Below the pieces are notes generated by a model. It did not search any database and had not been told where the DNA came from. It worked only from the letters and a program-made list of their open reading frames with translations. A program made the translations under genes and the position numbers. Shown here one piece after another: positions 1 to 64,000 of a DNA stretch of 64,000 bases (position 1 is its first letter; each line of letters opens with the position of its first letter). The stretch lies in assembly GCF_018476525.1 (NCBI RefSeq), contig NZ_JAHCST010000006.1:1-64000 (forward strand), written 5' to 3'. This DNA comes from Acrocarpospora catenulata (GTDB taxonomy: Bacteria > Actinomycetota > Actinomycetes > Streptosporangiales > Streptosporangiaceae).

Positions 1-31
1 CCCCCCCCCGCCGGGTTCGCCGCCGGCGGCG

Positions 32-2875
32 GTGAGCCCGGCGGACGACGATCGACGGCGCGATGTCCTCAGCGCCGTCATGGGCGGCCTCTACACCACC
101 GTCGACCTCGCGGAGGAGCCGGCGACGGCAGCCTGGCCTCCGCCATCGCCGGTGTCCTTGGGAGGGTTGGCGTTGGGCATTCCCGACCCGACCGGCATCG
201 AGGACGGTGAAGGGTCGGCTCCCATCGACCGCGTCATCAGCTCCCTCACCGGTACGACCTGGTCTGCGCTCGTGCTGGCCTACCCGGTCGACCACCATCG
301 CGTCTCGGCCATCCGCGATCAGGTGCTCAACGAACTGCGCGCCGTCGAGACCGAGACCAAGGACCGGGGAGCACCCAGCCCGCTGGCCGAGCATTACGGC
401 GAACTGCTCAAGGTGACCCTCACCTCGCTGAACGACGGCATGGCCACCGGGGCGTGGCGAACCGCCGTCTATCTGATCGGTGACGAGCAGAGCTATCCGA
501 GGCTCGCGGCGGCCTGGCGTAGCCAGTTCTCCGGCGCCCGTTCGTTGCCGGAACCGGTGCGGATCCACGACCTGCCCGCCGCCGTGGCCCTCGCCCGGGA
601 CTGGGTGATGCCGGACCAGGAGGTGGAGAGCCGGCCGGGCAAGCCCTACCGGCGCCCGTTCGAGTTTCAGACCCTGCTGACCACGACCCAGCTGGCCGCG
701 TACGCGCACCTGCCCGAGTTGGAGACCCCGGGATTCCGGGTCGAGACGGTCCCTCGCTTCGATACCGCGCCATCGGCCGTGAGCGACGACGGCGTACCCA
801 TTGGGCGGATCGTGGCACGCAAGCGAGAAACCACGAGCGAGTACCGCGTGAACCTGCGGGCGCTGACCCGGCATGTGTTCGTCGCCGGCGTCACCGGCTC
901 GGGCAAGACGAACACCATCCTGTCGCTGCTGTCCGCCGCCGACTCGGCCGATGTGCCGTTCCTGGTCATCGAACCCGCCAAAGCCGAGTACCGGTCGCTG
1001 CTCAGCCATCCGGTACTGGCACCGCGGCTGCGCGTCTTCACCGCCGGCCGGGCCGACCTCGCGCCGTTGCCGCTCAACCCGTTCGAGGTGCCCGACGGCA
1101 TACCCGTCAGTGAGCACCTGGACCTGATCCGTTCGGCCTTCTCCGTCGCATTCGGAATGTGGACGCCGTTGCCCCAGATTCTCGAGCGCTGCCTGTACGA
1201 GATCTACGCCGACCGCGGCTGGGACCTGCGGTGGAACACCAACATCCGGCTGCGTCCGGGCGACGATCCGGCCCTCGCCTATCCGACGCTGGCGGACCTG
1301 GTCGCCAAGGTCCAGGAGGTGATTCCGACCCTAGGCTACGAGGACCGCATCGCCGGGGACCTACGGGCGGCACTGGTCACCCGGCTGGAGAGCCTGCGTA
1401 CCGGCGGGAAGGGAGCCATGCTCGACGTGTCCCGCTCGATGCCGAGTGAGCAGCTGTTCGGGCAACCCACGATCGTCGAGCTGGAGTCGTTGGGTGACGA
1501 CGGCGACAAGGCGTTCGTCGCGGCGCTGTTGCTGATCCGGCTCGCCGAACACCGCCGCGTCGCGGGGCACCGACCGGACCTGGTCCACCTTCTGGTCATT
1601 GAGGAGGCCCATCGGCTGCTCAGCGACACCGGCATCAGCGGGCCGCGGCCCGAGGAGTCCGCCGACCCGCGCGGCCAGGCGGTGGAGACGTTCTCGAACC
1701 TGCTGGCCGAGATCCGCGTGTACGGGCAGGGCGTCGTTATCGCGGATCAGGTGCCGGTACGCCTGGCGCCGGGCGTCATCAAGAACACCGACCTCAAGAT
1801 CGCCCACCGTCTCGTCGCCGCCGACGACCGCGCTGCCATGGCCGGCTCCATGGTGATGGACGAGGAACAGGCCCGCGCTCTCGCCGTCATGGCCGTCGGC
1901 GAGGCCGCCGTGTTCAGCACCGGCGACGATTCTCCGGTACTGGTACGCATCCCGCTGGTGAAGGACGCCTTGGCCGAGACCCCGTTCACGCACGGCGACG
2001 TCCTACGGCACATGGCCCGCCGACGGTCGGATCCGTCGTTGGCGACCCTGAACCTCGCGCGTCCGTTCTGCGCCCAGACCTGTGCTGGCGACGAGGGCGC
2101 GTGTACGGCCGCGCGGCGGCTCGCCGCCGACGAGTATGTACAACGCACCATAAGCCGGATCGTCCTGTCCACGGTCGATGAGGACTACGCGCTGGACCGG
2201 CTCTGGCCGGAGCTCCAGAGCGTGGTGAGCGCCCGCCGCCCGCCTCGAACCGACCTCGGACGGCTGCTGCGGTCGCTGGCCGGTCACGGCGCCGACTGGT
2301 ACGCCCAACGACGCGGCGCACAGGGCGCGTGGCTGTACGCCGACACCAGCGAACTCGGCGACCGCCTCCGCGCCGTCCTGCTCGACAAGCTCGACGGACA
2401 CGACCCCACTACGACCACGCGGCTGCGCGCCGCCCTACGGGACACCACACACCGGCTGCACGCCCGTATCTTCGCGCCATACTCGGGATGCGAGCGAATC
2501 TGCACGCAGGACCCACCGGTGTGCCTGTACCGGTATGCCGTCGCCGACGTGGTCGCCGGCCACCGGGAACACCAAGCATGGCGGGAGGCCGACGACATCG
2601 ACGGCGAGGACCCGGATCGCCGCCGAATCAAGACATGGCGGGTGTGCCAGGACGCGGCTTTCGGGATCATCGAGCCTCCCGAAGCGGATCTGCCCCCGGA
2701 ACTGCACGACCGAATCAACATGAACGCCGGGCGGGTGGCCCTGTGCTTCGAACAGCAGATGCTGCACGACGACCGCAACAAATCCCCGCGCAACATACAG
2801 CGGATCCTGAACCGCGTACTGGGCGAGGCGTACGGAGCCTATGAGGCGACAGGCAGCGCCACCACGGGCATCTGA
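32..2875 (+). CDS. HerA/FtsK-like P-loop ATPase (DUF87 type), probably 5'-truncated by the window edge
   Basis: A 947-residue reading frame. A Walker A motif GVTGSGKT lies near residue 286 and a Walker B-like LLVIEEAHRLL near residue 520. This order and spacing, with the nearby QGVVIADQVP segment, is typical of HerA-type hexameric DNA translocases and DUF87 proteins. The C-terminal third is cysteine-rich (FCAQTCAGDEGAC, then CERICTQDPPVC), which suggests a metal-binding module. The GTG at 32 has no convincing ribosome site and the frame stays open to the left edge, so the true start is probably outside the window. The gene is followed 30 bp later by a repeat-rich protein, so the two may be co-transcribed. 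HerA ATPases occur in DNA repair and in anti-phage systems; no nuclease partner is visible here, so the role is unassigned. Confidence 0.8.
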   Translation: MSPADDDRRRDVLSAVMGGLYTTVDLAEEPATAAWPPPSPVSLGGLALGIPDPTGIEDGEGSAPIDRVISSLTGTTWSALVLAYPVDHHRVSAIRDQVLNELRAVETETKDRGAPSPLAEHYGELLKVTLTSLNDGMATGAWRTAVYLIGDEQSYPRLAAAWRSQFSGARSLPEPVRIHDLPAAVALARDWVMPDQEVESRPGKPYRRPFEFQTLLTTTQLAAYAHLPELETPGFRVETVPRFDTAPSAVSDDGVPIGRIVARKRETTSEYRVNLRALTRHVFVAGVTGSGKTNTILSLLSAADSADVPFLVIEPAKAEYRSLLSHPVLAPRLRVFTAGRADLAPLPLNPFEVPDGIPVSEHLDLIRSAFSVAFGMWTPLPQILERCLYEIYADRGWDLRWNTNIRLRPGDDPALAYPTLADLVAKVQEVIPTLGYEDRIAGDLRAALVTRLESLRTGGKGAMLDVSRSMPSEQLFGQPTIVELESLGDDGDKAFVAALLLIRLAEHRRVAGHRPDLVHLLVIEEAHRLLSDTGISGPRPEESADPRGQAVETFSNLLAEIRVYGQGVVIADQVPVRLAPGVIKNTDLKIAHRLVAADDRAAMAGSMVMDEEQARALAVMAVGEAAVFSTGDDSPVLVRIPLVKDALAETPFTHGDVLRHMARRRSDPSLATLNLARPFCAQTCAGDEGACTAARRLAADEYVQRTISRIVLSTVDEDYALDRLWPELQSVVSARRPPRTDLGRLLRSLAGHGADWYAQRRGAQGAWLYADTSELGDRLRAVLLDKLDGHDPTTTTRLRAALRDTTHRLHARIFAPYSGCERICTQDPPVCLYRYAVADVVAGHREHQAWREADDIDGEDPDRRRIKTWRVCQDAAFGIIEPPEADLPPELHDRINMNAGRVALCFEQQMLHDDRNKSPRNIQRILNRVLGEAYGAYEATGSATTGI

Positions 2876-2905
2876 TCTCCCGAGTCGAGAAACGGAGCGG
2901 CGGCA

Positions 2906-4144
2906 ATGAGAGACCGCGGCGGAGAAAACGCGAATCCGGAAGCCTCTGCTGAGGCGAGGCACGAGCGACCGAACGACCGGGGCGAGCGTCGGGCTGTGAC
3001 GGACATGTCGACGCGCAGCGAGCATCCCGAGTTGTCGCCCCTGGGCGGCGGGGCGAGTGTCGGCGGCGGGCGGCGCGAAAGCCGTGGCGTTGACGTGGGC
3101 GATCGTGACCCGGACCGCCAAGTGGGAGACAAGGGCGGAGACCGGGCCGCGAACACGAACGACACCAGGCGTGCGGTGACCGACATCTCGGCCCGCGCGG
3201 AACACCCCACCTTGTCGCCGTTGCGCCCGCCCGGCGAAACACCGGCAAACCACTCCGCCGATGGCGACCGTCCAGATACGAGCGCTGGACAGACATCGAT
3301 AGCGAGGGCCGACACTCCCACCGCCCCGACAGAGCCGACCCTCACGCTTGCCGTTGCGTTGTCGGCCACGGGTGGGGAGAAGCAGCAGGGTTCGGGTCAG
3401 TCCAAGGTGCAGTATACGCAGAAGTCACCTGCGCCACAGCCGAAGTCAGGGGTGCAGAAGTCGCGTGGGTCACAGCCGAAGTCAGGGGTGCAGAAGTCGC
3501 GTGGGTCACAGCCGAAGTCAGGGAAGCACCCGGGTGACAAGCACGGCGGGCAGAAGCCGCATGAGTCAAGGCCGAAGTCAGTGGAACACAAGCCGCCGAC
3601 GCCAAGAGAGCCCAAGCAAGGGGAGCCGACTCGGGAGGCGGTAGGGAAGTTTGTCGTGAAGCAGTTCCAGCTGGACAAGCTGGATGGGCCGGAGGCGAGT
3701 GATTCGAAGCCGGGGACGGACAACCCGAATGACAAGCGTGAGTTTCTCGCTAATGCGCAGTCCGCTACCGCTGAGGAGAAGCCAGGGGCCAGGAAGATCA
3801 GCCCGGAGATGCGCGAGGACTACGCCAAGGAGGCCATCTATTATTACAGCCGCCTGAACGCGGCCGACCAGAAGGGATACAAAGCTATAAAGGAGGCGCT
3901 CGAAGAGCGCTTCCATCTCAATCGGCCGGACAAGATGAATGAGAAGCGTGAGTTTCTCGCCAATGCACAGTCTGCTACCGCTGAGGAGAAGCCAGGGGCC
4001 AGGAAGATCAGCCCGGAGATGCGCGAGGACTACGCCAAGAAGGCCATCTATTATTACAGCCGCCTGAACGCGGCCGACCAGAAGCGATATAAAGCTATAA
4101 AGGAGGCGCTCGAAGAGCGCTTCCATCTCAAACACAGCCGCTGA
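2906..4144 (+). CDS. Repeat-rich, probably disordered hypothetical protein with duplicated helical C-terminal domain
   Basis: A 412-residue protein with no recognised family. The N-terminal 100 residues hold two copies of RRAVTDxSxRxEHPxLSPL. The middle is a Lys/Gln/Ser/Pro-rich low-complexity stretch built on a 12-residue unit containing PKSGVQKSRGSQ. The C-terminus holds two nearly identical ~65-residue helical units (REFLANAQSATAEEKPGARK through EALEERFHL) separated by 70 residues. The ATG at 2906 is 30 bp after the HerA ATPase, so a functional link is plausible. The near identity of the repeats at DNA level points to recent duplication. It has no signal peptide or membrane segment. It could be a substrate, scaffold or effector of the ATPase; that is inference only. 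Confidence 0.65.
   Translation: MRDRGGENANPEASAEARHERPNDRGERRAVTDMSTRSEHPELSPLGGGASVGGGRRESRGVDVGDRDPDRQVGDKGGDRAANTNDTRRAVTDISARAEHPTLSPLRPPGETPANHSADGDRPDTSAGQTSIARADTPTAPTEPTLTLAVALSATGGEKQQGSGQSKVQYTQKSPAPQPKSGVQKSRGSQPKSGVQKSRGSQPKSGKHPGDKHGGQKPHESRPKSVEHKPPTPREPKQGEPTREAVGKFVVKQFQLDKLDGPEASDSKPGTDNPNDKREFLANAQSATAEEKPGARKISPEMREDYAKEAIYYYSRLNAADQKGYKAIKEALEERFHLNRPDKMNEKREFLANAQSATAEEKPGARKISPEMREDYAKKAIYYYSRLNAADQKRYKAIKEALEERFHLKHSR
3435..3523 (+). repeat. 36-bp in-frame tandem repeat, about 2.5 copies
   Basis: Copies begin at 3435, 3471 and 3507 (the last is partial), each starting CACAGCCGAAGTCAGGG. The copies are essentially identical and encode the 12-residue Lys/Ser/Gly/Gln unit of the surrounding gene. 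The period is a multiple of three, so copy-number change would keep the frame. Confidence 0.9.
3734..4132 (+). repeat. 210-bp tandem duplication within the repeat-rich gene
   Basis: Two direct copies start at 3734 and 3944 with AAGCGTGAGTTTCTCGC. They are nearly identical for about 188 bp each. The 210-bp period equals 70 codons, so the duplication is in frame and doubles the C-terminal helical domain. Confidence 0.9.
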
Positions 4145-4209
4145 CGGGAGCAGGCCCTCGCGACCATGCGGTCGGATGGGTCGGCGGTCGGTCTTGTGGG
4201 GCTCAATAA

Positions 4210-4420
4210 TGGGATTCGATGTCTGACCTGCCAGTTCTCGGTAGTGCCAGCCGGCGATCTGGCACTCGTTGAGGACAAGCCTGCGGTGGGCTTGTAAGGA
4301 TTCGAAGGTCAGCGTTGGCGAACACCGAGGCACCGGTGAACTGACCGGCACGATCGCGGATCAGGAACTTCAGCTTCGTCGGGTCGATGTGCAACACCAG
4401 CGGTTCCGCCTTTTTGAAGG
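4210..4420 (-). pseudogene. Relic of an IS481/IS3-like DDE transposase (rve integrase core)
   Basis: Minus-strand translation gives KLKFLIRDRAGQFTGASVF followed by LRILTSPPQA, which matches the conserved second-Asp region of rve-type transposases (LIRDR..QFT). It then continues in a different frame as AHRRLVLNECQIAGWHY, resembling the downstream LNEYQxHYN block. The region between these blocks and the ends of the gene are missing, so this is a frameshifted, deleted fragment. It fills most of the gap between the repeat-rich gene and the secreted-protein gene and indicates past IS activity. The family call rests on motif recognition, not alignment. Confidence 0.5.
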
Positions 4421-4521
4421 CGGTCGCTCCGTAACAGCAGGGCTGGCAAAGACGGCGGGCGCCGTCTTCGGTCTGCCCCGCTCGTGACGGCGCCGAGACC
4501 TCGGCGATCGACAATCGGGGC

Positions 4522-5283
4522 ATGATCGCACTGAAGATCGTGGTGGCGGCGTCGTTACTCCTCTCGGGTTCGCCGGTCGAAGCGGATCCGTACTTCGGCG
4601 ACGTCAGGCAGGCAGTCCTGCGCCATTCCGCCAAGAACGGCGGCGTGTACTTCTCGACGAGGACACGCGAGAAGACGTACGACCTCCTGAACACGGAGAC
4701 AAGCGCGGGCGCCTTCCGGTTCAACCGGTCGGGGATCGCCCGTTCCGACGTCACGTACATCGGCGAGACCGGATTGGGGAAGGCGCGGGTCCGTATCATC
4801 ACGATCGGGCAGCAGAGCTACAAGCGCACCACCTCGCTCTCAGGAAATCCGCGCTCCGCGAAATGGGAGGACTTCGGCAATGACGGCGGCGGCTTCCACT
4901 ACGCGGCCGACGTCATCAGCGGCGTCAACTCGGCCTTCCTCGACCTGATCGAGCCGGACGCCTCCGCGGGCGTGCCCGGTGGCGAAATAGACGGAGTGCC
5001 GACGACCCTGTATACGGGCTTCGTCGACGTGCCGGCTTTCGCGACCACATTGGCCGGCGTCCGGTTCAGGTTCGATCCGGATTCGGTCGGCGGGCGCGTC
5101 AACTGGCGTCTGTGGGCCGGTCCCGACGACCTGCCGCGGCGATTCACCGCGTCGATCATCTGGGACATGGCCGGATACGCGGAATCCAACGAGACCGTGA
5201 ACCTGACCACCTTTTACAAGCGCTGGGACACCCGGGTGGAGATCAAGGCGCCACCCCGGAAGTCGGTGGTCAAACCATGGTGA
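4522..5283 (+). CDS. Predicted secreted protein, LppX/LprG-like fold possible
   Basis: A 253-residue protein starting at ATG 4522. It opens with a short signal peptide (MIALKIVVAASLLLSGSPVEA) without a lipobox cysteine, so export and cleavage after VEA is likely. The body contains alternating beta-strand-like stretches, including ARSDVTYIGETGLGKARVRI and FTASIIWDMAGYAESNETV. It ends in TTFYKRWDTRVEIKAP, resembling the last strand of LppX/LprG/LolA-like lipid-binding folds (threonine-rich, then SRWGxxVxIxxP). No catalytic motif is seen. It stands alone between an IS relic and the STAND-like gene. The fold assignment is tentative; the secreted nature is better supported. Confidence 0.7.
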   Translation: MIALKIVVAASLLLSGSPVEADPYFGDVRQAVLRHSAKNGGVYFSTRTREKTYDLLNTETSAGAFRFNRSGIARSDVTYIGETGLGKARVRIITIGQQSYKRTTSLSGNPRSAKWEDFGNDGGGFHYAADVISGVNSAFLDLIEPDASAGVPGGEIDGVPTTLYTGFVDVPAFATTLAGVRFRFDPDSVGGRVNWRLWAGPDDLPRRFTASIIWDMAGYAESNETVNLTTFYKRWDTRVEIKAPPRKSVVKPW

Positions 5284-5530
5284 CCGGAGCGGCCGACGTG
5301 GCCTGGCCCGGGACGTCCAGCACCACCGCGTGCCCGCCGTCGGCGTCGATCAGGTGCTCCTCCAGCGCCGGGCCGGCGATCGTCAGGTCGTGGCGGGCCA
5401 GCCAGGCGAACAGGTCGTAGACGGCAGGCCTGAGGTGTTGCAAGGCGCGGATGCGTTCGAGGCCAGGCGGCTGAGGCCTCCCCCACACCTGATGGTTACG
5501 ATCGCCCGCTCCGAACCGATATGCCCACAG
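5270..5530 (-). pseudogene. Possible relic coding fragment, unknown family
   Basis: One minus-strand frame reads RIRALQHLRPAVYDLFAWLA followed by a stretch ending HAVVLDVPGQ and a stop near 5270. Its composition is protein-like rather than the Arg/Pro-rich antisense noise of neighbouring frames. No convincing start or ribosome site was found, and the frame merges upstream into the antisense of the next gene. It overlaps the end of the secreted-protein gene by about 14 bp. It may be the 3' remnant of a lost gene; the call is weak. Confidence 0.22.
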
Positions 5531-5606
5531 GCGTGCCGTCACGGCGAGACGCCCGATGGGCTCGAGCGTGGATGTGGACGGCAGGCCGGACGGCGGGGGT
5601 TGGCAG

Positions 5607-8600
5607 GTGAGCAGACCGGACGCGAACGAATCGTCCTTGCCACCGCCCGACTCGTCCCAGGCAGACAGCAATCGGCAGATCGCCGCCGCCCAAGACGGCG
5701 CACGCCATTGGATCCGCGAGGCTGCCTCACGGGGTGTGGCGTGGGCGAGCCCGCGGGCGATGCTGGCCGGGCTGTGCGCCAGCGCGTTGATCCCGGTCGG
5801 GCTGGCCGAGCCGGGGCTGCTGGCGGCCGCGGCGGGATTGAATGTGGTCGGTTCGGTCGGCGCCAACGTGCTGGCCACCCTCATCAGCGAATCCCTGGAC
5901 GCCGCCCGGATCCGCACCCGCAGGCGCTCCCCTGCAGACCCGACGCCGGCCGACGCAGACGCCGAGACCAGCCCCGACGACGCCGCCCGGCCGGCAACGG
6001 ATGACGATCCGGACGAGGAAGTCTTCGCCGAGCGGGTGCGCCAAGAGCTCGCCGACCGGATCGAGCAGATGCTGGCCACGCAGGATCAGCAGGCGCAGGC
6101 GCTGGCCGTCACGCTGACGCTGGTGCTGGAACGGATCGACGCGACCACCATCGTGGTCGGCGAAGTCGTCTCCACCGGCCAGCACCAGCTCCTGCGCGAA
6201 TTGATGGCAGGGTTCGCCGGCCTCGGCGACCAGGTGGCGGGGCTGGGCCCGCTCCTGCACAACCTGGAACAAGCGGTCACACAGGTCCAGCAGAGCCTGG
6301 CACGACAGGACGCCCGACACCACTTCGGCCGCATCCAGCAGCAGGTGATGCTCGACCTGCTACTGGAATCCCGCCAGCACCTGGCCGAACTGGTCAACCG
6401 CCTGCCCGACACCGATTCACGTGCGGGATCCGGCACGGAGGGCCGTCCGCTGGGCTGGCCGCTGCACGAGGTCAACGATCCGTTCGCCCTGGAAGTGCAC
6501 CACGCCATCGACTCCGGGGCCGACGGCCTGCCGCTCCTTCCCGCGTACGTGCGCCGCGAGCATGACCGGGCGCTGGGCAAGGTGGTGGCGGCTGCCGCCG
6601 CCGGGACCAGCCGGATCGCGGTGCTGGTGGGCGGCTCGTCGACCGGCAAGACCCGGGCGTGCTGGGAGGCGCTGCACCCGCTCCGCGACCAGCCCCAGAA
6701 CCAGGCGCCCGACCGGCCGTGGCGGCTGTGGCATCCCATCGACCCCACCCGCCCCGACGCGGCGCTTGCCGACCTGGAACGGATCGGCCCCTACACGGTG
6801 GTGTGGTTGAACGAAGCCCAGTTCTACCTCGCCGACCCCGCACTCGGAGAGCAGGTCGCCGCCGGGCTGCGGGAACTGCTGCGCGACCCAGCGCGAGGGC
6901 CGGTGCTGGTGCTGGCCACCCTGTGGCCCGCCTACTGGGACACCCTGACCACCCGCCCCGGCATTGGTGAATCTGACACGCACGCGCAGGCCCGGGAACT
7001 GCTGGACGGGCATCGGATCGGCGTCCCGGACGCCTTCACCGGCGCCGACCTGGACGCCCTGACCGGGCAGGCCACAGCTGATCCGCGCCTCGGCCAAGCC
7101 GCCGAACACACCCGTGACGGCCAGATCACCCAGTACCTGGCCGGCGGGCCGGTCCTGCTGGCCCGTTACCACGACGCCCCGCCCGCCACCCGCGCGTTGA
7201 TCCACGCCGCGATGGACGCCCGCCGCCTCGGTTGTGGACCGCACCTACCCCTGGCGCTGCTGGCCGATGCCGCCCCCGGATACCTGACCGACAGCCAATG
7301 GGAGCAGACCGGCGACGACTGGCTGCAGCAGGCACTGGACCATGCGGCCACCCCTGCCAACGGCATCTCCGGAATCCTTACCCCGATCAAGACCCGGGCT
7401 CCGCGCAACCAGCGGACCAGCCCTGCCACCACCCCCGCGACGCAGGCCGGATCCGGGCAGATGTACCCGCTGGCCGACTACCTCGACCAGCCCGGCCGCC
7501 ACCACCGCCACGACCAGATCCCGCCGATCCACTTCTGGACCTCCGGCGCCGCCCACGCTCTGCCCGGCGACCTGAAAGCGCTCGGGGACGCCGCCTGGCG
7601 CCGTGGTCTGTACCGCGACGCCGCCCAGTTCTATAAGAACGCCACCGCCGGCGGCGACCCAGAGACCGCCTTCCATCTGGTTGATCGCCTGCATTTTCTG
7701 CATCCTGCCGACCACCGCCCCGCCCACTGGGCTGCCATTCACCTCGCCCTCGCCGACCCGGCCGGTGTTGCCCGGCTCCTGGGCAGGCTGAGAGAAATCG
7801 GGGCTACCGGCCCGCTCAGCGCGCTGCTGGCCCGTGATCCCGCCACCCGTGTCTCCCTCGACGCCCCATACGACGTCGCCGCGCTGCAGAACAGACTGCG
7901 GGAGGTCAGAGCGCACGAGCAGCTCACCGTCCTGGCCGAACGAGCAGCCGCCCACGTCGATCTCGACAACCTTTACGCGCTGACCCATCTGCTGGGCATG
8001 CTGCGGAAGGCCGGGGCGCACGACCAGGTCACCGCGCTGGCTCACCGAGCCGCCGCCGAGATCGCACTCGACGATCCGGATCTCGCGGCCGCGCTGCTCT
8101 ACTGGCTGAATGAGGCCGGGGCGCACGACCAGGTCGCCGTGCTGCTGGCCCGCGACCCCGCCGCCCGCGTCACCCTCGACTCCCCGGGCTCCGTGGGCGC
8201 TCTGCTGGACCGGCTGAATGAGGCCGGGGCGCACGAACAGGTAGCAGCGCTGGCCGAGCGAGCCGTCGCCGATCTCGACGACCCGTACGCCGTGGCCGCT
8301 CTGCTGGGCATGCTGCGGAAGGTCGGGGCTCTGGACCAGGTCGGCGCGTTGCTGGCCCGCGATCCGGCCACTCGGGCCGATCTCGACGAGCCGTCCGCCG
8401 TCGCCGCTTTACTGGGCGCGCTGTGGGAGACAGCGGCGCATGACCAGGTGCGCGCGTTGCTGGCGCGCGATCCCGCCGCCCGCGTCGCCATCGACAACCC
8501 GTACGCCGTGGCCGCTCTGCTGGGCAGGCTGCGGGCCCACGAGCAGCTCACGGCGTTGGGCGAGCGAGCCGCCGCGCACGTCGACCTCGGCAGCCCGGAC

Positions 8601-8900
8601 GCCTTGATTCGGCTGCTAGACACGCTGAAGGAGGCCGGAGCGCACGAGCAGTACATGGCCCTGGCTGAGCGAGCCGCTGCTCACGTCGCCCTCGACGACC
8701 CCTTCGCCGCAGACCGGCTGCTGCGCAGGTTGGGGGAGGCCGGGGCGCTCGGTCAGGCCGCAGTGTTGGCCGACCGGCTTCTAGCCGTAGGGCAACTCCA
8801 TCACTTCCTCGCCATCAGTGATCATCGGAAGCGGTTCCGGTTCGGGCGGGAACCCGATGGGAGCGCCGCGGTTCCCTGGACGTGGGATGACCTGCAGTGA
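5607..8900 (+). CDS. Membrane-anchored STAND-like P-loop NTPase with ten C-terminal helical repeats
   Basis: About 1,097 residues from the preferred GTG 5607, which follows GGGGG at good spacing; an in-frame ATG at 5556 is the alternative. Near the N-terminus (residues 68-110 counted from 5556) is a long hydrophobic segment, a likely membrane hairpin, then an acidic linker and a Gln-rich coiled-coil-like region. A P-loop GGSSTGKT lies near residue 358 and a Walker B-like VVWLNEAQ near residue 415. After a linker, residues ~735-1080 form ten ~35-residue helical repeats. The order of anchor, signalling NTPase and repeat sensor is typical of STAND proteins used in bacterial conflict and signalling, but the effector is not identified. 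It could also be a signalling scaffold. Confidence 0.75.
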   Translation: MSRPDANESSLPPPDSSQADSNRQIAAAQDGARHWIREAASRGVAWASPRAMLAGLCASALIPVGLAEPGLLAAAAGLNVVGSVGANVLATLISESLDAARIRTRRRSPADPTPADADAETSPDDAARPATDDDPDEEVFAERVRQELADRIEQMLATQDQQAQALAVTLTLVLERIDATTIVVGEVVSTGQHQLLRELMAGFAGLGDQVAGLGPLLHNLEQAVTQVQQSLARQDARHHFGRIQQQVMLDLLLESRQHLAELVNRLPDTDSRAGSGTEGRPLGWPLHEVNDPFALEVHHAIDSGADGLPLLPAYVRREHDRALGKVVAAAAAGTSRIAVLVGGSSTGKTRACWEALHPLRDQPQNQAPDRPWRLWHPIDPTRPDAALADLERIGPYTVVWLNEAQFYLADPALGEQVAAGLRELLRDPARGPVLVLATLWPAYWDTLTTRPGIGESDTHAQARELLDGHRIGVPDAFTGADLDALTGQATADPRLGQAAEHTRDGQITQYLAGGPVLLARYHDAPPATRALIHAAMDARRLGCGPHLPLALLADAAPGYLTDSQWEQTGDDWLQQALDHAATPANGISGILTPIKTRAPRNQRTSPATTPATQAGSGQMYPLADYLDQPGRHHRHDQIPPIHFWTSGAAHALPGDLKALGDAAWRRGLYRDAAQFYKNATAGGDPETAFHLVDRLHFLHPADHRPAHWAAIHLALADPAGVARLLGRLREIGATGPLSALLARDPATRVSLDAPYDVAALQNRLREVRAHEQLTVLAERAAAHVDLDNLYALTHLLGMLRKAGAHDQVTALAHRAAAEIALDDPDLAAALLYWLNEAGAHDQVAVLLARDPAARVTLDSPGSVGALLDRLNEAGAHEQVAALAERAVADLDDPYAVAALLGMLRKVGALDQVGALLARDPATRADLDEPSAVAALLGALWETAAHDQVRALLARDPAARVAIDNPYAVAALLGRLRAHEQLTALGERAAAHVDLGSPDALIRLLDTLKEAGAHEQYMALAERAAAHVALDDPFAADRLLRRLGEAGALGQAAVLADRLLAVGQLHHFLAISDHRKRFRFGREPDGSAAVPWTWDDLQ
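7758..8790 (+). repeat. Ten ~35-residue helical repeats encoded in the STAND-like gene
   Basis: Units begin with D/PxxVAALLGxLxEAGAHDQ and end in one of two alternative second halves: LLARDPAARV(T/A)(L/I)D or LAERAAAHVDLD. Ten units can be laid out, with shorter copies at units 5 and 8. The two half-types are intermixed, which suggests unequal recombination has shuffled them. Confidence 0.8.
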
Positions 8901-9522
8901 CCCAAGAAGCAGGAGGGTCGATATCGGGGGCTTCACACGGCGGGAGGAAGCCACCAGCCTCGCGACTGCGGCGAGGTAGAGGGGGGAGGCGGGTGGCGGC
9001 CGAGCCGGCACCGGTGAGGATCGCCTGGGCGTGCTCGCACCGACGGCGCGGATTTCCGCCGCAGACCACTAAGCGTGCGGTGAACCGCCCGTCGCCTCGC
9101 CTGCGCAGCCAGCCGCGGCCGGCGAGCTTGGTCATCTTCGCGCGCAGCGGTTCCAGCTTGCCACGCACCGTCACCTGAAGGCCCAGTTCCTCGCCCACCG
9201 CCCTTACCTGGACGGGGCCGTCGGCGGCCCGCACGATCGCCAGGATCTTGCGGTAGTCAGCGGGCAGCGCGGCCTCGTCGGGATTCTCGCTGCGATGCGG
9301 GATCAGCAGGACCGCCGCCCCGCCACCCGGGCGGGAGTCGGGGCCACGGTCGCGGCGGCCTCCGCCGCGGCCCGGGCCTGCTCGGCCAGCCGGTTCAGGA
9401 CCCGCTCGGCGATCAGCAGTTCCTCCCGCTCGGCATGGACCTCCTGCAGCTGCTTGGCCAACTCCTCGCCCCAGCGTGTCCAGTTCACTCCGGCGAGCCG
9501 TGATCCACTCCAGCTCCTGCAT
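8815..9522 (-). pseudogene. Winged-helix-like protein gene with two compensating frameshifts
   Basis: The ATG at 9522 follows a strong GGGAGGGGG site. It encodes MQELEWITARRSELDTLG, then a one-base insertion in the C run at 9469-9472 moves the coiled-coil segment (EELAKQLQEVHAEREELL... AEQARAAAEA) into another frame. A second shift near 9315-9325 restores the first frame for AVLLIPHRSENPDEAALP and a wHTH-like end (VRAVGEELGLQVTVRGKLEP ... GRFTAR). The original frame stays open throughout, so a scrambled ~235-residue protein could still be made. Its tail extends past the expected end and overlaps the STAND-like gene by 86 bp. Either a decaying gene or sequencing error in homopolymers. Confidence 0.45.
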
Positions 9523-10194
9523 GCCCACCCCCTCCCAGCGACATCCCCCTGTACCGACCCGGTGACGGATAGTAAGAGCGGCACGGTCCTCGGCGCAGCG
9601 GAACCCGACAACGACTCCGGCCGGCATGTCAGACGATCTTCACCGTGGACACCCGCCGACGACCAGCATGAGTATCCCGCGCCGCGCAGCTGGCCGCCGC
9701 CGTACGCGAGGAGGATGGCGCAGTGACCGCCGTCGCGGTGCTGGAATCGGTGGCCGACCGCCAGCGGAGCGGAACGGAACCGCCACAAGATCCCACGCCC
9801 GGGTCCACGGCCCGGATCGGTCGCGAAGTCCTGGTGGTCTACGAACGTAACGGGCGCGCAGCAGCCACCAGCTCAATCATTCCGGGTTTGGGCCGTATGA
9901 CAGCGTTCTTACCGGCACCCCATGTAAGTGCAGGCCGCTCTGTCGCGGGCAGACATCACCGTCACTCGCGCTCGAACATCGTTCCACACGTGGGCACGCC
10001 GCGCGCCCTCGACGTCACCGGCGCCCCCCATGCTCTCGATGCGACATGGTCTTGCGGCCACGGCGAACGGATGCCGTGAGATCACCACCTGAGGTAGAGA
10101 TGGCGGGGAGACAGGTCACCCGCTTGAGTGTGCCCCCAGGGCACGGTGTTCGCTGGTGCGTGGAACAACCATCTCGGCCCAGGAGGACCGCCCG
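9523..10194 (+). other. Gene-poor stretch, no supported feature
   Basis: This 670-bp stretch has only short, compositionally poor frames on both strands. A 118-codon plus-strand frame (9723-10079) starts with GTG but lacks a convincing ribosome site, domain or codon pattern. The stretch lies upstream of both the damaged winged-helix gene and the CPBP gene and must contain their promoters, but I could not assign -35/-10 elements. Confidence 0.4.
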
Positions 10195-11178
10195 ATGCCC
10201 TCGCCAGGACCCGACCAGACCCCTGCCACGGCCGCGCGCCCGAGCTCACCGCACCAGGCCGACGGCCCGGCACCCGGACGTCGCGAGCCGGGTGTCGACG
10301 GCTCCCGGCCGTTCGGTGCCCACGTCCGCATGAGCTGGTGGAGGCCGCTGGTCGTCCTTCTCGTGCCGCCGGTCGTGATGGTGCTCCTGCAGATCCTGCT
10401 GTACCAGGTCGTGGGCGTCATCGAGGGCAGCGACGACCCGATGTCCGCCACCTTCACCCCGCTGAAGCTCCTGGCCATCAACCTGAGCGTGGGCATCTCG
10501 GGCGTGGTGGCGATCCTGCTGCTGGCACGGCTGGCGAAGGTGCCGTGGCGCAGCCTGATCAGCTCGCCACGGGCGTTCGACGGTCGACGCCTGGCGCAGT
10601 ACCTGCTCGGCGCGGCCCTGCTGGTGGGCGTCGGCATCGGCGTGGTGGCGCTGGTTGCCCCCGAGTCCCCAGGCTGGGTCGCGTTCGGTGTCTCCGGGAC
10701 GACGATCCTCATGCTGGTGATCACCGTGATGAGCACCCCGCTCCAGTCCGTCGGCGAGGAGCTGATGTTCCGCAGCGCCGTGCTGCCCGCCGCCGCGTCC
10801 TGGGTGCGCGCGGTTCGCCCGGCCCTCGCCGTCGGTCTGGTGGTCTCCAGCCTGGCCTTCGCGGTCGCTCACGGCTCCAGCGACCCCTGGCTGTTCGGCT
10901 ACTACACCTTCATCGGCGTTGCCACGGGACTGATGGCGATCATCAGCCGCGGCATCGAGGCGCCGGCCGCGTTCCACATCGCCAACAACGTCCTGTTCTC
11001 GAGCGTCAACACGCTGATGGCTGACGGCGAGGCATACATCATCGACCGGTCCACCGACACCGGTGACGCGGCCCTCCTGATCCTCGCCGCCGTCAACATC
11101 GCCATGGTCGTACTCGTCTGGATGCGCGAGCGACATGCACGGATCACGACCTGGAACCGGCACCGGACGACGAGGTGA
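10195..11178 (+). CDS. CPBP-family intramembrane metalloprotease (CAAX/Abi type)
   Basis: A 327-residue membrane protein. The start at ATG 10195 follows AGGAGG with good spacing; the frame is open upstream but unsupported. After a ~40-residue polar N-terminus there are about eight hydrophobic segments. The CPBP motifs appear in order: EELMFR near residue 188 (EExxxR), FAVAHG near 225 and FHIANNV near 261 (HxxxN). These residues form the metal/catalytic site in Rce1-like proteases. The gene ends 7 bp before a MerR-type regulator, so the pair is an operon. Family members act in CAAX processing, bacteriocin immunity or regulated proteolysis; which one applies here is unknown. Confidence 0.88.
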   Translation: MPSPGPDQTPATAARPSSPHQADGPAPGRREPGVDGSRPFGAHVRMSWWRPLVVLLVPPVVMVLLQILLYQVVGVIEGSDDPMSATFTPLKLLAINLSVGISGVVAILLLARLAKVPWRSLISSPRAFDGRRLAQYLLGAALLVGVGIGVVALVAPESPGWVAFGVSGTTILMLVITVMSTPLQSVGEELMFRSAVLPAAASWVRAVRPALAVGLVVSSLAFAVAHGSSDPWLFGYYTFIGVATGLMAIISRGIEAPAAFHIANNVLFSSVNTLMADGEAYIIDRSTDTGDAALLILAAVNIAMVVLVWMRERHARITTWNRHRTTR

Positions 11179-11185
11179 GGACCCC

Positions 11186-11938
11186 ATGACCTGGAGCACA
11201 CGCGAGATCGCCGACCTGGCGGGCATCACGGTGAAGACGGTGCGCTACTACCACCAGGTCGGGCTGCTCGACGAGCCCGACCGCGAGCCCAACGGCTACA
11301 AGCGCTACGAGGTGCACCACCTGACGCGGCTCCTGCAGATCAAGCGCCTGACCGGGCTCGGTGTGCCGCTCGCACAGGTGGCCGAGATGGGCACGAGCAG
11401 CGAAGGGCAGGCCTCGGTCCTCCGGACCGTCGACGCCGAGCTCGAGGCGACGGTCCGGCGGCTGGAGAGCATCCGGCGAGAGCTGGCCATCCTGGCGCAG
11501 CCGGGTGCGCCACCGGAGGTGCCGACCAGCTTCAGCGGCCTCGTCCAGGACCTGCGCGACAACGACCGCGCCCTGCTGACGATCTACGCCCAGCTTTTCT
11601 CGGACGAGTCGATGGAGGTGCTGCGCCGGACGCTCGAGGCACACCCGAACGACGATCTCGATGAGGCGTTCCGCGACCTGCCCGAAGACGCCGACGATGC
11701 CACCAGGCAGGCCCTCGCCGAGCAGCTCGCGCCCTTCATCGTCCCGGGCGCCACCGCACACGGCGTGACGCTGGAGCCGCGGGCCACCACGCCAGGCCAG
11801 GCCGAGGCGGCGCGGCGCGCCGTCGGTCACGCCCTCAGGGCGCTCTACAACCCCGCTCAGGTCGACGTGCTCCGTCGAGCGCACCTGCTCCACGAGGCCG
11901 ACGACGACGGTGCCGACACCGGCGACGATGCCCCGTGA
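11186..11938 (+). CDS. MerR-family transcriptional regulator
   Basis: A 250-residue protein starting at ATG 11186, 7 bp after the CPBP gene. The N-terminal 70 residues are a clear MerR winged helix (STREIADLAGITVKTVRYYH, then DEPDREPNGYKRYEVHHLTR). A helical linker ARLxxLxSIRREL follows. The long C-terminal domain carries no cysteine cluster for metals, so it probably senses an organic ligand or another protein. It resembles actinobacterial TipA-like regulators in length but has no certain ligand domain. Co-transcription with the protease suggests autoregulation of the operon. Confidence 0.9.
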   Translation: MTWSTREIADLAGITVKTVRYYHQVGLLDEPDREPNGYKRYEVHHLTRLLQIKRLTGLGVPLAQVAEMGTSSEGQASVLRTVDAELEATVRRLESIRRELAILAQPGAPPEVPTSFSGLVQDLRDNDRALLTIYAQLFSDESMEVLRRTLEAHPNDDLDEAFRDLPEDADDATRQALAEQLAPFIVPGATAHGVTLEPRATTPGQAEAARRAVGHALRALYNPAQVDVLRRAHLLHEADDDGADTGDDAP

Positions 11939-12280
11939 CCCCGAGGCCGCCGGTTCAGGGCAGGGTGATCGCGAGCGCAGTGCGCGATCGCCGCCGTTCG
12001 TGACATGGCCACCGGCGCTGCTCTGGACGACGCCGCGCTCGCGGCTTTCATGGACGAGAACGGAAATTCCTGTGAGCCGCCGCCGTGATGAGACGGGCTG
12101 GACCCGCGCCGAGACCGACGTCGCAGAAGTGATGATCTGGCTGCGCAGCAACCACGGCCGCGTCCTGTCAACTAAACTACTGAGGGAGTTTTCCCAGGTA
12201 GTAGGCGATTTTGCTGTTTCTTTATTAACGTCGGCATCAAGGACGGCGCCCGCCTGCGGCGGGCCGTCAAGGTCGCCCGC
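11939..12280 (+). other. Intergenic stretch with an AT-richer patch and short frames
   Basis: No supported gene. A 27-codon frame at 12005 (MATGAALDDAALAAFMDENG...) and an overlapping frame reading ETDVAEVMIWLRSNHGRV look more protein-like than their surroundings. Neither has a ribosome site or family. Around 12174-12232 the sequence becomes markedly less GC-rich (TAAACTACTGAGGGAGTTTT and onward), as at a junction of once separate segments. Confidence 0.35.
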
Positions 12281-12637
12281 GTGGTCGCGGCCAACCGGGG
12301 CGACCGCCTGGAAAGATTCCTGCCATCGCAAAGCCCCGCCCGGTGCCGGGTCTTCGTCACCCGCTACATGCGCCAGGGCCTAGGCGATGAGTTCGGCGCC
12401 CGCACCGCGATGACCGCGATGAAGGACATGCACCGCGCCACCACCTTCGAGGCCGGCAACGACAAGTCGATCGCGCGCCAGGAGTTCGGCACGATGGCCA
12501 TGGCCGTCGACGAGTGCATCACCAAGGTCGCCGGCCTCGACAAGGTCGGCCCCCAGGTGGTCAAGCAGGAGAACACCGGCCTGCTCGCTCAGATGATCGC
12601 CGCCCTGGAAGCTCGTCTCACTGAAACCACAGGCTGA
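12281..12637 (+). CDS. Small hypothetical protein, possibly a gene remnant
   Basis: A 118-residue frame from GTG 12281; the same frame is open back to 12176 (INVGIKDGARLRRAVKVARV), so the start is uncertain. The product is mixed helical (MTAMKDMHRATTFEAGNDKS, then VVKQENTGLLAQMIAALEAR) and is not the Arg/Pro-rich type seen in antisense frames. No family was recognised. It overlaps the convergent LysR gene by 49 bp. The lack of a good start suggests the 3' part of a broken gene. Confidence 0.4.
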   Translation: MVAANRGDRLERFLPSQSPARCRVFVTRYMRQGLGDEFGARTAMTAMKDMHRATTFEAGNDKSIARQEFGTMAMAVDECITKVAGLDKVGPQVVKQENTGLLAQMIAALEARLTETTG

Positions 12638-13593
12638 CCAGGAAACCCTGGGGCCCTCCCCGAGGCGCTCTCCGCACGCTCGTCGGCCAGGTCGGACGCA
12701 ACTTCGATGGCGATCTCGATCGCTCGGGCTGCCAAGGGAGAGTGGGTACGGCCGGCCCGCCAGTGCAGGCAGACCTCGCGTGGGGGAATGGCCGGTCGCA
12801 GTTCGTGGACGCGGAGCCGGTCGTCGGACTCGGCGCCGGCAGCGCGGATGGCGAGCCACGGCAGCACCGCCGATCCCATCCCGGCTCGCACCATCGACAG
12901 CAGCGTCTCGTTGCCTGCCGTACGGAAGACGATCTTCGGGTTCGCGCCGGCGCGGGTGAATGCCTCCTCCATCCTGGGCTGGTCGCAGGTCGACGGCCAG
13001 GCCACCAGCGGTGCGTCGTCGAGCTGGTCCAGCGGGACAGAATGCTCGGAGAAGGTGCCGCGCCTGGTCACCAGCAGGTACGGATCGTCGAGCAGCTTGA
13101 CATGCGCGACGTCGCCGTTGAGGGGGCTGTCGTAGAACAGCAGGTCGAGGTCGCCGATCTGAGGCGCCTCCGGCTCTTCCTCAGACAGCCGGATGTCGCA
13201 GCCGGGGTGCTCGTCGCGCAGCCGACGTACGACGACCGGCAAGATCACCGTGGATACGCTCTGGAGGGTGCCGATGTCGATCCGGCCGTCGCCGGCCTGG
13301 AACCGGTCCACGGCCTCGGCCAGGGCTGCCGCCTTCGCCAGCAGCTGCCGTCCGTGCTCGAGGACGACGGCGCCGAGCGGTGTGATCCGTACCGGCCTGG
13401 GCCCGCCCGGTCGGTCGAACACCGGGCCGCCGACAGACCTCTCCAACGCGGCGATCTGCTGGCTCACGGTCGACTGGGTGTAGCCGAGGCGGGCCGCCGC
13501 CCGGCCGAACGAGCCCTCCTCGGCGACAGCCGCCATCGCGGCCAGGTGCCGCAGTTCGAGATCGGTCACGGGGCCCAGCGTACTTCCAGCCAT
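12589..13593 (-). CDS. LysR-family transcriptional regulator
   Basis: A 334-residue protein if started at ATG 13593; GTG 13569 (VTDLELRHL) is an alternative. The N-terminal helix-turn-helix is canonical: LELRHLAAMAAVAEEGSFGRAAARLGYTQS and then TVSQQIAALE. The effector domain contains a typical IGTLQSVSTVILPVVVRRLR segment and ends with AGMGSAVLPWLAIR. It is divergent from the EamA-type transporter relic at 13665, a common LysR-target pairing, so it may have lost its original target. The last ~30 residues are extended and Arg/Ser-rich and overlap the small convergent frame. Confidence 0.9.
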   Translation of the reverse strand: MAGSTLGPVTDLELRHLAAMAAVAEEGSFGRAAARLGYTQSTVSQQIAALERSVGGPVFDRPGGPRPVRITPLGAVVLEHGRQLLAKAAALAEAVDRFQAGDGRIDIGTLQSVSTVILPVVVRRLRDEHPGCDIRLSEEEPEAPQIGDLDLLFYDSPLNGDVAHVKLLDDPYLLVTRRGTFSEHSVPLDQLDDAPLVAWPSTCDQPRMEEAFTRAGANPKIVFRTAGNETLLSMVRAGMGSAVLPWLAIRAAGAESDDRLRVHELRPAIPPREVCLHWRAGRTHSPLAARAIEIAIEVASDLADERAESASGRAPGFPGQPVVSVRRASRAAII

Positions 13594-13664
13594 TGCTTCT
13601 AACGATCGAGTTGATCGGAAACAATCGCTTTTCACGATGGCACCTGGCTCCTAGCGTGGCTGGC

Positions 13665-13863
13665 ATGACAGTAACCACCGTTGCACCGACAAAGCTGGAA
13701 GCCCTCTCCTGCTCGTCGGGGTCGCCCTGGCGATCGTTTAAGTCGTCTAGGGCTCGACCTACCTCGGGATCCGGATCATGGTCGAGGCGGAGCCGGCCTG
13801 GCCTTCGGCGTGACCGTGGTGCTCGCGGTCGCCGTCGTCGTGCGCTCCGAGTTCCGTCGATGA
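13665..13863 (+). pseudogene. Relic of an EamA/DMT-family transporter
   Basis: After ATG 13665 (MTVTTVAPTKLEAL) the frame shifts and reads LLVGVALAIV, a stop, VV, a second stop, then GSTYLGIRIMVEAEPAW. This matches the first helix of EamA transporters (LxWGSTYLGIR). A further shift gives LAFGVTVVLAVAVVVRSEFR and a stop at 13863. Only the extreme N-terminus and a short hydrophobic piece remain of a ~300-residue protein. It is divergent from the LysR gene. The identification rests on the GSTYLGIR signature. Confidence 0.5.
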
Positions 13864-13894
13864 ATCCGGGTTCCAACAATCAAGGGAGAGTCCG

Positions 13895-14602
13895 ATGAGC
13901 ACATTCGTGTTGATCCACGGCGGAGGAGACGTCGGATGGTCCTGGCACCTGGTGGAGGCCGAGCTACGAGCGTGTGGGCACGACGTGCTGGCTCCCGACC
14001 TTCCGGGTGATGACGAGTCGAAGACCCTTGCGGACTACGCCGACGCCGTGGTCGAGGCCATCGATGACAAGCAGGACCTGGTCGTCGTGGGCCACTCGTT
14101 CGGTGCGTTCACCGCCCCGTTGGTCGCCGATCGGCTGCCCGTCGATGTGCTGGTCCTCCTGGCCGGCATGATCCCGTCGCCGGGTGAGTCGCCGAATGAG
14201 TGGTGGGCCAACACCGGCTGCCAGAGCGCGGTGGAGGAGCAGGCCAAGCGCGATGGCGGTTTGACCGGCAGCGCGGATCCATTCGTGAGCTTCTACCACG
14301 ATGTACCCCGGGAGCTGGCCGAGGAGGCGATGGGCAAGGAGCGCGACCATCCGTCCAGGGCCGCATCGGCCGCTCCGTGGCCGTTGGATGCGTGGCCGAA
14401 CGTGCCGACGAGGTTCGTGCTCTGCGGCGAGGACCGCTTCTTCCCGCCGGACTTCTTTCGCCGGCTGGTGCCCGAGCGCCTGGGTATCGCTCCCGACGAG
14501 ATCGCGGGCGGCCACTGCGTCGCACTCAGCCGCCCCAAAGAGGTGGCGGACATGTTGGCGGGCTACGCGGCTGCCGCGTCCGCCATGAGGATCAAGCAGT
14601 GA
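13895..14602 (+). CDS. Alpha/beta-hydrolase (EstC/MenH-like small esterase)
   Basis: A 235-residue cytoplasmic protein starting at ATG 13895 behind GGGAGAG. The fold is recognisable from FVLIHGGGDVGWSWH (oxyanion strand, HGGG), the nucleophile elbow VVVGHSFGA with Ser near residue 68, the acid strand TRFVLCGEDRFF near residue 180 and the catalytic His in AGGHCVALS near 206. The length is typical of small actinobacterial esterases related to plant salicylate-binding esterases. No neighbour reveals the substrate. Confidence 0.88.
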   Translation: MSTFVLIHGGGDVGWSWHLVEAELRACGHDVLAPDLPGDDESKTLADYADAVVEAIDDKQDLVVVGHSFGAFTAPLVADRLPVDVLVLLAGMIPSPGESPNEWWANTGCQSAVEEQAKRDGGLTGSADPFVSFYHDVPRELAEEAMGKERDHPSRAASAAPWPLDAWPNVPTRFVLCGEDRFFPPDFFRRLVPERLGIAPDEIAGGHCVALSRPKEVADMLAGYAAAASAMRIKQ

Positions 14603-14728
14603 ACCTCGACGGTGGCTGGCCCCGCCGGGCGTCGTACTCCGCGAAGGCCCGATAGAGCCTTGGGACATCGACATCCACACGACCAAACCAACATGTCGAA
14701 TCGGTATCGAGAGGATCCGGTGAGGGTG

Positions 14729-15577
14729 ATGTCCAACCAGCAGGGCACCCAGATGCGGCCGAACTCCGAGCCGAACGCCGGTGAGTACGGGACCAGGCAG
14801 ACCGACCTGTTCGACTACGACGCAGAGCTGCGTCTGCACAACGAACTCTTCCGTGCCGCTGCCCGCGTCGGCTCGGGCGACCGTGTGCTCGACATCGGCT
14901 GTGGTACGGGGCAGTCCACGCGCGAGGCCGCCCGCGCCGCCGTCACCGGAAGCGCGGTTGGCGTCGACCTGTCCGCACCAATACTCGAACGGGCCCGTCA
15001 GCTCAGCGGCGACCAGGGACTGCCCAACGTCACCTACCAGCAAGCGGACGCCCAGGTTCACCGCTTCCCATCAGCGCATTTCGACCTCTGTATCAGCAGG
15101 TTCGGAGCGATGTTCTTCGCCGACCCAATTGCCGCCTTCACCAATATCGGGCGCGCTCTGCGTCCCGCAGCGCGCCTCGTGCTGCTGGTCTGGCAAGACC
15201 GCGACCGCAATGAATGGGCCTCCGCGATCCGCCAGGCCCTCACCACCGCAACAGCCGCACCCGCCCCTCCTACCGGCGGTCCAGGCCCGTTCTCACTCGC
15301 CGACCCGACCATCACCCAAGGCATCCTGGCGGCGGCAGGCTTCACGCAAGTCAGCTTCACCGACGTGCACGAGCCCGTCTACTACGGCCCGGACAGCGCC
15401 ACCGCTTTCGATAACGTGCTCCGCCTACGGGAATACAAAGACCTGCTTGCCAACCTCGACACCGCCACAGCCGAGCAATCACGCACGCGGCTACGCGCCA
15501 CCCTCGCCGCCCACAACACCGACAGCGGTGTGTACTTCGACTCGCGTGCCTGGATCATCACAGCCCGCCGTCACTGA
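14729..15577 (+). CDS. Class I SAM-dependent methyltransferase
   Basis: About 282 residues from ATG 14729; ATG 14693 is also in frame. The Rossmann motif I is VLDIGCGTG, motif II is VGVDLSAPIL, and the post-motif segments DLCISRFGAMFF and LRPAARLVLLVWQ follow in order, as in UbiE/Tam-type enzymes. The C-terminal domain contains GPFSLADPTITQGILAAAGF, typical of small-molecule methyltransferases of this group. The substrate is unknown. It lies 126 bp after the hydrolase and may be transcribed separately. Confidence 0.88.
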   Translation: MSNQQGTQMRPNSEPNAGEYGTRQTDLFDYDAELRLHNELFRAAARVGSGDRVLDIGCGTGQSTREAARAAVTGSAVGVDLSAPILERARQLSGDQGLPNVTYQQADAQVHRFPSAHFDLCISRFGAMFFADPIAAFTNIGRALRPAARLVLLVWQDRDRNEWASAIRQALTTATAAPAPPTGGPGPFSLADPTITQGILAAAGFTQVSFTDVHEPVYYGPDSATAFDNVLRLREYKDLLANLDTATAEQSRTRLRATLAAHNTDSGVYFDSRAWIITARRH

Positions 15578-15665
15578 CCACCACCGCACCCTCGATCCAC
15601 TGGCACGGCATGCACCTGCGCCTGATCGCCGGGCGGACCACCGGTGTGCCAGGACGGGCTGGAAC
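15578..15665 (+). pseudogene. Possible multicopper oxidase remnant (HWHG copper motif)
   Basis: Directly after the methyltransferase stop, one frame reads TTTAPSIHWHGMHLRLIAG followed by RTTGVPG. This resembles the conserved TSIHWHGxxL...DGVPG block of multicopper oxidases (type 2/3 copper ligands). Nothing else of such a ~500-residue enzyme is visible nearby, so at best this is a short relic. The assignment is based on one motif. Confidence 0.3.
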
Positions 15666-16095
15666 TGCGGCGGGTCTCCCCGCTGACCGGCGGTGATGAC
15701 CAGGGACATGACCTTCTGCCCCTGCTCACCTGACAGGGTGGATCTTGGTGGCCCGATGTTGGCTCGAATGCGACCCATGACCTGGCAGGACGCCCACGCC
15801 TGCCGCTGTGCTGGAGATCGACAACACCTGAGCTGGTGAGCGGCGACGCCCTCACCCCACACGGAAGGTCTCCATGGCGATCTTGGATTTCCTCGCCACC
15901 CTTCTGGAGTTGGCGGCTCCAGCGTCGGCCTCTACAGCGGCCTGCTGGCCCTCCGTCGCCGACGCGAGCGGCGTCGCTGCGGCATGGCGCCCACTCCCGG
16001 CGATTTGCGGTGATAAGGGTCTCCAGGTCGGTCAGTACAACCGGATCATGGAGACTCGTGCTACGTCCGCGTGCCGAAACTTCGGAATTGATCGT
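15666..16095 (+). other. Intergenic stretch without a supported gene
   Basis: About 430 bp between the oxidase-like relic and the convergent GH127 gene. Only short frames are present, none with a recognisable domain; the 98-codon frame at 15874 lacks protein-like character after its first 20 codons. No clear hairpin terminator was found for the GH127 gene. Confidence 0.35.
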
Positions 16096-18837
16096 CTAGA
16101 TGAACCGCCAGAGATGGTCGTTGGTGCCGTTGTCGTCCCAGAGCAGGACCTGGGCACCCTGTGCGGTTGACATGTCAGTGACGCCGAGGACCCGGCCGCC
16201 GTTGGCGTTCTGGATGCGGAAGTATCCGTTGGCACCGTAGCGCAGCCGCCATCGGCGGTCGGCCCCCCCGGTGTCCGCCGCCTGGACGATCCGGGAGCCG
16301 TTGCCGCTGGCCCCGCCCTCGACCGCGAGCACCCGGCCACTGTGCGCGTTGCGGAAGCGCAGGTAGCCGTTCGTGTCCACGATCGCAGTCCATACGTGGT
16401 CGTCGGTCCCGCTGTCGCCCCACTGAATGACGAGTGCACCGTTCTCGGTGGACATGTTCTGCACGCCGAGGACGAGGCCGCTGGCCAGGTTCTGGATCCG
16501 GACTGCGCCGTCGGGTACGAATCGCCACTGGTTGTCCGGGGTGCCGTTGTCCTGGTCCTGCACGGCCTGGGCCCCCCAGGCCGTGGAGCCGTTCAGGATG
16601 GCCAGTAGCTTGCCGCTGTTGACGTTGCGGATCTTGTGGGACCCGTCGCCGGCGTCGACGATGGTCCACTGGTGGTCGGCGGTGCCGTTGTCCGCCCACT
16701 GCAGGACGCGGGCGTTGTCCGCGGTGGACATGTTCTCCACGCCCAGCACCTTGCCGCTGTTGACGTTGCGTAGCCGTACGGCAGTCCCGTCGACCACCAA
16801 CTGCCAGTTGTGGTCGGCGGTGCCGCTGTCGCCCCACTGGAGCGCGAGCCCGCCGTCGGCCATGGACATGTTCTGGATGCCGAGTACGAGTCCGGTGGCG
16901 GCGTTGACCAGACGGAAACTGGCGGTGTTGTCGTCGCCTCCCGGACCGGTCCTCCAGTAGACGGTGTAGTTGTGCCCGTGGGCATCGTAGAAGGGCCCGA
17001 GGTCGACAGCGGTCCCGTTCGCGGTGGCGGTGAAGGCGAGCGCGCTGGTGCTGGTGCGCGTGATCGAGGTGGGGTCGAGGGACGGCAGGGCGCGCAGGCT
17101 GGTGTCGCCGTAGTTGCCGGACAGGACCACCGGACCGTACGTGATGGCGGCGACGGCGGGGTCGTCGTTGGCGGCCTCCATGACGACCCGCATCGGCAGG
17201 CGCACCGTGACGACGTCCCCCGAGGACCAGGACCGGGTGAGGCTCGAGTAAGTGCCGGGCGTGGCGGCCACGTCCTGCGGCTGGCCGTTGACGCTGATCG
17301 TGGCGTCGCTCGTCCAGGCCGGGATGCGGAACCGCATCGTCCACGTCTCCTTGACGTTGCCGCGGACTGTGAGGGTCGTGGTGTCGCTGACGGGATAGTT
17401 GGTCTTCTGTTCCACGACTATCCCGCGGTGTGACCAGGTGAGCCTCGACGGTACGTACAGGTTCACGGTCAGGGTGGTGCCGTTGTGGAAGTAGATGGAG
17501 TCCATCAGTTTGGTGTTCACCTCGATGCCCGAGCCCTGGCAGCACCAGAAGGAGTTGTAGTCGGTGCTGTAGGTGCCGCCGCCCCACGCAGGACCCACGC
17601 CCCGGCGGCCACCCGGCCTGAGCGGCGTGAAGTACGTGACGTGCCCATGGCTGTCGGCGGGGTTCTGCGCGCCGATGACGTGGTTGAGCAGTGCTCGCTC
17701 GTAGAAGTCGAAGTACGCCACCTTGTCCGGGTCCAGCAGCCACAGCTCGCGGGTCAGCTTGAGCATGTTGTAACTGTTGCAGTGCTCGCAGGTGTCGTTG
17801 GCGAGGTATCCGGCTATCGCGTTGGGGGCGCGGAAGTGCTCCGCCTGACTGTTGCCGCCGATCGCGTAGGTGTGCGCGCCGACGGTGATGTTCCAGGCGT
17901 TGGTGGCAATGTCCTGGTAGCGGGTGGTGCCGGTGGCCTTGAACTCCCGCGCCGCGCCGATCCACTTGGGTACCTGCGTGTTGGCGTGCAGGCCGTTAAG
18001 CCGGTCCTGGTTGGCAGCCAGGGGGTCGAAGACGGCGGCGTGGTCGAACCGCTGGGCGGCGGTGAGCCAACGGGCGTCACCGGTCTGGTGGTACAGGTCG
18101 GCCAGCACCTCGTTCATGCCACCAAACTCGGTGCCCAGCATGGCCTGCATCTGAGCGGTGGTCAGCCTGCCCGTCCGCCAGTCGACCCAGCCGGCGAGTG
18201 CGAGGAGCACGTCGCGGGCCTGGGTGCTGCCGATGTGGCGCCACACGTCGAGCAGGCCGGCCAGGGTCTTGTGAATGCAGTAGTACGGCACGTTGCCGTT
18301 GATCGACGTGCGGGCTTCGAGCTTGCTGAAGTCGGACTCGGGGAACCCCGACAAGTAGCCGGGGCTGAACCCGGCGGCGTCATTGTTGGCCTGACACTTG
18401 GCCAGCTCGGCCACCATGTAGGTCGCCTTCTCCAGGCACGTGGTGTCGCCTAGCACGGCATACGCCTGGGCCCACGCGGTGAGGAAATGTCCCTGGACGT
18501 GGGTGCGGAACGGGAACGATGGGGCGTCCCACCCGCCGTTCGCGGCGGCACCATTGGTGGACAGGCCGTGGTTGGCCCGGAAGTTGTACAACAGCCGGTC
18601 CACGTCGACGAACCGCAGGTAGTTCAGGGTCCGATCCTGGTTGTCGAGCCACCGGCCGGCAGTGAGCCGCACCCGGCCGAGGTCGAACTCGTACGCGGAG
18701 ACGCCGATTTCGGCACCTGCCGGAGGAAGGGCCGCGCTCGCCGGGGACCTGCCCCCGAACGTACCGACGGCCGAAGCGGCGGCGGCGATAGCAGCAGCCT
18801 GCAGCAGATGACGCCGACTGAGAGATCCGGACGACAC
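16096..18837 (-). CDS. Secreted GH127 beta-L-arabinofuranosidase with two ricin-type beta-trefoil domains
   Basis: A 913-residue secreted enzyme. The GTG at 18837 follows AAGGAGG, which decides the start. The N-terminus is a Tat signal: SLSRRHLLQAAAIAAAASA. The next ~550 residues are a GH127 (DUF1680) catalytic domain, family members of which release beta-L-arabinofuranose from plant glycans. Visible hallmarks are TCEHCNSYNMLKL and FWCCQGSGIE, the Glu and Cys residues that build the zinc-thiolate catalytic centre in HypBA1. The last ~275 residues are six ~46-residue repeats (xRxxNxxSGxVLGVxNMS...QWxDNGTxDHxW), enough for two carbohydrate-binding trefoils. Two LacI-type operators lie upstream, consistent with sugar induction. 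Confidence 0.9.
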   Translation of the reverse strand: MSSGSLSRRHLLQAAAIAAAASAVGTFGGRSPASAALPPAGAEIGVSAYEFDLGRVRLTAGRWLDNQDRTLNYLRFVDVDRLLYNFRANHGLSTNGAAANGGWDAPSFPFRTHVQGHFLTAWAQAYAVLGDTTCLEKATYMVAELAKCQANNDAAGFSPGYLSGFPESDFSKLEARTSINGNVPYYCIHKTLAGLLDVWRHIGSTQARDVLLALAGWVDWRTGRLTTAQMQAMLGTEFGGMNEVLADLYHQTGDARWLTAAQRFDHAAVFDPLAANQDRLNGLHANTQVPKWIGAAREFKATGTTRYQDIATNAWNITVGAHTYAIGGNSQAEHFRAPNAIAGYLANDTCEHCNSYNMLKLTRELWLLDPDKVAYFDFYERALLNHVIGAQNPADSHGHVTYFTPLRPGGRRGVGPAWGGGTYSTDYNSFWCCQGSGIEVNTKLMDSIYFHNGTTLTVNLYVPSRLTWSHRGIVVEQKTNYPVSDTTTLTVRGNVKETWTMRFRIPAWTSDATISVNGQPQDVAATPGTYSSLTRSWSSGDVVTVRLPMRVVMEAANDDPAVAAITYGPVVLSGNYGDTSLRALPSLDPTSITRTSTSALAFTATANGTAVDLGPFYDAHGHNYTVYWRTGPGGDDNTASFRLVNAATGLVLGIQNMSMADGGLALQWGDSGTADHNWQLVVDGTAVRLRNVNSGKVLGVENMSTADNARVLQWADNGTADHQWTIVDAGDGSHKIRNVNSGKLLAILNGSTAWGAQAVQDQDNGTPDNQWRFVPDGAVRIQNLASGLVLGVQNMSTENGALVIQWGDSGTDDHVWTAIVDTNGYLRFRNAHSGRVLAVEGGASGNGSRIVQAADTGGADRRWRLRYGANGYFRIQNANGGRVLGVTDMSTAQGAQVLLWDDNGTNDHLWRFI
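16099..16930 (-). repeat. Six ~46-residue ricin/CBM13-like repeats within the GH127 gene
   Basis: Each repeat carries a variant of RNxxSGxVLGVxNMS and ends in QWxxxGTxDHxWxxx. Three repeats make one beta-trefoil, so six imply two complete domains. Repeat 3 (LAILNGSTAWGAQAVQDQDN) and repeat 5 (LAVEGGASGNGSRIVQAADT) are the most diverged. Confidence 0.8.
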
Positions 18838-18974
18838 AGCGCCTCCTTGAAGTGGGTGAACTTTCCGACCGTGCCCTACTGGCCGGTGCCGGCCGTCTGC
18901 CCCTGGAAGTGGGCGAAATGGGCACATGCGGAGCGGCCGGCGCGAGCACGGCCGCTTGAGTTGGACGAGTGGGT

Positions 18975-18988
18975 TGTTAGCGCTAACA
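18975..18988. promoter_or_regulatory. LacI-type operator O1, perfect palindrome
   Basis: TGTTAGCGCTAACA is a perfect 14-bp palindrome with the central CG typical of LacI/GalR-family operators. It lies 138 bp upstream of the GH127 start and just downstream of the proposed -10 element, where a bound repressor would block initiation. Confidence 0.75.
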
Positions 18989-19004
18989 TTGCGGGGCTGT
19001 TAAG

Positions 19005-19034
19005 AACATATGAAAGAAAATCGGCCGGAGTCAA
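19005..19034 (-). promoter_or_regulatory. Proposed GH127 promoter
   Basis: On the minus strand TTGACT (19034-19029) is followed after 18 bp by TATGTT (19010-19005), a fair match to sigma-70-type -35 and -10 elements. The local sequence is AT-rich compared with the flanks. Placement between the two operators supports the call. Confidence 0.45.
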
Positions 19035-19133
19035 TGGCCACGGTAAGTTGCTTGCATTGGAGCGCTCCTCGCAGTCTTGACAGTGCAAGCCGCACCCGCC
19101 TACTGTCGCGGTTGTTAACTTCTGGTTTCAAAG

Positions 19134-19147
19134 TGTTAGCGCTAACG
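19134..19147. promoter_or_regulatory. LacI-type operator O2, one mismatch
   Basis: TGTTAGCGCTAACG differs from O1 only in the last base. The two centres are 159 bp apart, suitable for looping by a tetrameric LacI repressor or for control of a former divergent gene. No lacI-type gene is present in the window. Confidence 0.65.
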
Positions 19148-19149
19148 GC

Positions 19150-19540
19150 ATGAGGAGCCCCCCACTCATGAGAGCGATCCACACCCGGGCCTCGCCCGCG
19201 AAATGCGCGGCCTTCCCCGGCGGGATTCCCTCCAGCCACGCTCTGGTCGGCCCGATCGCCTCGATGTCGGCCAGCAGCGCCAGCCGCTGCTTGAACTTAC
19301 CGAGCGTGGCCGCCTTGGCCACGTCCTTCAACCGGTCGAACTCGCTGCGGCGGCTCACCGGATCCACCACCAGCAGCCGCGCCCGGGGCCGCCCGGTCCA
19401 GCCGCCCGGCCACCGCGGCGAACATCCCCGAGTTCACCTCGGTCCGGATCGCCGGGGCCATCGCGTCCAGCTTTGTGTAGCCGGGCAGCTCGCACCGTCT
19501 GCGGACCAGTTCCTCCAACGCCACATTGATCAGGTCAGTG
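19150..19540 (-). pseudogene. Frameshifted fragment of a second, different Tn3-family transposase
   Basis: Minus-strand translation gives DLINVALEELVRRRCELPGY, TKLDAMAPAIRTEVNSGMF and GRLDRA, then after a one-base shift near 19385-19395 LLVVDPVSRRSEFDRLKDVA and a stretch ending WLEGIPPGKAAHFAGEAR. This is the region just after the N-terminal DUF4158 domain of Tn3 transposases. It differs clearly from the intact TnpA at 30018-33059. Both ends are missing and no terminal repeat was seen next to it. It lies where a divergent partner of the GH127 gene would be expected. Confidence 0.65.
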
Positions 19541-19593
19541 GGGTTGTCTGTATGATTTCTACGCTTTGGGGCGGTGGGTGATGCCGACCGCGG

Positions 19594-20202
19594 TCAAGCC
19601 GAGAGTGCGGCGAGAGTTGTCTCGCGAACGAGTGTGGGCGCATCGTCAGCTGTGATGTCGCCGCGGTGCACCGCAGCGGATGCACCATGGAGGATCGCCT
19701 GGATGACACTGATCTGCCATTCCATCGGCATGTCGTCACGGAACTCGCCGGTCTTCCGGCCATGCTCCAACAGGGCGCGAACGCGGACCGCGAGTTCCTC
19801 ATGTGCTCGGTGCATGGCATCAGGTGGCAGTGCGTCCGACGCTGCGATGACCAGGGCCCCGAATCGGTGGGTCAAGTGCCAGGTCGTCTCCAGTAGGCGC
19901 CCGAGGGCCGCCTGCGGATCGCCACCGAGGTCTATTTTCGTCAACGCAGTATCTGTCTGCGCGATCGCTCGTTCGCCCACCTCGGCGATGAGGGCCGCTC
20001 GTGAGTCGAAATGACCGTAGAGGGTGACCCGTCCGACACCCGCGGCTTTGGCGATCTCGTTGACGCTCACGTCAGGGTCGACAGCCAGCAACCGGGTGGC
20101 GGCGGCGATGATCGACTCGATGTTGCGACGGGCGTCAGCGCGCCTCGTGCGATCCGATACACCTTCCCTAGCGGACGGCCGCGATTGGGGCTGAGTCACC
20201 AT
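19594..20202 (-). CDS. TetR-family transcriptional regulator
   Basis: A 202-residue protein starting at ATG 20202 behind GAAAGGGG. The N-terminal helix-turn-helix is clear: IIAAATRLLAVDPDVSVNEI, AKAAGVGRVTLYGHF and DSRAALIAEV. The helical C-terminal ligand domain is of standard length. It is divergent from the crotonase-amidohydrolase pair, a natural target. A GTACGTAC palindrome in its 5' leader may be its own operator. Confidence 0.92.
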   Translation of the reverse strand: MVTQPQSRPSAREGVSDRTRRADARRNIESIIAAATRLLAVDPDVSVNEIAKAAGVGRVTLYGHFDSRAALIAEVGERAIAQTDTALTKIDLGGDPQAALGRLLETTWHLTHRFGALVIAASDALPPDAMHRAHEELAVRVRALLEHGRKTGEFRDDMPMEWQISVIQAILHGASAAVHRGDITADDAPTLVRETTLAALSA

Positions 20203-20213
20203 CCGTCCCCTTT

Positions 20214-20227
20214 CTAGTACGTACAAC
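20214..20227. promoter_or_regulatory. Candidate TetR operator
   Basis: CTAGTACGTACAAC contains the perfect 8-bp palindrome GTACGTAC with partly symmetric flanks (TAGTACGTACaa against TTGTACGTACta). It lies 12 bp upstream of the TetR start in the divergent region, a usual place for autoregulation. Confidence 0.4.
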
Positions 20228-20395
20228 AGTGTTCATGTTAGCCCCTACTGTGCAGGACCATCTGAGACCCTCTACCTCCCGCGCGCCCACGCCGACCGAC
20301 AGGACTGGAGCGGCGCGTGCTCGTCGCCGTCTGCCATAGAGTCGGCCCCATGACGTCGTACGACACGGCTCCCGCCTGTTCCCAGGCAGAACGGA

Positions 20396-21442
20396 ATGGC
20401 GATGCTCACGGTCCGCGAATCGCTCGGCCTGCTGGATGTGCCGCAGTCCTTCACCGCTGAGGGCGTCCCGGCGCAACCCCTGCGGGTCGTCGACCTCGCC
20501 ACCGCCCCGGCCGGCATCCAGCCCGAAGAGCTGGCCGACCGGTTGGGGACACGGCCCCAGGTGACCGTCGGGGTGCTGCCCGGGGATCCCTCCCCGCAGG
20601 CGCTCCGCCTGGCCGTCGCGTGCACGCTCACCCTGTGCCAGGCCTCCCGGGAGGAGGAGGGCTGGCCCTTCACCGTGCCCGTGGACGACGTCGATGCGGC
20701 GCTGGAGACGCTGGAACAGGTCGTACACGCGCAGCCGACGGCCGCGGTGAGCCTGCACCAGCTCCTGCATGTGCAAGCCGGACTGGCGGTCCCGGCGGCG
20801 CTGGTCGCCGAGTCCGCCACCTACTCCACGCTGCTCGGCGGCTCCGGATTCGCCCGCTGGCTGACCGGCAGACCGCCCCGCCGCCCGAGTGACTCCGGCA
20901 CTGCGGTCGAGCTGACTGTCGAGGCGGGCACGCTGCGCATCTTCCTGTCCCGCCCGCAGCGGCGCAACGCTTTCAACGCCGCCATGCGGGACGCGCTGGC
21001 GGACGCCCTGACGGTGGCCGCGGCCGACCCGTCGCTGCGGGTGGAGCTGCACGGTCGCGGGCCTGACTTTTGTGCGGGTGGCGACCTGGACGAGTTCGGC
21101 ACCACGCCCGACCCCGCGACCGGTCACGTGCTGCGCATCGCCCGCTCGGCGGGGCTCGGCCTGCACCGGGTCGCCGATCGGACGACGGCGTACCTGCACG
21201 GCAACTGCGTGGGGGCGGGCATCGAGTTGCCCTCCTTCGTCGGGCGGGTTGTGGCCAGGCCGGGGACGCGCTTCCGGCTGCCGGAACTGGCCATGGGCCT
21301 GATCCCCGGCGCGGGCGGCACCGTCAGCCTGGCCCGCCGCATCGGCCGGTGGCGTACGGCGTGGCTGGCGTTGACCGGAGTGACCCTCGATGTCGAGTCG
21401 GCCCTGTCCTGGGGCCTGGTCGACGAGATATCACCTGCCTGA
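20396..21442 (+). CDS. Enoyl-CoA hydratase/isomerase family protein with N-terminal extension
   Basis: A 348-residue protein, about 90 longer than ordinary crotonases. The C-terminal half is a crotonase core: LSRPQRRNAFNAAM, the CoA/oxyanion segment GRGPDFCAGGDLDEFG, HGNCVGAGIELPSF and MGLIPGAGGTVSLARR. The second Glu of classical hydratases is not obvious. The N-terminal ~165 residues end in ESATYSTLLGGSGFARWL, which resembles the N-terminal helical part of actinobacterial two-part crotonases. The amidohydrolase gene starts immediately at the stop, so they form an operon divergent from tetR. A role in modifying an acyl-CoA released by the amidohydrolase is plausible. Confidence 0.82.
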   Translation: MAMLTVRESLGLLDVPQSFTAEGVPAQPLRVVDLATAPAGIQPEELADRLGTRPQVTVGVLPGDPSPQALRLAVACTLTLCQASREEEGWPFTVPVDDVDAALETLEQVVHAQPTAAVSLHQLLHVQAGLAVPAALVAESATYSTLLGGSGFARWLTGRPPRRPSDSGTAVELTVEAGTLRIFLSRPQRRNAFNAAMRDALADALTVAAADPSLRVELHGRGPDFCAGGDLDEFGTTPDPATGHVLRIARSAGLGLHRVADRTTAYLHGNCVGAGIELPSFVGRVVARPGTRFRLPELAMGLIPGAGGTVSLARRIGRWRTAWLALTGVTLDVESALSWGLVDEISPA

Positions 21443-22828
21443 ATGTTGCTGCGGGAGGTCGAGATCCGCGGCTGCCGGGCCGACGTACGGCTGGCCGGGG
21501 GCCGGGTCACGGAGGTCGGGCAGGCCGGTACGCTGCGCCCGCTTCCGGGTGAGGAGGCGGTGGACGGCGCGGGCGGGGCGCTGCTCCCCGGGCTGACCGA
21601 CCACCACGTGCACCTGTTCGCCTGGGCGGCGGCCCTGACCTCGGTGGCGTGCGGGCCACCCGCCGTACGGGACGCGCACGCGTTGCGCGAGGCGCTGGCG
21701 ACGGCGTCCGGCGACGCCGCGGGCTGGGTGCGGGGCGTCGGGTACGCCGAGTCGGTCGCCGGGCCGCTCGACGCGCGCGCACTGGACCTGCTGCACCCGC
21801 GGCGCCCGGTCCGGCTGCAGCACCGAGGCGGTTCGATGTGGATGCTCAACACCGCCGCGATCCGGCTGCTGGGCCTCGACAGCCTGCGGGACCCGGGCAT
21901 CGAACGCGGACAGGACGGCACACCCACCGGACGGCTCTGGCGGGCCGACCACCTGCTGCGTACCGCGCGAACGCCGCCCGACCTGCGTCCGCTGGCCGCC
22001 GCGCTGGCCCGCTGGGGCGTCACGTCGGTCACCGACGCCACCCCCGCGCTGGACCCGGTGGCGACCGCCGCGCTCGCCGCCCAACTGGAGGGGGGCGCTC
22101 TCCCCCAACGGGTGCGCCTGCTGGGCGCCCCGGAAGAGACGGTCGGCGATCGGCTCACCAGCGGGCCGTGGAAGATCGTCATACGGGATGACGCGCTGCC
22201 CGACCTGGCCGGGCTGGCCGCCGAAATTCAGAACGTGCACGCGCTGGACCGGCCGGTCGCGCTGCACTGTCTCACCATGGAGGCGCTGCTGCTGGCGCTC
22301 GCCGCGTTCGACGAGGTCGGCTCCCTGGACGGGGACCGGATCGAGCACGCCGCCGTGGTGCCCGATTGGTGCCTGGACCGCCTCCGGCGGCATGGGCTGC
22401 GCGTGGTCACCCAGCCGGCGTTCCTGGCCGACCGCGGCGAGGACATGCTGTCCGGCATGCTCTCGGAGGAGCGCGACGACCTGTACCGGTACGGCGGCCT
22501 GCTTCGCGCGGGGGTGCCCACGGTGGCCTCCAGCGACGCCCCGTACGGCCCGGCCGACCCGTGGCAGGTGATCGCCGCCGCCCGCGACCGGACGACCGAG
22601 ACGGGCCGCCCCGTCACACCTGCCGAGCGGGTCCCCGCCGAGGTAGCGCTGGACGGCTATCTGACGCCGGGCCACCTGCCCCGCTCGGGGCCCTGCACCG
22701 TACGCCCCGGCGCGGCGGCCGACCTGGTTCTCCTGGACTGCCCCCTGCGGGACGTGCTACGCGAGCCGCACGCGGACCGGGTCCGCATGACGGTCATCGA
22801 CGGCCGCGCCGTCCACCGCGCCCGTTGA
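21443..22828 (+). CDS. Amidohydrolase, YtcJ-like (amidohydrolase family 3)
   Basis: A 461-residue cytoplasmic protein whose ATG 21443 directly follows the upstream TGA. Metal-binding features occur in order: LTDHHVHLFAW (HxH site) near residue 50, KIVIRDD (candidate bridging Lys), VALHCLTMEA, DRIEHAAVV and SSDAPYGPADPW (final Asp). This is the pattern of YtcJ-like Zn amidohydrolases that cleave N-acyl or formamide-type bonds. It ends in a standard dihydroorotase-like beta segment (GAAADLVLLDCPLRDV). Convergent with the disrupted Opp operon, it may act on the imported compound. Confidence 0.88.
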   Translation: MLLREVEIRGCRADVRLAGGRVTEVGQAGTLRPLPGEEAVDGAGGALLPGLTDHHVHLFAWAAALTSVACGPPAVRDAHALREALATASGDAAGWVRGVGYAESVAGPLDARALDLLHPRRPVRLQHRGGSMWMLNTAAIRLLGLDSLRDPGIERGQDGTPTGRLWRADHLLRTARTPPDLRPLAAALARWGVTSVTDATPALDPVATAALAAQLEGGALPQRVRLLGAPEETVGDRLTSGPWKIVIRDDALPDLAGLAAEIQNVHALDRPVALHCLTMEALLLALAAFDEVGSLDGDRIEHAAVVPDWCLDRLRRHGLRVVTQPAFLADRGEDMLSGMLSEERDDLYRYGGLLRAGVPTVASSDAPYGPADPWQVIAAARDRTTETGRPVTPAERVPAEVALDGYLTPGHLPRSGPCTVRPGAAADLVLLDCPLRDVLREPHADRVRMTVIDGRAVHRAR

Positions 22829-22838
22829 GCGACCCTGC

Positions 22839-23192
22839 CTACGTACCGGATTCGGTCATCGGGAAGTGGCAGGCGACATAGTGACCGGGACGGGCCTCGG
22901 CGATCTCCGGCGCCTGGACCGCGCACAGCTCCCGCGCCCGGTGGCAGCGGGTGCGGAACCGGCATCCGCTCGGCGGCGCGAGCGGCGACGGCGGCTCCCC
23001 CGACAGCAGGCGCCTGGGCCGAGGCGCGTCGGGATCGGGTTCCGGGATCGCGCCGATCAGCCCGTAGGTATAGGGATGCAGAGGGTGCCGGTACAGTCGT
23101 CCGGCTGGGCCACCTCGCAGACCTTGCCGAGGTACATGACCATCACGCGGTCGCTGACGTTCTTGATCACGGCGAGGTCGTGGGCGATGAAG
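22839..23192 (-). pseudogene. 3' part of transposon-disrupted oppF-type ATPase gene
   Basis: Reads from the transposon edge [20 protein letters not shown] and [12 protein letters not shown] one-base deletion then moves the frame to [20 protein letters not shown], and it ends with the oligopeptide-transporter C-terminal motif [16 protein letters not shown] and [10 protein letters not shown], stop at 22839. These are the His-switch and oligo/dipeptide C-terminal domain missing from the 5' part at 33205-33856. Joining both parts after removing one TGAAG restores TMLFIAHDL. The extra frameshift suggests decay after insertion. Confidence 0.88.
23188..23192. repeat. Target site duplication, left copy (TGAAG)
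   Basis: TGAAG directly abuts the left terminal repeat and is repeated at 33205-33209 next to the right one. Five base pairs is the usual target duplication of Tn3-family elements. Confidence 0.92.
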
Positions 23193-23242
23193 GGGGTCCC
23201 GGTAGCAATGAAGAAATTTCCAACGGATATACCGCTGACCTG
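23193..23242 (+). repeat. Left terminal inverted repeat of the Tn3-family element (50 bp)
   Basis: Begins GGGGTCCCGGTAGCAATGAA and ends ACCGCTGACCTG at 23242. It is identical over 50 bp to the reverse complement of 33155-33204, then similarity falls off apart from a short AATACA block. Tn3 repeats are usually about 38 bp, so this is on the long side. Confidence 0.95.
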
Positions 23243-23294
23243 CGACAATACACGGCTCTATGACTGAGGTCTCGGTTCGCTTACGGTGTGGACC

Positions 23295-23606
23295 ATGAGC
23301 GACGACAAGCCGGAGTTCGGGTACGGCCAGGGACTGCGGCCGTTGTGGAGCGCGCGTGACCGCGACGCCGAGCGGATCCGTGAGGCGTTGCGCGGTGCCG
23401 GGCTCGTGGAGTTCAGCGACAGCCGGGCCGGATTTGTGGTGGAGGGCGGCGGGGATGGCAGAGCGTTCCTGGTGGTCTTCGCCGGCCCTGGGAGCGTCGC
23501 CGGGCAGCGGGTCGCCTCCTACGCCGGGGCGCTGGCCGCGGCTGGGATGAGGGCCGAGCCCGACGCCGACGACGATCAGGCGCCGCGGGTGTGGCTGCCT
23601 TCATGA
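23295..23606 (+). CDS. Small hypothetical protein carried by the transposon
   Basis: A 103-residue protein from ATG 23295 (an upstream in-frame ATG lies at 23286). The sequence [20 protein letters not shown], a short helix and two beta-rich stretches ([20 protein letters not shown]) suggest a compact alpha/beta fold. No family was recognised. It sits 52 bp inside the left terminal repeat and ends 35 bp before the convergent recombinase gene. Its role in transposition or as cargo is unknown. Confidence 0.62.
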
Positions 23607-23641
23607 GCGCGGTGATCGCCCTGATCAGCAGGGGGTGGGAA

Positions 23642-24610
23642 TCAGCGAGGACGGCGGCGCTGGATGGGATCGGCTTCGGCGGTGACGCGGGCGGAGGTCT
23701 CCTCGCCGAGGCGTACGTAGCGGCCGAGGCTGGCCAGGTGTTGGTGGCGGCTCTTGGCCTGCAGTTCGGGCGCGGTCCGGCCGGCTTGGGCGAGATGTTG
23801 GAGCGCGCTGTGGCGGAGCTGGTGGAGCGTCCATCCCTGCCGGTGCGGGTCGAGCGTGGCCGAGGCGGTCTTGAACAGGTATTCGGCGCGCGGGTAGGAC
23901 AGCCGGCCGCGTTTGGTGGTCGGGTCGATGTCGGCGGCCGCCCGCGTGCGCGGGCCCGAGGCAGGAGCGCGCCGGTCGGCCAGGAACACCGGTCCGCTGG
24001 TGCGGCCGGTCAGCAGGCGGGGCAGCAGCCGGGCGGTGGGGGTGGCCCAGTGCACGTACTCGATGGCGCCGCCCTTGGAGACGACGCGGGCGCGGCGGAA
24101 CTCCAGGTCGAGGTCTTCGACGTTGAGGGTGAGGATTTCCTCGGCGCGGGCGGCCGTGTCGTACAGGAGCCTCCACAGCACCCGTTCGCGCAGGGCGTGG
24201 GCGGGGCCGGTGAAGAGCGTCTCCAGCCGGGCGGCCGGGATGGCGCGGTCGCCGCGCCGGGCGGGCTTGCGCCGTTCCAGGCGCCGGGCCGGGTTGGTGG
24301 CCAGCAGGTCCTGGCGCTGTGCCCAGGTGGTGAAGGAGACCAGGGCGGACAGGTGCCGGTTCCAGGTTGCGGCGGCCGCGGTCTTCCAGCGGTCCATCAC
24401 CGCGGCGTAGTGCTCGGGCTGCAGGGCGGCGACGGGATGTGCCGGCCCGGCCATGGCCGTCAGGCGGGCGAGGGTCTCGGCGTAGCTGGCGCGGGTGGTG
24501 GCCGTGGTGATGGAGTCGAGAAAGCGCTCGACCGCGACCGCGACCGTGATCGTCGCGCCAGCTACGTCGGGGACGGAGTCGGGCTGGCCGGGGAAGGCCA
24601 CGACGGACAT
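23642..24610 (-). CDS. Tyrosine recombinase (TnpI-like resolvase of the Tn3 element)
   Basis: A 322-residue protein; ATG 24610 follows GGAGGAGG, which decides the start. The SAM-like N-terminal core-binding domain spans residues ~20-115. The catalytic domain shows Arg155 (DTAARAEEIL), Lys179 in a beta-hairpin, HQLRH at 263-267, His291 and the nucleophile Tyr298 (SLGRYVRLGE). This full catalytic set indicates an active XerC/D-like enzyme. Some Tn3-family elements (the Tn4430 type) use a tyrosine recombinase TnpI instead of a serine resolvase to resolve cointegrates; position and nearby repeats fit that role. It reads toward the left terminal repeat. Confidence 0.88.
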   Translation of the reverse strand: MSVVAFPGQPDSVPDVAGATITVAVAVERFLDSITTATTRASYAETLARLTAMAGPAHPVAALQPEHYAAVMDRWKTAAAATWNRHLSALVSFTTWAQRQDLLATNPARRLERRKPARRGDRAIPAARLETLFTGPAHALRERVLWRLLYDTAARAEEILTLNVEDLDLEFRRARVVSKGGAIEYVHWATPTARLLPRLLTGRTSGPVFLADRRAPASGPRTRAAADIDPTTKRGRLSYPRAEYLFKTASATLDPHRQGWTLHQLRHSALQHLAQAGRTAPELQAKSRHQHLASLGRYVRLGEETSARVTAEADPIQRRRPR

Positions 24611-24633
24611 GGGGCGGTCCTCCTCCGAGGCGA

Positions 24634-24740
24634 TGTGACACATAATGTTGCCGAGTCGCCGTCGCGGCGGCGGACGCCGAGCTGGGCCGACACGGCCCAC
24701 CGGCTGCCATTGTGACAGATAATTGAAGTTCTGTGCCACA
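24634..24740. promoter_or_regulatory. Putative internal recombination site (res/IRS) upstream of the tyrosine recombinase
   Basis: Two direct copies of TGTGACA(C/G)ATAAT lie at 24634 and 24711. The second is the left arm of an imperfect inverted repeat: TGTGACAGA at 24711-24719 against TCTGTGCCACA at 24730-24740, about 10 bp apart. Paired arms around a short AT-rich core plus an accessory direct repeat is the layout of TnpI sites in Tn4430-like elements. It could alternatively be an operator for the recombinase gene. Confidence 0.5.
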
Positions 24741-24828
24741 CTGCCGGTCCGGGTGGTGGCCAGCGACTCCGCACGGCATCCGGTGTCACGAGCCCTGAGC
24801 CGCTCAGCCATCGACGAAGTTCTTCCGG

Positions 24829-25941
24829 TCAGGCCACGGCATGGAGCCTTCTGGCCGGCGGGGTGGCCGCCGGTGGCCGCTGTCGGGGTCCCGGCAGTGC
24901 CAGCCGCAGGACGCGTTTCCAGACCGAGCCGACCTGGCGGGTCAGGGAATCGGAGGTGTAAGGGAGGCCGAACCGGTCACACAGGGCCCGGACCCGGGGC
25001 GCTATCTCGGCGTACCGGTTGCTGGGCAGGTCGGGGAACAGGTGGTGTTCGATCTGGTGGCTCAGGTTGCCGCTCATGATGTGGAACAGGGGGCCGCCGT
25101 CGATGTTGCAGGAGCCGAGCAGCTGGCGGAGATACCACTCACCGCGGGTTTCGCCTTGGAGGCGGTCCTCGGTGAAGACTTCGGCGCCGTCGGGGAAGTG
25201 GCCGCAGAAGATGATGGTGTGCGCCCACACGTTGCGGGCCAGGTTCGCGGTCAGGTTGCCCAGCAGGGCGGGCAGGAAGGCCGGTCCGGCGAGCAGTGGG
25301 AAGGCGATGTAGTCCTTGATGATCTGGCGTCGCGCCTTGCCGGCCACTACGCGCAACTGGGCCAGGGCGTCGGTCAGGCTCTTGTCCCCGGATGGGACGC
25401 GTTCGAGTTCGAGGTCGTAGATCGCGATGCCGTACTCGAAGAACAGGGCCAGCAGCGCGTTGTAGAACGGCTGGGCGAGGTAGATCGGGTGCCATTGCTG
25501 CTCGGGAGTGATCCGCATCACCGAGTAGCCGATGTCCCGGTCCTTGCCGAGCACGTTGGTCCAGGTGTGGTGGACGAAGTTGTGGGAGTGTTTCCACAGG
25601 CTGGCCGGGCAGACGATGTCCCACTCCCAGGTGGTCGAGTGGATCTTCGGGTCGCGCATCCAGTCCCACTGCCCGTGCAGGACGTTGTGGCCGATCTCCA
25701 TGTTCTCCAGAATCTTCGCGGTGGCCAGCGCCGCCGTCCCAGCGGCCCAGGCGGGGGGCAGCCAGGAGGCCAGCAGCAGCGCCCGGCCGCCCAGCTCCAG
25801 CGTGCGCTGGGCGGAGATGACGCCGCGGATGTAGCGGGCGTCCCGCTCGCCGAGGTCGGCGAGCACCTCCTCGCGGATCTTGTCCAGCTCACGGCCGAAC
25901 TCCTCGATATCGGCCCGGGTGAGATGTGATGTGCCGGTCAT
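24829..25941 (-). CDS. Membrane fatty-acid desaturase, DesA3-like (acyl-CoA delta-9 type)
   Basis: A 370-residue di-iron membrane desaturase started at ATG 25941. The three histidine boxes are present: HNVLHG at 85-90, HSHNFVHHTW at 118-127 and HQIEHHLFP at 295-303. Hydrophobic pairs lie around residues 50-80 and 210-245. The overall sequence resembles mycobacterial DesA3 (Rv3229c), which makes oleoyl-CoA from stearoyl-CoA using the reductase Rv3230c. Here the reductase homologue lies just upstream with an 11-bp gap, reproducing the mycobacterial pair within a transposon. The gene looks intact. Exact regiochemistry cannot be read from sequence. Confidence 0.88.
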   Translation of the reverse strand: MTGTSHLTRADIEEFGRELDKIREEVLADLGERDARYIRGVISAQRTLELGGRALLLASWLPPAWAAGTAALATAKILENMEIGHNVLHGQWDWMRDPKIHSTTWEWDIVCPASLWKHSHNFVHHTWTNVLGKDRDIGYSVMRITPEQQWHPIYLAQPFYNALLALFFEYGIAIYDLELERVPSGDKSLTDALAQLRVVAGKARRQIIKDYIAFPLLAGPAFLPALLGNLTANLARNVWAHTIIFCGHFPDGAEVFTEDRLQGETRGEWYLRQLLGSCNIDGGPLFHIMSGNLSHQIEHHLFPDLPSNRYAEIAPRVRALCDRFGLPYTSDSLTRQVGSVWKRVLRLALPGPRQRPPAATPPARRLHAVA

Positions 25942-25952
25942 GCGCGTTCCTT

Positions 25953-27125
25953 TCAAAACTCCAGCTCGACGGGACCTGCGGCGGCCGACACGCAGGTCTG
26001 GATCAGATCGCCCGCTTCGCCGTGGATCAGGCCGGTACGCAGGTCGCGTACCCGGCCGGAGCGCAGCCGCCCCACGCAGCTGTGGCAGATGCCCATGCGG
26101 CAGCCGCTGGGCATGAGAACCCCCGCCTCCTCGCCGACGGTCAGCAACGGCGTCGCGCCGTCGGCGTCCGCCTCCCGGCCGGTCGTGGTGAAACGCACGC
26201 GCCCGCCCGCCGTGCCGGATGCCGGAGCCACCGGGCGGAAGGGCTCGGCGAAACGCTCCACGTGCAGCCGATCCACCGGCCCGGTCCACTCGGCCGCCAG
26301 TTCGTCGAGCATCCCGGCCGGCCCGCACGCCCAGACCGAACGCTGCGTCCAGTCCGGGCACAGGCCGGCCAGGTCCGCCGGCCCGAGCCGTCCCGCGCTC
26401 CGCGTGTGCCGCTCATGCAGCCGCAGGTACGGCGATCGCGCGGCCAGGCGCCGCAGGCGTTCACCGAAGATGACCTCCCCCGGTGTCGGCGCCGAGTGGA
26501 CCAGCACCACGTCGGGCGGCTCGCCTCGCCGGTGCCCCGGCGGCCGCCCGGCGTGGACGGCCGGCGCGCCCGCCGGGGAAGCCTTCGCCGTGCCGCGGCC
26601 GGTGGGGATGTCGCCGGCCAGCAGGCTGCTCAGCATCGCCATCACGGGGGTGATGCCGCTGCCGGCGGTCAGGAACAGCAGACGCGGCGGTGGCGGCTCC
26701 GGGATGACGAACTCGCCCTCCGGCCCGGCCAGCCTGACGACCGTCCCGGGCGGGGTACGCCGTGCGAGGTGATGGGAGACGAGCCCTCCCGGGATCGCTT
26801 TGACCGTGATCGTGATACAGCCGTCCGGCCGCTGCGGCGGTGAGGACAGCGAGTAGGTCCGCCAATGACGCCGCCCCTGAATCTCGACACCGATCCGGGC
26901 CCATTGGCCGGGGCGGTGCGCCCGCCAGCCACGGCCCGGGCGGATCACCAGGGTGACCGCGTCGGCGGTCTCCGGGCGAAGGCCCTCGACCCGGCCGCGC
27001 AGTTCCCCAGCGGGCCAGAGCGGATCCAGCAATCCAAGGTAGTCCTCCGGCGACAGAGGCGTCGACAGCCACCGCCCGGCCCCGGCCAGCGACCCCAGAA
27101 CCCACGGCCAAGCTGAAGTGATCAC
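25953..27125 (-). CDS. Ferredoxin reductase-like flavoprotein with 2Fe-2S domain (Rv3230c-like), desaturase partner
   Basis: A ~390-residue electron-transfer protein. The start is taken as GTG 27125 because the product then aligns in outline with Rv3230c (LSPEDYLGLLDPLWPAGELR near the N-terminus); the frame is open further upstream. FAD-binding RTYSLSSPP is at 89-97, the NAD(P)-binding GSGITPVMAML follows, and a plant-type 2Fe-2S cluster has Cys342, 347, 350 and 378 (CRMGICHSC...C). It would pass electrons from NAD(P)H to the downstream desaturase, which starts 11 bp after its stop. A Pro/Arg-rich insert sits in the NAD domain. Confidence 0.88.
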   Translation of the reverse strand: MITSAWPWVLGSLAGAGRWLSTPLSPEDYLGLLDPLWPAGELRGRVEGLRPETADAVTLVIRPGRGWRAHRPGQWARIGVEIQGRRHWRTYSLSSPPQRPDGCITITVKAIPGGLVSHHLARRTPPGTVVRLAGPEGEFVIPEPPPPRLLFLTAGSGITPVMAMLSSLLAGDIPTGRGTAKASPAGAPAVHAGRPPGHRRGEPPDVVLVHSAPTPGEVIFGERLRRLAARSPYLRLHERHTRSAGRLGPADLAGLCPDWTQRSVWACGPAGMLDELAAEWTGPVDRLHVERFAEPFRPVAPASGTAGGRVRFTTTGREADADGATPLLTVGEEAGVLMPSGCRMGICHSCVGRLRSGRVRDLRTGLIHGEAGDLIQTCVSAAAGPVELEF

Positions 27126-27658
27126 GGGCGTGATCCGGCCGCGATCCGGTTCAGCTTCCCCAGCACCTCCCGCGCCCGGGTCATGATCCGGGCGGGCGAG
27201 CCGACGGCTCAAGGGTGTCCGCGACGGTCATCACGCATGATCGCCTTTCTTGGGCGTGGAAGAGGACAGTCCTGTCGATCACATCCGGGTAATTCCCGCT
27301 GATTCATAAAGGAGATTCCGCCGCTTCACCCGCAATCAGTAGATTCGCGCGGCGCTGGGCCGACCGCCACCAGCCAAACAACATAGGTGATGGGCATCTC
27401 CAGCAGGGCACGGCCGGTTGCCGGGGGCCCGCGCCAGCCCTGGCATGATCCTCGAAGCCGTTTCGGTGGTCAGCGGCCTTCGCCGGGACGCGTTTCCGGA
27501 AGTCAAAAATGCATATCCACCTCCAGAATTGCGAGATTCCAAAAATCAGGGGGTATGATGAAAGAACCGAGGACATTTCGAGCGTTGGCAATCAGGCTGG
27601 CGTCGCCCACGGCGATACACCTTCGGCCCTTCAGGGGCTCGGACAGGCCAGGCAAGCC
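27126..27658. other. Divergent regulatory region inside the transposon
   Basis: About 530 bp between the leftward desaturase operon and the rightward DUF5994-like gene. It is AT-richer than the flanks at 27270-27320 and 27505-27570 (e.g. GATTCATAAAGGAGATTCC, AGTCAAAAATGCATATCC), as expected for two divergent promoters. A GGGTAT at 27551 resembles a SigB-type -10 but no GTTT -35 sits at the right distance. No gene was recognised here. Confidence 0.4.
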
Positions 27659-28213
27659 ATGACGCCAACACTTCTTTCTCATTACACGCCACTGAACCCC
27701 GTCGCGTCCGCGATTCCCCGCGTCGACTCCCCGGTCCGGCTCAGCCTGAATCCCGTACGGGATCGGCGCGTCACCGTGGACGGAGCGTGGTGGCCCTACT
27801 CCCGCGACGCCGCCGCTGAACTGCCCGGCCTCATCGCCGCCGTCGATCAGCGGCTCGCCGGGACCACGCTGCGGATCGGCCTGCGCCAGGACGAGTGGGA
27901 CCACATCCCGCACCGCATTCCGGCCCGCGGGCGGCAGGTGAGAATCGGCTGGTTCAGCCACGCCGAACCCCACGTGCTCACCATGAGCCTGGCAGGCGCG
28001 GAACCGATTGCCCTGCTGGTCATCCCGCCGGGCACCACGACCGGTCCCGCCGAGGCCGGACTCAAGCTCGCCGCTGAGGACACCACCGGCTTCGCTCCGG
28101 CCGAGATCCTCACCATCGCGCACCTTTTCACCGCACCAGATGTCGGCTTGGCATACGAGGACGACTCACCCGCCTGGGAGAACGAGGGCGGGTACGTCAC
28201 CGCCCAGCCGTAG
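27659..28213 (+). CDS. DUF5994-like protein
   Basis: A 184-residue protein from ATG 27659; the frame is open upstream to 27509 but that part is poor coding sequence. It shows the actinobacterial family pattern PVRLSLNPVRDRRVTVDGAW, WWPYSRDAAAELPGLIAAVD and a later HRIPARGRQVRIGWF. Members are small cytoplasmic proteins of unknown function, often near anti-sigma-factor antagonists. Here the next gene is a STAS antagonist, supporting a stress-signalling connection. No catalytic residues are evident. Confidence 0.72.
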   Translation: MTPTLLSHYTPLNPVASAIPRVDSPVRLSLNPVRDRRVTVDGAWWPYSRDAAAELPGLIAAVDQRLAGTTLRIGLRQDEWDHIPHRIPARGRQVRIGWFSHAEPHVLTMSLAGAEPIALLVIPPGTTTGPAEAGLKLAAEDTTGFAPAEILTIAHLFTAPDVGLAYEDDSPAWENEGGYVTAQP

Positions 28214-28346
28214 ACCCCATTCGCTGACCCGCGCGCGAACCGCGCGCCGTTCGCCGGCCGGTTCGAGCCGGGACGCCACCGCCCAACCGCACCGCTCGGC
28301 GGGCCTAAATCGCTGCTATTCCTAATCTTCTCCGATCGGAGATCCC

Positions 28347-28670
28347 ATGAACGTCATCGACCCGTCACCGCTCGGGCTGGCCGGCCCATCGGCCCCCACC
28401 ATCATCCGCCTGTCCGGAGACATCGACATTCTCACCAGCCCAGAGCTTCGCCAGCGACTGACGAGCACGCTGAGCTACAGCACCAGCCTGCTCATCCTCG
28501 ACCTGTCCGGGGTCACATTCTGCGACGCCTCAGGCCTGTCCGTCCTGGTCGGCATCCAAAACCGCGCCCGAACGATGGGCATCACACTGGCCCTGACCGC
28601 GCCCCGTCCATCCATGTCCCAGCTGCTGCGCAATACCGGCCTGGACCGCAGCCTGCCGATGGTGGCCTAA
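28347..28670 (+). CDS. STAS-domain anti-sigma factor antagonist
   Basis: A 107-residue single STAS domain starting at ATG 28347 behind GGAGA. The core is IIRLSGDIDILTSPELRQRL, LLILDLSGVTFCDASGLSVL and the C-terminal helix MSQLLRNTGL. Ser62 in CDASGLS is at the phosphorylation position of SpoIIAA/RsbV-type antagonists. Such proteins release a sigma factor by binding an anti-sigma kinase; no kinase or sigma gene lies in the transposon, so it would act on host partners. The next gene begins 4 bp after its stop, so it is co-transcribed with a desaturase. Confidence 0.88.
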   Translation: MNVIDPSPLGLAGPSAPTIIRLSGDIDILTSPELRQRLTSTLSYSTSLLILDLSGVTFCDASGLSVLVGIQNRARTMGITLALTAPRPSMSQLLRNTGLDRSLPMVA

Positions 28671-28674
28671 GCGG

Positions 28675-29724
28675 ATGCACGACCAGCCTCCGGACCAGGC
28701 CTACGACGGGCTATCACCGTTCCCACACACCGACCCACACCCCACCGCCCATGCCGGGCAGGTGGCTGTCACGGCCACGATCGCGATCGCGCCTTTCATC
28801 GCGCTGGGCGCCGGCATCTGGCTGGCATGGGGAACCGGGATCACCCTCACCGACCTCCTGCTGGCCACGGTGTTCTACGTCGTGACCGGCCTGGGGGTGA
28901 CGGTCGGCTTCCACCGGCTGTTCACCCACCGTTCCTTCACCGCCCGCCCCTGGCTGCGCGCCGCACTGGCCATCGCCGGGTCGATGAGCTTCCAGGGCAA
29001 CCTCATCGACTGGGTGGCCGTTCACCGCCGCCACCACGCCTTCACCGACCGCCCCGGCGACCCGCACTCCCCCTACCGCTACGGCACCCACCTCGGTGGG
29101 CAGTTGCGCGGTCTGGCCCACGCCCACCTGGGCTGGCTGTTCACCGGCGAGCCCACCTCAGCCGCCCGCTACGCCCCCGACCTCCTGCGCAACGATCCGG
29201 CCATGCTGCGCATCTCACGCGCCTTCCCCGCCCTGTGCGCCGCCTCCCTGATCCTGCCGTTCGCCGCGGGCTGGGCGATCAGCGGCAGCCTGTACGGCGC
29301 CCTGACCGCCTTCATCTGGGCCGGGCCGGTCCGCATCGCCCTGCTGCACCACGTGACCTGGAGCGTCAACTCCCTCTGCCACACCATCGGCAACCGGCCC
29401 CACCTCACCAGACTCCACGACCGCTCCACCAACCTGTGGCCACTGGCCCTGCTGTCCTTCGGGGAGAGCTGGCACAACGGCCATCACAGCCAGCCCAGCC
29501 GCGCCCGGCACGGCGATCCCGGACAGATCGATCCCTCGGCCGCGCTCATCCGCCTGTTCGAACGCCTGCACTGGGCCACCCACGTGCGCTGGCACACCCC
29601 CGGCCACCTCCAGCACCATCGCACGGTAGCCGGCAAACACACCCTGCACAGCCAGCACGCGGTGCCCCGAAGCGGCATCGCCCACGACGCGACCCGCACC
29701 GACCCAGCGCCTGGATCCGGCTGA
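28675..29724 (+). CDS. Acyl-CoA desaturase, delta-9 (OLE1/SCD) type
   Basis: A 349-residue membrane desaturase from ATG 28675. Histidine boxes are HRLFTHRSF at 80-88, HRRHHAFTD at 117-125 and ESWHNGHHS at 264-272, with the extra NSLCHTIG site, all typical of the SCD family and distinct from the DesA3-like enzyme in the same element. Hydrophobic segments flank the boxes (30-75, 95-115, 180-230). No fused cytochrome b5 is present, so an external reductase is needed, perhaps the one encoded at 25953. The C-terminal ~45 residues are polar and His-rich. Confidence 0.9.
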   Translation: MHDQPPDQAYDGLSPFPHTDPHPTAHAGQVAVTATIAIAPFIALGAGIWLAWGTGITLTDLLLATVFYVVTGLGVTVGFHRLFTHRSFTARPWLRAALAIAGSMSFQGNLIDWVAVHRRHHAFTDRPGDPHSPYRYGTHLGGQLRGLAHAHLGWLFTGEPTSAARYAPDLLRNDPAMLRISRAFPALCAASLILPFAAGWAISGSLYGALTAFIWAGPVRIALLHHVTWSVNSLCHTIGNRPHLTRLHDRSTNLWPLALLSFGESWHNGHHSQPSRARHGDPGQIDPSAALIRLFERLHWATHVRWHTPGHLQHHRTVAGKHTLHSQHAVPRSGIAHDATRTDPAPGSG

Positions 29725-29833
29725 GCCGGACATCCGGGAGCGACCAACATCAAGGACCTGGACAAACGAGGCCTCGGCCAGCACCAGGCGATCTGTTCCA
29801 TGCCACCATCGCGCCGACTGCTGTCTCGCAACC

Positions 29834-29859
29834 GTTCCAGATCGAGGTCGATCTGGAAC
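29834..29859. repeat. 26-bp perfect palindrome between desaturase and tnpA
   Basis: Arms GTTCCAGATCGA and TCGATCTGGAAC are separated by GG, with no run of T after it. A related half (GATCTGTTCC) lies about 45 bp upstream. It could act as a terminator between the convergent desaturase and tnpA genes or as a protein-binding site. The remainder of 29725-30017 holds no gene. Confidence 0.7.
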
Positions 29860-30017
29860 AGTCGCGCTCGCCGGGCCTGGCCGCCCTCATCCCCGGGCGT
29901 CGCCAGAACACGCGCCCAGCCCCGTTTAACGCCGATACCATGACGGCCCCTCCGACCACGTGCTGCAACTCACCGTCCTGCTCACACGACCGCGCCATAG
30001 GCGCGGCGCAGGGCCGC

Positions 30018-33000
30018 TCACGGCATCAGCCCCAGCTCGCGCAGCTGCGCGGGCCGCAGCGGCCGCCATCCACTGGTGTCGAGCTTGGCCAGCTCCGCCT
30101 CGACGTCCACGTTGATGACGCCGAAGAAGTTGATGTTGTCGCTGTGGCCGGGCGAGATGTGCGACAGCAGCTCATCGGGCACCTCGCGACCCTGGGAACG
30201 CAACTCCAGCACCGCTCTCGAATAATATTCTGTCGTCCACGCGATCACCGAGTTGGTCAAAACGGTCAAACACCACGCCTGTTCGGTCTGCTGCTCCAGG
30301 TGCGGGCGGGTGACGGCGCCCTGCTGGGCGTAGTGCAGGTCCCTGCGCAGCGCGTGCAGGCTCTCGCCCTTGTTCAGCTGCCGGGAGATCTTCCGCCGGA
30401 ACGCCGGGTCCGACAGGTATTTGGCCAGGTGCACGGTCCTTCTCAGCATGCCCCACTCCTTCAGCGCGGCGGCCAGGGTGTTCTGCCGGGAGGCGGCCGA
30501 CCACTTGCCGACGATCAGCGAGGCGGTGGCCTGGCCGTACTTCAGCGACCCGGCCATCCGCAGCAGGTCGCTCCAGCAGCCGGCGACCAGGTCCTCATTC
30601 CACCGCGCGCCCAGCAGCGGCCCCGCATGCGGGTAGCGCTTGGTGATCTCGGTGGGGGTGTCGTCGCGAACCAGGGTGACCCGGGCCAGGTCCCGCATCC
30701 TGGGAGTGAGTGCCTTGCCGACCAGGTCGAACAACGCGAAGTTGATCAACGTGGCCCCATGGGAGTCGGTCGCGTGCTCATCGATCGGAAGGTCGGTCGC
30801 GTTGCCGAGGAAGTCGTCCAGCACGTAGTGCGCCTCCCGCGCCGTCGGCACAATGATCTTCGTGCCGTACGTCGACCACTGATCCGAGACATGCGTGTAG
30901 GTCGACAGCACCTGACCCCCGTGGATCACCATCGTCCGGGCGCTCAGGCTTTTGCCCCGCACGGGGAATCGCTGGCCGTCGGAGGAGGACATGGTGCCGC
31001 CGCCGAACACCCTGGCCAGCTCCAGGTTGTAGTGGTGGTTGACGATGACCGTGTTGGCCTCGCGCAGCGTCTCCTCCCGGATGTACCACTCCATCGTCCA
31101 GGCCAGCACGTCATAGGACACCCCGCAGGCCTCCGACATGCGGGCCAGGCCCAGATTCGTTGCCATCGCGATGAGAACGGCGAGAATGTTGCGCTTGGTC
31201 TCCACCGACGTGGTCAGCTTGCGGCCACCGGCGTGGGTGAAGCAGTCCAGGAAACTTGTGCGGGCGTCCAGCTCGATCAGCAGCGAGGCGATCGGCGCGA
31301 ACGGCAGCATCGCGGCCAGCTCGTCCTTGAGCGCCTTGGCCTCCGCCGGCACGTCCTCGGCCGACAGCGGCGGCACCACCAGGTGCTCGTCCTCATCCAG
31401 CCGGACCATGCCGACGTCATCGGGACTGGCCTCGGCCAGGGTCTTGTCCAGCCCGGTCAACGCCGCGTGCAGTTCCTCCTTGCCCTGCTCCAGCGCGTCG
31501 GCCGTGCTGGCCGGCTTGCCCACCAGGCGGCAGTACTCGGCGCGCTTGGGCTCCCACTGCTCGGGCGTGTAGAGATAGGTGGCCGGGTCGGCGTAGCGGC
31601 GCGAGCCGGGCACGAACACGTCCCCGCTGCGCAGCCCATCGCGCAGGCACAAGATCACACACAATTCCCAGTAGTGGCGGTAGGCGGTGTCCTCCCCGGA
31701 CTTGCGGGCCCGCTCCAGGTAATCGGCGTACCGGGCGGGCACGAAGCCGGTCGGCGCGCCCGCGGGCACCTTGCGGCCGCCGAGCCGGTTCAGCCCCTGC
31801 AAGATGGCCACCGCCTCCATCAGCTCGCTCGTGCCCGGCCCGCCCTGGAAATCGATCGCGGCCAGCACATTCGGGGTGAACTGGCGCAGGTAGGTGTAGG
31901 AGGCCTCCAGCTCCGACAGGCGGCCGTGGTCCCTGGGCAGCGGCTTCCACGCATCGGAGGTGATCTCCCGCAGCCGCTGCATGCCGATCCGCTCCCGCAA
32001 CAGCCCGCCCACCTGCTCGTCGGAAATGGACGGATCGGCCAGCACGGGAAGGATGATGTCCATCAGCAGTTGCCGGGCCTCGCCCTTCTTTGCCCGCTCG
32101 ACCAGCGCCTCGTCGGTCTTGGCCTTCGCGCGGGACTCCCGCGCGGACACGGCCTGGTCGAAGAGCCCCACCACCTCATCCAGCTGGTCGACCGCAGCCT
32201 GGGCGAGGAAGGCCAGCAGGATCGGGAACTTGCGCTCCTTGCGCCGTTCCAGGCCCTGGTTGGTCGAGCGGCGCGCGACCTGGGCCAAGAACCGGCGACG
32301 CTCGTTCGGCAGCACCGACAGGTCCATCTGGTGGGCATCCACCGCGCGCAGCCATGTCAGCTTGTCGATCGCGGTCTTCACCGATGCCGCCGAGGCGTCC
32401 TTGGCCGGAGCGACCAGCCACTCCAGCCGCGTCATACCCAATCCGGCATCAACGACGAGCATCCGCTCCAGGTCGGCGCGGACATCACCGGTCAGCAGGT
32501 GCGCCACCATCTGCGAGGTCAGATCGGAGGCGGCCTTGCGCGCCGTGCCGACCATCTTCGCCAGGATGAGCGCGCCGGGCCGGATCACCCTCGCCGCCAT
32601 CAGATACTCACGCGCCAGGTTGAACAACAGCGTCGGCGAGTCGTGCTCCATCGCCCGATCCAGCAGAAACTGCTCGAGTTCCTTCATCGCCCGGCTGCCT
32701 GCAGGAGCCGTCTTCCACTCCAGATACTTGGCGACCTGGACCAGATGGTCTGATCGGGTCTGGGCCCGATTCCCGTACAGCGATAACGCCGAAGGATCTA
32801 CGCCCAGCCGGTCCGCGACCCGGGCCACCGCCACCGGCGGCGCCGTGGCCACATCATCGGGCACGAACCCGAGCCACGGCAGCGTGCACAGCTGGACCAT
32901 CATGCCCAGCCGGTCCACCACGCCCCGCCCGCGACCCGGGTCGACGAACGCGACGTCTGCCGCCGTGGGCGTGAAGTATCGGATCAACTCTTCTCTGCTG

Positions 33001-33059
33001 ATCTCCGGGAACGAACGCAGCTGTTCCAGCTGCTCTTCGGAGAACATTTTCTCTGACAA
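30018..33059 (-). CDS. tnpA: Tn3-family transposase TnpA
   Basis: A 1,013-residue transposase, full length for the family (~1,000). It opens with the DUF4158-type DNA-binding region (SEEQLEQLRSFPEISREELI ... VQLCTLPWLGFVPDD) and ends in the DDE catalytic half. That half contains the conserved blocks SSSDGQRFPV (first Asp), DEHATDSHGAT (second Asp), the LNKGESLHALRRDL block where the Glu is expected, and ISPGHSDNINFFG. TTG 33059 is the likely start (ATG 33047 is also in frame). It reads leftward from 95 bp inside the right terminal repeat. No internal stop or frameshift is present, so it should be active. Confidence 0.95.
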   Translation of the reverse strand: MSEKMFSEEQLEQLRSFPEISREELIRYFTPTAADVAFVDPGRGRGVVDRLGMMVQLCTLPWLGFVPDDVATAPPVAVARVADRLGVDPSALSLYGNRAQTRSDHLVQVAKYLEWKTAPAGSRAMKELEQFLLDRAMEHDSPTLLFNLAREYLMAARVIRPGALILAKMVGTARKAASDLTSQMVAHLLTGDVRADLERMLVVDAGLGMTRLEWLVAPAKDASAASVKTAIDKLTWLRAVDAHQMDLSVLPNERRRFLAQVARRSTNQGLERRKERKFPILLAFLAQAAVDQLDEVVGLFDQAVSARESRAKAKTDEALVERAKKGEARQLLMDIILPVLADPSISDEQVGGLLRERIGMQRLREITSDAWKPLPRDHGRLSELEASYTYLRQFTPNVLAAIDFQGGPGTSELMEAVAILQGLNRLGGRKVPAGAPTGFVPARYADYLERARKSGEDTAYRHYWELCVILCLRDGLRSGDVFVPGSRRYADPATYLYTPEQWEPKRAEYCRLVGKPASTADALEQGKEELHAALTGLDKTLAEASPDDVGMVRLDEDEHLVVPPLSAEDVPAEAKALKDELAAMLPFAPIASLLIELDARTSFLDCFTHAGGRKLTTSVETKRNILAVLIAMATNLGLARMSEACGVSYDVLAWTMEWYIREETLREANTVIVNHHYNLELARVFGGGTMSSSDGQRFPVRGKSLSARTMVIHGGQVLSTYTHVSDQWSTYGTKIIVPTAREAHYVLDDFLGNATDLPIDEHATDSHGATLINFALFDLVGKALTPRMRDLARVTLVRDDTPTEITKRYPHAGPLLGARWNEDLVAGCWSDLLRMAGSLKYGQATASLIVGKWSAASRQNTLAAALKEWGMLRRTVHLAKYLSDPAFRRKISRQLNKGESLHALRRDLHYAQQGAVTRPHLEQQTEQAWCLTVLTNSVIAWTTEYYSRAVLELRSQGREVPDELLSHISPGHSDNINFFGVINVDVEAELAKLDTSGWRPLRPAQLRELGLMP

Positions 33060-33154
33060 CGCACCGCCTCATGTGCCGCTCCGGACGAATCCGGAACGAA
33101 CGTAGCGGCAGTGATCATCAGTCCGCCATAGATGGTCAAGCTCCTGTATTAGCC

Positions 33155-33204
33155 CAGGTCAGCGGTATATCCGTTGGAAATTTCTTCATTGCTACCGGGA
33201 CCCC
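33155..33204 (-). repeat. Right terminal inverted repeat of the Tn3-family element (50 bp)
   Basis: Exact reverse complement of 23193-23242. The outer end is CCCC at 33201-33204, directly followed by the TGAAG duplication (33205-33209). Confidence 0.95.
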
Positions 33205-33209
33205 TGAAG
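33205..33209. repeat. Target site duplication, right copy (TGAAG)
   Basis: Matches 23188-23192 exactly and lies next to the right terminal repeat. Confidence 0.92.
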
Positions 33210-33856
33210 AGCATCGTCAGCCGGTAGCGCTCCTTCATGTCGGCCAGCAGGTTGAGGATCTGCGCCTGCACCGACACATCGAGCGCCGACACCGGCTCGT
33301 CGCAGATGACGATCTCCGGATCGAGGACCATCGCCCGGGCGATCGAGATGCGCTGGCACTGCCCGCCGGAGAACTCGTGCGGCCGGCGCTCACCCGCGGT
33401 GTCCGGGTCGAGGCCGACGACCTCCAGGATCCTGCGCACCTTCGCGTCGATCTCGGCGGCGGACAGGTCGCCGGAGATGTGCAGCCCCTCCCCGACGATG
33501 TTCTTGACCTTCCTGAGCGGGTTGAGGGAGGAGATCGGATCCTGGAAGATCATCTGCATCCGCCGGCGGAGCCGCCGCAGCTCGCCGCCGCGCAGGGTGG
33601 TGAGCTCGCGCCCGTCCAGGCTGATGCTGCCCGCGGTGGGCGGGGGTAGCTGCATGACCGCCTTGGCGACGGTGGACTTGCCGCACCCGGACTCGCCGAC
33701 CAGGCCGAGCGTCTCGCCCTGCCGGATGTCGAAGCTGACATCCGACACGGCGTGGACCTTCTCCGCCCGTCCGGTGGCGTACTCGACGCGGAGGTTGCGC
33801 ACGGACAGCAGGGCTGCCTCCTCGTCGTGCAGGTGAGCGGTGCCGCTTCCGGCCAT
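33205..33856 (-). pseudogene. 5' part of transposon-disrupted oppF-type ATPase gene
   Basis: About 217 codons remain from ATG 33856, which overlaps the stop of the upstream ATPase gene (TGATG). Walker A GESGCGKST, Q-loop MIFQDPISSLNP, a signature with an unusual Cys (FSGGQCQRIS instead of GGQRQR) and Walker B IVICDEPVSALD are present. The fragment ends LTMLF at the transposon, then reads 17 foreign codons into the terminal repeat. The His-switch and C-terminal domain are on the other side at 22839-23192. A truncated product could not hydrolyse ATP normally, so this importer may now need an ATPase from another Opp system. Confidence 0.92.
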
Positions 33857-34953
33857 CAGAGTCTGCTCCCTTCCGTGACGGTGAGACCCGCCGCGGTACG
33901 TCCGTCGCGGAGGTTGGCCGCGAAGGCGGCCTCGCCTTCCGGTGTGCCCACCGGGAAGAAGCACGCGTGGCTGTGCGTGTCGTCGTCGCCCGTGCGCCGG
34001 AGCGCCGGGTCCTCGCTCAGGCAGCGTGGCCGGGCGTTGGGGCAGCGGGGGGCGAACCGGCAACCCGGCGGCGGATCGATGATGACCGGTGGACGGCCGG
34101 GTATGGCGTGTAGCCGGGTGTGGCTCGGCTCGGCGATGCGCGGGATGGAGCGGACCAGCGCGCGGGTGTAGGGATGCCGCATGGCGCCGAACAGCACGCG
34201 GGTGGGCGCGCGTTCCACGATCCGGCCGCCGTACATCACGGCGATCTCGTCGGCGTGCCCGGCGACCACTCCGAGGTCGTGGGTGATCAGGATCATGCCC
34301 ATGCCGTTCTCCGCCCGCAGTTGGTCGAGCAGTTCGAGGATCTGCTGCTGGACCGTCACGTCCAGGGCGGTCGTGGGTTCGTCGGCGATCAGCAGCCGCG
34401 GATCGCACGAGACGGCGAGCGCGATGGTGACCCGCTGCCGCATCCCCCCGGAGAGGTTGTGCGGATACTGCCGCAGGCGCTTGGCCGGTTCCGGGATGCC
34501 GACCTGGCGCAGGAGGTCCTCGGCCCGGCGGCGCGCGGCGGCCCGGTCCATGCCGAGATGGTGGCGCAAGACCTCGGTGAGCTGCCTGCCGATGGTCAGC
34601 ACGGGGGTGAGCGAGGTCATCGGGTCCTGGAACACCATCGAGACCTGGGAGCCCCACAGGTGCCGCGCCTGATCCTTGCTGATCGTCCGCAGGTCCTGCC
34701 CGTCCACGCTGATCCGCGAGTCGGGGAAGGTGAGCGCGTTGGGGGCGAGGATGTTCATGACCGCGCGCGCGAGGACCGACTTTCCCGACCCTGACTCGCC
34801 GACGACGCCGAGGGTCCTGCCTGGCCGCACGCTCAGGTCGACGCCGTCGACCGCGCGGACGAGGCCGCGGGGGGTGTCGAACCATACGCGCAGGTCGCGG
34901 ATGTCGAGCAGCGACGGGGAGGTGCGGGTGCCGTTCGCGAAGAGCGTGCTCAC
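33856..34953 (-). CDS. Oligopeptide ABC transporter ATP-binding protein, OppD-type
   Basis: A 365-residue ATPase from GTG 34953, whose start overlaps the permease stop (GTGA). All ABC motifs are present: Walker [11 protein letters not shown]-loop MVFQDPMTSLTP, signature LSGGMRQRV, Walker [13 protein letters not shown] and H-loop LITHDLGV. The C-terminal oligo/dipeptide domain carries PPGCRFAPRCPNARPRC, a Cys-containing motif of this subfamily, with a ~50-residue tail. It is the fourth gene of a five-gene leftward operon and would pair with the disrupted OppF-type subunit. Confidence 0.93.
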   Translation of the reverse strand: MSTLFANGTRTSPSLLDIRDLRVWFDTPRGLVRAVDGVDLSVRPGRTLGVVGESGSGKSVLARAVMNILAPNALTFPDSRISVDGQDLRTISKDQARHLWGSQVSMVFQDPMTSLTPVLTIGRQLTEVLRHHLGMDRAAARRRAEDLLRQVGIPEPAKRLRQYPHNLSGGMRQRVTIALAVSCDPRLLIADEPTTALDVTVQQQILELLDQLRAENGMGMILITHDLGVVAGHADEIAVMYGGRIVERAPTRVLFGAMRHPYTRALVRSIPRIAEPSHTRLHAIPGRPPVIIDPPPGCRFAPRCPNARPRCLSEDPALRRTGDDDTHSHACFFPVGTPEGEAAFAANLRDGRTAAGLTVTEGSRL

Positions 34954-35855
34954 AGCGCGGTCTCCTTTCCGACCTTGCCTCTGGCGTAGTCGCCCAGGCT
35001 GTTGAGGGAGAACACGGTGAGGAAGAAGAACCCGCCGGGGACCGCTACCAGGTGGGGGTGATCGGCGAGCTGGTCCCTGGCCGCCGCGATCATGCCGCCC
35101 CAGCTCGGTGCGGGCGGTGGCACGCCGAGGCCGAGGAAGCTGAGGCTGCCCTCGGCCACCACCAGCGCGGCGGCCACCAGGAGGGCGAACGACGTCACCG
35201 GCAGCATGACGTTGGGGAGGATGTCCCGGGTGAGGACGCGGATGTTGGTGGCGCCCATCGCGGTGGAGGCGGTGACGAACTCGCGGTTGGCGAAGGCGAT
35301 GGTGTTGGCGCGGGCGATCCGGGCGAACGTCGGCACGCCGATGATCGCGAGTCCCACGACCAGGGTGAGGATGCTGGGCGGGGTCACGGCGGCGAGCGCG
35401 ATCAGGAAGATCAGCGGCGGGAAGGCCAGCAGGACGTTGGTGCCGATCTCGAAGACCGAGTCGGTGAGTCCGCGCAGGTAGCCGGCGACCATGCCGAGTA
35501 CCGTGCCCGCCGTGAGCGCGAGCAGCGTGGCGCCGATGGCGACGGCGAGCGAGACGCGCGCGCCGTAGATCACGCGGGCCAGTTGGTCGCGGCCGAGTGT
35601 GTCGGTGCCCAGCGGGTTCTCCAGCCGCAGTCCGGGCGCGAGTGAGAACTGGGAGGAGATGGCGTCCGGCGCCGGGATCGGCAGCAGGTCCGCGAAGATC
35701 GCGGCCAGCACGATCAGGGTGAGCCAGACGGCGGCGACGACCACCGCCAGATCGCGCCGTCGGCGCCGGCGGCGCACCATCGTGGGGGTCGCCGGGGGCC
35801 GCGACGCCGGTGCCGCTGCGCGCTCCCCCGTCGCCGTCATCGATTCTGCGTCCAT
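34950..35855 (-). CDS. Oligopeptide ABC transporter permease, OppC-type
   Basis: A 301-residue inner-membrane protein with six predicted helices, the first around residues 35-55. The EAA coupling loop is REFVTASTAMGATNIRVLTR followed by DILPN. The C-terminus has EGSLSFLGLGVPPPAPSWGG, a family hallmark. The stop overlaps the next gene (GTGA), so translation is coupled. It forms the channel with the OppB-type subunit encoded 14 bp upstream. Confidence 0.92.
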   Translation of the reverse strand: MDAESMTATGERAAAPASRPPATPTMVRRRRRRRDLAVVVAAVWLTLIVLAAIFADLLPIPAPDAISSQFSLAPGLRLENPLGTDTLGRDQLARVIYGARVSLAVAIGATLLALTAGTVLGMVAGYLRGLTDSVFEIGTNVLLAFPPLIFLIALAAVTPPSILTLVVGLAIIGVPTFARIARANTIAFANREFVTASTAMGATNIRVLTRDILPNVMLPVTSFALLVAAALVVAEGSLSFLGLGVPPPAPSWGGMIAAARDQLADHPHLVAVPGGFFFLTVFSLNSLGDYARGKVGKETAL

Positions 35856-35869
35856 GGGTCGTGCTCTCC

Positions 35870-36832
35870 TCAGGACTTCCGGACTCGGGGATCGAGTAGT
35901 GGGTACGACAGGTCCACCGCCGTGTTGAGGACCACGTAGACGGTGGCGACGAGAAGCACGATCCCCTGGACCATCAGGTAGTCACGACTGCTGATCGCGT
36001 TGATCACCAGGGTGCCCACGCCGGGCAGTGCGAAGAGGTTCTCGACGATCACGGTGCCGCCGATCAGCCTGGCCAGGCTGACGCCGAGCACGGTGACGAG
36101 GGAGAAGGAGGACGGGCGGAGCGCGTGCCCGAACAGGACCCAGGCGGTCGGCAGGCCCCGCGCGCGGGCGGCGAGCGCGAAGTCCTGCTGCAGGGTCGCG
36201 ACCATGTCGTTGCGCAGGAGGCGGACGAACACCACGATCTCCGCGCTGGCCAGGGTCAGCACGGGCAGCGCCACGCTGCGCAGGTGCTCGCCCGCCCCTT
36301 CCTCCCAGGGCACCCAGCCGCTGACCGGGAACAGGCCCAGGGTGACCGCGCACACGAAGATGAGCAGGATGCCCATGAGGAAGTTCGGCACCGACAGCGT
36401 CAGCGACACCAGGAAGGTGACCACCCGGTCCAGTACGCCACCCGGCCGGTAGCCGGCGTACACCCCGAAGGGCACCGCCACGACGAGGGCCAGGAGGGTG
36501 GACAGGGCGGCCAGTTCGACGGTCACCGGCACCCGTTCGAGGATCGCCTGCGTCACCGGCAACTGGGTCTGGAAGGAGCGGCCGAGGTCCCCCTGGAGGG
36601 CGCCGCCCAGCCAGTGCAGGTAGCGCGCCACCATCGGGTCGTTGAGCCCGTACAGCTCCTCAAGCTGGGCCCGGGTCTCCGCGGTCGCCCCCTCCGGCAG
36701 CAGGGTGTCCAGCGGGTCCCCGGGGATCAGCTCCAGCAGGAGAAAGGCGGCGACACTCACCAGGAACAGGACGAGCACCAGCTTCGCCAGCCTGCGGAGC
36801 ACCGCCAGCGCGGTGGCATTCATCCGGTACAC
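35870..36832 (-). CDS. Oligopeptide ABC transporter permease, OppB-type
   Basis: A 320-residue membrane protein from GTG 36832 (ATG 36823 is also possible) behind GGGAGA. The N-terminal helix LVLVLFLVSVAAFLLLELIP is followed by the typical periplasmic stretch GDPLDTLLPEGATAETRAQL. The EAA loop is LQQDFALAARARGLPTAWVL, and GGTVIVENLFALPGVGTL is the usual OppB C-terminal signature. It is the second gene of the operon. Confidence 0.92.
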   Translation of the reverse strand: MYRMNATALAVLRRLAKLVLVLFLVSVAAFLLLELIPGDPLDTLLPEGATAETRAQLEELYGLNDPMVARYLHWLGGALQGDLGRSFQTQLPVTQAILERVPVTVELAALSTLLALVVAVPFGVYAGYRPGGVLDRVVTFLVSLTLSVPNFLMGILLIFVCAVTLGLFPVSGWVPWEEGAGEHLRSVALPVLTLASAEIVVFVRLLRNDMVATLQQDFALAARARGLPTAWVLFGHALRPSSFSLVTVLGVSLARLIGGTVIVENLFALPGVGTLVINAISSRDYLMVQGIVLLVATVYVVLNTAVDLSYPLLDPRVRKS

Positions 36833-36871
36833 CGTCTCGTTCTCCCTTGCTCACGGCGGTTCATGGTTCGG

Positions 36872-38437
36872 CTACGACTCGCGCCAGACCAGATCGGGGC
36901 GCATGAAGTAGGTGTAGGCGGGAACCACGCCGTGGATCTTCTTGGGGAAGAGCAGCTGGGCGACCGGGTAGTACCAGGGCTGGAAGGCCGCGTCCGCGGC
37001 AAGCTGCCGGGTCGCCTCCTTGTACGCCTCGGTCTGCGCGGCCGGTTCGGCGGCGGTGCGGGTCTTCTCCAGGGCCGTGTCGACGGCCGGGTTGGAGTAC
37101 CCGGTGGTGTTCCGGGATGCCCCCGTGAAGAAGTAGTTGTGCAACTGGTCCGGGTTCACCCCTGACACCGCGAACGACTGCAGCTGGTAGTCGCCCCGCT
37201 GGGTGTCGGCGAACCAGGTCGCGTAGTCCTGCGAGACGAGCTCGACCTTCACGCCCTTTGCCTGCTGCAGCATGGCCTGGATCATCTGCGCCTGCCCGTC
37301 GGAGAACGCGGACCCGCCGATGTACTTGTAGGCGATGGTGACCTCGCTCTTGCCGGTCCTGGCCAGGTAGCCGTCGACCAGCCGCTGCGCCTCGGCGACG
37401 TCGTGCGTCGGCAGCTTGGCCTCGGGGTCGTAGATCCAGCTCGACTGGGGGGCGAGGGTGCGCGCCACGGTCTCCCCCGGATAGAACGCCTTGATCATCT
37501 GGTCCCCGTCGGCAAGGTGGGCCACCGCCTTGCGGATATCGGGATCGGCCAGGTCGCCCTTGGTGAAGCTCATACGGATCCCGGAACCGAGGATGTAGTT
37601 GAGTTCGGCGAGCTGGAAGCCGGCGTCCACACCCTTCTTCCCGAACTCGCCGCGGGTGGTCGCCATCACGTCGATCTCGCCGGTCCGCAGCGCGTTGAGC
37701 CGCTGGTCGTCGGCGTTGAGCACCTTGATGACGAACCGGTCCACGTACGGCCTCGGCTGGTCCCAGTAGCCGTCGTTGCGTACCAGGATCATCTGGGAGC
37801 CGCGTGCCCAGCTCTGCAGCTTGAACGGTCCCGCGCCCACCGGCTCGTTGGCGAAGTCGGGGCCCTTCTGCTGGATGGCGGCCGGGGACCCGATCATGGC
37901 CAGCTCACCCTGGAGCGCCCAGCGCAACTGGAAGTTGGGCTCCTTGAGCTCGGCCCGCAGGGTGAGCGGGTCGACGACGGTCAGCGTCATCGACTTGGCG
38001 ACCAGGGCTCCCGGCGACAGGTTCTTCGGGTCGGCGGCGCGCTCCCAGTTGAACTTCACCGCCTCGGCGTCGAACGCCGTGCCGTCGGTGAACTTGACGT
38101 TCTGCCGCAGCTTGAGCGTCCAGGTCCTGCCGTCCTCGGTCTCGAAGGACTCCGCCATCCCCGGCTCGAACTTCTGGTCCGCCGCGTTGTAGTTGAGCAG
38201 CGTGCCGTAGATGGCCGAGCAGGCCAGCCAGTCGCCGGTGCCGCACCGTGCCGCGTCCAGATTGCTCGCGTCGCCGCTGAAGGAGTACGTCACGGTGCCC
38301 CCGCGCTGCGGCTCGCCGACGGGTGCCGTGGCCTGCTGCTGTTCGGGGGTCCCGCCGCCACATGCCGAAACCAGCGTTAACGCGGTGAAAGCGGCGACGA
38401 GGGGCGACGCCAACCGGGTCGAGGAAGTCGGCCTCAT
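36872..38437 (-). CDS. Substrate-binding lipoprotein of ABC importer (SBP family 5)
   Basis: A 521-residue exported lipoprotein from ATG 38437. The signal ends in the lipobox LVSACGGG. Family 5 features include GGTVTYSFSGDASNLDAARC, WTLKLRQNVKFTDGTAFDAE, AVKFNWERAADPKN and AYKEATRQLAADAAFQPWYY near the end. Such proteins bind peptides, nickel, glycosides or other compounds and deliver them to the permeases encoded downstream. The ligand cannot be inferred; the neighbouring amidohydrolase suggests an amide-containing compound. It is the first gene of the operon. Confidence 0.93.
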   Translation of the reverse strand: MRPTSSTRLASPLVAAFTALTLVSACGGGTPEQQQATAPVGEPQRGGTVTYSFSGDASNLDAARCGTGDWLACSAIYGTLLNYNAADQKFEPGMAESFETEDGRTWTLKLRQNVKFTDGTAFDAEAVKFNWERAADPKNLSPGALVAKSMTLTVVDPLTLRAELKEPNFQLRWALQGELAMIGSPAAIQQKGPDFANEPVGAGPFKLQSWARGSQMILVRNDGYWDQPRPYVDRFVIKVLNADDQRLNALRTGEIDVMATTRGEFGKKGVDAGFQLAELNYILGSGIRMSFTKGDLADPDIRKAVAHLADGDQMIKAFYPGETVARTLAPQSSWIYDPEAKLPTHDVAEAQRLVDGYLARTGKSEVTIAYKYIGGSAFSDGQAQMIQAMLQQAKGVKVELVSQDYATWFADTQRGDYQLQSFAVSGVNPDQLHNYFFTGASRNTTGYSNPAVDTALEKTRTAAEPAAQTEAYKEATRQLAADAAFQPWYYPVAQLLFPKKIHGVVPAYTYFMRPDLVWRES

Positions 38438-38785
38438 CGGTAGTTTCCTCTCAAGAGGGATGGATCAGGTGCATTAGATGGAGGAAACCCGCTTCGTGCA
38501 GCCATGGATCTCCGTCCACGCGGTCCTGGGTGTCGCCCAACCGGTCGGCGGGCGGGTGCCTGGAGCGCGGGCGAGTGGCGACCGCGATATCGGCCGCCCT
38601 TCCGGGTTATTTACTTGCGCGAAACGATACATCTACCTTGGCGGGTGGGCAACGGTGTTGTTCCCGCACCATCAGATACGTTCTGAACTGGTTATTTACT
38701 CTGCGTTGTAGCACCGGGCCGTACTCATGACCGGCGGAGGCAGCGATTTATATGCCTATTGCCAAGCAACTTTTTCGCAACGATG
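38438..38785. promoter_or_regulatory. Intergenic region with AT-rich direct repeats upstream of the Opp operon
   Basis: About 350 bp between two leftward genes. GGTTATTTACT occurs at 38605-38615 and 38690-38700, each followed by a TGCG-like tail. The stretch 38605-38790 is markedly AT-richer than the flanks and should hold the promoter of the Opp operon, with the repeats as possible regulator sites. No convincing gene was found; short frames lack ribosome sites. Confidence 0.4.
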
Positions 38786-39469
38786 TTACCGTGGCGGGGA
38801 TGCGGTCCGGACGTACTGCCAGGGCAACGTGCCCATGAGCAGCCGGTGCCGCCGGCCGGTCCGGGGCCGGTCGGCGTCGTACTCGTCGTCACCGGCCCAA
38901 ACCATGGCCATGCCCGTGTCCTCGCGGATGACCCGCCCCGCGAAGCTCTCCGGCTCCCGTATGGAGAGCCTGCCCATCGCCTCGGCCACCGAGCCGTCCT
39001 GGCGCAGGTCGTACAGGGTGAGCCAGGTCGGCGGCAGTAGGGTCAGCCGGCCGTCCCCGTGCTCTCGCAAGGCCTCCTCGGGCGATAACCAGCGGTGGTC
39101 GAGGAGTTCCCGCCCGTCCACCACCACGTCGGCGGAGGGCGCCGGGGCGACGAAGACCCAGGTCCGGAACCGGCGCGGAGCCTGCTCGGGCGCCGTCCAG
39201 TGGGAGAACGGCACCATCGCGTCGGCGGCCACCAGCAGGCCGGCCTCCTCGGCCGTTTCACGGCTGGCCGCCCGGCGGGCCACGGTCTGCTGGTCATCGG
39301 CTGGTCCGGCATCGGCCGGATCCACCTGCCCGCCGGGAAAGACCCACGCTCCCGGGAAGCTGCCGGCGGAGTTGCGGCGCAGCAGCAGCACTTCAAGCCG
39401 ACCGTCCCGGTCACGGATCAGCACGCAGGTGGCCGCGGTCGACAGGCCGGGCGTGCTCTGGTCGTTCAT
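38786..39469 (-). CDS. Nudix hydrolase (CoA-pyrophosphatase-like possible)
   Basis: A 227-residue protein from ATG 39469, overlapping the thioesterase stop (ATGA). The Nudix box is split across GGQVDPADAG and ARRAASRETAEEAGLL, where RETAEEAG supplies the metal-binding Glu residues. The N-terminal AATCVLIRDRDGRLEVLLLR and GAWVFPGGQ strands fit. Related NUDT7/NUDT19-type enzymes cleave CoA and acyl-CoA esters; being last in an acyl-CoA operon supports that activity, but the specificity motif was not established. Confidence 0.85.
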   Translation of the reverse strand: MNDQSTPGLSTAATCVLIRDRDGRLEVLLLRRNSAGSFPGAWVFPGGQVDPADAGPADDQQTVARRAASRETAEEAGLLVAADAMVPFSHWTAPEQAPRRFRTWVFVAPAPSADVVVDGRELLDHRWLSPEEALREHGDGRLTLLPPTWLTLYDLRQDGSVAEAMGRLSIREPESFAGRVIREDTGMAMVWAGDDEYDADRPRTGRRHRLLMGTLPWQYVRTASPPR

Positions 39470-40068
39470 CGCCTCACCATCACGAACAGTCCGGTAGCCC
39501 GGGCGGTCACCACGTCGTCGGCCTGCACCGACGCCCACACCGTGGTCTTGCGCCCGGAAACCTCACGGGTGCCGGCCCGGACCGTCAGGGGACGGAACAG
39601 GGGCGTCCCCGCGAGGAAGTCGACGCTGAGGTTGGCGGTCATGCTGGCCCGGCCCACGCAGGCCAGGTAGATGCCCATGGCGTGGTCGATGAGTGCGGCG
39701 ACGGTGCCGCCGTGCACGAGGCCGGGCGGCCCCGCGTAGGCTGCGCCCAGGGTGACCGTGCCGACGATCGTCTGATCGTCCATCTCCAGCAGTAGCGGCG
39801 GGGCGACCGGGTTGCAGCTGGCCCAGCCGTTGGCGGCCGGGGCGGGATCGGCCATCGTTCCGGTGACCGCCGCCGGAGGTTCCCTCGACCAGAACCACGG
39901 GTCGGGACGCGTGCGCCCGAGCAGCGTGCGCGTGATGTCCTGGAGCTGCCCGGCGATCACGGCGAGCTCGGCATGGCCGACGGCGGTGTGCATGACGCTG
40001 TCGAGCGTCTCTCGCATGGTGGTGACCAGCGCCTGGTACGCCGCCTGCGGGTTGGTTGCCGGGTTCAC
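39466..40068 (-). CDS. PaaI-like hotdog-fold acyl-CoA thioesterase
   Basis: A 200-residue protein. GTG 40068 overlaps the preceding stop (GTGA). The hotdog core is VTLGAAYAGPPGLVHGGTVA, where VHGGTVAALIDHAMG contains the catalytic-loop Gly-Gly and the central Asp, then SMTANLSVDFLAGTPLFRPL and a final strand VVTARATGLFVMV. A ~75-residue helical N-terminal extension is present. It probably hydrolyses a CoA thioester made or misprocessed by the operon enzymes. Confidence 0.88.
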   Translation of the reverse strand: MNPATNPQAAYQALVTTMRETLDSVMHTAVGHAELAVIAGQLQDITRTLLGRTRPDPWFWSREPPAAVTGTMADPAPAANGWASCNPVAPPLLLEMDDQTIVGTVTLGAAYAGPPGLVHGGTVAALIDHAMGIYLACVGRASMTANLSVDFLAGTPLFRPLTVRAGTREVSGRKTTVWASVQADDVVTARATGLFVMVRR

Positions 40069-41222
40069 GCGACCACTCCGTCGCGGCGCAGCTCGTCCGC
40101 CGCACCGGCGTCCAGCCCGAGCTCGGTGAGAATGTCCGCGGTGTGCAGCCCGGGAGTGGGGGCCGGCTCGGGAAACGCCGTGGGTGTGTGGCTGAACCGG
40201 GGGGCCGGTGCGGGCTGGACCACACCGTCGACCTTGATGAAGGTGTCCCGGTCCCGGTGGTGCGGGTACTGCGGCGCCTCGGCCATGGACAGTACCGGAG
40301 CGAAGCACGCGTCGGTGTCCTCCAGCAACGCGCACCAGTGGTCCCGCGTGTGCTCGGCGAACCGCTCCGCGAACAGCGCCTTCATCCGCGGCCACTGGCT
40401 CTGGTCGTGCTGGGCGGGCAGGTCCGCCGGGTCCAGGCCGAGCGCGTCCAGCAGCCGCCGGTAGAAGGGCGCCTCGATCGCGGCGACCGCCACGTGCTCG
40501 CCGTCGGCGGTCTGGTAGACGTTGTAGAAGTGGGCGCCGGAATCGAGGATGTTGACGCCCCGCGTCACGCTCCACGAACCGGTGGCGAGCATGCTGTACA
40601 TCTGGGCCATGAGCAGGGCCGAACCGTCGACCATCGCCGCGTCGACGACCTGGCCGCGTCCCGACCGGGACGCGGCCCAGAGCGCGCACATGACCCCGAG
40701 GGCCAGGAGCATGCCGCCGCCGCCGTAGTCGCCCACCAGGTTCAGCGGCAGGACCGGCGGGCCTGCCTCGACGCCGATGGCGTGCAGCGCCCCGGTGGTC
40801 GCGATGTAGTTCGCGTCATGACCTGCCAGGGACGCCTTGGGGCCCCGCTGTCCCCAGCCCGTCGCCCGGCCATATACGAGGGTGGGCCTGCGGCGCAGGC
40901 ACACCTCCGGTCCGAACCCCAGACGTTCCGCGACTCCCGGGCGGAACCCCTCGATGAGGATGTCGCGGGTGTCGGCCAGGCGCAGCAGCACGTCCACGCC
41001 CCGGGGGTCCTTCAGGTCCAGCACGATCGACCGGCGGCCGCGCCCGACGACGTCCACGGCCGCCTGCCCGGGCCCGCCCGAGGCGGACGGCCGGTCCACC
41101 CGCACCACGTCGGCGCCGAGGTCGGCGAGCATCATGGCGGCGAACGGTCCTGGTCCCTGTGCGGCGATCTCCACTACCCGCAGCCCGGCCAGGGGTCCGC
41201 GGGGCGCCTTCGTTGTGGTCAC
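40065..41222 (-). CDS. Alpha-methylacyl-CoA racemase (AMACR/Mcr type, family III CoA-transferase fold)
   Basis: A 385-residue enzyme from ATG 41222. It has the CaiB/BaiF fold (AGLRVVEIAAQGPGPFAAMM, LADLGADVVRVDRP). The residues known to be catalytic in M. tuberculosis Mcr are conserved in context: His in LAGHDANYIATTG, Asp in NLVGDYGGGGM and Glu in VAVAAIEAPFY. It would epimerise 2-methyl-branched acyl-CoA esters so that S-specific acyl-CoA dehydrogenases can use them. That fits the two dehydrogenase genes in the same operon and suggests a branched or isoprenoid-derived substrate. Confidence 0.9.
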   Translation of the reverse strand: MTTTKAPRGPLAGLRVVEIAAQGPGPFAAMMLADLGADVVRVDRPSASGGPGQAAVDVVGRGRRSIVLDLKDPRGVDVLLRLADTRDILIEGFRPGVAERLGFGPEVCLRRRPTLVYGRATGWGQRGPKASLAGHDANYIATTGALHAIGVEAGPPVLPLNLVGDYGGGGMLLALGVMCALWAASRSGRGQVVDAAMVDGSALLMAQMYSMLATGSWSVTRGVNILDSGAHFYNVYQTADGEHVAVAAIEAPFYRRLLDALGLDPADLPAQHDQSQWPRMKALFAERFAEHTRDHWCALLEDTDACFAPVLSMAEAPQYPHHRDRDTFIKVDGVVQPAPAPRFSHTPTAFPEPAPTPGLHTADILTELGLDAGAADELRRDGVVA

Positions 41223-41228
41223 AGGTGC

Positions 41229-43580
41229 TCACACCCCATCCGGTCGGCTGCCGATGACGTGTTCGGCCGCCAGCTTCTCGATCTCCGTCTCGGTCAGGCC
41301 CAGGACGCTGCCGAGGACTTCTCGGTTGTGCTGGCCCACCGTGGGCGCGGGCAGTCGCGACCACTGCCGGACGCCGCCGAACCGGAACGGCAGGACGGGC
41401 AGCGGGAGCTCCCCCGCCAGCGGATGGACGACCGGCTCGAACATGCCCGTCGCGGCGATCTGGGGCCGGCCGTGGACGCACCGGCTGTCGACCACGCGGC
41501 CGGCCGGCACGCCGAGCGCGACCAGGTCGCCGACCACCTCCTCCAGGACCCGCCCGGCGGCCCAGGCGGCCACCTCCGTGTCGATCAGGTCATGCTGCTG
41601 GCGGCGTCCCGCCTCGGTGGCCAGGCGCTCGTCGGCCGACCATCGGTCGATGCCGGTGTAGTCGCGCAGCGCGGCCCAGTGCGCGTCGGTGACGACCGAC
41701 AGCGCCAGCCAGTTCTCCGTGCCGCGGCAGGCGTACACGCCCTGCGGGGCGATCCCGGCGGCGCGGTTGCCGTCCCTGGTCGGCAGCCGCCCGTACGCCG
41801 TGTAGGTGATGACCTGTCCGGCCGTCATCGTCAGCGCGGCGTCGACCAGCGGCGACTCGATCAGGGTCCCGGCGCCCGTGGCGTCCCGGGCGCGCAGGGC
41901 GGCCAGCAGTGCGAACGAGGCGTGCGCGCCGGCCATCGGGTCGGCCGGGCCGATCGTGTTCAGCGGCGGGCCGTCCGGGTAGCCGGTGGTCCAGCACATG
42001 CCGGAGAACTGCTCGACGGTCTGCGCGAAGCCGGTCATGTTCCGCATGGGACCGGTCAGCCCGAACGCCGGCATGCGCACCATCACCAGCCGGGGGTTGA
42101 TCCGGCGCACCCCGTCCCAGTCGAGGCCGAGCTGTTCGAGCACCCGCGGGGAGAAGTTCTCCAGCAGCACGTCCGAGACCGCGATGAGGTCGCGGAACAG
42201 CTCCAGGCCGCGCGGGTGCGTCAGGTCCAGCGTGATCCCGCGCTTGTTGTGGTTGATGCCGAGGAAGAAGTTGCTGTGCTCCCACCAGTCGGCCGCGGTC
42301 GTCAACGTGCCGCCCACCATCCGGCAGCCGTCCACCCGCCGGGTGGACTCGATCTTGATGACGTCGGCGCCCAGGGACCCGGCGAAGGTGCCCACGAAGG
42401 ACCCGGCCCACCATGACGTCAGGTCGAGTACGCGGACCCCGGCCAGGCTCGGTTGTCCCGGCGAACCGGGGTGCCGGGCCGTCGGCCGCCCGCCCAACCC
42501 CGGCGCACTTGCCGGTCCCGGCACCGGACGGCCGGACGCCGGCCGACGGCCGTCGAACAGGTAAGGCACGACCGGATGCCGGAAGCGGCCGGTCGCGTCG
42601 GAGGTATAGAGTTCCCTGGCCCGCACGTGCGGATCGTCGAGGAGCGTGCGCCCGTTGTGGACGGGAGCGGCGGGAATGCGGAAATCGGCGGCCATGCGCA
42701 CGATCTCCGCCACGCTGTGCCGCCTGGTCCACTCCTGGACGGCGGCGTTCCACTCCTCGGCCCGGCGGTACCGGCCGTCGTAGGTCAGCATCTCCTCGTC
42801 GGCGAGCAGGTCCGGCCGTTCGATGAGGACCATGAAGTCCTCAAGGTTCTGCGCCGAGGCCAGGTTGAAGCCGACCCAGCCGTCGGCGGCGCGCTCGACG
42901 GACGGCGTCATGCGCCGGCGGGTGACGGAACCGAAGTCGTTCGTCTCGCGGATGGCAGCGGCGGCGTCGGTGAAGAGGTTGGTCACGTACGCCGTCACGT
43001 TCAGCAGCGACACGTCGATGAGCTCGCCGCGCCCGTGGCGTTCCAGGACGCGCAGGGCGGCCGCGGCGGCGGCCGCCGTCATCGCTCCGGCCGCCCAGTA
43101 GCCGGGCTGGTCGGCGGCCATCAGCGGGTACGACGTGGGGTCGCCGCGCATGGCCACCGAGCCGCCCTCCGCCTGCAGGATGAACTCGGAGTACGGCCGC
43201 TCGCCCGCGGACCAGGGGCCGGTGAGGCCCCACGGCGTGATGGAGGCCACGACCGTCGTCTCGGCGAGCCGGTGGAGGCGTTCGGCGGCCGACGCTGCCT
43301 CGCTCTCGACGATGACGACGTCGACGTCCCCGGGTGCCGCGGTGACCGCGTCGAGGTCGGCGAGGAAGGACTCCTTGCCCGCGGCCAGGAACGCGAAGAG
43401 GGCATCGGTCCGGCCGTCCTCCCCGGTGCGCATCGGGTGTCCGCCGGTCGGCTCCGCCAGCCGTACCTCGGCTCCCAGGTCGACGAACAGCTTGCCCGCG
43501 TACGCCCCGGCCAGGGTGCGCGAGAGCTCGACGACGCGGACGCCGGCCAGCGGCTGGGTTGAATCCTTCGGGACGCTCAT
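41229..43580 (-). CDS. Fused double-domain family III (CaiB/BaiF) CoA-transferase
   Basis: A 783-residue fusion of two CaiB/BaiF domains, started at ATG 43580 behind AGGAGAAGG. Domain 1 (about 1-385) begins LAGVRVVELSRTLAGAYAGK; domain 2 begins LAGVRVLDLTSWWAGSFVGT. At the position of the Asp nucleophile of formyl-CoA transferase, domain 1 has Tyr (QPGYWAAGAM) while domain 2 has Asp (PADPMAGAH). Only the second domain should be catalytic and the first structural. The two separate genes at 54875 and 56029 show the same inactive/active division. The transferred acid is unknown. Confidence 0.88.
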   Translation of the reverse strand: MSVPKDSTQPLAGVRVVELSRTLAGAYAGKLFVDLGAEVRLAEPTGGHPMRTGEDGRTDALFAFLAAGKESFLADLDAVTAAPGDVDVVIVESEAASAAERLHRLAETTVVASITPWGLTGPWSAGERPYSEFILQAEGGSVAMRGDPTSYPLMAADQPGYWAAGAMTAAAAAAALRVLERHGRGELIDVSLLNVTAYVTNLFTDAAAAIRETNDFGSVTRRRMTPSVERAADGWVGFNLASAQNLEDFMVLIERPDLLADEEMLTYDGRYRRAEEWNAAVQEWTRRHSVAEIVRMAADFRIPAAPVHNGRTLLDDPHVRARELYTSDATGRFRHPVVPYLFDGRRPASGRPVPGPASAPGLGGRPTARHPGSPGQPSLAGVRVLDLTSWWAGSFVGTFAGSLGADVIKIESTRRVDGCRMVGGTLTTAADWWEHSNFFLGINHNKRGITLDLTHPRGLELFRDLIAVSDVLLENFSPRVLEQLGLDWDGVRRINPRLVMVRMPAFGLTGPMRNMTGFAQTVEQFSGMCWTTGYPDGPPLNTIGPADPMAGAHASFALLAALRARDATGAGTLIESPLVDAALTMTAGQVITYTAYGRLPTRDGNRAAGIAPQGVYACRGTENWLALSVVTDAHWAALRDYTGIDRWSADERLATEAGRRQQHDLIDTEVAAWAAGRVLEEVVGDLVALGVPAGRVVDSRCVHGRPQIAATGMFEPVVHPLAGELPLPVLPFRFGGVRQWSRLPAPTVGQHNREVLGSVLGLTETEIEKLAAEHVIGSRPDGV

Positions 43581-43638
43581 CGACGCGTGTCCTTCTCCTG
43601 TTTCCTGGTCTCTCGTCGCTTCTGTCGTGGTCGGCTGC

Positions 43639-44745
43639 CTAGTCGCGGGCGAGCAGCGCGCCGACGTCACGCAGCTGGGCGGTGGGCCCGCCGAGGCGGA
43701 GCTCGTTCCGTTTGCCCAGGAGGCTGTAGCGGTGGACCGGGTAGTCGAGGTCCACGCTGATGCCGCCGTGCAGGTGCTGAGCGGCCTGGAGAATGCGCGG
43801 GCCGGCGTCGGCCGCCCACCACTTGGCGATGGCGAGTTCCTCCCGCGCGTCACCGTCCTGGTCGAGCAGCCACACCGCCTGCCAGGTGGTGAGCCGGATC
43901 GCCTCAAGGTCGATGTACGCGTCGGCGACGCGGTGCGCGACCGCCTGGAAGGTGCCGATCGGGCGGCCGAACTGCTCCCGCTCGCTCACGTACTCCGCGG
44001 TGAGGCGAAGCGACACGGCGCAGACGCCGAGCTGTTCGACGCAGACAGCGGCTGCCACCCGGTCGCGCAGCCAGGCGAGCGCCTCGTCCGCCTCGCCGGG
44101 CGGGAGGAGGACATCCTCGGCGGGGACCCGCACACCGGACAGCGTCACCCGGTGCGCGGGCCGGCCCGTCATCGTCTGCTGGGGTTCCAGCAGCACACCG
44201 GCGGCTTGCGGGTCGACGCAGAACAGGCCGGCCCGTCCCTGCTCGTCGTCCGCTGTCACCAGCACGCGCAGCGCGCGGTCGGCCAGCACCACCAGCGACC
44301 GCACGCCGCTCAGCGTCCAGTCCTCGCCGTCCCGGGCCGCCCGGACGGTGGCCCGCCCGTCCGGTCGGTCCGGCGCGGCCGTGAGGTACGCGGACCCGTC
44401 GGCCACCGAGGGAAGCAGCCGGGCACGCAGTTCCTTGGACCCGAACCTTTCAACCGGCAGGGCGGCCGACACGATCACGTCGATCAGAGGCAGGTGCGCC
44501 GCCGCCGCGCCGGCGCACTGAAGCACCAGGCAGAACTCAAGGAAGCCCGCCCCGCCGCCGCCCACGTCCTCCCCCAGAGCCATGCCCAGCAGCCCGGCGC
44601 GGGCCAGCTCCTGCCACAGCTCCTCATCCACCGGCGAGGCCCGGACGTCCAGCTCGCGCAGCCGCGCCGCAGTGGCCTTGTCGGTGAGAATCTGCTCGGC
44701 CAGCTGCTGGATCTCCAGCTGGTCGGCGTCGAACGAGAAGTCCAT
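43639..44745 (-). CDS. Acyl-CoA dehydrogenase family protein, probable non-catalytic partner subunit
   Basis: A 368-residue protein from ATG 44745 behind GGAG. The fold is shown by ALGEDVGGGGAGFLEFCLVL, the middle strand VTLSGVRVPAEDVLLPPG and the FAD segment SEREQFGRPIGTFQAVAHRV, ending in QHLHGGISVDLDYPVHRY. The catalytic Glu of ordinary dehydrogenases is not seen in the usual places. In mycobacterial steroid degradation, FadE26/FadE27-type alpha2beta2 enzymes pair a catalytic with a non-catalytic chain. The dehydrogenase encoded just upstream would be the partner. Confidence 0.9.
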   Translation of the reverse strand: MDFSFDADQLEIQQLAEQILTDKATAARLRELDVRASPVDEELWQELARAGLLGMALGEDVGGGGAGFLEFCLVLQCAGAAAAHLPLIDVIVSAALPVERFGSKELRARLLPSVADGSAYLTAAPDRPDGRATVRAARDGEDWTLSGVRSLVVLADRALRVLVTADDEQGRAGLFCVDPQAAGVLLEPQQTMTGRPAHRVTLSGVRVPAEDVLLPPGEADEALAWLRDRVAAAVCVEQLGVCAVSLRLTAEYVSEREQFGRPIGTFQAVAHRVADAYIDLEAIRLTTWQAVWLLDQDGDAREELAIAKWWAADAGPRILQAAQHLHGGISVDLDYPVHRYSLLGKRNELRLGGPTAQLRDVGALLARD

Positions 44746-44773
44746 CGTGTCTCCTGTCATGCGTTGACGCGCC

Positions 44774-45955
44774 TCATCGCCGGGTCCGCGGAAGGCCCAG
44801 GCCGAGCTGCGCGATGAGGTCCCGCTGGATCTCGTTGGTGCCGCCGATGAAGGTGAGCACGTTGCCCGAGCGGTGGAACTTCTGGAGGTGCCCGCCCAGT
44901 ACCGCCCCGGGTTCGCCGGAGGCGACCAGCGCGTCCTCGCCGACGACCTCCATCAGCAGCCGGTTGGCCTCCGCGTTGAGCTCGCTGCCGAACACCTTCG
45001 CCGCCGAGGCGTCACCCGGCGCCAGCTGCCCGCTGTCGAGCGAGCTGGCCAGCTTCAGGTTCAGCAGCCGGAGGAACTCGGTCTTGGCCCGCACCCGGGC
45101 CAGGTTGAGCCGGACCCATTCCTGGTCGATCAGGCGGCCGCTGTCGCCTTCCTGGGTGGCGGCCCACCGCGCGACCTGATCCAGCGACTTGCGGACGCCC
45201 GCCGTCGACACCAGCGCGACCCGCTCGGAGTTGAGCTGCCCGGTCATCAGCGCCCAGCCGTTGTTCTGACCCCCGATGCAGCTGTCCAGGGGCACCCGCA
45301 CGCCGTCGAAGCCGACCGCGGCCACGGAGTGGTCGCCCACGGTGGCCAGCCGGGTGGAGCTGATCCCCGGCGAGTGGCGGGGCACCAGCAGCAGCGAGAT
45401 GCCCTTGTGCTTGGGCGCGTCGGGGTCGGTCCGCACGGCGAGCCAGATGTAGTCCGCGGCTTCCATCATGCCGGTCCACAACTTCTGGCCGTGGATCACG
45501 TACTCGTTGCCGTCCCGCACCGCCCGGGTGCGCAGGGAGGCGAGGTCGGTCCCCGCCTCCGGCTCGGAGTAGCCGATGGCGAAATGCACTTCACCGGCGA
45601 GGATGCCCGCCAGGATGGTGCGTTTCTGCTCCTCGGTGCCGAACGCGGCGATGGCCGGGGCGACGCTGTTGATGGTCAGCAACGGGGTCGGCACGTCGGC
45701 GAACGCGGCCTCCTCGTTGAAGATGGCCTGCTCGACCATGGTGCGGCCCTGCCCGCCCAGTTCCTTGGGCCAGCCGATGCGCAGCCATCCGTCCTGGCCC
45801 AGCCGCCGGATGACCGCACGGTAGGCGTCGGTGGCCTCCGGCACCGAGTAGCCGTTGCGGAGCTGTTCGCGCAACTCGGGAGTCATGATCTGGTCGAAGT
45901 AGGCCCGGAGCTCTTCCTGGAGAGCTATCTGCTCGGGTGTGTATCGCAGGTACAC
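44774..45955 (-). CDS. Acyl-CoA dehydrogenase, probable catalytic subunit (FadE26/ChsE4-like)
   Basis: A 393-residue protein. GTG 45955 is chosen because AGGAGG lies six bases upstream; ATG 45970 would include that site in the coding sequence. Motifs include GYSEPEAGTDLASL, WTGMMEAADYIWLAVRTDP and the C-terminal FIGGTNEIQRDLIAQ. The MCAD-type catalytic Glu is replaced by Gly in the last motif, whereas Glu244 in LNSERVAL is near the position of the ChsE4 catalytic Glu. It is the first gene of a six-gene leftward operon, 28 bp before its likely partner. Confidence 0.92.
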   Translation of the reverse strand: MYLRYTPEQIALQEELRAYFDQIMTPELREQLRNGYSVPEATDAYRAVIRRLGQDGWLRIGWPKELGGQGRTMVEQAIFNEEAAFADVPTPLLTINSVAPAIAAFGTEEQKRTILAGILAGEVHFAIGYSEPEAGTDLASLRTRAVRDGNEYVIHGQKLWTGMMEAADYIWLAVRTDPDAPKHKGISLLLVPRHSPGISSTRLATVGDHSVAAVGFDGVRVPLDSCIGGQNNGWALMTGQLNSERVALVSTAGVRKSLDQVARWAATQEGDSGRLIDQEWVRLNLARVRAKTEFLRLLNLKLASSLDSGQLAPGDASAAKVFGSELNAEANRLLMEVVGEDALVASGEPGAVLGGHLQKFHRSGNVLTFIGGTNEIQRDLIAQLGLGLPRTRR

Positions 45956-46240
45956 CGCATGCCTCCTCATCCCCTCACCGCCGTCAGGGCGGGTTCATCA
46001 CCAGCGGGGCTTCGACGGCGCCAGCCCAAGCTAGCCGGTGCCCGGCGCCCGTGTCGATACCTCTGGTAAACAATTTGACAGATAGCCAGCATCTGACATC
46101 CAGCCAGATCATAGGGCAACTTGAGGGTAGAGCGTGCCTACCTGAAAATGCTTGACATGTATGCCGCATATAAATGAACGTTGGACTGTGGTCAGCGCGG
46201 TGGAAGGACGGTCCGGGTCGGCGCCGTACGGCGGCCCGCC
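45956..46240. promoter_or_regulatory. Divergent promoter region of the dehydrogenase operon and the MFS gene
   Basis: About 285 bp with an AT-rich core at 46060-46180 (e.g. TAAACAATTTGACAGATAGC, GCATATAAATG). GACATGTATGCCG at 46154-46166 resembles GACATATGCCG at 47729-47739 upstream of the marR-type gene, so both may be bound by that regulator. TTGACA occurs at 46074 and at 46153, but matching -10 elements could not be fixed. Confidence 0.4.
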
Positions 46241-47635
46241 ATGAGCCGGGGCGGAGCGTCCTCCTCCCGGGCGGTGGTGGCGTCACTCGCCGCGTGCGGA
46301 CTGGTCGTGTCGATGATGTTCACGCTCGTGATGCCGCTGCTCCCGCGCTTCCCCGCACTGCTCCAGGCGAGCGTCGGGAACGCCTCCTGGATGGCGACCT
46401 CCACCATGCTCGCGGGCGCCGTCGCCACCCCGATCGTAGGCAGGCTCGCCGACATGTACGGCAAGCGGCGCATGCTGCTGGCCAGCCTCGCCGCGTTGGT
46501 GACGGGCTCGGTGATCTGCGCCCTGGCCCCTGGCCTGGCGCCCATGCTCGCCGGTCGCGTCCTGCAGGGCGCCGCGAGCGGCGTCATCCCGCTGGGGATC
46601 AGCATCCTGCGGGACCGGCTGCCGGCGGCCCAGGTGCCCATGGCGATCGGCGTGATCAGCTCCACCGTGGGCATGGGCGCGGGTGCGGGCCTGCTGGCCG
46701 GCGGCCTCGTCGTCGATCACCTGCCATGGCGAACCGTGTTCTGGCTGTCCGCCGCCGTCGGCGCGGTCTCCGCCACGGTGGCGTACGCCGTACTGCCCAG
46801 CGCGGAACCGGCCGGCCGCGGCCGGGTGGACTGGATCGGCTCGGCAGGGCTCTCCGTCGTCCTCCTCGGCGTGCTCATCCCGATCACCAAAGGCGCCGAG
46901 TGGGGCTGGGGCAGCTGGTTCACCCTGCTGGCGCTCACCCTCGCCGTACTGGTCGCCCCCCTGTGGAGCGCGTACCAGCTGCGCACCCGGCACCCGATCG
47001 TGGACCTGCGCGGAGCCGCCGCGCCACCGGTGCTGCTGTGCCACGTGGCCGCAGGCTTCATCGGATTCGCCGGGGTGGCCAACTTCCTGGCTACCACCGT
47101 CATGGTGCAGCTGCCCACTTCGACCGGGTACGGGTTCGGCGCCTCCCTCACCACGGTCGGGTTCTGCCTGCTGCCGGGGACGATGGTCTTCCTCGTCCTG
47201 TCCCCTGTGTCCGCACGCCTGGTCCATGCGCGGGACGCGGCCTTCCCCCTGGTTCTCGGGAGCCTGGTGATGGGTGCGGGCTATGTCCTGCGTCTCAACG
47301 CCACCGACAGCCTGTGGCACATCGCGATCACCTCCCTGATCACGGCCTCCGGGGGAGCCCTCACCTTCGCCGCGTTGCCCGGGCTGCTGATGGAGCATGT
47401 GCCCCGCCGGGACACGGCCGCCGCGAACGCCATCAACGCCCTGTTCCGCGCCATCGGGAGCGCGCTGGCCAGCGCCACCCTGGCCGGCCTGCAGACCGGG
47501 TTCAGCGCCGGCGGCGACGGCCACCCGGCGGGCACGGCCTTCACCGTCTTCTTTGTCACCGCCGCCGGGGCCGCGCTGGCCTGCGCACTGTTGGCGAGCG
47601 TGGTGCGCCGCTTCCCACCTCGGCCGAATCTATGA
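46241..47635 (+). CDS. MFS transporter, DHA2 (14-helix) type
   Basis: A 464-residue membrane protein from ATG 46241. The first helix is VVASLAACGLVVSMMFTLVM, motif A appears as GRLADMYGKRRML and motif C-like Gly/Pro segments as ISSTVGMGAGAGLLAGGLVV. About 14 hydrophobic segments can be counted, as in drug/H+ antiporters of the DHA2 group. It precedes a double MarR regulator, so an export role for the cluster's substrate or a toxic intermediate is plausible. Confidence 0.9.
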   Translation: MSRGGASSSRAVVASLAACGLVVSMMFTLVMPLLPRFPALLQASVGNASWMATSTMLAGAVATPIVGRLADMYGKRRMLLASLAALVTGSVICALAPGLAPMLAGRVLQGAASGVIPLGISILRDRLPAAQVPMAIGVISSTVGMGAGAGLLAGGLVVDHLPWRTVFWLSAAVGAVSATVAYAVLPSAEPAGRGRVDWIGSAGLSVVLLGVLIPITKGAEWGWGSWFTLLALTLAVLVAPLWSAYQLRTRHPIVDLRGAAAPPVLLCHVAAGFIGFAGVANFLATTVMVQLPTSTGYGFGASLTTVGFCLLPGTMVFLVLSPVSARLVHARDAAFPLVLGSLVMGAGYVLRLNATDSLWHIAITSLITASGGALTFAALPGLLMEHVPRRDTAAANAINALFRAIGSALASATLAGLQTGFSAGGDGHPAGTAFTVFFVTAAGAALACALLASVVRRFPPRPNL

Positions 47636-47728
47636 CTGCCCTGTAGCATCTATGTCACATGCGGGTTATCTCCGTCCGCCGATCGGGCCAGCGGCGCCAC
47701 CTCGCGAAGGGTTGCGCAGCATTCATCC

Positions 47729-47739
47729 GACATATGCCG
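47729..47739. promoter_or_regulatory. Candidate MarR operator (GACATATGCCG)
   Basis: Lies 14 bp upstream of the marR-type start, overlapping the likely promoter (TTGACA at 47745). A close relative lies at 46154 upstream of the MFS gene. Two related sites next to the regulator and its likely target suggest an operator. Confidence 0.35.
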
Positions 47740-47752
47740 TACGCTTGACATC

Positions 47753-48817
47753 ATGAGAGCGGACACCAGCCACAACGTGGCCGCAGTGGCGCGGTTCGTG
47801 CACCTGATCGCGGCCAGCGCCCGCAGCCTGAAGCAGAACGCCCGGTTGCGAGCGAACTCCGGCCTCGATGTCACCTTCACCGACACCCACGCGCTGACGC
47901 TGCTCGATGTCGAGGCGCCGATAACGATCGGCGAAGCCGCGGTCCGGCTTGAGGTCGACCCCTCCCGGGCAAGCCGGCAACTGTTCCACCTCGAGTCACT
48001 CGGGCTGATCGAGCGGACGGCGGACGCGCGCGACGGGCGCAGCAGCCGGGTCGCCACCTCCGAGGCCGGGCGGCGGGTCGTCGCGTCCTGGCGCGAGGTC
48101 TGGACCAACGACTACCTGGTCGCCCTGGCCGACTGGAGCACCGAGGACATCGTCACCCTGACCACCTACCTGCGGCGGCTGCACCACGACCTGACCGCGA
48201 CCGAGTCCGGCCCCGAGCGGGCACCGGCCGGCCCGCCCGCGCCCGCCGACGAGGCGGCGGTGACCAGCCGCCAGCGCGCCCTCGACGAGTTCCGCCCGGT
48301 CATCCTGCAGTTCGTGGAATGGGCAGGGGCGGCGGCGCACAGCCCCACCAGCCACCGCAACCTCCTCAAGGAGACCAAGTCGCCGGTGCCGATGCGGACG
48401 GTGGACGCCCTCCGGGTGATCGCCCGCCACGGTCCGCTGCCCGTGTCCGAGCTGGCCGAGCGGATGAACATGGAGTCATCCCGGATCAGCAAGCACACCC
48501 GCGACCTGGAGACCCACGAGCTGATCGAGCGCGCCAAGGACCCGCTGGACCGCCGCAGCAGCCGGCTGAAGGCGACCCGCAAGGGCGTCGCCCTGATCAC
48601 CCGGGTCAACGAGGTCCAGCAGGCGGGGATCGCACAGGCCGTCCGCACCTGGTCGCGGGAGGATGTCCAGCAGGTGATGAGTCTGCTCGACCGCTATATC
48701 CGCATCCTGGCGACCGGGCACGTCGACGCGGCCGGATGGTCGGTCCCCTCCTCCTCGCCTCTCGCGGCGGCCGCACTCCGCGCGGCCTCGCTGGACGAGC
48801 CGACGAAGGCCCGCTGA
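47753..48817 (+). CDS. Tandem (fused) double MarR-family regulator
   Basis: A 354-residue protein, twice the size of ordinary MarR proteins. Domain 1 (about 10-145) has TIGEAAVRLEVDPSRASRQL, FHLESLGLIERTADARDGRS and a C-terminal dimerisation helix. After a Pro/Ala linker, domain 2 (about 165-325) repeats the pattern: LPVSELAERMNMESSRISKH, TRDLETHELIERAKDPLDRR and S. Each half supplies a winged helix with the conserved D-x-R-x-S wing, so one chain mimics a MarR dimer. It probably controls the MFS gene and the divergent acyl-CoA operon in response to a pathway compound. Confidence 0.92.
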   Translation: MRADTSHNVAAVARFVHLIAASARSLKQNARLRANSGLDVTFTDTHALTLLDVEAPITIGEAAVRLEVDPSRASRQLFHLESLGLIERTADARDGRSSRVATSEAGRRVVASWREVWTNDYLVALADWSTEDIVTLTTYLRRLHHDLTATESGPERAPAGPPAPADEAAVTSRQRALDEFRPVILQFVEWAGAAAHSPTSHRNLLKETKSPVPMRTVDALRVIARHGPLPVSELAERMNMESSRISKHTRDLETHELIERAKDPLDRRSSRLKATRKGVALITRVNEVQQAGIAQAVRTWSREDVQQVMSLLDRYIRILATGHVDAAGWSVPSSSPLAAAALRAASLDEPTKAR

Positions 48818-48843
48818 ACCCGGAGCCCGCGGTTCCCGATGCC

Positions 48844-50067
48844 ATGAGCGGCCGCTCGGCGCTCGGTGACTGGGCCGCGTCCGGCGCGATGGCGCTCACC
48901 GGCCGGCGCGGCGGGCCGCCGTGCGCCGCTCCGGGAGCGCCCGCGTCGGCGGTGCGGCGCGCGCTGCGGCGCGTCGCCGAGGCCACCCTGCACCGGACCG
49001 GCGTGGTGCCGAGGTTGCCCGGCGTAGGGCTGCTGGGCGAGCGCGCGGCGATCGCGGGATTCACCCGCAACGGCCCCTGGTCGTGTGGCGGCGCCTTCCG
49101 GGCGCTGCCCACCGTCGACGGCTGGGTGGGCCTGTCCCTTCCCCGGGACAGCGACATCGACCTCGTCCCCGCGCTGATCGAGGGGAATGCCGGGCCTGAC
49201 CCGTGGGCGGCGGCCGGTCGGTGGGCCGGCCGGCAGCGCGCGGCCGACGTCGTCGCGCGTGCCCGCCTGCTCGGACTGGCCTGCTCCGCGCCGGGGGTTG
49301 CCGAGGCGGGCCGCCCGGCCGTATCGCTGACGCCGGGCCGGACCAGGCCGCGCATGCGCGATCGTCCCCTCGTCGTGGACCTGTCCGCGCTGTGGGCCGG
49401 GCCACTCTGCGCCCACCTGCTGGGCCTCGGCGGCGCCGAGGTGGTCAAGGTCGAGGACGTGCGACGTCCCGACGGCGCGCGCCGGGGCCCCGCGAGGTTC
49501 TTCGACCTGCTGCACGGCGGCCATCGCATGGTGTCGTTGAACTTCGCCGACGCCGGAGACCTCGCGAGGCTGCGGACGCTGATCGCCGGCAGCGACCTGG
49601 TGATCGAGAGTTCCCGCCCGCGCGCCCTCGCCCAGCTCGGCATCGACGCCCACGAGGTGGTGGCCTCGGGAACCTCGTGGCTGTCGATCACGGCCCGCGG
49701 CCGCGCGTCGAACACCATCGGCTTCGGCGACGACGTCGCGACCGGGGCCGGCCTGTTCGTGGCGGACGGCGGCACGATCCTGCCCTGCGGCGACGCCATC
49801 GCCGACCCGCTCACCGGTTGCGCGGCCGCAGCCGCCGCGGCGGAGGCGCTGCTACGCCCGGCGTCCGCACTGATCGACGTCTCGATGCACCACGTGGCGG
49901 CCGAGGCGGCGGAGGGCGCGGTCGAACCGCACACCGTGACGCGCGTGGGCGGCCGATGGTGGGTGCACACCGACGGCGGCCGGTTCCCCGTCGCTCCGCC
50001 CGTCGGCCGGATCCCCCGCCTCGCCGCCGGGCGTTCCGGCGCGGACAACGCCGAGATCCTGCCGTGA
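48844..50067 (+). CDS. Family III (CaiB/BaiF) CoA-transferase-like protein, diverged
   Basis: A 407-residue protein from ATG 48844, 26 bp after the marR-type gene. The second half carries a recognisable CaiB core (PLVVDLSALWAGPLCAHLLG, LGGAEVVKVEDV, DLVIESSRPRALAQLGI) and an Asp in IADPLTGCAAAAA at the nucleophile position. The first half is atypical: LRRVAEATLHRTGVVPRLPG and GAFRALPTVDGWVGLSLPRD resemble the C-terminal part of CaiB enzymes. The order looks circularly permuted or the protein descends from a partial fusion. The substrate is unknown. Confidence 0.78.
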   Translation: MSGRSALGDWAASGAMALTGRRGGPPCAAPGAPASAVRRALRRVAEATLHRTGVVPRLPGVGLLGERAAIAGFTRNGPWSCGGAFRALPTVDGWVGLSLPRDSDIDLVPALIEGNAGPDPWAAAGRWAGRQRAADVVARARLLGLACSAPGVAEAGRPAVSLTPGRTRPRMRDRPLVVDLSALWAGPLCAHLLGLGGAEVVKVEDVRRPDGARRGPARFFDLLHGGHRMVSLNFADAGDLARLRTLIAGSDLVIESSRPRALAQLGIDAHEVVASGTSWLSITARGRASNTIGFGDDVATGAGLFVADGGTILPCGDAIADPLTGCAAAAAAAEALLRPASALIDVSMHHVAAEAAEGAVEPHTVTRVGGRWWVHTDGGRFPVAPPVGRIPRLAAGRSGADNAEILP

Positions 50068-50072
50068 GTCCC

Positions 50073-51476
50073 TCAGGCGCGTCGCATGGCGAACCCGGCG
50101 ATCGTCGCCCCGGCAAGCGCCAGACCGCTCGCCGTCAGGAAGGCGGCATGCAGGCCGGCCGCGAAGGTGGCCGGGCCCGCCGAGGCCGTGACGGCCATGA
50201 TGCCCGCGATGGCCACCACGGACGCGAAGACGGCGATGCCCACGATGCCACCGCCCATCTGCAGGAACTTGATCAGCCCGGACACCACGCCCGCGTTGTG
50301 CGGCTCAGCCCCGGCCAGCGCGGCCACCGTCGCGGCCACCGTCGACAGTCCGCCGCCGAAACCGATCAGCAGCATCGGTGGCAGCACGTCCACCCAGTAG
50401 GACAGGCCGGAGGACGGCTGCCGCGCGTAGACGGCGAGCCCCGCGGCGAGCACCAGCATGGCCACGACCACGACCCGGCCCGCTCCGAACCGGTCGATGA
50501 GCGGCCTGGCCAGGCCCAGCGAGACCAGCCCGATGGCCACGTTGATGGGGATGAACGCCAAGCCGGTGTCCCAGCTGTCGTAGTGCAGCACGCTCTGCAG
50601 GTACTGGGTCTGGAGGAAGAACTGGCCGAGCAGACAGGCGCTGGCGATGCCCAGCACGACCCCGCTGCCGATGATCGGCCGTGACCTGAGCATCCACAGC
50701 GGGACCAGTTCCGCGCGGCCGATGCGCTGCGCGAGAGCGAAGCCCGCCAGTGACAGGGTTCCGGCGACCGCCATGATGCCCGTGAACGTGGAAGGGCGGC
50801 CGCTCTCGCCGACGCTGACGATGGCCGTGACCCAGGCCGCGAGACCGCCGGCCACGAACACCCCCGGCACGACGCCGATCTCCCGGCGGGCCGGGACGGC
50901 GTCGGCGGTCAGGAAGACCCGTCCGAGGACCAGGACGGCGAGCCCGAGCGCGACGTTGATGCCGAAGATCCAGCGCCACCCCATCCAGTGGGTGATCGCA
51001 CCGCCCACCACCAGGCCGAACGAGGAGCCGAGGATGGAGCCCACGGTGATGATCGACAGGGCCTTCGCGCGGGCGCCCTCCCGCGTGTACATCCGGGCCA
51101 GGATCGCCAGTTCCACCGCGGTCGCCAGGGACGCGCCGAATCCCTGGCCGACGCGCGAGAGCACGAGCCCGGCCGCGCTCGCGCTGAGGCCGCAGGAGGC
51201 CGAGGCCACCACGAAGACGGTGACACCGAGCAGGAAGATCCGTCGCGGGCCGAACACGTCGCAGAGGCGTCCGGCGATCAGCAGGGTCGCCGTCAGCGCG
51301 ACCAGGTAGCCGTTGAGCACCCAGGACACCGTGGACGTGCCGAAGCCGAGGGCCAGCCGCATCTCCGGCAGGGCGACGTTGACGATCGTCACGTCGGAGG
51401 AGTTCATCGCCTGGGTCAGGCAGAGGGTGAACAACGCGACGCTCCGCCGGAACGCCGGGGGGATCCGCTCACCCAT
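50073..51476 (-). CDS. MFS transporter, DHA2 (EmrB/QacA) type
   Basis: A 467-residue membrane protein from ATG 51476. It shows SSDVTIVNVALPEMRLALGF (the first-helix D-x-T-I-V-N-V-A-L-P motif of EmrB/QacA transporters), GRLCDVFGPRRIFLLG (motif A) and SRVGQGFGASLATAVELAIL (motif C region), with about 14 hydrophobic segments. It is the last gene of the leftward nitronate monooxygenase/ligase operon and converges with the CoA-transferase gene 5 bp away. Export or import of the pathway compound is possible. Confidence 0.9.
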   Translation of the reverse strand: MGERIPPAFRRSVALFTLCLTQAMNSSDVTIVNVALPEMRLALGFGTSTVSWVLNGYLVALTATLLIAGRLCDVFGPRRIFLLGVTVFVVASASCGLSASAAGLVLSRVGQGFGASLATAVELAILARMYTREGARAKALSIITVGSILGSSFGLVVGGAITHWMGWRWIFGINVALGLAVLVLGRVFLTADAVPARREIGVVPGVFVAGGLAAWVTAIVSVGESGRPSTFTGIMAVAGTLSLAGFALAQRIGRAELVPLWMLRSRPIIGSGVVLGIASACLLGQFFLQTQYLQSVLHYDSWDTGLAFIPINVAIGLVSLGLARPLIDRFGAGRVVVVAMLVLAAGLAVYARQPSSGLSYWVDVLPPMLLIGFGGGLSTVAATVAALAGAEPHNAGVVSGLIKFLQMGGGIVGIAVFASVVAIAGIMAVTASAGPATFAAGLHAAFLTASGLALAGATIAGFAMRRA

Positions 51477-51580
51477 TCCGGCACCCCGTACGAACGTGGA
51501 AGGGCCGGCGGACGGCCACACACAGTTGCGAGAAGACCATCCCCGGCCTGTCCAATCCGGTGTTGTCGTTACAGGTGTTT

Positions 51581-51889
51581 TCAGTCGGTGGATGGCAACG
51601 GGTTGGGGGCCTTGAGCTGCAGGACCTGTCCGGCGTTCGCCAGGGTTGCGGCGCCCGGCTTGGTGACCAGGACCTCCAGGGTGCCGCTCAGGCCCACATA
51701 CCGCTTGCCCAGGGCGGTGCCGCCCATCATCGCAGAGTCGGGGGCCAGGCCCTGGTCCACGTCCGCGCCGACCTCGACGACGGGCTGGCCGCCGGCGGTG
51801 AGGTCGATCTCCGCGTCCGGCGCCTTGATGACGATGAACTCTGCGGTGCAGACCTGGCTTTGCAGCCGCTGCCCGGTTCGTACGCGCAT
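51581..51889 (-). CDS. Small conserved protein encoded beside acyl-CoA ligase
   Basis: A 102-residue protein from ATG 51889 behind GGGAGG. The pattern MRVRTGQRLQSQVCTAEFIV, GGQPVVEVGADVDQ, GKRYVGLSGTLEVLVTKPGA and the end LKAPNPLPSTD suggests a small beta-rich domain. Similar proteins occur next to acyl-CoA synthetase and crotonase genes in actinobacteria, as far as I recognise; no function is known to me. It starts 26 bp after the ligase gene. The single Cys (QVC) and the KPLP-like end are probably the conserved features. Confidence 0.7.
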   Translation of the reverse strand: MRVRTGQRLQSQVCTAEFIVIKAPDAEIDLTAGGQPVVEVGADVDQGLAPDSAMMGGTALGKRYVGLSGTLEVLVTKPGAATLANAGQVLQLKAPNPLPSTD

Positions 51890-51915
51890 GTTTCCTCCCA
51901 AAGTTCGGGGTGCCG

Positions 51916-53406
51916 CTAGTCCGCCGAGGCCAGGGCCAGGACGATGTCCCGCCGGAGCAGCTTGCCCGTCGGAGTGTACGGAAGCTCGGTCCACACATGG
52001 ACCTGGTCGGGGGTCTTTGAGCTGCGAAGACGGGTCTTCACCCACGACCGGAGCTCCTCCTCGGAGATCTCCGCGCCGTCCGCGGGGACGACGACGGCGA
52101 TCAGCCGCTGCCCCCAGGTGTCGTCGGGCATGCCGACCACCGCCACGTCCCGCACGTTCGCATGCTCGACCAGCACGGCCTCGATCTCGGCGGGCGCGAT
52201 GTTCTCGCCGCCGCGGATGATCGTGTCGTCCGCCCGGCCCTCGATGTAGAGGAATCCCGCCGGGTCCAGCCACGCCCGGTCCCGGGTGGGGAACCAGCCG
52301 TCGACCAGCACCGAGCCCTGCCCGAGGTACTCCCCCGACACCTGGGGGCCGCGGACCCACAACTCGCCGACCTCGCCCGGCGGGAGCGGGTTCCCGTCGG
52401 GGTCGCGGATCTCCGCCTCCACGCCGGGCACGAGCCGCCCCGCCGATGCCAGCCGCCGACTGACCTCGGGATCGTCGGAGGCCGCGGCCTCGCGGTGATC
52501 CTCCGGTCCGAGCACGGCGATGGTGGAACTCGTCTCGGTCAGCCCGTACGCGTTGGCGAACCCCGTGGTGGGGAACGCCCGCAACGCCTTGAGCAGAACC
52601 GGCGCCGGCATGCGGGCGCCGCCGTAGGCGATGGATCGGAGCCGGGGCAGGTCCGCCGGCCTGCCCGCCAGCGCCTCGACGATCCTGGCGAGCATGGTCG
52701 GCACCAGCATGGCCGTGGTGACGGCGTTCTCGCGGGCCGCGCGCAGCCACCCCTCGGCCGAGAAGTCCTCCAGGTACACCATCCTCCGGCCGGCGTAGAG
52801 GCTGGTCAGGACGGTGCCGACGCCGGCGATGTGGTAGGGCGGAACGCTGATGAGGGCGGCGTCCGACTCCTCGGCCGACCCGAACTCGACGGTCTGCACG
52901 ACGTAGGACATCAGGTGCGAGTGGCGCAACACGACCGTCTTGGGTGTTGACGTGGTCCCGCTGGTGAACAGCAGCACGGCGGGCGCGGACTCCTCCGGCC
53001 AGCCCGGCGCGTCCTGATCCGGCTTGGCGGGCCGCGTCAGCAGATCCGCGGTCGCCAGGAGGGGTGAGGACCTGGCCACCACCATGTCGCGCAGCGCCTC
53101 ATCCACGATGATCAGTGGACGGTCCAGCCGGTCGAGCGCGGCGTTCAGCTGTGCCTGGCCGAGGCGGTAGTTCAACGGGGAGACGGGCACGCCGGCCCGG
53201 GCGGAGGCGAAGATCGCGATCGGGAACGACGGACCGTTGACGCCCAGATAGGCGACGGTTCCCGCCCCCGCCTCCACGATCGCCTGGGCGACGGCGTCCA
53301 CCCGGTCGGCGAACTGCCGTACGGTCAGCGTGGCGGCGGGACTGCTGATCGCCACGCGGTCCGGCGTCGCGGACAATGCCATCTCAAGTATCAGCGAGAT
53401 ACTCAA
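51916..53406 (-). CDS. Acyl-CoA synthetase / AMP-dependent ligase (ANL superfamily)
   Basis: A 496-residue enzyme. TTG 53406 is preceded by GAGAGGTGA and is the likely start; ATG 53382 is the alternative. The adenylate-forming motifs are VLLFTSGTTSTPKTVVLRHS (P-loop), GLTETSSTIAVLG, DRAWLDPAGFLYIEGRADD and the C-terminal PYTPTGKLLRRD with the catalytic Lys. It would activate a carboxylic acid as its CoA ester at the expense of ATP, feeding the CoA-transferases and dehydrogenases nearby. The chain-length or ring preference cannot be read. Confidence 0.92.
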   Translation of the reverse strand: MSISLILEMALSATPDRVAISSPAATLTVRQFADRVDAVAQAIVEAGAGTVAYLGVNGPSFPIAIFASARAGVPVSPLNYRLGQAQLNAALDRLDRPLIIVDEALRDMVVARSSPLLATADLLTRPAKPDQDAPGWPEESAPAVLLFTSGTTSTPKTVVLRHSHLMSYVVQTVEFGSAEESDAALISVPPYHIAGVGTVLTSLYAGRRMVYLEDFSAEGWLRAARENAVTTAMLVPTMLARIVEALAGRPADLPRLRSIAYGGARMPAPVLLKALRAFPTTGFANAYGLTETSSTIAVLGPEDHREAAASDDPEVSRRLASAGRLVPGVEAEIRDPDGNPLPPGEVGELWVRGPQVSGEYLGQGSVLVDGWFPTRDRAWLDPAGFLYIEGRADDTIIRGGENIAPAEIEAVLVEHANVRDVAVVGMPDDTWGQRLIAVVVPADGAEISEEELRSWVKTRLRSSKTPDQVHVWTELPYTPTGKLLRRDIVLALASAD

Positions 53407-53449
53407 GCTTCACCTCTCACGTTGCAGGGAACAGGGCGCACCGGACCGA

Positions 53450-54583
53450 TCAGCCCTCGGGGAGGGAGAACTCCGAGGAGACGCGCTGCATGGTATCGGC
53501 GTACTCTTCGACGATCTCGTAGACGACCTCGCTGACCGAGCGCACCCGGTTCATCCGGCTGACGATCTGTCCTACCGGGGAGCCGACCAGTTCGTTGACG
53601 CCGGCGCGCCTGGCACGGTCGGTGTACTCGGCGAAGAGCATGTACTGCAGCGGCATGGGCAGGCAGCCCGGCCCCTGCGGGTCGTCCCAGGCCTCGGTCC
53701 ACGGGGTCCGCATCTGGCGGTTCGGCTTGCCGGTCTGTGCCTTGGACCGGACGGTGTCGGTCGAGGTCATCTCGCACATCCGCGCCATCATCCACGGATC
53801 GGTCCCGGACTCGTGGGTGGTCAGCCAGATGGAGCCGGTCCAGACGCCCTTCGCGCCCAGGCACATGGCCGCGGCCATCTGCCGGCCGGTGCCGATGCCG
53901 CCCGCCGCGAGGACCGGCACGTCGCCCACGGCGTCCACGACGTCGGGGATCAGGACCATGCTGCCGATCTCCCCCGTGTGCGCGGCCGCCTCGTAGGACT
54001 GGGCGATGATGAAGTCCACGCCGGTCGCGGCGCTGCGGGCCGCCTGGTGCGGCTTGCCGACGAGTGTGCCCACCTTGATGCCCTTGCGGTGCGCCGCTTC
54101 GACGATATCCGCCGGGGGCGGGCCCAGCGCGCTCACCAGGAAGGACGCGTTCCCCTCCAGCACGGCGTCGATCTGCTGGGCACCACCGGCCGCCGTGAAC
54201 CCCGCGGTGGTGAAGCCGTGGCCGTCCTGGTGTGTGGCGGGCGGCGCCGGCGGGACGCCGAACTTCTCCATCAGGGCCTCGGCGTAGGCGCGGTGCCCGG
54301 CCGGGATCATCGCGGCGAGGTCGTCGGTCACCGCGGCCGCGTCGGTCAGCCCCGATTCCCGGTCCACCGTGCGGACCGGGATGACGACGTCGACGCCGTA
54401 GGGCTTGCCGGCGCAGTTGTCGTCGAGCCACTTCATCTCGATCGCGATCTGTTCCGGCTGCATCGCCAGGATGCCCAGGACCCCCACACCTCCGGCACGC
54501 GACACCGCGGCCACCACGTCTCGACAGTGACTGAACGCGAAGATCGGGTACTCGATCCCGAAGTCCGACGCGAACTTGTTCAA
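53450..54583 (-). CDS. Nitronate monooxygenase / 2-nitropropane dioxygenase-like flavoprotein
   Basis: A 377-residue TIM-barrel flavoenzyme. The TTG at 54583 is chosen as start because GGAGGAG lies just upstream; there is no ATG nearby. FMN-binding features are FAFSHCRDVVAAVSRAGGVG, GVDFIIAQSYEAAAHTGEIG, VPVLAAGGIGTGRQMAAAM and GAKGVWTGSIWLTT. The catalytic-type His in AAAHTGE is present. Members near acyl-CoA genes may oxidise acyl-CoA-like or enoyl substrates rather than nitronates. It is the first gene of a four-gene leftward operon. Confidence 0.88.
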   Translation of the reverse strand: MNKFASDFGIEYPIFAFSHCRDVVAAVSRAGGVGVLGILAMQPEQIAIEMKWLDDNCAGKPYGVDVVIPVRTVDRESGLTDAAAVTDDLAAMIPAGHRAYAEALMEKFGVPPAPPATHQDGHGFTTAGFTAAGGAQQIDAVLEGNASFLVSALGPPPADIVEAAHRKGIKVGTLVGKPHQAARSAATGVDFIIAQSYEAAAHTGEIGSMVLIPDVVDAVGDVPVLAAGGIGTGRQMAAAMCLGAKGVWTGSIWLTTHESGTDPWMMARMCEMTSTDTVRSKAQTGKPNRQMRTPWTEAWDDPQGPGCLPMPLQYMLFAEYTDRARRAGVNELVGSPVGQIVSRMNRVRSVSEVVYEIVEEYADTMQRVSSEFSLPEG

Positions 54584-54874
54584 GGAACTCCTCCTGACCT
54601 CGACCGCCAGGGAACGACGAGCTAGCCACCGCTGCGGCGAAGATGATTGCGTAACAACACACACATATATTTTCGGCCCCCAATGCATACCTCACGGCGC
54701 GGCTGAGGGTCAACTGGATCGGCAACCCGCCCACGACCTTCCTGCGAACATCGGGCACGGCGCGCAGCGATTCCCTCACAGGCGGGCACCGGCGGATACC
54801 TGACCCTCGCCCCATCCCTTGATACTTGCCAGACCGTACGAAAATATGTTGCGGCAAGGAGAAAGGAGGGGGCC
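54584..54874. promoter_or_regulatory. Divergent promoter region (nitronate monooxygenase / CoA-transferase operons)
   Basis: About 290 bp. An AT-rich patch lies at 54640-54690 (ACAACACACACATATATTTT), probably for the leftward operon. ATACTTGCCA at 54822-54831, 44 bp before the rightward start, recurs at 57321-57330 before the crotonase gene. AAGGAGG precedes ATG 54875. No gene is present. Confidence 0.4.
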
Positions 54875-56032
54875 ATGGCATCCCCCGACGACACCCGCGA
54901 ACGCCCGCAACCGCCACGGGACGCGATCCCCGGACCGCTGGCCGGCCTGCGGGTGGTCGAGCTCACCGGCGGCATCGCCGGCCGGTACTGCTCCCGATTG
55001 CTGGCCGGCTACGGCGCGGACGTCATCCGTGTCGATCCACCGCCCGGCCACCCGCCGCCAGAGCCGGAGCCGCTGGATCTGCTGGTGAACGCCGACAAGC
55101 GGTCCGTCACCCTCGACATGACCACCCAGACCGGCCGAGACCTGCTGTCGCGCCTGCTCGCCACGGCCGACATCGTCGTCACCGACGACGCCTGGCCCGC
55201 CGCGACGGGCCCGGCCCCGGCCATCGACGCCGGCGCGACCCGCCCCGGCGCCGTGATCACCAGGATCTCCACCTTCGGTCCGGGCGGGCCCTACGAATCG
55301 TGGGCCGGAAACGACTTCGTTCTCACGGCGCTGGGCGGCTGGACCGCCACCCAGGGCCGTACGGAACAGCCGACCTTCATCGGTGGGCCGTACGTCTCAT
55401 TCCTGACCGGGACGCACGCCGCCTTCGGCTGCGTCAGCGCCGTGCTCCACGCCGAAGCCACCGGAGCGGGCCAGACGGTCGAGGTCGCGGCCCTGGAGGT
55501 CGCGGCCACCTGCCTCCTCTACGACCATGTTGCTTTCGCCTACACCGGCAACACCCGCCGGCGCCTCGGCAACATCCTCGGCGCGCCCTGGCTGGTGCTC
55601 CCGGTGTCCGACGGCCACGTCGCGATCATCGGAATCCGGGAGTGGGCGGAGTTCTGGACCGTGATCCTGGCCGGAGCGGAGATCCCGCCCGATCCGAGTT
55701 CCGCCACGACCGCCGCCGAGCGCGCCGCCCTCACCGAGGTCCTGCACCGGCACGTGGCCCACCTCAAGAAGCGCGAGTTCTTCGAGACCGCGCAACTGCT
55801 CGGCGTCATCTCGGCGGAGGTGCTGACGCCCGCCGACGTCCTGGCGTCGCCGCAGTACGCCGCGCGCGACTACTTCGTCACCGCCGAGCATCCCCTCGCC
55901 GGCACGCTGCGGTATCCCGGCCCGCCCAGCCGCATGCTCGCCACGCCATGGCTGCGCCGGCCCGCGCCGACACCCGGCCGGCACACCGCCGAGGTCCTCG
56001 ACAGCTTGACACCGCAAGGGGTGAGGGCATGA
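54875..56032 (+). CDS. Family III CoA-transferase subunit, probably lacking the Asp nucleophile
   Basis: A 385-residue CaiB/BaiF protein from ATG 54875, which follows AAGGAGGGGG. The fold is clear: LAGLRVVELTGGIAGRYCSR, LLAGYGADVIRVDPP and the C-terminal PAPTPGRHTAEVLDS. At the nucleophile position the sequence is FIGGPYVSFLTG rather than a G-D-x-x-x-G pattern, so Asp seems to be replaced. It overlaps the next CoA-transferase by 4 bp (ATGA), which carries the Asp. It is therefore probably the non-catalytic half of a heteromer, as in the benzylsuccinate CoA-transferase BbsEF type. Confidence 0.88.
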   Translation: MASPDDTRERPQPPRDAIPGPLAGLRVVELTGGIAGRYCSRLLAGYGADVIRVDPPPGHPPPEPEPLDLLVNADKRSVTLDMTTQTGRDLLSRLLATADIVVTDDAWPAATGPAPAIDAGATRPGAVITRISTFGPGGPYESWAGNDFVLTALGGWTATQGRTEQPTFIGGPYVSFLTGTHAAFGCVSAVLHAEATGAGQTVEVAALEVAATCLLYDHVAFAYTGNTRRRLGNILGAPWLVLPVSDGHVAIIGIREWAEFWTVILAGAEIPPDPSSATTAAERAALTEVLHRHVAHLKKREFFETAQLLGVISAEVLTPADVLASPQYAARDYFVTAEHPLAGTLRYPGPPSRMLATPWLRRPAPTPGRHTAEVLDSLTPQGVRA

Positions 56033-57282
56033 ACGATTCGAGCCAGGCTCCGATGAGCGGGTTGCGCGTGGTCGACTTCACCATGGGGTGGGCGGGACCC
56101 GCCCTGACCCAGATGCTGGCCGACCACGGCGCCGACGTCATCAAGATCGAGTCATGTACCAGGACCGACTGGTGGCGAACGTCCCGCGCCCTGTTCGTGG
56201 ACGGTCCAGAAGATCTCGACCAGGCGTGGGAGTGGTCCCCCCTGTTCAACGCGGTGAACGAGAACAAGCGCGGCATCACCCTCGATCTCGACCATCCCCG
56301 CGGCCGGGAGCTGGCCCGCGCCCTCATCGCCCGGGCCGACCTGGTGGTCGAGAACTTCACCCCGCGCGTCATGAAGAACTTCGGCTTCGACTACGCCGGC
56401 CTCACCGCCGAGAACCCGAGGCTGATCATGGTCTCGATGCCCGCATTCGGCGCGGAGGGGCCGTGGGCGAACTTCAAGGCGACCGCGTTCGCGACCGAGT
56501 CTGTCGCGGGCATCGCAGCGCTGGCCGGGGACCCCGGCGAGCCCATGCTGCCCTCGACCGCCTTCGCCGATCCCAACGCCGGCGTCGTCGGTGCCCTTTC
56601 GGTCGCGATGGCGTTGCGGTACCGGCGCCTCACCGGCCGGGGCCAGCACATCGAGGTCGCGCAGATCGAGGCGCTGACGCCGTTCATCGGCGCGGCTCTG
56701 CTGAAGACGCAGCTGACCGGCGCCGAGCCGCCGCGGCGCGGCAACCGATCCGCCACGGCTGCCCCGCAGGGCGTCTATCCGGGCCTGGGCGAGGATCAGT
56801 GGATCGCCATCTCCGTCGAGAACGACGAACAGTGGGATCAGCTGGCCCGGCTCGCCGGCCTCGGCCACGACGAGACCACGAGATGGGCGACGCGGGAACG
56901 CCGGATCGCCGATCAGGACGCCCTCGACGCGCGCGTTTCGGCGTTCACCCTGCACCATTCGCCTGCCTCGCTCGCGCGGGAACTGCAGTCCAGGGGCATC
57001 CCGGCGGGGGCCGTCCAGGATGCGGCCCAGGTGCTTGATGACCCTCACCTCAACGCCCGGGGGTTCTTCCGGATGGTCGATCGGGCCGTGGTCGGAACGT
57101 TTCCCTACCCCGGCCCTCCCGTCCGGCTCTCCCTGACCCCCCCGAGGCGGAACCGGCCCGCGCCGACCCTGGGCGAGCACAACGAGGAAGTACTGATCAA
57201 CGAACTCGGCCTGACCGATGACGACGTCCGGCGGCTCGAAGCCGACGGTGTGATCGGCACGGCGCCGCGATTCAGACGATGA
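56029..57282 (+). CDS. Family III CoA-transferase, catalytic subunit
   Basis: A 417-residue CaiB/BaiF protein from ATG 56029, overlapping the previous stop (ATGA). Family features include LRVVDFTMGWAGPALTQMLA, DHGADVIKIESCTRTDWW, NKRGITLDLDHPRGRELARA and the nucleophile region STAFADPNAGVVGAL with Asp. The C-terminal block is PTLGEHNEEVLINELGL. Its sequence resembles domain 2 of the fused enzyme at 41229, including the DWWR/WWEHS stretch and N-KRGITLDL, so the pair and the fusion are paralogous systems. Confidence 0.9.
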   Translation: MNDSSQAPMSGLRVVDFTMGWAGPALTQMLADHGADVIKIESCTRTDWWRTSRALFVDGPEDLDQAWEWSPLFNAVNENKRGITLDLDHPRGRELARALIARADLVVENFTPRVMKNFGFDYAGLTAENPRLIMVSMPAFGAEGPWANFKATAFATESVAGIAALAGDPGEPMLPSTAFADPNAGVVGALSVAMALRYRRLTGRGQHIEVAQIEALTPFIGAALLKTQLTGAEPPRRGNRSATAAPQGVYPGLGEDQWIAISVENDEQWDQLARLAGLGHDETTRWATRERRIADQDALDARVSAFTLHHSPASLARELQSRGIPAGAVQDAAQVLDDPHLNARGFFRMVDRAVVGTFPYPGPPVRLSLTPPRRNRPAPTLGEHNEEVLINELGLTDDDVRRLEADGVIGTAPRFRR

Positions 57283-57320
57283 TCTCGGGGTCCGCAAGCA
57301 CCTTCGATCCACCCTGGAAA

Positions 57321-57342
57321 ATACTTGCCAACGTGTAGGCAA
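57321..57342 (+). promoter_or_regulatory. Conserved upstream motif with dyad (ATACTTGCCA ... GGCAA)
   Basis: ATACTTGCCA at 57321-57330 matches 54822-54831 upstream of the CoA-transferase pair. Here TTGCC (57325) and GGCAA (57338) form a dyad around AACGTGTA. It lies 59 bp before the crotonase start and could be a shared regulator site. Confidence 0.4.
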
Positions 57343-57388
57343 CTGTGCCACATTCGGCAATGGTTAACCTGACGGAAACGGAGTATCG

Positions 57389-58150
57389 GTGAGCTACGTC
57401 GAACTTGAACGAAACGGTTCTGTTGCGATCATTCGCCTCAATCGCCCGGAACGGATGAACGCGCTGGGCGCCGAGATGCTCGATCAACTTCGCGCCGCCT
57501 ACACCGAAGTCGACACCGACGACGGCATCGCGGTGGGCATCATCACCGGCAACGGCCGGGCCTTCTGCGCCGGTCGCGACATCAAGGAGGCCAACACCGG
57601 CGACACCCCGCTGGAACAGCAGGCGACCTCGAAGAACGTCGACCTGTACATGGAGAACCACCGGGCCAAGCCCATGATCGCCGCGGTCAACGGCTACGCC
57701 GGAGGCGCGGGCTTCTACCTCGCGACCCGTGCGGTCGACCTGGTGGTGTGCAGCCCGTCGGCCAGTTTCCAGATCGCGGAGGTGCCGCGCGGCCTGCTGC
57801 ACGGCTGGCAGAGCGGCTACTACTTCAACCTGAGCCGGGCCGCCTCGATCGAGCTGGCGTTCGGCTTCCGCGTCTCGGGTGAGCGCGCGTACGCGATGGG
57901 CCTGGCCAACGAGCTGACCTCGGACGAGGACCTGCTCGCCACCGCCGTGAAACGGGCGGAGTACATCGCCCAGATGCCGGCCGGTGTCATCGCGGACAAC
58001 CGGGCACTGCGCGCGAAGCTGGAGAACGTGGTCGCCAGGGAGCTCGAAGTCGAAGGGCAGCAGCGATTCCGGGCGCTGGTGAACGCCGGGGTGGCCGCCG
58101 AGGGCGACCGCTCCTTCCTGGAGAAGCGCTCCGCCGCGTTCGGCGGATAG
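57389..58150 (+). CDS. Enoyl-CoA hydratase/isomerase (crotonase)
   Basis: A 253-residue crotonase of standard length from GTG 57389. Typical segments are AIIRLNRPERMNALGAEMLD, the oxyanion/CoA segment TGNGRAFCAGRDIKEA, MIAAVNGYAGGAGFYLATRA and FQIAEVPRGLLHGWQSGYYF. The second Glu of classical hydratases is replaced in the region VPRGLLHG, so isomerase or other chemistry is possible. It lies between the CoA-transferase pair and the Opp operon and would act on the CoA ester they produce. Confidence 0.92.
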   Translation: MSYVELERNGSVAIIRLNRPERMNALGAEMLDQLRAAYTEVDTDDGIAVGIITGNGRAFCAGRDIKEANTGDTPLEQQATSKNVDLYMENHRAKPMIAAVNGYAGGAGFYLATRAVDLVVCSPSASFQIAEVPRGLLHGWQSGYYFNLSRAASIELAFGFRVSGERAYAMGLANELTSDEDLLATAVKRAEYIAQMPAGVIADNRALRAKLENVVARELEVEGQQRFRALVNAGVAAEGDRSFLEKRSAAFGG

Positions 58151-58321
58151 CCCGGATGGCGGCGCCACACCGCCGACCGGCCGCGGGCTGAGCCCACACG
58201 CACGGAACGAGCCGGGCCAGCCCGGGCCCAAATTACTTTACAGACATACCGCAAATTCACCAGGCGGAACCGTGCTCGCGACCGGGTCGCAGCGCCGCCG
58301 GGTTCCCGAACGGAGATCCAG

Positions 58322-59272
58322 ATGGCCGTTCAACTTCTCGTCCGGTTGTCGCGAGCCGTAGCCGTCGTCCTGATCGTGACCGTGGCGGTCGTCTCCCTGC
58401 TGAGCCTCGTTCCTGGGTCGGCCGCCCAGGTCATCCTCGGCGAGAGCGCCACCCCGGGCGCGGTGGCGGCGCTCAACGCCGAACTGGGCCTGGACCAGCC
58501 GTTATGGCAACGCTATGTGTCGTGGCTCGGCCACGCGGTGCAGGGCGATCTGGGAACGTCGCTGATCAACGGGCAGTCGATCACGGCGGCCATCCTGGAA
58601 CGACTTCCCGTCACCCTCAACCTCGCCGTACTCGCCCTCGCGATCGCGCTGCTGATCGCGATCCCGCTCGCGGTGGTCTCCGCTCTGACCGCGGGATCGC
58701 GGCTCGACCGCGGCATCAACGCGCTCTCCTCGATGCTGCTGTCGATCCCCACCTTCGTCGCCGCGCCCGTACTGATCTACCTGCTGGCGATGCAGTTGGG
58801 GGCCTTCCCGGTCGCGGGATGGGTTCCGATCACCGAGGACCTGGCCGGCAACCTTCGCTCGGCCCTGCTCCCGGCCCTGGCGATCGCCTTCACCGAGATC
58901 GCCTCCTTCCACCGCATCCTGCGCACCGACCTGATCACCACACTGGGCGAGGACTTCGTCGCGGCGGCCCGGTCCAAGGGCCTCCCCCTCTGGTACGTGG
59001 TCCTCCGGCACGCCCTGCGTCCGTCGTCGTTCTCCCTGATCACCCTGGTCGGCGTCAACCTGGGCCGGCTGATCGGCGGAACGGTCATCGTCGAGACGCT
59101 GTTCTCGCTGCCCGGCCTCGGACAGCTCATCACCAGCTCCATCAACGCCAGGGACGTCGTCATGGTCCAAGGCATCGTCGTATTCATGGCCGTTGCGTAT
59201 GTGGGAATCAACATGCTCGTCGACCTCAGCTACTCGTTCCTGGACCCCCGAGTCCGGGTGGCCCACCGATGA
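58322..59272 (+). CDS. Oligopeptide ABC transporter permease, OppB-type (second system)
   Basis: A 316-residue membrane protein from ATG 58322 behind GGAGA. It has the N-terminal helix AVVLIVTVAVVSLLSLVPGS, the EAA loop LGEDFVAAARSKGLPLWYVV and the C-terminal GGTVIVETLFSLPGLGQL. Six hydrophobic segments are visible. The stop overlaps the next start (ATGA). It is the first gene of a complete five-gene importer, a paralogue of the disrupted system at 33-38 kb. Confidence 0.93.
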   Translation: MAVQLLVRLSRAVAVVLIVTVAVVSLLSLVPGSAAQVILGESATPGAVAALNAELGLDQPLWQRYVSWLGHAVQGDLGTSLINGQSITAAILERLPVTLNLAVLALAIALLIAIPLAVVSALTAGSRLDRGINALSSMLLSIPTFVAAPVLIYLLAMQLGAFPVAGWVPITEDLAGNLRSALLPALAIAFTEIASFHRILRTDLITTLGEDFVAAARSKGLPLWYVVLRHALRPSSFSLITLVGVNLGRLIGGTVIVETLFSLPGLGQLITSSINARDVVMVQGIVVFMAVAYVGINMLVDLSYSFLDPRVRVAHR

Positions 59273-60165
59273 CGGCGTCGGTGGGCCACGCCAACCACGT
59301 GGCACCCGCATCCCTGGTGAAGCGCCCGAGCACCGAGCGCCTCCGCGAGTCGCGGCCCCTGCTGTTCTACGTGGCGCTCGGCTGGCTGGGCGTCATCGTG
59401 CTCGCCGGCGTCTTCGCCCAGTGGCTGCCCGTCGGCCCGTACGGCGAGGCGATCGGCCCGCCCAAGCAGGCGCCGTTCGGCTCGGGCGGCTTCGAGGCGA
59501 TCCTCGGCACCGACAACATCGGCCGCTCGCTCCTGTCCCGCTGCGTCTACGGGGCCAGGGCCTCACTGGTGATCGGGACCATCGCGGGCGTCACCGGCTT
59601 CGCGATCGGCTCGACGCTGGGCCTGCTGGCCGGCTACTTCCGCGGCAGGGTCGACGTGGTGATCACGGTTCTGGCCGACGCCATGCTCGCCTTCCCGCCG
59701 CTCATCCTGCTACTCGGGCTGTCGGCGGTGCTGACGCCGAGCATGCAGACCCTGCTCATCGGCCTCACCCTCCTGGTGATCCCGTCGTTCACCCGGCTGG
59801 CCCGCGCGAACACGATGGCCTGGTCGTCCCGGGAGTTCGTACTGGCCGCGCGGAACATGGGCTCCGGGCACTTGCGTATCATCACCCGCGAAATCCTGCC
59901 GAATGTCATTCCGCCGCTCGCGACGTACATGCCGATCGTGATCGCCGCGCTGATCGTGGCGGAAGGGTCGCTCAGCTTCCTCGGCCTGGGCATCCCACCG
60001 CCGACACCGAGCTGGGGCGGCATGATCGCCGCCGGCCAGGACTCGATCGAGTCCGCCCCCTTCGTGGTGCTCGTACCGGCCGCCGTCATCTTCGTGACCG
60101 TCTTCTCGTTCAACGTCGTCGGCGATCACCTGCGTAAGCGTTTCGACGCATCCGGCCACGCGTAA
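59269..60165 (+). CDS. Oligopeptide ABC transporter permease, OppC-type (second system)
   Basis: A 298-residue membrane protein whose ATG 59269 overlaps the previous stop. Features are the N-terminal helix FYVALGWLGVIVLAGVFAQW, LGTDNIGRSLLSRCVYGARA, the EAA loop SREFVLAARNMGSGHLRIIT and EGSLSFLGLGIPPPTPSWGG. It pairs with the OppB-type subunit to form the channel. Confidence 0.93.
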   Translation: MTASVGHANHVAPASLVKRPSTERLRESRPLLFYVALGWLGVIVLAGVFAQWLPVGPYGEAIGPPKQAPFGSGGFEAILGTDNIGRSLLSRCVYGARASLVIGTIAGVTGFAIGSTLGLLAGYFRGRVDVVITVLADAMLAFPPLILLLGLSAVLTPSMQTLLIGLTLLVIPSFTRLARANTMAWSSREFVLAARNMGSGHLRIITREILPNVIPPLATYMPIVIAALIVAEGSLSFLGLGIPPPTPSWGGMIAAGQDSIESAPFVVLVPAAVIFVTVFSFNVVGDHLRKRFDASGHA

Positions 60166-60201
60166 CGGCCGGAACACCCCCCGCACGAAAGAAGGTAAGA
60201 C

Positions 60202-61776
60202 ATGAGACGACTTCGCCTGGGGCTGGCCGGCATCGCCGCCATGCTGATGGTGGCCGCCTGCGGAGGTGGCACGAGCGGCGGCGGGGGCGGGAACGGCGCG
60301 ACCGACGCCACCGGGGCGACCGGGGCCCCGGTTCAGGGAGGGACGGCCAGGGTGCTCATGGTCGTCGACCCCCGTAGCCTCGACCCGGCCGCGATGACCA
60401 ACGCGCAGGCGGCGAACGCCTTCCTCGGCAACGCGCTGTTCGGCACGCTGGTCACCGCGGACCCGGCGACCGGCGAGATCAAGCCGTCCCTGACCACCTG
60501 GACGACCGAGGACAAGGGCGCGACCTGGAACGTCGCCGTCAAACCGGGCGTGACCTTCAGCGACGGCAGCCCGTTCAACGCCGAAGCGGTGAAGTACAAC
60601 CTCGACCGGGCCAGGGACCCGAAGGTCGGCTCGGCCTACCGGGCCACCGCCGCCTACATCGACACCTTCGAGGTGGTCGACGACCTGCATCTGCGGCTGA
60701 AGCTGGTCGCGCCGCACGCGAGCTTCCCCTCCGGCCTGACCAGCAGCTCGCTCAACTGGGTGGCCTCACCGGCGGCCCTGGAGAAGGGGCGCGAGAGCTT
60801 CGACGGGAATCCGGTCGGCGCCGGGCCGTTCGTGCTGGGTGAGTGGCAGCGCGGCGCGACGATGACGCTCAACCGGAACCCCAAGTACCACGACGCGCCC
60901 AAGCCGTACCTGGACTCCATCACGATCAGCCTCGCCCCCGACACCACCCAGCGCGTCAACACGGTCGTCAGCGGCGGCGCCGACCTCGCCATCGGCAGCG
61001 ACACCAACGGCACCGAGCGCGCCAGGAAGTCGGGCCTGGTGGTCCACGCCCAGGACATCAGCGGGTCGAACATGCTGCTGATGAACATGACCCGGCCGCC
61101 GTTCGACGACGTCCGGGCGCGGGAGGCCCTGTCCAAGGCGATCGACATGAACGCGCTCAACGCCGCGGTCTACGACGGGCACGGTCAGCCGGCCGACTCC
61201 TTCTTCGGCCCCGCCTCGCCCTTCGCCTCCGGCGTCCACCTGCACACCTATGACCGGACGCGGGCGCAGGCGCTGTTGGACGAGCTCGCCGCGGCGGGCA
61301 AGCCCCTCTCGTTCACCATCAGCACCGGCTCGGCCGCCGCCGGCGCGAAGGTCGTCGAAGCCGTCCAGGCACAGCTGCGCACCTACAAGAACGTCGACGT
61401 CAAGGTCCGCGTGCTGGATCCCACCGGGGCACTGAGCGAGATGCTCGCCAAGAACTACGACGTGTTCAACTCGGGCACGACCTTCGTCGACCCGGAGACC
61501 TCGCTCTGGACGTTCTTCCACGGCACCTCCAGCTTCAACCCGAACGGCATCGACGACGAGGCCGTCAACAAGGCGCTGGAGATCGGCCGGCAGAACGCCG
61601 ACCCCGCCACCCGCAAGACCGGCTACGACCAGCTGCAGCAGCGGTTCAACGAGATCTACCCCGTGGTCCCCACGTTCCGGCCGGACTCCACGGTGTACAC
61701 CAGCCGCAACGTGGGCGGGGTGAGCCTCTACGGGCTCGGCTCCCTGCTGCCCGAAGAGTTGTGGATCAAGAAGTGA
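60202..61776 (+). CDS. Substrate-binding lipoprotein of ABC importer (SBP family 5, second system)
   Basis: A 524-residue lipoprotein from ATG 60202 behind GAAGG. The lipobox is MVAACGGG, followed by a Gly/Thr-rich linker. Family 5 features include VQGGTARVLMVVDPRSLDPA, VTFSDGSPFNAEAVKYNLDR and YDQLQQRFNEIYPVVPTFRP. It captures the ligand outside the cell for the permeases encoded just upstream. The gene order permease-permease-SBP differs from the first system, where the SBP gene is first. Confidence 0.93.
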   Translation: MRRLRLGLAGIAAMLMVAACGGGTSGGGGGNGATDATGATGAPVQGGTARVLMVVDPRSLDPAAMTNAQAANAFLGNALFGTLVTADPATGEIKPSLTTWTTEDKGATWNVAVKPGVTFSDGSPFNAEAVKYNLDRARDPKVGSAYRATAAYIDTFEVVDDLHLRLKLVAPHASFPSGLTSSSLNWVASPAALEKGRESFDGNPVGAGPFVLGEWQRGATMTLNRNPKYHDAPKPYLDSITISLAPDTTQRVNTVVSGGADLAIGSDTNGTERARKSGLVVHAQDISGSNMLLMNMTRPPFDDVRAREALSKAIDMNALNAAVYDGHGQPADSFFGPASPFASGVHLHTYDRTRAQALLDELAAAGKPLSFTISTGSAAAGAKVVEAVQAQLRTYKNVDVKVRVLDPTGALSEMLAKNYDVFNSGTTFVDPETSLWTFFHGTSSFNPNGIDDEAVNKALEIGRQNADPATRKTGYDQLQQRFNEIYPVVPTFRPDSTVYTSRNVGGVSLYGLGSLLPEELWIKK

Positions 61777-62810
61777 CGCCGGCCGGAAACCCGGCCGCCG
61801 ACCGGCCCTTGCTCACGGTCGAGAACCTGCACGTCTACATCCCCACCCCGGACGGTTCCGTACGGGCCGTCGACGACGTGAGCTACACCGTCGACGGCGG
61901 CATGTCCCTGGGGATCGTGGGCGAGTCGGGTTCGGGCAAGAGCATGATGGCCAAGGCGCTCATGCACCTGCTGCCGGCCCATGCCAAAGTCACCGGCTCG
62001 GTCTCCTTCGGAGGGCGTGACCTGCTCGGCATGCCCAGGCGGGAGCTGAACCAGAGGCTGGGCACGGACATCGCTATGATCTTCCAGGACCCCGGCCGAT
62101 CCCTGAACCCGGTGGTTCGCATCGAGCGGCAGATCACCGAGGGGATCCGCCGGCACCTCGGCGTCAGCCGCAGCGAGGCGCACACGCGCGCCCTGCGGCT
62201 GCTCGACGAGGTCGGGGTCTCCGATCCCGAGCGACGGCTGCGCAGCTACCCGCACGAGCTCTCCGGCGGCATGCGCCAGCGAATCATGATCGCCATCGCG
62301 TTGAGCTGCGAACCCCGGCTGCTGATCGCCGACGAGCCGACGACCGCGCTCGATGTGACGATCCAGCGGCAGATCCTCGATCTCCTGCGGCGGCTGCAAC
62401 GGGAACGCCAGATGGCGATGATACTGATCAGCCATGACCTGTCCCTGGTGGCCGGCCGTACCGACGACGTCGCCGTGATGTACGCGGGCCGCCTGGCCGA
62501 GGTCGGCCTGACGAAGGAGGTGTTCCGGTCGCCGCGCCACCGCTACACCGAGGCGCTGCTGGCGGCGACCCCGTCGGTGAAGTCCACACCGCACGCCCGG
62601 TTGCGGCTGATCCCCGGATCGCTTCCGGACGCCACCGACCCGCCGGACGGATGCCGCTTCGCGGCCAGATGTCCCCGAGCGGATCATGCCTGCTCGATCG
62701 AGCCGCTGGAGATGGTCCGGGTGGGTGCACGGCACGAGACGATCTGCCGGCATCCGCTCGGGGAGGCCGAGGCCGTACCGGCCGTCGGGGGCGAAAGGAG
62801 CACCTCATGA
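61773..62810 (+). CDS. Oligopeptide ABC transporter ATP-binding protein, OppD-type (second system)
   Basis: A 345-residue ATPase; GTG 61773 overlaps the SBP stop (GTGA). Walker A is [10 protein letters not shown]-loop [12 protein letters not shown], signature LSGGMRQRI, Walker [13 protein letters not shown] and H-loop LISHDLSL. The C-terminal oligopeptide domain includes [18 protein letters not shown]. It overlaps the next gene by 4 bp. Confidence 0.94.
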
Positions 62811-63790
62811 CCGGACTTCTCACGAAAGACTCCGACGTCCTCTTGCGCGCCGAGGAACTCGTCGTCGAGTTCCCGACCAAGGCCGGTGTCCTGCAGGCGG
62901 TCTCCGGGGTGTCATTCCAGGTCGCTCCCGGCCAGACGCTGGGCATCGTGGGTGAATCCGGGTGCGGCAAGTCGACGACCGGCCGCGCGCTGCTGCGGCT
63001 CAGCGACTTCACGTCCGGATCGGTGCAGTTTCTCGGGGAGAAGCTGGAACAGGCCGGCCATCGGCGCATGCGTGAACTCCGGCGCAGCATGCAGATGATC
63101 TTCCAGGATCCGCTGGGCTCGCTCAACCCGCGCAGGAAGGTCCGCGACATCGTCGTGGAAGGCCTGCGCGTCGCGGGGGCCGGAGACGACGAATGCGCAC
63201 GTGTCGCCCGTGAGGTGCTCGACCAGGTCGGGCTGCCGATCGACCGCTTCGGCGACGTCCGGCCGCGTGCGCTGTCCGGGGGGCAGGCCCAGCGGGTGGC
63301 CATCGCGCGGGCGATCGCGGTGCGGCCCACGCTGCTCATCTGCGACGAGCCGGTGTCCGCGCTGGATGTGTCCGTGCAGGCGCAGATCCTGAATCTGATC
63401 GAGGACCTGAAGCAGGAGTACGCGTTCACGGTTCTGTTCATCTCCCACGACCTGGGCGTGGTCCGCTCGGTGAGCGACCAGATCATGGTCATGTATCTCG
63501 GCAAGGTCGTGGAGATCGGCGACCCTGAGCAGGTGTATTCGGCGCCCGCCCATCCGTACACGCGCGCCCTGCTGGACTCGGTGCCCGACGCCACCGCCGA
63601 GGAGGGGTTCGCCGGGCCCGCGCTGAAAGGTGACATCCCCTCACCGCTGTCGCCGCCCAGTGGCTGCCGCTTCCGTACCAGGTGTCCCCGGGCTGCCGAC
63701 CTGTGCCGCGAGCAGGAGCCGACGCCGCGCACCTGGGGAGCAGGGCGTCAGGTGGCCTGCCACTTCCCCCTGGATTCACCCGGTCAGTAG
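62807..63790 (+). CDS. Oligopeptide ABC transporter ATP-binding protein, OppF-type (second system)
   Basis: A 327-residue ATPase from ATG 62807 behind AAAGGAG, overlapping the OppD-type stop (ATGA). Walker A is GESGCGKST, Q-loop MIFQDPLGSLNP, signature LSGGQAQRV, Walker B LLICDEPVSALD and H-loop FISHDLGV; the C-terminus has [18 protein letters not shown]. It is an intact counterpart of the disrupted gene at 22839/33205 and is similar along its whole length, so it might supply the missing subunit to the first importer. Confidence 0.94.
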   Translation: MTGLLTKDSDVLLRAEELVVEFPTKAGVLQAVSGVSFQVAPGQTLGIVGESGCGKSTTGRALLRLSDFTSGSVQFLGEKLEQAGHRRMRELRRSMQMIFQDPLGSLNPRRKVRDIVVEGLRVAGAGDDECARVAREVLDQVGLPIDRFGDVRPRALSGGQAQRVAIARAIAVRPTLLICDEPVSALDVSVQAQILNLIEDLKQEYAFTVLFISHDLGVVRSVSDQIMVMYLGKVVEIGDPEQVYSAPAHPYTRALLDSVPDATAEEGFAGPALKGDIPSPLSPPSGCRFRTRCPRAADLCREQEPTPRTWGAGRQVACHFPLDSPGQ

Positions 63791-63798
63791 AGAACGGA

Positions 63799-63827
63799 CG
63801 TGGCCCCCGGCTCTGCCGGGGGCCACG
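63799..63827. terminator. Bidirectional terminator hairpin
   Basis: Arms CGTGGCCCCCGGC and GCCGGGGGCCACG (13 bp, perfect) enclose a TCT loop between convergent genes, 8 bp after the oppF-type stop. GC-rich hairpins without a T tract are usual in actinobacteria. Confidence 0.85.
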
Positions 63828-63837
63828 GTCATGCGCG

Positions 63838-64000
63838 TCACCCGCCGATCGCGCCGACGGCACGAAGCTCCCGCACCTCCTCCTCGGTGAGACCCAGGCC
63901 GGTCACGACCGCGTCGGTGTCCTGGCCGATGCCGGGGGCGGTACGGGGCAGCTCGGCCGATGTGCGGCTGAAGCGGGGAGCGGGCGCCGGATGGACCACG
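63838..64000 (-). CDS. Family III CoA-transferase, C-terminal part (runs off the window)
   Basis: Only the last 53 codons are visible, stop at 63838. VVHPAPAPRFSRTSAELPRT and the end LGLTEEEVRELRAVGAIGG match the C-terminal tail of CaiB/BaiF enzymes; the AMACR-type gene at 40065 ends almost the same way (VVQPAPAPRFSHTPTAFPEP). It is likely another CoA-transferase or racemase of the cluster. Confidence 0.8.
   Translation of the reverse strand, partial: VVHPAPAPRFSRTSAELPRTAPGIGQDTDAVVTGLGLTEEEVRELRAVGAIGG

Follow-up and report, generated by a model that had tools for sequence, protein, structure and literature searches.

A complete Tn3-family transposon carrying a membrane-desaturase cassette in Acrocarpospora catenulata

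The window, the 64,000-nucleotide stretch of Acrocarpospora catenulata DNA analysed here (contig NZ_JAHCST010000006.1), contains at positions 23193-33204 a complete transposon of the Tn3 family, 10,012 bp long without its target duplication. Taken as a whole, the locus is very probably an intact element whose tyrosine recombinase would resolve at a site upstream of its own gene, whose desaturation cargo would consist of two pieces, and which would have arrived by horizontal transfer. Tn3 cargo described in the part of a family survey available to us comprises antibiotic and metal resistance, virulence and catabolic genes, and the same part places the tyrosine recombinase TnpI in only three of the 190 members surveyed (PMC7157771). 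A complete mobile element with a membrane-desaturase cassette that moved between lineages would extend this list to lipid physiology, and the element offers a putative, defined tyrosine-recombinase resolution system from an actinobacterium. Searches of the open literature, outside which most subscription papers lie, returned nothing on Tn3 elements in Streptosporangiaceae, transposons in Acrocarpospora, DUF5994 or Tn3-family resolvases in actinobacteria.

Structure of the element and its insertion site

The terminal inverted repeats (23193-23252 and 33145-33204) are 60 nt long and 95% complementary, with a perfect match over the outer 50 nt, a length in keeping with the 38-40 bp or more expected of the Tn3 family. 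An initial annotation of this DNA had proposed an element with the same coordinates (exact when the duplication is left out), 50-bp perfect repeats and a TGAAG target duplication, all of which were recovered, the duplication lying directly outside both ends (Table 1). As a rule, Tn3-family elements duplicate 5 bp of their target, and identical 5-bp flanks were found for 7/12 repeat pairs identified among 56 sequences. The terminal repeat, which the initial annotation had suggested searching for elsewhere, is carried by at least 22 of 149 genomes, the window's own included (at most six candidates were scored per genome). Plasmid records yielded matches in nine cases, none with ≥80% of the element at a single location.

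The insertion splits an ABC transporter ATPase gene. The corresponding empty site, another of the proposed checks, was read in two congeners, A. pleiomorpha (G001) and G003, in each of which the matches to the two flanks overlap by 5 bp. Cargo without the repeats at this place in relatives had been named as the observation that would count against the element; the cassette was found at this place in neither relative with a readable site. A chance origin of the repeats was rejected because of these two empty sites and because the same element stands at an unrelated place in A. pleiomorpha with a different duplication. The interrupted gene has a gap, suggesting an insertion of some age.

A 106-aa open reading frame near the left end is missing from the A. 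pleiomorpha copy, and in some other elements relatives of it are found next to the terminal repeat and the recombinase. This frame, the recombination site and the interrupted gene are additions to the initial annotation.

Table 1. Features of the transposon and its insertion site (positions in the window).
Feature	Position	Strand	Basis or remark
Left target-site duplication TGAAG	23188-23192	.	Directly outside the left end
Left terminal inverted repeat (50 nt, perfect match to its right counterpart)	23193-23242	+	
106-aa open reading frame, without Pfam match	23286-23606	+	Pfam scan
Tyrosine recombinase, probable cointegrate resolvase	23642-24610	-	Pfam; start MSVV at 24610 favoured
Putative recombination site: palindromic core 24711-24740, direct half-site 24634-24646	24634-24740	-	Alignment
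Desaturase 1 (DesA); third histidine box HQIEHH	24829-25941	-	Pfam; ATG at 25941 chosen as start
Ferredoxin-reductase type protein FdR (FAD_binding_6, Fer2)	25953-27212	-	Start uncertain; conserved part from about 27128
DUF5994 protein	27509-28213	+	Pfam
STAS-domain protein, anti-sigma-factor-antagonist type	28347-28670	+	Pfam, NCBIfam
Desaturase 2 (Des2), stearoyl-CoA desaturase class	28675-29724	+	Pfam, structure-relative alignment
TnpA transposase, D694/D765/E899	30018-33059	-	Pfam, NCBIfam, Tn4430 alignment
Right terminal inverted repeat	33155-33204	-	
Right target-site duplication TGAAG	33205-33209	.	Directly outside the right end
Interrupted ABC ATPase gene, N-terminal part	33205-33856	-	C-terminal part left of 23192

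Transposase and tyrosine recombinase

The tnpA gene is full-length, as first annotated, and its 1013-aa product matches PF01526 (DDE_Tnp_Tn3; 397 bits), NF033527 (Tn3 transposase; 737 bits) and DUF4158. Near end-to-end alignment with the TnpA of Tn4430 (401 bits) shows three acidic residues in place, which we take to be the catalytic D-D-E. Judging from its family, TnpA would copy the element into new sites by replicative transposition.

The tyrosine recombinase, also called from the letters at the outset and now matched by Pfam, resembles Xer-type recombinases (NCBIfam, PDB), has relatives in 145 plasmid records and possesses the residues R-K-H-R-H-Y, presumably its catalytic set. Its open frame extends to 24811. 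The start at 24610 is favoured because just three of the eight elements compared (window included) have the alternative ATG at 24643 in frame; with this choice, the half-site precedes the start and does not overlap it. The putative recombination site, just upstream of the gene, was found in 8/8 elements chosen for alignment. No second direct copy of the half-site occurs within three mismatches, and the core pair and one direct copy make three sub-sites. The recombinase is most likely the cointegrate resolvase of the element; on this anatomy, it would act at the adjacent site.

Cargo genes and their origin

The cargo occupies the interval from the tnpA stop codon to the recombination site. Among elements, homology falls off where tnpA stops and again at the outer border of the core site (profile around the site from five elements, G009 left out). 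Some relatives remain similar beyond the tnpA stop, and the slot is not universal: S. siamense has its cargo on the far side of the recombinase, and the recombinase of G089 is in opposite orientation.

Both desaturases match PF00487 (FA_desaturase) and belong to different classes, in agreement with the early description of two membrane desaturases unrelated to each other; the ferredoxin reductase, DUF5994-like and STAS cargo of that description were likewise all matched by Pfam. Histidine boxes are located at H85, H120 and H295 in DesA, and at H80, H117 and H267 in Des2 (the latter picked among eight pattern matches). Residues 62-274 of Des2, which is bacterial, align with stearoyl-CoA desaturase with the histidine boxes kept (PDB 4zyo and 4ymk, its sole matches at E ≤0.1). 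On the evidence of family and gene order, the reductase would feed electrons to at least DesA, and the cargo as a whole would introduce double bonds into the acyl chains of the membrane. A part in cold or membrane-stress adaptation, as the initial annotation suggested, may be inferred. In Mycobacterium tuberculosis, the genes of DesA3 and Rv3230c are neighbours. Chang and Fox in 2006 are said to have described DesA3-Rv3230c as a two-protein acyl-CoA desaturase. The present arrangement of a membrane desaturase with an oxidoreductase partner is similar, but here the desaturase is carried by a transposon.

Copies of the desaturase genes are also found on other chromosomes, without the terminal repeats. 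In protein trees, the reductase-desaturase operon is nearest to Acrocarpospora chromosomal copies, and the DUF5994-STAS-desaturase set is nearest to sets of other genera; support in these trees is low at some branches (0.64-0.69), and in two of the three G036 groups inside the element clade, at the tip of a long branch. The cargo thus probably came from two sources and would consist of two pieces, namely this operon and this set.

Second copy and horizontal transfer

A. pleiomorpha carries the same element with the same cargo order at a different site with its own duplication, TGCTA, which is what the initial annotation had recommended looking for. This copy is 93.6-96.3% identical in nucleotides to the window element in its three long blocks and has lost 729 bp of tnpA. 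A search of four congeners with its left flank gave no empty site for it, yielding nothing beyond short, scattered matches. Fourfold-site identity between the two genomes (G000 and G001) was calculated with two core genes as yardstick, and with DUF5994 and the recombinase left out of the element set. It was 178/193 for DesA, 242/262 for FdR, 59/64 for STAS, 184/202 for Des2, and 73/79 and 345/357 for the two TnpA parts, against 239/318 for gyrB and 243/373 for a second gyrase-type gene (comparison with G003 rows excluded). By this measure, horizontal transfer is shown to have brought the element to at least one of the two Acrocarpospora lineages, since its genes are far more alike than the core genes.

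Alternative explanations

Vertical inheritance from a common ancestor, with movement only within each genome, might be thought of given that both carriers found are congeners with identical cargo order. It is nevertheless very unlikely, and was rejected by the fourfold-site comparison, in which the five element genes range from 91 to 97% against 75% for gyrB and 65% for the second gyrase-type gene; furthermore, the terminal repeat is without match in G003 and G004 (at most six candidates scored per genome), and the one match in G002 lies near a 66% TnpA piece on a contig other than that of its DesA gene. We also think it improbable that the cargo is unconnected with membrane unsaturation, the substrate of its desaturase-type enzymes being a different one. 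Oxidases of other kinds, alkane monooxygenases among them, belong to the superfamily (PMC5037126), and DesA gave chance-level matches only in a search of solved-structure sequences; against this, Des2 retains its similarity to stearoyl-CoA desaturase (E 1.8e-26, boxes included), and a reductase gene adjoins that of DesA in 12/12 loci read.

Similarly improbable is the view that the recombinase is itself cargo, or a cargo-capture integrase, rather than the element's own resolvase. A serine resolvase replaces the tyrosine recombinase in two elements with related TnpA, and the sharp stop of homology at the core site is as expected of a cargo-exchange point, yet the recombinase and its site adjoin the transposon end in elements of differing cargo, and no other recombinase was found among the eight window open reading frames scanned. 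Resolution by the tyrosine recombinase is the preferred reading. Tentatively, and with the odds rather against it, the recombinase site may be both resolution site and cargo-exchange point, with blocks swapped between tnpA and the core; the transposon would then be a shuttle for metabolic operons, here for a desaturation programme from two chromosomal sources.

Comparison with related elements

Tn4430, a Tn3-family element of the TnpI type, has a TnpA homologous over nearly the full length, a tyrosine recombinase colinear with tnpA, and a site with inverted core and direct repeat just upstream of the recombinase gene. The likeness to its TnpI is one of gene layout and site, the sequence likeness seen being Xer-type. 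In contrast to the three sub-sites found here, Tn4430 and Tn5401 have four (core IR1-IR2 plus DR1 and DR2). Several kb of cargo separate tnpA from the site in the present element, whereas Tn4430 is without known passenger genes in the part of the survey available (PMC7157771).

The loads of related elements are varied and include, on a Streptomyces plasmid, mercury-resistance genes. The initial reading of a desaturation cassette as Tn3 cargo is supported, the cassette being one load among several in this group of elements. The mercury-resistance region of S. longwoodensis plasmid NZ_CP107737.1 encodes a recombinase 62% identical and a TnpA fragment 64% identical to those described here, with the same kind of palindromic site upstream of the recombinase and cargo between site and fragment. 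It differs in having only a fragment of tnpA, and merA, merR, merB and related genes in place of desaturases. Of the terminal repeat, the inner half follows its recombinase and the outer half has diverged.

Structure of the element

The transposon ends in 50-bp perfect inverted repeats, with TGAAG outside each. Starting at the tnpA end, one meets a repeat, then tnpA, desaturase 2, STAS, DUF5994, ferredoxin reductase, desaturase 1, the putative recombinase site, the recombinase, a 106-aa ORF and the other repeat. Desaturase 2, STAS and DUF5994 lie on the strand opposite tnpA, the reductase and desaturase 1 on the tnpA strand, and the 106-aa ORF, between recombinase and repeat, on the strand opposite the recombinase. 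The reductase and desaturase 1 are separated by 11 bases (with the chosen desaturase 1 start), STAS and desaturase 2 by 4. TnpA (1013 aa) gives a nearly full-length alignment with Tn4430 TnpA (PDB 7qd4; 401 bits), in which D694, D765 and E899 align with acidic residues that we take to be the Tn4430 triad. The recombinase retains R166, K190, H274, R277, H300 and Y309 (numbering from the ATG at 24643), the R-K-H-R-H-Y set of tyrosine recombinases. The repeats, the TGAAG duplication and the TnpA alignment bear out the Tn3-family assignment made in the initial annotation from sequence alone, and the cargo named there (two desaturases, ferredoxin reductase, DUF5994 and STAS) lies inside the element. 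The present analysis adds proof of movement, the putative recombinase site, the varied cargo and resolvases of relatives, and a probable mixed origin of the cargo.

Features of the window element and cargo of related elements (relatives: script-picked ORFs, then Pfam scan)
Feature	Window position	Description
Tn3-family element	23193-33204	10,012 bp
Putative recombination site, palindromic core	24711-24740	Before recombinase gene in 8 aligned elements
Putative recombination site, direct copy of one core arm	24634-24646	77 bases on from core
Sinosporangium siamense cargo		Aldo/keto reductase, pyridoxamine-oxidase-like protein, TetR
G013 cargo		FAD-binding and MarR proteins, epimerase-like protein, hydrolase
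Herbidospora yilanensis cargo		PadR, ABC exporter, DoxX, hydrolase
Nonomuraea cypriaca cargo		NAD(P)-binding protein, two ORFs without Pfam match
Microtetraspora fusca cargo		MFS, WYL, others; only one repeat found
N. gerenzanensis cargo		MerR, hydrolase, S15 peptidase; flanks do not match

Insertion site and horizontal spread

The element is flanked by two parts of one ABC transporter ATPase gene, which we assume to be of the oligopeptide type, and joining the flanks with a single TGAAG gives one reading frame across the junction. In Acrocarpospora pleiomorpha the left flank (22860-23192) matches C7:132128-132461 and the right flank (33205-34895) matches C7:132457-134146, the two matches sharing exactly 5 bases; in a congener (G003) the two flanks map to C10:154909-154659 and 154663-152974, again with a 5-base overlap. 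Both loci are empty sites, and alignments through the junction show 73% and 74% identity, respectively. Relative to the A. pleiomorpha empty site, the interrupted gene has a 1-base gap near 23097 and may therefore be decaying.

Desaturase 1 matches at E 1e-80 or better occurred in 38 of 149 genomes searched, window genome included. Two of the 38, the window genome and A. pleiomorpha, have desaturase 1 between terminal repeats, as judged by contig with at most six repeat candidates scored per genome. The copy in A. pleiomorpha NBRC 16267 (contig C4, NZ_BLAF01000004.1) is 9,122 bp long, has the duplication TGCTA and carries the same five cargo genes in unchanged order. It lacks window positions 31901-32629 (inside tnpA) and 23290-23641 (106-aa ORF), and the aligned blocks are 96.1%, 93.6%, 96.3% and, for the end block, 97.9% identical. 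Two of the observations that the initial annotation had proposed to look for, empty sites and the same element elsewhere with a different duplication, were made.

Fourfold-site identity between the two genomes was 178/193 for desaturase 1, 242/262 for the reductase, 59/64 for STAS, 184/202 for desaturase 2, and 73/79 and 345/357 for two tnpA parts. The core yardstick consisted of two genes only, gyrB (239/318) and a second gyrase-type gene (243/373); identity is much higher in the element genes. By these comparisons, the element reached at least one of the two Acrocarpospora lineages by horizontal transfer. Distant TnpA-like pieces flank the A. pleiomorpha copy (L039 9592-9963, 34%, overlapping its terminal repeat by ~39 bases; L040 14-814, 28%); this copy may have inserted into, or next to, another Tn3 element.

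Origin and predicted function of the cargo

Reductase and desaturase 1 were adjacent in all 12 desaturase 1 loci read outside the element, and no terminal repeat was found in the stretches read. In the congeners G003 and G002, the pair shares 87% and 85% identity with that of the element. The desaturase 1 and reductase trees place the element copies, in a clade that also takes in genome G036, as sister to G002 and G003 (support 0.966 and 0.992). In the desaturase 2 tree the closest company of the element copies is G061 and one copy from G047 (support 0.674 and 0.986), genomes in which DUF5994, STAS and desaturase 2 stand together. This disagreement between trees suggests that the cargo is probably composite, with a mixed origin. 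Alternatively, the cargo may have been captured as one block, since in G036 the genes for desaturase 2, reductase and desaturase 1 follow the element's divergent order, without the terminal repeat; the G036 desaturase 2 groups elsewhere in the tree. No further desaturase 1 match at E 1e-80 was found in the window genome or A. pleiomorpha. Both have a second desaturase 2 relative, with 50% identity in the case of the window genome, and Streptomyces plasmids carry a reductase-desaturase pair at ~74% nucleotide identity.

Alignment of desaturase 2 with stearoyl-CoA desaturase (4zyo; E 1.8e-26) shows the histidine boxes retained. The boxes of desaturase 1 read HNVLH, HNFVHH and HQIEHH. We infer that desaturase 1 is like the Mycobacterium desaturase P9WNZ3, which PMC5037126 discusses with front-end types, while it acts as a first desaturase. 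The score of the STAS protein is that of an anti-sigma factor antagonist, a hint that control may be linked to stress, and the cargo may plausibly serve membrane adaptation.

Putative recombination site and cargo slot

The putative site was aligned in eight elements, all chosen for having the recombinase, with G089 the weaker match. The direct copy sits just upstream of the favoured recombinase start at 24610, and an ATG within this copy shares the recombinase frame in three of the eight (window, S. siamense and M. fusca), out of frame in four and absent from G089. The motif TGTGACASATAAT has two exact matches in the window, both in the putative site; with up to three mismatches there are nine, where 4.91 would be expected, so the information lies in the exact pair alone. 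The exact core pattern occurs in 14/150 loci, from six distinct elements. The plan is close to that of TnpI/irs of Tn4430 as laid out in PMC7157771, with one direct repeat fewer than described there.

In 12 tnpA copies, ungapped majority identity stays at 0.88-0.97 as far as the stop codon and drops to 0.42-0.63 beyond it, some pairs remaining alike past the stop (e.g., the G072 and N. basaltis copies). On the recombinase side (five elements) it rises from 0.48-0.54 ahead of the core site to 0.78-1.00 at the core's first base and onward. Cargo lies between the tnpA stop and the core-site edge in the window, A. pleiomorpha, N. cypriaca and M. fusca; that of S. siamense is on the far side of the recombinase, and the G089 recombinase is reversed.

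Related elements

The search of other genomes for the terminal repeat, likewise proposed earlier, gave matches in 22/149 genomes, window genome included (at most six candidates scored per genome), all in the window's taxonomic family. A contig scan with a degenerate 35-base repeat pattern found 28 stretches in nine genera, all presumably Streptosporangiaceae. Twelve repeat pairs were present in 56 sequences, seven with identical 5-bp flanks, and six of these seven are large elements (window, A. pleiomorpha, S. siamense, N. cypriaca, H. yilanensis and G013). The H. yilanensis and G013 elements have a serine resolvase, and the H. yilanensis TnpA pieces are 85-95% identical to window TnpA, so members of a single TnpA group have swapped resolvases.

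A Streptomyces longwoodensis plasmid has a recombinase (62%), palindromic site and TnpA fragment (64%) related to those of the window, with mercury-resistance genes between recombinase/site and TnpA fragment. An ungapped scan of this locus found no terminal repeat; when the 200 bases that follow the recombinase were aligned with gaps, the inner half of the repeat was recovered (score 33; at most 23 for 1000 shuffled sequences and 20 for the rest of the locus).

The H. yilanensis tnpA is broken by ~2 kb with a 389-aa ORF lacking a Pfam match (L139 5216-7326). A 1,977-bp unit (L146 1309-3285) has the family terminal repeats, the duplication TTACA and one script-picked ORF (384 aa, no Pfam match); no window TnpA relative was found inside it. 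Short facing repeat pairs at G064:C65:8166-8883 (~718 bp) and G067:C66:387512-387709 (~198 bp) are possibly miniature non-autonomous elements. On the window's contig, outside the window, an 85% partial repeat match (G000:C138:217881-217918; L052 7882-7911) with a short recombinase-like stretch ~1.8 kb away is probably the relic of a related element.
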